The notes under the pieces were generated by a model, which saw only the letters and a list, made by a program, of their open reading frames with translations, had not been told where the DNA came from and made no database searches. Below are positions 1-19,829 of a stretch of DNA of 19,829 nt, in pieces. A program made the translations under genes and the position numbers. Location of the stretch: the NCBI GenBank assembly GCA_028290305.1, contig JAQGKC010000157.1, positions 1-19,829 of the forward strand. Direction: 5' to 3'. Origin of the DNA: Bradyrhizobium sp. Lineage in GTDB: Bacteria > Pseudomonadota > Alphaproteobacteria > Rhizobiales > Xanthobacteraceae. Every line of letters starts with the position of its first letter. Within the stretch, counting starts at the first letter, position 1.

Positions 1-1469
1 TGATCAAGCGCGAGGTCGGACCGGATAATGTGGACATCAGCCTCGGTTTTGTCGGCACCCAGCCGCCCAATTACCCCATCAATACGATTTATCTCTGGAG
101 TTCAGGCTCCGAGGAAGCGGTGCTGCAAGTGCAACTTAAGCGCGGTGCCGGAATCGGCATTGAGGATTTGAAGGAGCGGCTCCGTCAGAAATTGTCCCAG
201 GAATTGCCGGGTGTACGCTTCTCATTCGAACCAAGCGACATCGTCAGCCGGGTGATGAGCTTCGGTGCGCCGACACCGATCGAAGTGGCCGTGAGCGGGC
301 CGAACCTCGCCGATAGCCGCCAATACGCCGACAAGCTCCGAGCCAAATTGGCACAGGTGCCGACGCTGCGAGACCTGGGATTCGAGCAGGAACTCGATTA
401 CCCGACCGTAAAGGTCGCCGTAGATCGCGAACGAGCGGGCGTATTGGGGGTGACGGCGGATGACGTGGCGAAATCGGTTGTCGCGGGCACGTCATCCAGT
501 CGCTACACATCCGCGAATTATTGGCCCGATTCCAAAAGCGGCATTGGTTATCAGGTGCAGGTCGAGATCCCCGAGCACCAGATGAATTCGCTGGAGGAGG
601 TGAAGAATCTCCCCATCGCTCGCCGGTCGGGCGGACAGATCGACCTCCGCAATGTTGCCGGCGTTACCGACAGCACAGCGCTCGGCGAATATGACCGCTA
701 CAACATGCAGCGCATGCTGACGCTGAGCGCAAACATCTCGGGCGAGGATCTCGGACGCGCGGCAGCGCGCGTGCAGCAGGCTATCAAAGATACGGAAAAG
801 CCGCCCGATCGGGTGAATGTAACCGTGCGCGGGCAAGTCGAGCCAATGGCGGAGATGTTCGGAGGTCTGCGTCTAGGGCTGTTGATGGCGGTGGGTGTCA
901 TCCTTCTGCTGCTGACCGCCAATTTCCAATCGTTCCGGCTTTCCCTGGCGGTGGGGTTGACGATCCCTGCCGTCATCGCCGGGGTCGTACTCATGCTCTG
1001 GCTCACCCGGACCACGCTCAACATTCAATCCTTCATGGGCGCGATCATGGCGATCGGCGTGGCCGTGGCAAATGCCATCCTGCTGGTGACTTTCGCCGAG
1101 CGCAGCCGGGTCGAGGGCCGCGAACCATGGGAGGCGGCCATAGAAGGTGCACGGGGTCGTCTGCGTCCGATCCTGATGACCAGTTTCGCGATGCTGGCCG
1201 GGATGGTGCCGATGGCGCTGGGCCTCGGCGAAGGCGGAGAGCAAAGTGCTCCGCTTGGGCGGGCAGTGATCGGCGGTCTCCTAGGCGCAACCTGCGCCAC
1301 GCTCATCATCCTGCCGGCGATCTTGGCCACGCTCCAGTCGCGTCATGCCCCGATTTCCGCGTCGCTCGATCCCGATGACCCGCATAGCCGCAATTTTGAG
1401 TCGGAGCGGCGGCTGGTGCCGCAAGGTGGCGACGGGCGCGCTGAATATCCTGCTCAGGCAGCGCAATGA
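1..1469 (+). CDS. RND-family efflux transporter, C-terminal part (5' end outside window)
   Basis: The frame is open from the first bases of the window, so this is the 3' part of a longer gene; a GTG at position 30 is internal. About 488 codons remain of a family that is usually near 1,000-1,080 residues. Visible in order are periplasmic porter/docking sequence, then a cluster of hydrophobic helices from about residue 285 (counted from the GTG), including the segment AIGVAVANAILLVTFAE. That segment matches the conserved helix of RND pumps (usual form G-AVKNAILL). The segment RLRPILMTSFAMLAGMVPMALG is also typical of RND pumps of the HAE/AcrB type. It would use the proton gradient to export drugs, solvents or metals from inner membrane or periplasm. 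The adaptor gene follows 34 bases downstream. The last 35 or so residues form a polar cytoplasmic tail. Substrate cannot be read from this part. Confidence 0.93.
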   Translation, partial: IKREVGPDNVDISLGFVGTQPPNYPINTIYLWSSGSEEAVLQVQLKRGAGIGIEDLKERLRQKLSQELPGVRFSFEPSDIVSRVMSFGAPTPIEVAVSGPNLADSRQYADKLRAKLAQVPTLRDLGFEQELDYPTVKVAVDRERAGVLGVTADDVAKSVVAGTSSSRYTSANYWPDSKSGIGYQVQVEIPEHQMNSLEEVKNLPIARRSGGQIDLRNVAGVTDSTALGEYDRYNMQRMLTLSANISGEDLGRAAARVQQAIKDTEKPPDRVNVTVRGQVEPMAEMFGGLRLGLLMAVGVILLLLTANFQSFRLSLAVGLTIPAVIAGVVLMLWLTRTTLNIQSFMGAIMAIGVAVANAILLVTFAERSRVEGREPWEAAIEGARGRLRPILMTSFAMLAGMVPMALGLGEGGEQSAPLGRAVIGGLLGATCATLIILPAILATLQSRHAPISASLDPDDPHSRNFESERRLVPQGGDGRAEYPAQAAQ

Positions 1470-1503
1470 GCGGACACCAAAAGGATCTTAAGAGGTAAGC
1501 AGA

Positions 1504-2736
1504 ATGAAATTCACGAGAACGGGTATAAAGATCTTGGTAGTGGTGCTCGGCTTTGGCGCGGGGGGCGCCTTGGCCGAGCGGCATCTGGCAGCACCGCCAT
1601 CGCCAATGAATCTCACGAAGGCGGATAACCCTCCGCGGGTCGAGATTACGTATCCGCGCCGCGTCACCGTGGCCCAACGTCTCCAAACCAACGCCACCCT
1701 CGAAGCCTTTGAAGAAGCGGATCTCTTCGCCAAGGTCTCCGGATACTTATCCGATGTTCGCGTCGATATTGGCGATCACGTGAAGGCGGGTCAAGTGCTT
1801 GCGGTGATCGACGTCCCCGAAATGAAGCAGGAGCTTGCCGAAGCCGAGGCCGAGCTGGAATCCAAGCGAAGTGCGCTGGAAAGCGCGCGCAGTCAGCTAG
1901 ACCACAACAAAGCAGAGCTGGCGCTTCAGAACGCCTTGTTGAAAGACCGCGAACAACTGGGCGAGGGACGAAATTTCATCAGCGACCGGACGCTCGATCA
2001 GGTGCACGCCAACGCGGACATCGCCAAGGCGGATCTCGGCGTTGCAGAAGCGAACCGCGCCCTTGCGGCCAACGAAATCGATGTCGCCGCCGCGACCGTG
2101 GAGAGGATCAAGGCGCTGCTCGCCTATGCGCAGATCGCGGCGCCTTTCGATGGCGTGGTGGCGCGGCGCTTTGTGAACCGGGGCGATTTGGTCCAGGCCG
2201 CCACGGCCACGCGGACGACGCCGTCCGCAGGATCACTTTTCACGGTGCAGCGGATCGACACGATCCGCGTGTTCTGCGACGTTCCAGAGAACGACGTACC
2301 TCACCTTCACGTCGGCGATCCGGCTATCGTCAAGCCGTCTGGCTTCGACGGTAAGCCGTTCCTCGGTAAGGTAACCCGTTTCTCTCTGCGTCTCGATCCC
2401 GAGACCCGCAATATGCGTACCGAGATCGACTTGCCCAACCATGAGGAACGGCTTTATCCGGGCACCTATGCGGAGGTCTCATTGCAAATAAACCGGCGCC
2501 CCGATGCGCTTACGGTACCCACCGCGGCTGTAGGTTCAGATGCCGACGGCAACTTTGTGTACACCATCAATGACGATCGGATCACACGCCTCGCCATAAA
2601 GACTGGTCTCACCGATAATGGTCGCACCGAGGTGATTGCGGGCCTATCGGAGGAGACACCGGTGGTGGCAAGCACCAAGGGTGCGCCATCTCTGAGAACG
2701 GCGGTCCACGCGCAGATCGTGCGCGATAACTCCTGA
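1504..2736 (+). CDS. RND efflux periplasmic adaptor (membrane fusion protein, HlyD/AcrA type)
   Basis: 410 residues. The N-terminus is a hydrophobic export/anchor segment (about residues 8-25). A lipoyl half-motif follows around 72-103 (FAKVSGYLSDVRVDIGDHVK, ending GQVLAVID). Residues about 105-200 are rich in Glu, Ala, Leu and Lys and would form the coiled-coil hairpin. The second lipoyl half (YAQIAAPFDGVVARRFVNRG) is near 208-228, then come the beta-barrel and membrane-proximal domains. It links the inner-membrane pump to an outer-membrane TolC-type channel, and no channel gene is in the window. Start ATG is preceded by AGAGG (1490-1494, AAGAGGTAAGCAGAATG). Adaptor after pump is the reverse of the more common order. 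The stop codon lies at the edge of sequence that resembles a LysR gene (see 2731-2962), so the end of this operon is a recombination or decay boundary. Confidence 0.93.
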   Translation: MKFTRTGIKILVVVLGFGAGGALAERHLAAPPSPMNLTKADNPPRVEITYPRRVTVAQRLQTNATLEAFEEADLFAKVSGYLSDVRVDIGDHVKAGQVLAVIDVPEMKQELAEAEAELESKRSALESARSQLDHNKAELALQNALLKDREQLGEGRNFISDRTLDQVHANADIAKADLGVAEANRALAANEIDVAAATVERIKALLAYAQIAAPFDGVVARRFVNRGDLVQAATATRTTPSAGSLFTVQRIDTIRVFCDVPENDVPHLHVGDPAIVKPSGFDGKPFLGKVTRFSLRLDPETRNMRTEIDLPNHEERLYPGTYAEVSLQINRRPDALTVPTAAVGSDADGNFVYTINDDRITRLAIKTGLTDNGRTEVIAGLSEETPVVASTKGAPSLRTAVHAQIVRDNS

Positions 2737-2962
2737 CTTCGCGGCCAGGTGGCTCGTGCCATAGGCTCGGCCTCTTCGCCGAGACGCACGCTGGCATCGA
2801 CCTTCGTGTCTCAACAACGCTCCATCACGTCGACTTTGCGCGTGAGGAAGTGGCAGCCCCAAACTCCTGTCAGGTCACCCGCAGGCCCGGCACGTCGGCC
2901 GACGATTGGATAAAAGGGCTGCGGCCCGCGGGATTTGTTGACGGAGACGATCGTCCGGTTGA
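2731..2962 (+). pseudogene. decayed LysR-family regulator fragment
   Basis: This stretch aligns with the substrate-domain coding part of the intact LysR gene at 5133-6044. 'GACTTCGCGGCC' starts both, and one frame (about 2780-2851) reads THAGIDLRVSTTLHHVDFAR, against AHSGIDLRVSATLHHVDFAR in the intact gene. Further on, SPKLLSG and DWIKGLRPAGFVDGD match SPKLLSG and DWTKWLRSAGINDGD. By eye the first 117 bases are about 80% identical. One extra base near 2760, an in-frame stop nearby, and two internal deletions destroy the frame. One deletion removes the DLAVRHGDGNWPGF region; the other lies between the VGR (ADI in the intact gene) and DW blocks. The helix-turn-helix end is absent. It is a relic, not a short functional gene. 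The divergence suggests a homologue rather than a recent copy. Confidence 0.87.
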
Positions 2963-2970
2963 GTTCGATG

Positions 2971-3867
2971 TTACGCATCGGCGAGAACGAGGACGCCGCC
3001 ATGTTCGGGTGAGATCACATAAAGCTGGTCGGGAATGACAATCGCCGTCGTGTGTGCACCCCGGCCGGTCACGGTCCGGTCGGTGGCGCCCGTTTGTGGA
3101 TTGATGGTTTCGACGAGACCCGGATCGCCGATGGCGACATGCACGAGGCCCGTCGACGGATTGAAAAAGGTCACATCCGGCATGCCTGCAATCGGCCAGA
3201 CGTTGGTGATTTTCCCGACGTCGCTATCAATCTCGACCAACGCGCCGTTGTCGCAAGCGGCATAGAGACGCTTGCGACGATGATCGATGTCGAGGCCGTG
3301 GGCGCCGCTCGACGGCAGCTTCCAATGAACGACATCACTGAGATCGGGGAGACGTGCGACCAGCACCATCGAAGGCTCGCGGATGCAGAGGTAGATCCGC
3401 TCGGCGTTGGCATCGGTCACGCACCAGCGCGGCCGCCCCGGCAAATCGATCGCGCGCTGAGTGACTTCGTTCAAGTCTATGATTTGCAGTACCGGACCTT
3501 GCTGCGCATCGCCAATGCATGCGGCTATGCCAATGCCCGTACGTTTGACGATAGCGGCGCCGTTGGGCCGTGGCCCCGATGGGAATACGGCTTTGATCTT
3601 GTAGGTCGCGGCATCCAGCCAGGTGATGGTCGCGGCGCCGCGATTGGTAGTTAGTATCTCTCCGTCATCGGCCACCGCACCCGCGACACCCGGAAACCCT
3701 GGCAGTGTTGCGATGTGCCTTTGCGCGTCGTGATCGATCACTTCGATGCAGTCGCGCGCGGTGTGTGCGATAAAGACGCGCCGGGTTTTGGGATCGAACG
3801 CGGCGTGGTCGAAGTCGCTGTCCGTTCCGTTCGGGATTTCGATAACACCAAGCGATTTCAGGGGCAT
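2971..3867 (-). CDS. YVTN/YncE-type beta-propeller protein without signal peptide
   Basis: 298 residues. The sequence is a run of roughly 40-residue blade repeats: FDPKTRRVFIAHTARDCIEVID near 24-45, then TWLDAATYKIKAVFPSG near 83-99, GLDIDHRRKRLYAACDNG near 190-207, and VTFFNPSTGLVHVAIGDPG further on. Such 'feature seen on a strand, then V-D at its end' repeats are typical of 40-residue YVTN/lactonase-like propellers. No export signal is seen: it begins MPLKSLGVIEIPNG, so it should be cytoplasmic, unlike the secreted relative at 9959-10957. Known relatives bind ligands or serve as scaffolds, and enzyme activity is not established. The ribosome site is weak (GAAGCGAGAAGCTGCC before ATG). It stands alone on this strand between the LysR relic and the GST operon. 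Function unknown. Confidence 0.8.
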   Translation of the reverse strand: MPLKSLGVIEIPNGTDSDFDHAAFDPKTRRVFIAHTARDCIEVIDHDAQRHIATLPGFPGVAGAVADDGEILTTNRGAATITWLDAATYKIKAVFPSGPRPNGAAIVKRTGIGIAACIGDAQQGPVLQIIDLNEVTQRAIDLPGRPRWCVTDANAERIYLCIREPSMVLVARLPDLSDVVHWKLPSSGAHGLDIDHRRKRLYAACDNGALVEIDSDVGKITNVWPIAGMPDVTFFNPSTGLVHVAIGDPGLVETINPQTGATDRTVTGRGAHTTAIVIPDQLYVISPEHGGVLVLADA

Positions 3868-4054
3868 GGCAGCTTCTCGCTTCCAGACCGGAAAACGAAT
3901 TGAACATTAGGGTGCGGTAAGGAATGACCGTCCACGCGCAATCTCCTCGAACGTCGAGCATTGCGCAGAGCTTGGACCGAGGTCTCGCGGGGAGTCTGCC
4001 TATCCCCGTATCGTCAATCTAGCGACGCCACAGGCGTATGGCAATCGCGACCCG

Positions 4055-4747
4055 TCAATATTTCGGCCGGTGCGAGTTGGCCCATTCGCGCGCGTGAGGA
4101 ACGGGTTCGCGGGGCGGCAGGATCGCCCGCAACTTCTGCGTCGTGGGCAAGTTTTCCATCCGCTCGCGCCATCGGCAGAAGGCGGGAAATTTCGGATACA
4201 ACTTGCGGCCTTCTTCGGTCAGGCTGAACGCAAACGTGCTCGGCAGGATGAAGAAGTCCGCAAGCGAAAGCTCTGTGCCAAGCACATAGCCCTGCCCATG
4301 GGACAGCTCCCGCTCCAGGACGCCAAGCCCAAGCTCGACCTTGGGCAGCGCATGCGCCACAACCTTTTCGTCCGATGCGATTCCGAGTTCCGGGAAGACG
4401 AGCCGTTCGTGCGTCACGTGATAGACCATGTAGGGGTAGTAGTAGGAATTGACGGCGCTGATCCACTGGTTCATGCGGCCGCGGGCGCGGACGTCCTGCG
4501 GCGTCAGCCGCGGTCCGGCAAACGCCTCGTCGACATAGGAGGCGATCGCACTGGTTTCATAGACCGTGAAGTCGCCGTGCCGCAGAATCGGAACACGGTT
4601 GAATGGATGCAGCGCCAGGTGCTCCGGCTTGCCCATCGTCGGTTCAAGATCGTGGAAGGTATAGGACACGTCCTTGTGCGTCAGCACCAGTCTGACGATG
4701 TTGACAAAAGTGCTTCTGGGAAAGCCGTAAACGATCGGCTGAGACAT
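4055..4747 (-). CDS. glutathione S-transferase family protein
   Basis: 230 residues, the normal length for cytosolic GSTs. The N-terminal thioredoxin-like domain (about 1-80) starts QPIVYGFPRSTFVNIVRLVL and holds the cis-proline block (NRVPILRHGDFTVYETSAI), where V-P-I and E-[TS] contact glutathione. The C-terminal helical domain (about 90-220) contains LSLADFFILPS, the usual N-capping/aspartate segment. It probably conjugates glutathione to electrophiles or reduces oxidised compounds; substrate is not readable. A GAGGATCCC site precedes the ATG. It lies 15 bases downstream of the DUF1127 gene and is probably co-transcribed with it, with the divergent LysR regulator at 5133 as the likely controller. 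Confidence 0.93.
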   Translation of the reverse strand: MSQPIVYGFPRSTFVNIVRLVLTHKDVSYTFHDLEPTMGKPEHLALHPFNRVPILRHGDFTVYETSAIASYVDEAFAGPRLTPQDVRARGRMNQWISAVNSYYYPYMVYHVTHERLVFPELGIASDEKVVAHALPKVELGLGVLERELSHGQGYVLGTELSLADFFILPSTFAFSLTEEGRKLYPKFPAFCRWRERMENLPTTQKLRAILPPREPVPHAREWANSHRPKY

Positions 4748-4762
4748 GGGATCCTCTATCGG

Positions 4763-5014
4763 TCAAATGGAGTGGGTGTAGGCGTCCGTTATCGCCAGAA
4801 AGGGCTTGCCGGCCTCCTCCAGCGCCTGCTCCCGGGTCACGCCGATATCCCTGAGCAGGTGCGGATTGTCGGCGAGATCACGGAGCGCCTTGCGCTGGCA
4901 GTGCCGCGCCCATCGAAGGCACCATCGGCGCCACCGCTCGGCGAGTGCCGCACCCCAGTTTTTCTGATGAAGTTGAGAACTCTGACGCGCCGGCCAGGTA
5001 ATCAGGATTGGCAT
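4763..5014 (-). CDS. DUF1127 domain protein
   Basis: 83 residues from ATG 5014. A TTG at 5059 would add 15 residues, but the ATG has GGAG 8 bases upstream and is preferred. The C-terminal part (ALRDLADNPHLLRDIGVTREQALEEAGKPF) is a typical DUF1127 (YjiS-like) motif: an arginine-rich helix followed by L-DL---LL-DIG. Small DUF1127 proteins of alphaproteobacteria have been linked to RNA binding and to stress or phosphate/carbon metabolism, but this one could differ. It heads a two-gene operon with the GST and is divergent from the LysR gene, leaving about 118 bases for shared control. Confidence 0.85.
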   Translation of the reverse strand: MPILITWPARQSSQLHQKNWGAALAERWRRWCLRWARHCQRKALRDLADNPHLLRDIGVTREQALEEAGKPFLAITDAYTHSI

Positions 5015-5132
5015 CGACAAGCTCCAAAACTCGTGAAATGCTGGTTTGGAGCTTTTCAATAGTTCAGCCGGCGCGGCCCCGGCAAATCATGCTTTCTCTT
5101 GCTTGCCCTAGTTTTACTTATGAAGTGGTCCG
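5015..5132. promoter_or_regulatory. divergent control region between DUF1127-GST and LysR genes
   Basis: The 118 bases between the two divergent starts are the natural place for LysR binding and for both promoters. The stretch near 5108-5122 (TAGTTTTACTTATGA) is the most AT-rich part. I see no unambiguous -35/-10 pair. The role is inferred from the standard LysR arrangement, in which the regulator controls its own gene and its divergent neighbour. Confidence 0.45.
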
Positions 5133-6044
5133 ATGCGCCCGCGCCTGCCGCCATTGAATAATCTGAAAGCGTTCGAGGCTGCCGCCCGCCGCGAGAGCTT
5201 TACGCGTGCCGCCGAAGAGCTCTGTGTCACGCAAGGCGCGGTGAGCCAACAGGTCAAGGCTCTTGAAGAAGGTCTTGGAGTCAAGCTGTTCAATCGCGAA
5301 CGCCAACGCCTGATTATCACCGATGCCGGCCGCGACTATCTCACGGTCGTCCGCGATGCCCTGGACCGCATCGCGGTTGGCACAGAACGGCTGCTACAGC
5401 GTCAGAATACCGGCGTCCTGACAGTCAGCACCTCGCCGGACTTCGCGGCCAAATGGCTGGTGCTCCGGCTCGGTCATTTTGCCGAGGCGCATTCCGGCAT
5501 CGACCTCCGCGTCTCGGCGACGCTGCATCATGTCGATTTCGCGCGCGAGGAGGTCGACCTTGCCGTCCGGCACGGTGACGGCAATTGGCCGGGCTTCGAT
5601 ACGGTCCAGCTCAGCGCTGAGCAGCTTTTTGCCGTTTGCAGCCCCAAGCTCCTGTCTGGTCGCCGCCGGCTCAGCAAGCCGGCCGACATCCTGAAATTCC
5701 CGCTGATCCATCTGGATAACCGGACCGATTGGACAAAATGGTTGCGGTCTGCCGGGATTAATGACGGCGACGTCATGCATGGTCCGGTTCTTAACCGGGC
5801 GAGCATGGTGATCGATGCGGCCATCGACGGCCAAGGCGTTGCATTGGCGCGCACAACTTTGGCGGCCTGGGATCTCATCAACGGCAGGCTCGTCCGTCCT
5901 TTTCCGGATTCGCTTCCGCTGTCGAAGACCTATTGGATTATCTGTCCGAAGGCGACGTCGACCATGCCCAAGATCGTGACATTTCGCGACTGGCTCCTGG
6001 CGGAAGCATCTCAGGACTTGCAGCAACTGAAGAAGCGCAGCTAG
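5133..6044 (+). CDS. LysR-family transcriptional regulator (GcvA-like)
   Basis: 303 residues, the standard LysR length. The N-terminal helix-turn-helix (about 5-65) starts LPPLNNLKAFEAAARRESFT and continues with RAAEELCVTQGAVSQQVKAL and GLGVKLFNR, the form seen in GcvA-like members. A substrate-binding domain follows from about 92 to 295, with DLAVRHGDGNWPGF and LIHLDNRTDW motifs typical of that subgroup. It should bind DNA as a tetramer and respond to a small ligand, unknown here. It is transcribed divergently from DUF1127-GST. A weak GAAGTGG lies 5 bases before the ATG. A rotted relative of this gene sits at 2731-2962. Confidence 0.93.
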   Translation: MRPRLPPLNNLKAFEAAARRESFTRAAEELCVTQGAVSQQVKALEEGLGVKLFNRERQRLIITDAGRDYLTVVRDALDRIAVGTERLLQRQNTGVLTVSTSPDFAAKWLVLRLGHFAEAHSGIDLRVSATLHHVDFAREEVDLAVRHGDGNWPGFDTVQLSAEQLFAVCSPKLLSGRRRLSKPADILKFPLIHLDNRTDWTKWLRSAGINDGDVMHGPVLNRASMVIDAAIDGQGVALARTTLAAWDLINGRLVRPFPDSLPLSKTYWIICPKATSTMPKIVTFRDWLLAEASQDLQQLKKRS

Positions 6045-6140
6045 TCATTGAAATAGCGGAACCGCGGCATTCGCCGTGCTCGCTCCGGTCAAATCGAAGT
6101 GAGCCCTCGCGTTTAGTGCGTCTTTAACGGCCGGTTCCGC

Positions 6141-6175
6141 TTGACAGATAAAATCTTGTGGGCGAATTCGCGCGT
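6141..6175 (+). promoter_or_regulatory. promoter of the cytochrome c operon
   Basis: TTGACA at 6141-6146 is a perfect -35 hexamer. A 17-base spacer leads to GAATTC at 6164-6169, a poor -10. The start of transcription would then fall at about 6176, the first base of the ACGGGG stem. The ChrB gene far downstream has TTGACA at exactly the same distance (29 bases) before its own ACGGGG stem. That equal spacing is the main reason to believe both. Confidence 0.6.
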
Positions 6176-6247
6176 ACGGGGAAGCGATCTCCCCGCGAGG
6201 CGACATGCCAAAGAATCGCGTCCGTTTTCCTTCAAGGACGCAGCATG
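6176..6247 (+). promoter_or_regulatory. structured leader RNA (chrB-like motif), copy 1, ahead of cytochrome c
   Basis: Stem 1 pairs CGGGGA (6177-6182) with TCCCCG (6190-6195). Its loop contains GCGAT (6184-6188), which can pair with ATCGC (6215-6219) to give an H-type pseudoknot. A second hairpin pairs GCGTCC (6218-6223) with GGACGC (6236-6241) and covers the AAGGA ribosome site, four bases before ATG 6245. The second hairpin and the pseudoknot strand share two bases (6218-6219), so they may compete. The element GAGGCGACATGCC (6197-6209) and CAAGGACGCAGCATG (6233-6247) recur in the leader at 16820-16892. A candidate structured RNA called chrB has been described in front of chrB genes, and I could not test this sequence against it. 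Likely a translation switch. Confidence 0.75.
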
Positions 6248-6898
6248 CCCGCCACTCAAGTCACTCCCCCTCCCACTTTTTCTCGCGTTTCGGCGTTCGG
6301 CAGTTGGCGATCCGCGCTCTGGGTATCTTCCATCCTCGCTATCGTCGTAGCCGGCACTGATCGCGTTGCGGCAGATGCCGAAGCCGGAAAAGCGAAGTCG
6401 GAGACCTGCGCAGCATGTCACGGCGACAACGGCGTCTCGCAAACTGAGAACACGCCATCGCTGGCCGCGCAACCCAACCAGTTTCTCCAATGGCAGTTGG
6501 TCTACTTCCGCAGTGGAGCGCGCAAGAGCGAAGTCATGGCGCCGGTCGCAGAGCAACTCAGCAATGGAGACATTCGCGATCTTGCCGCTTATTTCGCCTC
6601 GCTCCAGCCGCCAAGCAATCCCGGTTCGAAGGCGCCGGACGATCACCCGGACTTAACCGAGGCCGCAAAAAAAGCGGTCGTTGCCGACAGGTGTATTTCT
6701 TGCCACGGCGACAATTTTGCCGGCACCAAGGCGGTGGCAAGGATTGCAGGTCAGCGTGAAGAGTATCTGCTCAAGGCGCTCCACGACTACAAGTCCGGCC
6801 AACGCGTTGGTGGAGGCGTAGCGGCAATGGCGGAGGTTGCCTATCCGCTCAGTGAAGATGATATCGCGGCCCTTGCTCACTATCTCTCGCGACTGTGA
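6245..6898 (+). CDS. di-haem cytochrome c (cytochrome c4-like)
   Basis: 217 residues from ATG 6245. The frame is open further up (from 6158), but that would run through the conserved leader RNA, and CAAGGACGCAGC gives the ribosome site at 6245. An N-terminal hydrophobic segment (about 24-43, SALWVSSILAIVVAG) ends in VAADAEAG, a likely cleavage site. Two CxxCH haem sites are present: CAACH (C55, C58, H59) and CISCH (C150, C153, H154). M98 and M195 are candidate sixth ligands in the MAPVAEQLS and MAEVAYPLS loops. The two similar halves match the c4 architecture: periplasmic, carrying electrons to an oxidase or another acceptor. It heads a run with a PepSY-like protein, a dead SOD and a cytochrome b, so it may take electrons from the cytochrome b. 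Confidence 0.92.
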   Translation: MPATQVTPPPTFSRVSAFGSWRSALWVSSILAIVVAGTDRVAADAEAGKAKSETCAACHGDNGVSQTENTPSLAAQPNQFLQWQLVYFRSGARKSEVMAPVAEQLSNGDIRDLAAYFASLQPPSNPGSKAPDDHPDLTEAAKKAVVADRCISCHGDNFAGTKAVARIAGQREEYLLKALHDYKSGQRVGGGVAAMAEVAYPLSEDDIAALAHYLSRL

Positions 6899-6953
6899 GA
6901 CGGCTCCGCCCTCGCGCCGGCAAGCTGAAAAACCTGGGGGAGCATAGCGTCCT

Positions 6954-7283
6954 GTGGACGCGCAGACATGTACGAAGAGGAGAAGCACGACGACACGTAA
7001 GTGGTTATTGGCCGGCGGCGGCCTGCTTTTGCTGGCGATCGCCGGCGTGGCGGTTGTCACCGCGGAGCCCAGCAAAGGGCCGGTCTTCATTGCAGGGGAT
7101 CAACCGGTCACCGAGGATCAGGTGCGGCAGAAGCTGCAGTCCGATGGCTGGTCGAACGTGCAGATCGTACGCGGAGGACGGTATCTTGAGGCGATCGGGT
7201 CAAAGGCCGGTCAGACTACGAAGGTTGCCGTCGACGCGTCGACCGGCAGGTTGCGGGCCGGCGATGACGACGACGATGACTGA
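6954..7283 (+). CDS. PepSY-like membrane-anchored protein with acidic tail
   Basis: 109 residues from GTG 6954, preceded by GGGGGAG (6936-6942). It has a basic N-terminus, one membrane helix (about 17-36, KWLLAGGGLLLLAIAGVAVV), then an extracytoplasmic domain of about 65 residues with V(T)EDQVRQKLQSDGWSNVQ and VAVDASTGRLR. These are typical PepSY-type alpha/beta features. The tail is six aspartates. PepSY domains are usually envelope proteins tied to protease inhibition or to redox/metal systems; the exact role is not readable. The start is doubtful. The GTG lies in the loop of a perfect 6-base hairpin (6947-6961). ATG 6968 begins a 10-codon frame (MYEEEKHDDT) that stops just before the membrane helix, as if one base had shifted the original N-terminus. 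Confidence 0.75.
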   Translation: MDAQTCTKRRSTTTRKWLLAGGGLLLLAIAGVAVVTAEPSKGPVFIAGDQPVTEDQVRQKLQSDGWSNVQIVRGGRYLEAIGSKAGQTTKVAVDASTGRLRAGDDDDDD

Positions 7284-7309
7284 CTAGATCAACTCTCTTC
7301 GTGCGCGAA

Positions 7310-7458
7310 ATGCGCCCCCCGATTTCTGGCGCTCGATACGTATGAGCATTTCCTATCACATCGACTAAGGCGCCAAGGCCGCGGACTACGTCGACGCTTT
7401 CATGGCGGCGATCAATTGGCCAGAGGTGCAGCGCGCCTGCGACAAACTACAAAAATGA
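7310..7458 (+). pseudogene. 3' remnant of an Fe/Mn superoxide dismutase gene
   Basis: Allowing two single-base insertions (near 7325 and at 7350) and ignoring one stop codon (TAA at 7366-7368 in place of Tyr), the text reads PILALDTYEHSYHID, then GAKAADYVDAFMAAINW, PEVQRACDKLQK and stop. This is the C-terminal signature of Fe/Mn superoxide dismutase, with the D-x-Y-E-H-x-Y metal and fold motif. The homologous region of the intact enzyme at 13431 is LDMYEHAYHMDYG...YVDIYMEAIKW. The two differ at about half of the residues, so the remnant is not a recent copy. It ends 18 bases before the cytochrome b start, where a former operon member would have ended. Everything upstream of residue ~150 of the enzyme is gone. 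Confidence 0.85.
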
Positions 7459-7476
7459 CCGCACTCGAAACAAGAG

Positions 7477-8721
7477 ATGAAGATGTCGTCGCAAACTCAA
7501 GGAACTGAACCTCAAAGCGATTTCTCGAACCCAGTCGTTCGGTGGATCGACTATCGGCTTCCGATATTCACGTTCCTGCACCGCGAACTACGTACTTATC
7601 CGGCGCCAAGAAATCTTAACTACCTCTGGAATTTCGGATCGCTTGCAGGCGTCGCGCTCGTGACGATGATTGCGAGCGGAATAGTGCTTGCGATGCACTA
7701 CGTTCCGACTAACGAAGGTGCGTTCCAGTCAGTGGAACACATGATGCGTGACGTGAATTATGGATGGCTCATCCGGTACATTCACACCACGGGCGCATCG
7801 ATGTTTTTCCTGGTGGTCTACATCCACATTTTTCGCGGTCTCTATTACGGGTCGTACAAAGCGCCACGCGAGCTGCTTTGGTGGCTTGGCGTCATCATCC
7901 TGTTGCTGATGATGGGAACTGCATTTTTTGGCTATACGTTGCCTTGGGGCCAGATGAGCTTCTGGGGAGCTACCGTGATCACAAATCTGTTCTCTGCAAT
8001 TCCGGTGGTGGGTGACAGCATCGTAACCTGGCTTTGGGGCGGTTACACGGTTGGCGCTCCGACGCTCAACCGGTTCTATGCGCTGCACTACCTTTTGCCG
8101 TTTGTGATCGTGGCAGTGGTCGGGCTGCATCTCGTGGCCCTGCATAGGTTTGGATCGAACAATCCGACAGGGATCGATCTAAAGGATGCGGGCGATACGA
8201 TCCCGTTCCATCCATATTATACTGCGAAGGACATCCTCGGTCTGGTGATATTCTCTTTGGTGTTTGGGTGGTTCGTATTCTATGAGCCGAGCGCTCTTCT
8301 CAACTCGGACAACTACATTCCGGCGAACCCCGGCGTGACGCCCGCGCATATCGTGCCCGAGTGGTACCTACTGCCATTTTACGCGATTCTGCGGTCGATC
8401 CCCAATAAGCTGCTCGGCGTTGTCGCAATGCTGAGCTCCATTCTGGTGTTGTTCTTGCTGCCTTGGCTCGACACCAGCCCCGTGCGCTCGGGACGCTTTC
8501 GGCCTGTGTTCCGGATATTCTTCTGGACCTTGCTGGGTGATTGCATCCTGCTTGGCGACGCCGGTGCTCAAGCTCCAGAGGGTACCTGGCTTGCTCTGAG
8601 CAGAGTTGGCGCGGGTTACTATTTCATCCACTTCTTTGTTGTCCTGCCTCTTATCGGCGTGATCGAACGACCACTTCCGCTTCCAATCAGCATCAGCAAA
8701 CCTGCTCTTCAATCAGGATGA
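7477..8721 (+). CDS. cytochrome b (bc1-type), stand-alone
   Basis: 414 residues, the length of a bacterial cytochrome b (PetB/FbcB). The four haem ligands are H103, H117, H204 and H218, each pair 14 apart, in [17 protein letters not shown] and [16 protein letters not shown]. The quinol-site motif PEWY is at 294-297, and [19 protein letters not shown] spans about 152-170. Eight or nine hydrophobic helices are present, as in intact proteins. It would oxidise quinol in the membrane. No Rieske iron-sulphur gene and no cytochrome c1 gene lie beside it, which is not how a housekeeping bc1 operon looks. It may pass electrons to the upstream cytochrome c, or use subunits from elsewhere. No clear ribosome site is seen before ATG 7477 (CGAAACAAGAGATG), and an ATG two codons later is an alternative. 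Confidence 0.9.
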
Positions 8722-8823
8722 AGCTTCAAACCCTCGGTTCCATTACGGAAGCAAAAACGGGCTCGTTCTCCGAACAAAGCTCACGACCGAGCGTTGGTGA
8801 TAGGTTGAGAGAGGAGAAAACCT

Positions 8824-9117
8824 ATGAGGAGTTCTATATCGCTGGCATTGTTATCAGCTTCGGCACTGTTTCTCGCGTTCGCTGGCGACGGAATTGGAAC
8901 CGCTGCGCGAGCCCAGTCCGCTCCCGTCCAAGCGGAGCAAACGCCTCAGCAGTCGGACCAATCCCGTGAGCGCAGTCGTGCTGAAGACGTGAAGATCGGG
9001 CGCGATTGGAAGGCTCAAGGAGACGAGAGCAATCACGCCGGGCGCGATGCGACGGACAAGGAACATGAAACCGTCGGCCGCGACTGGCGTGCACATCCCG
9101 ACAATCGGGATCACTGA
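8824..9117 (+). CDS. small secreted charged protein with GRDW repeats
   Basis: 97 residues. A good ribosome site (AGAGAGGAGAAAACCT before ATG) supports it. Residues about 1-30 form a signal peptide ending ARAQS. The mature part is very polar: Gln/Ser/Glu-rich, then DVKIGRDWKAQG at about 55-66 and, after HAGRD at about 71-75, TVGRDWRAHPDN at about 83-94, so a short motif is used twice. I do not recognise the family. It ends the cytochrome run, 102 bases after the cytochrome b, and its stop is 2 bases from the stop of the opposing outer-membrane gene. No transcription terminator is visible there. Confidence 0.72.
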   Translation: MRSSISLALLSASALFLAFAGDGIGTAARAQSAPVQAEQTPQQSDQSRERSRAEDVKIGRDWKAQGDESNHAGRDATDKEHETVGRDWRAHPDNRDH

Positions 9118-9119
9118 GG

Positions 9120-9938
9120 CTATCGCGGCAAAATTGGCGATGCCTGGCGCTGCGCGGCGTGACCTTCGAAAAAAGAAAGTGGGAAGCCGAAGGTCAAGCC
9201 CGCGCGAATCTCGTTCGCCGGATGCCCACCCGTGAGCGCGTGACGTATCGCGACGTCGAAGCTGAGATCATCTCTCACACGGTAAATCAGCCCGACCAAG
9301 CCTGAGAACGTCTCCTCCTTTCCAAACTCGTTCTCGTAGAAGATCTCGGCGACGGGACGAACCGTCCATGTCGACGGTCCTTCGATAATAGCGCCGAGGA
9401 AGAGATCGCCGTGATGGCCGCGGGTGAGCGCAGTCTCGGCGTTCAGGTGGATGGTGCCCCAATCCCAGCGTTGCGAGACGATACCCGCCAGGCTTGCGCC
9501 GACGCCTGAAGTGCCGGTGCTGTCCGGAAGAAGGACGCCAAATTCGGTCGCGACGCTTGGGCCGGCTTTGTCCTGCAGGCTGCCGGGCACGAGCACATGC
9601 TTGAGGAAAGCGCCCGCTGCCGTCAGGCTCGTAGGGCCCGGCGGCGAAAGCGGCGTCTGTCCCTGGCCCTCGAAGACTGCTTCCCAATCCTCGCTTAGCC
9701 CGTAGTTGATGACCGTGGCCGGTGCGATGAGGCTCGCTCCGCTCTCATCCCGCAGGCGTCCGGCCGGCTGCAGTTCGATTTCCATTTCTCCTTTTTTCGC
9801 GACGGCGGCGTCGGTGCCGTCGAAGGGGCGATATGCCCGCGCAGGATCGGACCAGGCGAGCAGGCTCAGCGTGGCGATGGAGACCGAAGCGAGAAGCTTC
9901 GATAGCCTTCCGAAACGTCGGCAGTTTGCAGGCAGCAC
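9120..9938 (-). CDS. putative outer-membrane beta-barrel protein
   Basis: About 272 residues from GTG 9938, which has GGGAGG five bases upstream; a TTG at 9962 would add eight residues and overlap the previous gene. The segment RLSKLLASVSIATLSLLAWSD followed by PARA is a signal peptide. The rest alternates polar and hydrophobic residues, as in beta strands (EMEIELQPAG, DWEAVFEGQGQTP, HLNAETALTRGHHGDLFLGAI, EIFYENEFG). The end, LTFGFPLSFF, carries an aromatic-rich final strand but then adds about 17 residues. It resembles putative metal/solvent 'transporter' barrels of the phenol-degradation MetA-like sort; the exact family is uncertain. It is the last gene of the ChrB run and directly follows the secreted propeller gene. 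Confidence 0.75.
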   Translation of the reverse strand: MLPANCRRFGRLSKLLASVSIATLSLLAWSDPARAYRPFDGTDAAVAKKGEMEIELQPAGRLRDESGASLIAPATVINYGLSEDWEAVFEGQGQTPLSPPGPTSLTAAGAFLKHVLVPGSLQDKAGPSVATEFGVLLPDSTGTSGVGASLAGIVSQRWDWGTIHLNAETALTRGHHGDLFLGAIIEGPSTWTVRPVAEIFYENEFGKEETFSGLVGLIYRVRDDLSFDVAIRHALTGGHPANEIRAGLTFGFPLSFFEGHAAQRQASPILPR

Positions 9939-9958
9939 GCGCGCCTCCCGACAATTGA

Positions 9959-10957
9959 TCAAGGCATTGGCCTGAACATCCAGATCGCCGCGGGCCCGGC
10001 GAGGCCCGCATGGACGGCGACCAGTAGACGATCCATCTCCGGCACGAACAAAGACGTGCGCGCGCCCGTCGACGTGGGGATGCGCGCCATGTGGCGATAA
10101 GTCGTGCCATTTATCTCAAACACGTCGACAAAGCCCGCTCCGCAAGTGACGTAAACGCGCCCGCGTTTGGCGTCCACGAAGAGGTCATCAACGTCGCCGC
10201 AGGTCTGCACATTCGCCACCGACTTGCCGTCCTCCATGGCGAAGACGGCGAGCTCAGGCGGGTTGCGAAAGGCTACAAGAATTTGCGCTCGATCGCGATC
10301 AATGCTCATCGCGAAATTGCCGCCCTTGGGCATCGGCCATATCGCGAGCTGCTTGCCGGATGCGCCGTCCACTACGGCGATCGCGCGGGCGTCGGGCAAG
10401 TTGACGAACATACGGTTCTGGGCGATCTGGAAGCTTTCCGGGTGCGCCGGCAGCGGCACGTTTTGGACCTTGCTGCGGGTTGAAGGATCCAGCACCGCCA
10501 GCCCGCCGTCACCAAAGCCGACGACGACGTGCTTGGCTGCGGCGTCGATGCGGATGTTATCCGCATCGCTGCCGAGCTCGATTCGTGCCGTTGCCTTGTA
10601 TTCGTTTCCTTCCAACAGCCTTACCGAACCATCCCGCGCGTTGGCGATGAAGAGCGTATCGGTCGATGGCTCATATCCGACGCCTTGCGGTTCGTACAGC
10701 CCGGGAATGGTCCGGACAAGGCTGTGATTGGCAAGGTCGACAATGCCGACGCTATCATTGCCAAGCTCGGCAACAAACAACCGTTGCCGCTTCAAATCGA
10801 CCGCCATGTGATCGATCCGGCCGCGCACATCGCCGAGCAGGATTTTGGTTTCGAGCTGCAGCGGACCATCGTCGGCCGATTGAGCGGTCGTCGCGGTGCC
10901 GGTGAGCATCAAGTAGCTCGCCAGCACCGCAGCTGTCATCCGGAACGGATACCACAT
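9959..10957 (-). CDS. secreted YVTN-type beta-propeller protein
   Basis: 332 residues. A signal peptide (MWYPFRMTAAVLASYLMLTG, cut near TAQSADD) sends it to the periplasm. The body has propeller blades of about 40 residues: VDLKRQRLFVAELGNDSVGIVD, then GYEPSTDTLFIANARDGSVRLL, IRIDAAAKHVVVGFGDGGLAVLD and VDAKRGRVYVTCGAGFVDVFE. A cysteine pair, QTCGDVD and VTCGAG, could form a disulphide. These proteins bind or scaffold; no enzyme activity can be claimed. GAGGGGACGGCA before the ATG is a good ribosome site. It follows the PepSY-like gene and precedes the outer-membrane gene, consistent with a role at the cell envelope. Confidence 0.84.
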   Translation of the reverse strand: MWYPFRMTAAVLASYLMLTGTATTAQSADDGPLQLETKILLGDVRGRIDHMAVDLKRQRLFVAELGNDSVGIVDLANHSLVRTIPGLYEPQGVGYEPSTDTLFIANARDGSVRLLEGNEYKATARIELGSDADNIRIDAAAKHVVVGFGDGGLAVLDPSTRSKVQNVPLPAHPESFQIAQNRMFVNLPDARAIAVVDGASGKQLAIWPMPKGGNFAMSIDRDRAQILVAFRNPPELAVFAMEDGKSVANVQTCGDVDDLFVDAKRGRVYVTCGAGFVDVFEINGTTYRHMARIPTSTGARTSLFVPEMDRLLVAVHAGLAGPAAIWMFRPMP

Positions 10958-11000
10958 TGCCGTCCCCTCTGTTCGTTCAGTACGTCACCACATTGCCCAG

Positions 11001-11549
11001 CTAGTCGAGATGCTCGGATGCAGTCGAGAACTGCTTTCCTGCCAGCAGAACAATCGCGGCCTCTGGACGATCGCCCTTCAGCTCCGGCACGGCGCTCACG
11101 ACGAGCACATTCCCAGCCTGTTGTCCCTTCGCCTGCCCCATCGATTTGAGCGCCGCATCCGCGAGCTTGACCTTTGCCCGATCCATCGCAGCCTTTTGCG
11201 AATTGGCATGGGAAAGATCTTCACCTTCGCTAATGGGTTCCACCTTGGCGATCTTTCCGGTCACGTGATCGACGATGACCTCGAAAAATTTTCCCTCTTT
11301 TGCGGTATAGACGGAAAGCTGGAGCTTGCCATCTTCGACCTCAAATTTTCCGGAGATCGGCTGTCCTTCTGCCTCGCTGGCGACAAGGCCCTGCTGCAAG
11401 CTTACCTTTGCCTCACTCAACGCATTCGCTAATTCCGCCTGTTCTTGATCCGGACCAACCGCAAAGGCCAGTTGGTTGCCGACGGGTCCCTCTATAGCGA
11501 CGAGGACGAGACCGAGGCCGGTTGTCAGTAGCACTTCTCTCCTAGTCAT
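11001..11549 (-). CDS. PepSY-like secreted protein
   Basis: 182 residues. Begins MTRREVLLTTGLGLVLVAIE, an export signal with an RR but not a full twin-arginine consensus; the signal ends near LAFAVG. The mature protein contains a PepSY-like unit (KFEVEDGKLQLSVYTAKEGKFFEVIVDHVTGKIAKVEPI), with 'Y-F-V-VD--TG-I--V' typical of the domain. A helical stretch (KAAMDRAKVKLADAALKSMGQA) and a second beta part (GNVLVVSAVPELKGDRPEAAIVLL) follow. A GAGGAG ribosome site precedes the ATG. It is between the ChrA and propeller genes. PepSY proteins usually act outside the membrane with redox or metal partners; the task here is unknown. Confidence 0.8.
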   Translation of the reverse strand: MTRREVLLTTGLGLVLVAIEGPVGNQLAFAVGPDQEQAELANALSEAKVSLQQGLVASEAEGQPISGKFEVEDGKLQLSVYTAKEGKFFEVIVDHVTGKIAKVEPISEGEDLSHANSQKAAMDRAKVKLADAALKSMGQAKGQQAGNVLVVSAVPELKGDRPEAAIVLLAGKQFSTASEHLD

Positions 11550-11598
11550 GGGTTACTCCTCACATTGGTCGAGTTGCCCCTGCCCTTCACCAAAACTG

Positions 11599-12780
11599 TC
11601 ATTTCACCATCACCCATGCCGGCTGCAGCAACGGGTATGCGATCAGGCCGACCACAGCCGTGGCCGCAATCAGGAGCGGATTGCTCACCTTCCAGCGGAA
11701 CAGGATCGTCAGCGAGGCGATCCCGATCAATGCCGTCAGCCAGTCGCCAATCGCGATGCGTCCGAGCAGGATGCACGCGCCCAGGATCGTTCCGATCGCC
11801 GCGGCGTAGGCGCCTTTGACAAAGCCCTGCACATTGGGATTGCCGCGATGCCGCGCCAGCAGAGGCGCGGCAATCAACACCAACAGGAAGGACGGCAGGA
11901 AGATGCCAATGGTCGAGACCACGGAGCCCCAGAAACCCGCGACGAGATAACCGACAAAGGTTGCGGTGATGACCACCGGCCCCGGACTGATCATGCCGAT
12001 TGCGACCGCAATCAGGAACTGGCGCTGGTCGAGCCAGCCGAATTGCTGCACCAGTCCCTGTTCGAGAAACGGCACGATCACAAGGCCACTGCCGAAGGTG
12101 AGCGAGCCTGCCTTGAGGAAGAACAGCAGGAGCTTGCCAAGAATGGAGCCAGAGGCTGTGGCGGTGGGCGCAAGCTGCGCCAGTACCGGCGGGGCGGCGA
12201 GCGAGAGCGCGGCCGGCGTTCGCTTGAACATGTTCCCGTAATAGAGAATGCCGACGATCCCGGCACCGATGAACATCAGCGCGACTTCAGACTGCAGGAT
12301 CACGGTAACGGCAAGGCACACCGCCGCGATCACCCATTGCAGCCAGTCTTCCATGCCGAGCTTGGCAAGCCGGTAGCAGGAATGCAGGATTAACGCGATC
12401 ACGGCCGGGCTCACGCCATAGAAGATGGCGGTGACCGGCTGCAGGTCGCCGAGATAGACATAGAGCGCGCCAAGCGCTGCCACGATGACGAAGTTCGGGA
12501 AGATGAAGGCCCAGCCGCCGGCCCAGGCGCCCCAAAAGCCGCCGCGCAAATAGGAGATGTAGACGCCGACCTGGATCGCTAGCGGCCCCGGCAGCGACTG
12601 ACAGATGGCAATGGCCTCGCGCATCTGCTCCTTGGTGAGCCATTTCTTGCCGTCGACCAGCTCGCGCTCCATCTGGCCGACCAGCGCCACCGGCCCACCG
12701 AAACCAAGACAGCCGAGCCGCAAGAAATAGCGCACCAACTCGCCGATCCGGCCGCGCTCGATGTCAGTCGTCGTCGTCAT
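11599..12780 (-). CDS. chrA: chromate transporter ChrA
   Basis: 393 residues, a full two-domain ChrA. The N-half starts with LVRYFLRLGCLGFGGPVALV and carries CQSLPGPLAIQVGVYIS. The C-half repeats the pattern with FFLKAGSLTFGSGLVIVPFL and GMISPGPVVITATFVGYL. The duplicated FGGP/PGP motifs and about ten hydrophobic helices are characteristic of the CHR family, which exports chromate (and is inhibited by sulfate) to the periplasm. GGGGACAGGCACA precedes the ATG. It lies 14 bases after the unknown secreted gene, within the ChrB run, as in known chrBAC clusters where chrB, chrA and a superoxide dismutase (chrC) travel together. Confidence 0.95.
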   Translation of the reverse strand: MTTTTDIERGRIGELVRYFLRLGCLGFGGPVALVGQMERELVDGKKWLTKEQMREAIAICQSLPGPLAIQVGVYISYLRGGFWGAWAGGWAFIFPNFVIVAALGALYVYLGDLQPVTAIFYGVSPAVIALILHSCYRLAKLGMEDWLQWVIAAVCLAVTVILQSEVALMFIGAGIVGILYYGNMFKRTPAALSLAAPPVLAQLAPTATASGSILGKLLLFFLKAGSLTFGSGLVIVPFLEQGLVQQFGWLDQRQFLIAVAIGMISPGPVVITATFVGYLVAGFWGSVVSTIGIFLPSFLLVLIAAPLLARHRGNPNVQGFVKGAYAAAIGTILGACILLGRIAIGDWLTALIGIASLTILFRWKVSNPLLIAATAVVGLIAYPLLQPAWVMVK

Positions 12781-12794
12781 TGTGCCTGTCCCCG

Positions 12795-13184
12795 TTATTT
12801 GTTGTCCGTTGGCGGCTGAATGATGCCGTCAAGCTTCCCGCCCAGCCCCATGGGCTTCATCTCGATCGTGTTTCCGGTAAGCGACACTTCGTAACAGCCG
12901 TCATCCGGCTCCTGCAGATAAAGGCATAGCTCGTCCTCCTCGACGACCCATTTGCCGACCTTCTTCACGCCCATCGAATAGCTTCGCAGCGTTCCGTCGC
13001 GGTCATAGACGAACCGATAGTGCACCTCGTCGGTGAGCTGCATCCCGGCCAGCTTTGCACGGATCTGTGCGCCCGATAATTTCCGAAGGCTTTGCGCGGC
13101 GACAAAGTCGGCATCGAGGGCAACCGCGCCCCCGATGCCGCAGGCGAGTGCCGCGATGAGGCACTTCACAGGTAGTTCGCTCAA
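12795..13184 (-). CDS. conserved secreted protein of unknown function
   Basis: 129 residues from TTG 13184, chosen because AAGGA lies 7 bases before it, overlapping the stop of the preceding gene; a GTG at 13169 is the alternative. Residues about 6-30 form a signal peptide (CLIAALACGIGGAVALDADF, cut near AAQS). The mature part contains LSGAQIRAKLAGMQLTDEVH, then SYSMGVKKVGKWVVEEDELC and a C-terminal beta-rich part with two cysteines (LCLYLQEPDDGCYEV). This 'allele-like' small beta protein pattern (heat, acid or lipid binding) is not diagnostic and I do not assign a family. It is tightly packed between the six-cysteine protein and ChrA, so it is very probably co-transcribed and linked to chromate stress. 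Confidence 0.75.
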   Translation of the reverse strand: MSELPVKCLIAALACGIGGAVALDADFVAAQSLRKLSGAQIRAKLAGMQLTDEVHYRFVYDRDGTLRSYSMGVKKVGKWVVEEDELCLYLQEPDDGCYEVSLTGNTIEMKPMGLGGKLDGIIQPPTDNK

Positions 13185-13194
13185 TCAGTGGTCC

Positions 13195-13374
13195 TTACTT
13201 TTTGCAGGATTTCATGCACATCTGATACTCGGACTTGCAGGTCGGCCCGGCATAGTTCTTCATGCATGCCTTTTGCTGGTCAGCGCAGACCTTGCAGCTT
13301 GTCTGCGCGCGTGCGGCCTCGAACGCCGCACAAGCGCTAATCGCTACTACCAGCGCGGTCATTATAACTCTCAT
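13195..13374 (-). CDS. small secreted six-cysteine protein
   Basis: 59 residues from ATG 13374, with GAGGAGG about 9 bases upstream (GCGAGGAGGTCTGGTCATG). A longer frame is open upstream but overlaps the SOD gene; the ATG with that ribosome site is the real start. Residues 1-23 are a signal peptide (MTALVVAISACAAFEAARAQ). The mature part holds six cysteines in about 35 residues: C27, C30, C37, C46, C53 and C57, including CKVC and CMKSCKK. This could be a disulphide-stabilised mini-protein or a thiolate metal binder. It sits between the SOD (66 bases further up) and the unknown secreted gene. I recognise no family. Confidence 0.75.
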   Translation of the reverse strand: MRVIMTALVVAISACAAFEAARAQTSCKVCADQQKACMKNYAGPTCKSEYQMCMKSCKK

Positions 13375-13430
13375 GACCAGACCTCCTCGCTGGCATTCGC
13401 CTTTTAGATGTTGGTGAGCGGCATTTCGCA

Positions 13431-14150
13431 CTAGGATTCGCGGCTGTACTGGTCGTACAGCTTCGCAGCATTGTCCCATTTGATCGCTTCCATGTAGATA
13501 TCGACATATCGCGCGGCCGCAGCGCCGTAGTCCATGTGATAGGCGTGCTCGTACATGTCGAGTACAAGCACCGGACGACCGCCAGCGAGCGTCGTCGTAT
13601 GGTCGGCCGCCCATTGGTTGACCAGCCGCTTGTCGCGCGGAGAATAAGCCAGGATAACCCAGCCTGACCCGCCGCCTTCGGCCTTGCCCATCGCGGCGAA
13701 CTCGGCACGCCACCGCTCCATGCTGCCGAAATCGCGTGCGATTGCATCGACGAGCGCACCATTCGGTTTGCCCGCTCCACCGAGGCCGTCGAAATAGATC
13801 TCATGAAGGATCATCGAGTTCGATGCGACCAGCTCTTCGCGCTTGAGGCCGTTGATGACGAAGTTCGGCGCTTTGGCGAAGTCAAGCTCAGCCAACTGCG
13901 TGCCGATCGCGTTCAAGCGCTTGACCGCGCCGACATAGTTGTTTTCGTAGTGACTTACGAGCACCTTCTCCGAAATGCCGGCGATCGATTTGGGATCGAA
14001 CGACATCGGTTTGGCTTGATACGGCATGGCCTTGCCTCCGGTTTGGGGGTTGCTTTGAGCCAGCGCTTGGCTCGTGGCGAGCACCGCCGTGGATGCAGCG
14101 GCCGCGCCGACGCCAGCGATGAAGTTTCGTCGTTCGTTATTCAGGGTCAT
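13431..14150 (-). CDS. Fe/Mn superoxide dismutase with twin-arginine export signal (ChrC-like)
   Basis: 239 residues. The N-terminus MTLNNERRNFIAGVGAAAAS has RRNFI and a long hydrophobic stretch ending AQSNP, as in Tat substrates, so the folded metalloenzyme would be exported to the periplasm. Metal ligands expected for the family are visible: H67 (VSHYENNYVG), H116 (SMILHEIYFDGLGG), D198 and H202 (LDMYEHAYHMDYG). It disproportionates superoxide, which is formed when chromate is reduced. In known chrBAC operons chrC encodes an iron superoxide dismutase, so this is the local equivalent, but located outside the cytoplasm. GGAGAGACAT precedes the ATG. Lies 80 bases from the DUF1259 gene. Confidence 0.92.
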   Translation of the reverse strand: MTLNNERRNFIAGVGAAAASTAVLATSQALAQSNPQTGGKAMPYQAKPMSFDPKSIAGISEKVLVSHYENNYVGAVKRLNAIGTQLAELDFAKAPNFVINGLKREELVASNSMILHEIYFDGLGGAGKPNGALVDAIARDFGSMERWRAEFAAMGKAEGGGSGWVILAYSPRDKRLVNQWAADHTTTLAGGRPVLVLDMYEHAYHMDYGAAAARYVDIYMEAIKWDNAAKLYDQYSRES

Positions 14151-14230
14151 ATGTCTCTCCGTTTTTCAGCAACCCCGGCATATTGAAAGCCGCATGTTGC
14201 ACGCTGATGGCATGGCAGCCTCAAGCAAGC

Positions 14231-15175
14231 TCAACTCTTGGTGCTCGCAGTTTTCTCGAGTGCGGCGCGCAGACCCTTGGCCAGCTTTATGGCATCGTCA
14301 TTGGCCCAGAAATGCATGAAGAACAGCCGCGGCTGTTCGTCCAACATGTGATTGTGCAAAGCCGTCATGTCGATGCCGTGAACCCGCAGCGCCATGATCA
14401 CCGGATTGACCTCGTCGCCGGTCAGGACGAAATCGCCAGTGATGGCGGCCTTGCCGCCGCCGGTCGGCTGGAAGTTGATGCCGATGGCGACACCCATCGG
14501 CCCCACTGGCGCAAGCTGCATGCCTTCCTCGGTGATTGGGTCGCGGCGCGGCACGTTGAATTGATAGACGCCACCATTGGCTTGCCCCTTCACGCCGATA
14601 ATCTGGTCGAGCTGCGCTGTATCAAGATCGACGGCCGGCGGCGGAGCTGCTGGAGCTGCAACCGTCAACGGCGTCTGGCTTTCGGCGAGAGCATCGCGGA
14701 TTGCAGTGGCGATCTTGATCGGGTCGCCGTGGCCGGCGACGTGCATGTAGAAGGTCGCAGGGCTTGCGCGCAGCAGGTGGTTGTGAACAGCCGTGATCTC
14801 CAGGCCGCTCGCGATCATCTTCAGCATGACCGGGTTGATCTCCGACTCGAGCAACACCAGATCGCCCATCGCCATAACGCCACCGTGCGCGGGCTTGAAC
14901 GCGATCCAACCGCCGAGCGCGAGAGCCGGCTTGATGGTCACTCCGTCGAGCGTCACCGTGAGATCGGTCCGCGGAAAACCATAGCGATGCACGTCGGCCG
15001 TGACCGCGGGCTTCCTGCCCAACACCTCATCAACCTTTTGCCAATCGATGTCCTGCGCGTGGGCAGCGGATACAAAGGGCTCCGCAAACACCTGCCAGTC
15101 GAGTTTTTGAGCGCCCGCACCGGAGGCGAACAGGGATGCACAGATTCCAGCCGCCAGCATAAGTGTGTTTCGCAT
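14231..15175 (-). CDS. DUF1259 protein, two repeats (LppY/LpqO-like)
   Basis: 314 residues with a signal peptide (MRNTLMLAAGICASLFASGA, cut near GAGAQ). The mature part has two copies of a domain of about 125 residues. The first has LEITAVHNHLL, then FYMHVAGHGDPIKIATAIR. The second has IDMTALHNHMLDEQPRLFFM, then HFWANDDAIKLAKGLR. The H-N-H and M-H signature is characteristic of DUF1259, found in LppY/LpqO-type envelope proteins; function is not established, but the histidines suggest metal binding. The repeats are joined by an alanine/proline-rich linker (about 170-185). AAGGAGCA immediately upstream gives the ribosome site. It lies between the small beta-type secreted protein and the exported SOD in the ChrB run. 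Confidence 0.9.
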   Translation of the reverse strand: MRNTLMLAAGICASLFASGAGAQKLDWQVFAEPFVSAAHAQDIDWQKVDEVLGRKPAVTADVHRYGFPRTDLTVTLDGVTIKPALALGGWIAFKPAHGGVMAMGDLVLLESEINPVMLKMIASGLEITAVHNHLLRASPATFYMHVAGHGDPIKIATAIRDALAESQTPLTVAAPAAPPPAVDLDTAQLDQIIGVKGQANGGVYQFNVPRRDPITEEGMQLAPVGPMGVAIGINFQPTGGGKAAITGDFVLTGDEVNPVIMALRVHGIDMTALHNHMLDEQPRLFFMHFWANDDAIKLAKGLRAALEKTASTKS

Positions 15176-15248
15176 TGCATTGCTCCTTGATCGAACCTAG
15201 TCCCTTGGTGGATACGACCACTGCAACGGCGAAGGCCGCGACGGCCGC

Positions 15249-15593
15249 CTATTCCATCGAGAGCCCCACAATGGTCTTGGCGCCGGCGATATTTTGTACG
15301 GTGACCTCGACCTGATCGCCGTAGCGAACGGCATTGAAGATCAGGGCGTCCTGGACCTTGAACTGCTCTGTCTTGTCCTGAGACAGCCGGATTTTGATTG
15401 TGTCGTTCCCCTGGTCGACGCTGTCGATGATGCCGCGCAAAGTCTCAGTCGCTGGCTTGGGTGCCACGACCGTCCCTTGCGCAATTGCACCAATCGTCTC
15501 CTGCTTTACATGCGCCTTGTCGACGGTCGCAGGCCCAGACAGGGCCTCACCTGGCAACAGGGCGAAAGCTAGCGCGATCGCTATTGATCTCAT
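15249..15593 (-). CDS. small secreted beta-type protein (CusF-like fold suspected)
   Basis: 114 residues from ATG 15593; an ATG five codons earlier (15608) has no ribosome site, whereas GGAGCGAAGGAAC stands before 15593. Signal peptide is MRSIAIALAFALLPGEALSG. The mature part ends with a beta pattern (GIIDSVDQGNDTIKIRLSQD, then FKVQDALIFNAVRYGDQVEV and an ending VTVQNIAGAKTIVGLSME). This is like small OB-fold periplasmic proteins of the CusF type, which often hold copper or silver, but the CusF metal residues (W44, M47, M49, H36) are not recognisable. Call is therefore structural only. It is between the ChrB-side PepSY-like gene and the DUF1259 gene. Confidence 0.7.
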   Translation of the reverse strand: MRSIAIALAFALLPGEALSGPATVDKAHVKQETIGAIAQGTVVAPKPATETLRGIIDSVDQGNDTIKIRLSQDKTEQFKVQDALIFNAVRYGDQVEVTVQNIAGAKTIVGLSME

Positions 15594-15644
15594 GTTCCTT
15601 CGCTCCATCGTTGAGTGGCGCCCGCGGGACTCGGGAGCCGGCTC

Positions 15645-15878
15645 TCATTTTTGCTCTTTAATCTGGCCGGTGCTGTCGACGACGAGCCGCACTGCTTTGC
15701 CGTTCTTCATTGCCTTGGCGGCTATACCCTCGGCGGTCGACTTGATGTCGCTGACCTGCGAGTAGCCGGCTGCTTGGATCCTGGCGACGAGTTCCTCTTG
15801 CGTCAGGGAATGAGCGGGTGAAAAAAAGCCCGTAACCGCCAGCCAAAGAGCCGCCTGAGAGATTGTTCGCATCCACAT
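15645..15878 (-). CDS. small PepSY-like secreted protein
   Basis: 77 residues. AGGAGAACGAAT before ATG is a good ribosome site. Signal peptide (MRTISQAALWLAVTGFFSP ending AHS). The mature part of about 55 residues is one PepSY-like unit (LTQEELVARIQAAGYSQVSD, then IAAKAMKNGKAVRLVVDSTG, ending QIKEQK) with the VVDSTG turn. Very like the extracytoplasmic part of the protein at 6954-7283. It is the gene after the rhodanese-ChrB fusion, about 125 bases later. It may be a periplasmic sensor or inhibitor; function unknown. Confidence 0.8.
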   Translation of the reverse strand: MWMRTISQAALWLAVTGFFSPAHSLTQEELVARIQAAGYSQVSDIKSTAEGIAAKAMKNGKAVRLVVDSTGQIKEQK

Positions 15879-16003
15879 ATTCGTTCTCCTGGTGTGTCCC
15901 TACCCCAGGTGATGTCGCGCTTGGTGGCATGCTCCTTCACATGACATCCGCTATGCGGAGCCAAGTTGCTGCTCAGTGATCTTCGGATTCTTGGCGAGAT
16001 CGA

Positions 16004-16822
16004 TCACGACTTCACCTTGTTGGTAGGCCAGTTGTGCGTCTCCTTCGTCGCGTCGCGGCACCAGCGGTAGAACGCGTCGTACAGGACAAGGCCGGCATTC
16101 AACTGCTCGAGGTCGTCGTCGAACATGCGCGACAGGCCGAGCGAGGCGGCGAGCAATCCGGGTGCCTCCGGAGACAGGTCGAGCCGAGCGGTATCCGCGG
16201 CCCGTACCATGGTCGCAAGTCGATCCAACGACGGCGTCGAGAGGCCGAACTCCTCGACCATCACATCGAAGGTGCAGAGTTCGCCGCGATGACTCCAGAA
16301 CACATTTTCGATGTCGAAAGGGGTCGCTTCGAAGCGTTCGGCCACGGTCTCGACTTCGGACGCCGTGACGAACAGGAAAACCGCGGCAGGATCGATGAAG
16401 CGCCGGATCAGCCAAGGACAGGCGATGCGGTCGATCTTGGGTCGCGATCGCGTGACCCAGACTGTGCGGCTGCGCCCGTCGCGTTTCGGGATCTTGTCGG
16501 CGGGGACGGTTGGCAGCTTCGCCTGTTTCCAGCCGACGTGGCCGCCCTCTAAAACTTCCGCAGCGACATTGCCGCACCGGAGCCAGGCGGCGGTGCCCTC
16601 GCTGAGCTTCTGGCCCTTGTTGCAGACGACGACAACGGACTGGCCGGTCATCCGGGATGCCCAGTCCTGCACTTCGCGATGCGACCGTCGTACCGCACCA
16701 GGGATCAGGCGGGGGTCTTCCGCGAAATCCTCGTCGATGCGGACGTCAATGAGGGCCGGCGCATTCTGCGTGCCGATCAGACGATACAATTTTTCGGATG
16801 AAATCGAGCTGTAAGAAGACAT
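16004..16822 (-). CDS. rhodanese domain fused to ChrB C-terminal domain (chromate resistance)
   Basis: 272 residues from ATG 16822. The frame is open further up (to 16927), but that would cross the conserved leader RNA and its -35 box, so the start is at 16822 with AAGGACGCAGC before it. Residues about 10-105 form a rhodanese-like domain with the active-site loop VVVVCNKGQKLSEGTAAWLR (C67) and the LEGGHVGWKQAKLP end. Residues about 118-265 are the ChrB C-terminal domain: SRPKIDRIACPWLIRRFIDP, then AAVFLFV, FDVMVEEFGL and FYRWCRDATKETHNWP. ChrB proteins sense or resist chromate; in other species the N-terminal part is a transcription regulator, here replaced by a rhodanese. It is the first gene of an eleven-gene run that includes chrA and the SOD. 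It may be a redox/sulphur enzyme as well as a resistance protein. Confidence 0.93.
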   Translation of the reverse strand: MSSYSSISSEKLYRLIGTQNAPALIDVRIDEDFAEDPRLIPGAVRRSHREVQDWASRMTGQSVVVVCNKGQKLSEGTAAWLRCGNVAAEVLEGGHVGWKQAKLPTVPADKIPKRDGRSRTVWVTRSRPKIDRIACPWLIRRFIDPAAVFLFVTASEVETVAERFEATPFDIENVFWSHRGELCTFDVMVEEFGLSTPSLDRLATMVRAADTARLDLSPEAPGLLAASLGLSRMFDDDLEQLNAGLVLYDAFYRWCRDATKETHNWPTNKVKS

Positions 16823-16892
16823 GCTGCGTCCTTGGTGATTCAGGACGCGATACTTGGGCATGTCGCCTCGACGGGGGATCGCAAATCCCCGT
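16820..16892 (-). promoter_or_regulatory. structured leader RNA (chrB-like motif), copy 2, ahead of rhodanese-ChrB
   Basis: Read on the minus strand from 16892. Stem 1 pairs ACGGGG (16892-16887) with CCCCGT (16876-16871), and its 10-base loop contains GCGAT (16882-16878). GCGAT can pair with ATCGC (16851-16847), giving an H-type pseudoknot. Hairpin 2 pairs GCGTCC (16848-16843) with GGACGC (16831-16826) and hides the AAGGA site; ATG is 16822-16820. GAGGCGACATGCC, ATCGCGTCC and CAAGGACGCAGCATG are shared with the leader at 6176-6247, while the loops between differ, as expected for conserved structure. The hairpin loop is one base shorter here, and the reading frame through the leader is not kept, so it is not a coding relic. 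Likely a translation or transcription switch. Confidence 0.8.
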
Positions 16893-16927
16893 CCTTTAAA
16901 TAAAACCCCTGCCGAACGCGCTGTCAA
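16893..16927 (-). promoter_or_regulatory. promoter of the ChrB run
   Basis: TTGACA at 16927-16922 is a perfect -35 hexamer. After a 17-base spacer stands TTTATT (16904-16899), a fair -10. Transcription would begin at about 16892, the first base of stem 1. The cytochrome c operon has the same hexamer at the same distance, 29 bases before ACGGGG, although the bases between differ. Confidence 0.65.
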
Positions 16928-17199
16928 TCCGCTTCAAGCTGATCCCGACACAACTTTCGCGACACCGATCACGAACAGTTCAATGAGGACGCGGAACTAT
17001 ATCCGCGCGGGAAGCAACGAGGGTCGGTGGTTCAAAAAAATCGTACGACCCAGGAGTGCAAGCACAATCTTCCGGAAGGTCGCCTCGTTGATGCGGGTTT
17101 TCTAGTCTAGCCGCTAATTTGTTACAAGCTTCTGCCCTGCCGCAACCCGTGACGCGATGCAGTCTCACATCGGCGATTTATCTGAGCAGCCAAGCTGTC
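16928..17199. other. non-coding stretch between the ChrB promoter and the trb remnant
   Basis: I see no convincing gene here. On the plus strand an open frame runs from about 16943 to 17110 (text such as HEQFNEDAELYPRGKQRG), without a good start or ribosome site. Small palindromes (CGCGGAACTATATCCGCG near 16991, CTTCCGGAAG near 17071) are present. This is the likely boundary between the resident genes and the conjugative-element remnant, but no att duplication is visible. Confidence 0.4.
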
Positions 17200-17463
17200 T
17201 CAGTCGGATTTTGCGGCGGCGCTTGCTGACCGTGTTTGTTGAATTCCACGACGCAGCTTCCTGAACGCGCGATCCGTTGCCATGAACCGTGCCAGCATCG
17301 GCGCAACAAGCATCGTTGGGTCTGCAGTCGATCGTCGGCCTTCCCGTTTCAAGATTTCCGCATAGGCCGTCAAATCGCGATAGACCGTTGCCGGGAGCTT
17401 TACGGTCAAGCTGACGGACTTGTCGTCTTCGATCGAGCCAATCTTTAGCTTGGTCATTTTCAT
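17200..17463 (-). CDS. DUF2274 protein of a trb conjugation operon
   Basis: 87 residues: MTKLKIGSIEDDKSVSLTVK, then LPATVYRDLTAYAEILKREG and a central DPTMLVAPMLARFMATDRAF. This is the pattern of DUF2274 proteins, small CopG-like proteins placed directly after trbI in trb-type conjugation operons of proteobacteria. Its ATG overlaps the trbI stop by ATGA, so it was translationally coupled to trbI. The gene looks complete, but its operon is gone, so it is probably without a job. Function is unknown. Confidence 0.85.
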   Translation of the reverse strand: MKMTKLKIGSIEDDKSVSLTVKLPATVYRDLTAYAEILKREGRRSTADPTMLVAPMLARFMATDRAFRKLRRGIQQTRSASAAAKSD

Positions 17464-17900
17464 CCCTTGTAGGGTTCGAGCACCAAATCCCGATTCACGA
17501 TCACGCGCAGCGGAAAGCCCGGCCGAACCGTCAGTGTCGGCTGGATGTCGAGATTGCGCTGAACGACTTTCTGTCCCGTCTGGTTCAAGCTATCGCTGGA
17601 TCCACGACGGAGCGCGGAGATGACATCGCTATTGCCATCAGTGCCGGTGGTAGACCCAAGTTCGCTCCCGACACCGAGCAGTGTCGACAGCAGCGTGGCC
17701 TTGAATAGCGCGCCCCAGTGATTGTCGACCTCATCCTCAAGGCCGGCATAACCGGCGACATCGGCGCCGGGCTGGCGCTCCAGAGCGATCGAGCGGCCGT
17801 TCGGCATGATCAGGCGGGTCCAGACCAGCAGCACGCGCGACTGCCCGAACGCGACCTGGCTATCATAGATCCCGATCAGCCGCGTCCCCTGTGGAATGAG
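17460..17900 (-). pseudogene. trbI: trbI (VirB10-like) C-terminal remnant, 5' truncated
   Basis: About 146 residues remain of a protein usually near 400. They read IPQGTRLIGIYDSQVAFGQS, then RVLLVWTRLIMPNGRSIALE, PGADVAGYAGLEDEVDNHWG and ending LTVRPGFPLRVIVNRDLVLE. This is the C-terminal beta-barrel/antenna region of TrbI/VirB10, the inner-to-outer membrane bridge of the type IV secretion channel. Going upstream, homology stops at about 17900 and the frame meets a TAA at 17909-17907. The rest (N-terminal cytoplasmic part, membrane helix, proline-rich stalk) is missing. Cannot make a working channel. Confidence 0.9.
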
Positions 17901-17914
17901 CCGATGTTAGCCAT
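17894..17914 (-). pseudogene. first seven codons of a DUF736-like gene, cut by the trbI junction
   Basis: ATG 17914 follows a strong site, AAGGAGAAGTGAC, and one base after the stop of the preceding gene. It reads MANIGSF, the usual start of DUF736 proteins of conjugative elements, then goes out of frame into trbI text with a stop after 12 codons. Seven residues are little evidence, so the family call rests on the known place of DUF736 genes in such elements. Confidence 0.6.
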
Positions 17915-17915
17915 G

Positions 17916-18182
17916 TCACTTCTCCTTTGTTTCGAGCTCCGCGACCACCGCGGCCTCGATGGCGATCTGAAAGCCGAAGACGATCGACGCCGCATCCACT
18001 CGGGCAGTAGCGCAGCGGAGGATGGCGGCGGTGAGACTTTCTTGACCCGCGCGAGGAATGGGCAAAGCCCAGCGGAAGAAAGTCTCGCCGCCGCCGTTGC
18101 GGTTCAGGCGATCGAGGCGCAGCCGGCCTTCGGCCAGATCGAGCCAAAGAGAGGCGAGGTGCTCGCGTGCGCTGAACAGCAT
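17916..18182 (-). CDS. hypothetical protein of the conjugative remnant
   Basis: 88 residues: MLFSAREHLASLWLDLAEGR, then LRLDRLNRNGGGETFFRWAL, ending in a helical, glutamate-rich part (IAIEAAVVAELETKEK). I do not recognise a family. ATG follows the stop of the previous frame directly (TAAATG), and the next start is one base after its own stop, so it was part of a tightly packed operon. Its coding sequence contains a 20-base inverted repeat (18024-18043 / 18076-18095). The tight packing argues for a real gene, but the element is broken downstream. Confidence 0.55.
   Translation of the reverse strand: MLFSAREHLASLWLDLAEGRLRLDRLNRNGGGETFFRWALPIPRAGQESLTAAILRCATARVDAASIVFGFQIAIEAAVVAELETKEK
18024..18095. 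repeat. 20-base inverted repeat with nested hairpin
   Basis: Left arm GGCGGCGGTGAGACTTTCTT (18024-18043) and right arm AAGAAAGTCTCGCCGCCGCC (18076-18095) match at 19 of 20 positions. The 32-base loop contains a further TGGGC-AAA-GCCCA hairpin and a CCGC/GCGG pair. It lies inside a hypothetical coding frame. It may be a transfer-origin-like or recombination site, or a mobile palindrome. Confidence 0.75.
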
Positions 18183-18374
18183 TTAGGAGACGTGCCAGCT
18201 ATCGATCGACCCACACAAGAGATCCTGGTTCCAGGCGAAGGAAGAGATAACGTGGCGCGCAGAAAGGCGTCCCTCGTCGTCGAAATAGAACGAACCCCAT
18301 GCATGGGCGGGCCACCGCTGGGTCAAAGTCTCCCGTGGAGATCACCCATCTCCAGCGAAGCGCGCGAGGGGCAT
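18183..18374 (-). pseudogene. short gene of the conjugative remnant with an in-frame stop
   Basis: From ATG 18374, with CGGGGAC upstream, the frame reads MPLARFAGDG, a TGA, and then, still in frame, LTQRWPAHAWGSFYFDDEGR, ending SWHVS and TAA. The whole is 63 codons and the TGA is codon 11. TTG at about codon 16 could serve as a start for a 48-residue form. The stop touches the ATG of the next gene. The text looks like a protein (W-rich, FYFDDEG), but no family is recognised. Confidence 0.5.
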
Positions 18375-18384
18375 GAGGTCCCCG

Positions 18385-18921
18385 TCATGCTGAAGAAGGC
18401 TTACCGCGCCGATCCCAAACGAACAGACGATGGAGCCTCGGAGTCACCTGCTCGTGGCCGCTGCCCACCATGGGCGGTTGAGGTGGGACCAGCGCAACAC
18501 CACTCTCCCGAGCGGGTTTCCCTGCGATCGTCATACGTGTCCAGGCAATGCCACCGACGGTGATGGCACCGACGACGGCGAACGCCTCGCGCCACCATTC
18601 AGAGGGAACACCTATGCGGGCAAACGCGAGAGTCGCATCATAGCCGGCACGTGCCGCGGGAAGGGCAAATAGCAGCCCAATGACAAGACGGACAATGGCA
18701 GAGCGCGTAACCAAGAAAGTGTATTGCCCGGCCGCAAGTGTGAGACTAGCAGCGACAAAACCGATGGCGATGGCGCCGAACGGACCTGTTCCAGCCTGAA
18801 ATAAATAGAACCCTGCGGTGGTGCCAACGAAAAGCGGTACCGCATAGACGGCAAGCGTGAACACTGCCCAACAGAATAGGCCGAGCCCAGCAATATTGAG
18901 AAGAATGCCGATGATGAGCAT
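18385..18921 (-). CDS. conserved hypothetical membrane protein of the conjugative remnant
   Basis: 178 residues from ATG 18921; the frame reaches 18975, but GGGGACC before 18921 and the usual beginning MLIIGILLNIAGLGLFCWAV favour the shorter form. Four or five hydrophobic helices: about 1-24, 25-45 (PLFVGTTAGFYLFQAG), 46-68 (IAIGFVAASLTLAAG), 78-96 (IVRLVIGLLFALPAARAGY), 110-128 (AFAVVGAITVGGIAW). The tail is cytoplasmic and polar. Similar proteins occur in Rhizobiales beside conjugative element genes; no function is known. The next gene starts 10 bases downstream. Confidence 0.72.
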   Translation of the reverse strand: MLIIGILLNIAGLGLFCWAVFTLAVYAVPLFVGTTAGFYLFQAGTGPFGAIAIGFVAASLTLAAGQYTFLVTRSAIVRLVIGLLFALPAARAGYDATLAFARIGVPSEWWREAFAVVGAITVGGIAWTRMTIAGKPARESGVALVPPQPPMVGSGHEQVTPRLHRLFVWDRRGKPSSA

Positions 18922-19109
18922 GGTGATGGTCCCCGTGACAAAGGTTACAAGGGTCGCGCCTTCCACCACCACCACGGCGCGGTCCTAGGAATAGCCGATC
19001 CCGCCAGTGTTTGGAGTCCCTTACGGTGGAGTTTCAGGCAAGCACAAGCAACGCGAGAGTCCGGTTGCCGTTGCGATGGAGACCAACATTGAACGGTGAC
19101 ACTGACGTT

Positions 19110-19147
19110 GCCGGCCTCCAAGACAGTAATCAGGAAGGCCGGCTTTT
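19110..19147. terminator. possible terminator hairpin
   Basis: GCCGGCCT (19110-19117) pairs with AGGCCGGC (19136-19143) and is followed by TTTT on the plus strand. Read on the minus strand it lies 13 bases after the stop of the SnoaL-like gene, without a T-run, so it would end plus-strand transcription better. The loop is 18 bases long. No plus-strand gene is visible upstream. Confidence 0.4.
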
Positions 19148-19160
19148 CGATTGTCGTTGA

Positions 19161-19613
19161 CTAAGCGGCAAGCTTGATCAGCCCAAGCTGCTGCAGCGCG
19201 GTGACGCCGTCATCGAGCCCGATTTCCTCGGTGATCTTGCAGTCTTTCAGCTTTAGAACAGTCGTACCGGTAAATCGCATTTTCCGACCGGTGTTCGCGG
19301 GCAAGGCGCCGGCCAGAAAATCGCCGAACGCGCGTCCGGTGTGCGTCCCACCACCTTCCCAGCGGCCAACCACATACTCCCCCTCGGCAATAAGATCGGC
19401 GGCGCCCCAGAAATTGAGATCGGGAAAGGCCATACGGAAATCCGTCATGAAGGCCTTGATGTTGTCCCGTCCCCGGCGTGGCTCGTGCAGCGAATATTGA
19501 AGGAGCATATCCGGCGCGGCAAGCTCGTCGACGATTCCGAGATCGCACGTCTCGCCCCAGAACTTGGCGAACCAACGGCCAACGATGGCCTTGTTTTCAT
19601 CTTCTCTCGACAT
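19161..19613 (-). CDS. SnoaL-like (NTF2-fold) protein
   Basis: 150 residues. Pattern of the SnoaL/ester-cyclase branch of the NTF2-like superfamily: IVGRWFAKFWGETCDLGIVD at about 10-29, APDMLLQYSLHEPRRGRDNI at about 33-52, then AFMTDFRMAFPDLNF, RWEGGGTHTGRAFGDF and GTTVLKLKDCKITEEI. The aligned R-G-x-x-x-I and 'H-G' positions give a small cone-shaped binding pocket. Many members cyclise polyketides, but many in soil bacteria are of unknown substrate, as this one is. AGAGGAAATAGAAC before the ATG is a good ribosome site. It follows the conjugative remnant and stands alone. Confidence 0.85.
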   Translation of the reverse strand: MSREDENKAIVGRWFAKFWGETCDLGIVDELAAPDMLLQYSLHEPRRGRDNIKAFMTDFRMAFPDLNFWGAADLIAEGEYVVGRWEGGGTHTGRAFGDFLAGALPANTGRKMRFTGTTVLKLKDCKITEEIGLDDGVTALQQLGLIKLAA

Positions 19614-19829
19614 GTTCTATTTCCTCTTTTGCTTCGTCGTCTCGACTGACAATCGCCTCGATCGATGCAATGGAGCCTGGAACAGAGACGTGCGGGCTGC
19701 CACCCGATTTCTGCGCTCTTTGCAAGCGGTGAGGCCGGCAGCCCTTTAAGATCGGAGAAAGCAACCGTTGCGGCTACGCCAGCGAATTCAGCGCGTACAT
19801 TGTCTGCAACGCACGAGAGATGGCGCTTA

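Follow-up and report, generated by a model that had tools for sequence, protein, structure and literature searches.

The stretch of DNA analyzed here (the window; 19,829 nt) raises the question of why a di-haem cytochrome c gene carries the same leader as a chromate-resistance gene located ~10 kb away on the opposite strand. An earlier note on this DNA had described the repeated leader, a TTGACA exactly 29 bases before the stem, and shared sequence blocks and hairpins, and had proposed that one RNA ties a cytochrome c/PepSY/cytochrome b operon to chromate-resistance genes. Searches of the window with cmscan identified positions 6173-6247 (plus strand) as chrB-a RNA (Rfam RF03078; 78.4 bits, E 4.7e-12) and revealed a second chrB-a at 16820-16895 (minus strand; 63.7 bits, E 6.5e-9). 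Both scores are far beyond chance, lie above the Rfam gathering cut-off for chrB-a (43.9 bits) and cover the full model (positions 1-80). The leader RNA is already catalogued as chrB-a, and chrB-b (RF03086) is a related element. The pair forms an inverted repeat of 40 nt at 88%; the blocks GAGGCGACATGCC and ATCGCGTCC and two hairpins are common to both copies, and in each exactly 29 bases lie between TTGACA and ACGGGG, where the first stem begins, as the note had described. An ATG is positioned directly 3' of both structures. Each leader is thereby in cis, on the same strand as and directly upstream of a protein gene, rhodanese-ChrB_C in one case and cytochrome c in the other. The repeat is therefore real and the RNA of a kind already known, and the cytochrome c behind it is part of the chromate cluster. 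The principal features of the window are as follows.

3965-4008, minus strand: chrB-b RNA (RF03086, 52.2 bits), ahead of the beta-propeller gene at 2971-3867
6141-6146, plus strand: TTGACA, -35 element in the promoter of the cytochrome c operon, from the sequence
6164-6169, plus strand: GAATTC at the -10 position after a 17-nt spacer, a weak match to the family consensus, from the sequence and family comparison
6173-6247, plus strand: chrB-a leader, full RF03078 model, ending in the cytochrome c ATG
6245-6898, plus strand: di-haem cytochrome c, with two stretches each of PF00034 and PF13442
6954-7283, plus strand: small protein, "PepSY-like" in the earlier note; no Pfam match at E 0.001
7477-8721, plus strand: cytochrome b/b6, which may not belong to the leader operon
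11599-12780, minus strand: ChrA, chromate cluster
13431-14150, minus strand: Fe/Mn SOD, chromate cluster
14231-15175, minus strand: DUF1259 protein, chromate cluster, on the strand of the rhodanese-ChrB_C gene
15249-15608, minus strand: CusF-like protein, below the Pfam cut-off, within the cluster 11599-15608
16004-16822, minus strand: rhodanese plus ChrB_C protein, no ChrB_N match in the domain scan
16820-16895, minus strand: second chrB-a leader (RF03078), before the rhodanese-ChrB_C gene
16922-16927, minus strand: -35 element TTGACA of the second chrB-a copy, from the sequence

The cytochrome c copy proved weaker than the earlier note had stated. The repeat, the -35 element and the hairpins held, but the -10 position (GAATTC) is a poor match to that of the family, and the folding energy alone is not unusual, as 15 of 200 shuffles folded as well (z -1.65). 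For the copy at 16820-16895, one shuffle in 200 was as good (z -3.29). The first stem (P1) is recognizable in 121 chrB-a copies, and TTGAC starts 33-39 nt before its GGGG in 107 of them, against a base rate for TTGAC of 1.8% in control windows of the same loci; the remaining copies have a TTGC-type hexamer (11/121) or no element (3/121) at the -35 position. A T-rich -10 element follows 17 nt beyond the -35. The predicted promoter is fixed in position relative to the chrB-a leader in these sequences, so that transcription would be expected to start at or just before P1.

The fold was examined by structural comparison of 122 chrB-a and 75 chrB-b copies, comprising 120 and 74 copies, respectively, in 160 fetched regions plus the three copies in the window, of which 74 distinct chrB-a rows and 34 chrB-b rows were aligned. 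The elements of the cytochrome c leader, all on the plus strand, are listed below.

6177-6195: P1 hairpin CGGGG...CCCCG (Rfam structure line, fold)
6184-6188: P1 loop GCGAU, 5' strand of a pseudoknot (alignment)
6199-6209: P2 mini-hairpin GGC-GACAU-GCC, the 5' side of which can alternatively pair with the start-codon region (alignment, folds)
6215-6219: AUCGC, 3' strand of the pseudoknot, with 6218-6219 common to P3 (alignment)
6218-6241: P3 hairpin GCGUCC/GGACGC, the 3' strand of which overlaps the Shine-Dalgarno sequence AAGGACG (Rfam structure, alignment)
6243-6253: start-codon region GCAUG..CGCC; the predicted minimum-energy fold pairs it with 6199-6208

The P1 and P3 helices of both window copies are those of the Rfam structure line, with P3 on the Shine-Dalgarno side, and are present in the folds and in the alignment. 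Neither the pseudoknot nor P2 appears in the Rfam line, and the Rfam model extends no further than the ATG. Both are described here, together with a helix that may reach into codon 2. The pseudoknot is not new, as the accessible part of the CaCoFold report names 'chrB RNA' among those to which a pseudoknot was added (PMC7657543). Pairing between the P1 loop and AUCGC was observed in 98.1% of cells with nine double-change cells in the 74 chrB-a rows, slid controls were 5-58% paired, and none of 500 shuffles was as good, although related sequences inflate the shuffle tests in general. P3 was paired in 99.1% of cells with eight double-change cells in the same rows, a value that is partly due to selection because P3 belongs to the Rfam model with which the rows were found. 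Alignment columns 63 and 64 are common to the pseudoknot and P3, and both helices contain double changes. Two mutually exclusive helices therefore share these columns and tie the folded core to the Shine-Dalgarno sequence, as expected of a riboswitch. For chrB-b (34 rows), a pseudoknot in the same place showed 98.2% paired cells and 19 double-change cells. The sequences themselves show the pseudoknot, P3 and the bases common to both in the chrB-a family, as they do family membership, promoter position and gene neighbourhoods. A Shine-Dalgarno-like trimer is located ≤16 nt from the start in all 122 chrB-a copies, within the 3' side of P3 and most commonly 9 nt before the start (75 copies). The start codon follows P3 by 1-6 nt without a U tract in the 74 aligned chrB-a rows, which argues for translational control and not for termination; an attenuator based on an intrinsic terminator, with a hairpin and U run, was rejected on the same grounds.

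When both window leaders were folded with ~15 nt of the following gene, P1 and P3 formed together with a helix in which the GGCGACAUGC block pairs with the start codon. The start region pairs with P2 in the minimum-energy folds of 98 of 121 chrB-a leaders (one of the 122 was omitted), and in all 121 at least four of the ten bases before the AUG pair with upstream bases. The mean unpaired probability in these leaders was 0.20 for the AUG and 0.20 for the Shine-Dalgarno sequence, compared to 0.44 and 0.43, respectively, in shuffles. The variable base N of the P2 motif GGCGNCA forms a standard pair with N', the base after the AUG, in 90 of 107 canonical rows (A-T 64, G-C 16, T-A 4, C-G 2, G-T/T-G 4) against a mean of 65.9 and a maximum of 75 in 10000 shuffles, and is broken in 17; when every row with a recognized P2 is counted, the pair is standard in 97 of 120 and broken in 23. 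On a tree of 68 ChrB proteins the two positions changed 10 and 8 times, with three coincident changes where 0.6 were expected (P 0.014), and 12 one-sided changes ended in a standard pair in eight cases and not in four. The cytochrome c copy has a non-standard A-C combination at N/N', and other bases pair instead in its predicted fold. Overall, there is moderate support for a helix that joins the chrB-a leader to the start codon. The equivalent helix in chrB-b gave mixed values: 78.9% of cells were paired by column count versus 76.1% in shuffles (14/500 as high), the covariation score was equalled in 94 of 500 shuffles, and ungapped complementarity was 12.6 versus 11.3 (0/1000 permutations as high) in the 62 of 75 copies that were usable. 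As kinship was not removed from the latter test, the chrB-b helix is a lead only. In the chrB-b copy at 3965-4008 and in other copies, the P2 strand adjoining the CAAG block is complementary to the start-codon region (CCGUCC/GGACGG, CCAUCC/GGAUGG).

Leaders above the cut-off were detected in 52 (chrB-a) and 50 (chrB-b) of 198 genomes sampled from the bacterial family of one relative. In a sample of the class of that relative, chrB-a was found in 29 of 385 genomes. It was also present in 15 of 16 genomes with relatives of the cytochrome c, a sample biased by being chosen for that property. No match was recovered from the 14 control genomes in any genome search. A Neorhizobium galegae plasmid, pNgVX, also has chrB-a immediately in front of its gene for chromate resistance. 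Genes behind the copies outside the window were labelled by homology only, using Pfam/NCBIfam on reference proteins and tblastn at E 1e-8; the CusF-like reference falls below the Pfam cut-off, Pfam gave no match for one of the lectin-like references, and the PepSY label is the name used in the earlier note. The first gene recognized within 450 nt behind the 120 chrB-a copies was chrB in 82 cases and chrA in nine; chromate genes thus make up the majority. Genes of other kinds came first in 25 (SOD 4, MFS 4, DUF1259 4, CusF-like 4, lectin-like 3, beta-propeller 2, with amidohydrolase, TauE, ABC and RND once each among them), and none was recognized in four. Same-strand matches to chrA (92) and chrB (85) were found in the fetched stretches behind these copies. 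Behind the 74 chrB-b copies the first genes were TauE (22), DUF6815 (12), chrB (10), lectin-like (5), MFS (4), SOD (3), beta-propeller (2), DUF1259 (2), and chrA, amidohydrolase, PepSY and MATE (one each), with none in 10. Among the genes classed as other than chrB behind chrB-a leaders, 26 of 39 begin with chrB-like residues at p < 0.05 compared to control N-termini, after removal of one row (a68) that is really chrB in another frame; the count is inflated by apparently shortened chrB genes (a99, perhaps a45 and a56) and may be inflated further if codon 2 is under RNA constraint. These starts are consistent with a leader that was duplicated along with the opening chrB codons, or with genes that have lost the body of chrB. 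A clear chrB remnant at the start of the window cytochrome c gene is not claimed (p 0.06 only).

The relationship between the leader and the ChrB repressor was assessed at 129 of 135 ChrB_C places found in the 198 genomes. An adjacent leader, within 700 nt upstream, accompanies 70 of the ChrB_C genes (60 over the cut-off and 10 below), and 59 are without one. ChrB_N was found at 26 places and is fused to ChrB_C at 13; all 13 fusions are among the 59 ChrB_C genes without an adjacent leader and none is among the 70 with one (hypergeometric P 1.7e-5, kinship ignored). Domain scans of 35 leader-led proteins, namely that of the window and 34 of 89 others, detected ChrB_C in 35, rhodanese in 34 and ChrB_N in none. 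In these scans ChrB_N is absent behind the leaders, which differs from what control by a ChrB-type repressor would entail. The 46 unfused ChrB_C genes without an adjacent leader divide into 13 with a ChrB_N gene no more than 4 kb away, 10 with a more distant upstream leader (≤2.5 kb) and 23 for which neither was found. Thus, 33 of the 59 genes without an adjacent leader have no ChrB_N within 4 kb, 23 of which also lack a leader within 2.5 kb, and an exchange between RNA and protein cannot account for all cases. A related known system is ChrB of TnOtChr in Ochrobactrum tritici, which controls the chr genes in response to chromate and shares ChrB_C with the leader-led proteins. According to the accessible part of that report, chromate control requires both halves of ChrB, and its authors proposed that the N-terminal half binds DNA and the C-terminal half detects the metal (PMC3817168). 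TnOtChr ChrB is a DNA-binding protein, whereas the leader-led ChrB_C proteins possess rhodanese in place of ChrB_N.

Twenty close cytochrome c loci were scanned (L001-L021 without the near-duplicate L012), and the outcome for the check proposed in the earlier note, cytochrome c homologues lacking the leader, was divided. Six (L001, L002, L003, L005, L007, L020) possess chrB-a within ~6 kb of the cytochrome c gene and 14 do not; a tRNA gene is present in 10 of these 14, and the absence of a leader from L016 and L017 says little as both are cut near the gene. Both kinds of locus occur in strain Leo170 (L002 with chrB-a, L004 without) and in strain WSM2783 (L001 with, L008 without). In a cytochrome c tree of 23 rows the seven leader-linked proteins cluster, with two label changes against 6.0 when shuffled (0/500 as low), although 13 of the 20 inner branches are open. 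At five places the cytochrome c gene is inside a leader-led chromate cluster: leader-CusF-cytC (L001/L252), leader-CusF-cytC-PepSY-leader-SOD-DUF1259-chrA (L002/L242), leader-lectin-cytC-ABC (L003/L159), leader-chrB-CusF-DUF1259-cytC-leader-chrA (L005/L245) and leader-chrB-CusF-DUF1259-cytC-SOD-chrA (L007/L246). The window is the only one of the 122 census copies in which cytochrome c is directly behind chrB-a; outside the census, the gene is directly 3' of the leader in Bradyrhizobium sp. STM 3843 (L020). The STM 3843 cytochrome c is shortened (L020:375-904) and lacks the first haem motif. The link that the earlier note regarded as its least expected feature is less unexpected because cytochrome c recurs in leader-led chromate clusters. 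The proposed link of cytochrome c to chromate genes through one RNA family is borne out by these clusters and by L020, but no match to cytochrome b was found at E 1e-8 in 183 other loci searched. A homologue of the small protein at 6954-7283 follows cytC in L242. Between the small-protein gene of the window and that for cytochrome b, a fragment at 7351-7455 matches SOD residues 203-237 at 43% across 35 residues, with E 3.6e-7 in a search of four short stretches, and by its sequence is a remnant of a second SOD copy. The remnant is consistent with an older gene order of cytC-PepSY-SOD, like that of L242, and cytochrome b may therefore be a late neighbor. The cytochrome c may help to reduce chromate or to deal with chromate damage.

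Taken as a whole, the comparative evidence points to chrB-a as a cis-acting translational ON switch for chromate-stress genes that most likely binds a ligand, a reading to which we assign a probability of roughly 0.55; the switch may be a chromate riboswitch that has taken over from the ChrB repressor. In the default OFF state, the Shine-Dalgarno sequence would be masked by P3, with the 5' strand of P2 paired to the start-codon region. In the signal-bound ON state, the pseudoknot between the P1 loop and AUCGC would form and P2 would close, and as both compete for bases with the OFF helices the ribosome site would be freed. The direction of the switch, the ligand and the role of the cytochrome are inferred; the signal would most likely be chromate or a direct consequence of its entry. 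The leader would substitute for the DNA-binding ChrB repressor, and copies of it, sometimes with the first chrB codons, would have been placed before accessory genes including the window cytochrome c. The leader-led MFS, RND, MATE and TauE transporters, which are not chromate-specific, count against the ON switch as described. A more far-reaching version is tentative, and we consider it the less probable outcome: chrB-a and chrB-b may be two forms of one chromate riboswitch that replaced ChrB in Alphaproteobacteria, in which the OFF pairing of P2 extends over the start codon to codon 2, and which was duplicated into a regulon that includes a periplasmic cytochrome c.

A rival is a riboswitch for another signal, such as a sulfur oxyanion, a product of oxidative stress or a metal ion, which would control chromate genes only insofar as chromate gives rise to that signal. 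Outside the window, 22 of 74 chrB-b copies have TauE/SafE as their first gene, SOD, DUF6815, MFS and RND genes occur behind leaders, and the rhodanese domain is present in 34 of the 35 scanned proteins; nevertheless, same-strand chrA (92) or chrB (85) genes follow most of the 120 chrB-a copies, and we regard this alternative as somewhat unlikely. Doubtful to a greater degree is a leader that acts as a binding site for a protein, for example rhodanese-ChrB_C itself, which would autoregulate translation of the regulon. The position of chrB as first gene behind 82 of 120 chrB-a copies is a usual layout for autoregulation, and ChrB_C residues influence the chromate response in O. tritici as far as the accessible part of the report describes (PMC3817168). 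However, leaders match in genomes in which a search of this kind returned no ChrB_C, e.g., G059 and G041 (whose assemblies may be incomplete), and a pseudoknot in competition with a Shine-Dalgarno hairpin can work without protein.

An RNA thermometer or other unliganded structure would also explain why the Shine-Dalgarno sequence and AUG are masked in the predicted fold, but conserved loop letters and a pseudoknot are unexpected of a thermometer, no heat-shock gene was recognized among the first genes (14 of 194 were not recognized), and the ROSE model, which was in the searched library, gave no match at the leader at its gathering score. The thermometer was rejected on the last of these results and is very improbable. 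An attenuator that depends on a leader peptide starting at the ATG of GACATGCC is hardly credible: GAGG precedes this ATG in many copies, but the ATG itself is present in only 63 of 122 chrB-a copies, spread over the three possible reading frames with respect to the gene (33, 20 and 10 copies), so that no short open reading frame is conserved and this candidate was rejected.

The preferred reading, a liganded translational switch, has parallels in the fluoride (crcB) and preQ1 riboswitches, which are likewise short leaders with a pseudoknot and precede genes for resistance or transport. The letters and structure of chrB-a differ from those of both. Another comparison is chrB-b, which is found in the same islands as chrB-a and similarly has P1 with a loop pseudoknot, P2, a CAAG block and a Shine-Dalgarno hairpin, but differs in a larger P2, other pseudoknot letters and other typical first genes (TauE, DUF6815). 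The open-licence literature searched yielded nothing on the function or ligand of chrB-a and nothing on point concerning chromate riboswitches or cytochrome and DUF1259 genes in chromate clusters. chrB-a thus appears to be an orphan cis-regulatory RNA. The present data provide a concrete, testable switch model for it, in which an alternative fold is named, a signal is proposed and the RNA may have changed places with a protein repressor during evolution. If the chromate-riboswitch reading is true, the leader would represent a naturally occurring RNA that senses a toxic metal oxyanion. The cytochrome c, DUF1259, DUF6815, TauE and lectin-like proteins may act in chromate tolerance.

Several additional observations were made. 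A LysR gene fragment (40% over 102 residues) is present in the window at 2763-2948 and resembles the intact LysR gene at 5133-6044. At four loci (L187, L192, L184, L180) chrB-a and chrB-b are arranged back to back and face divergent genes of one island, and one genome (G198; L300) contains 10 chrB-b matches, several of which are close together on one small contig. A ROSE thermosensor precedes an Hsp20 gene (L351:1195-1288) on a Bradyrhizobium plasmid that also carries chrB-a and chrB-b.
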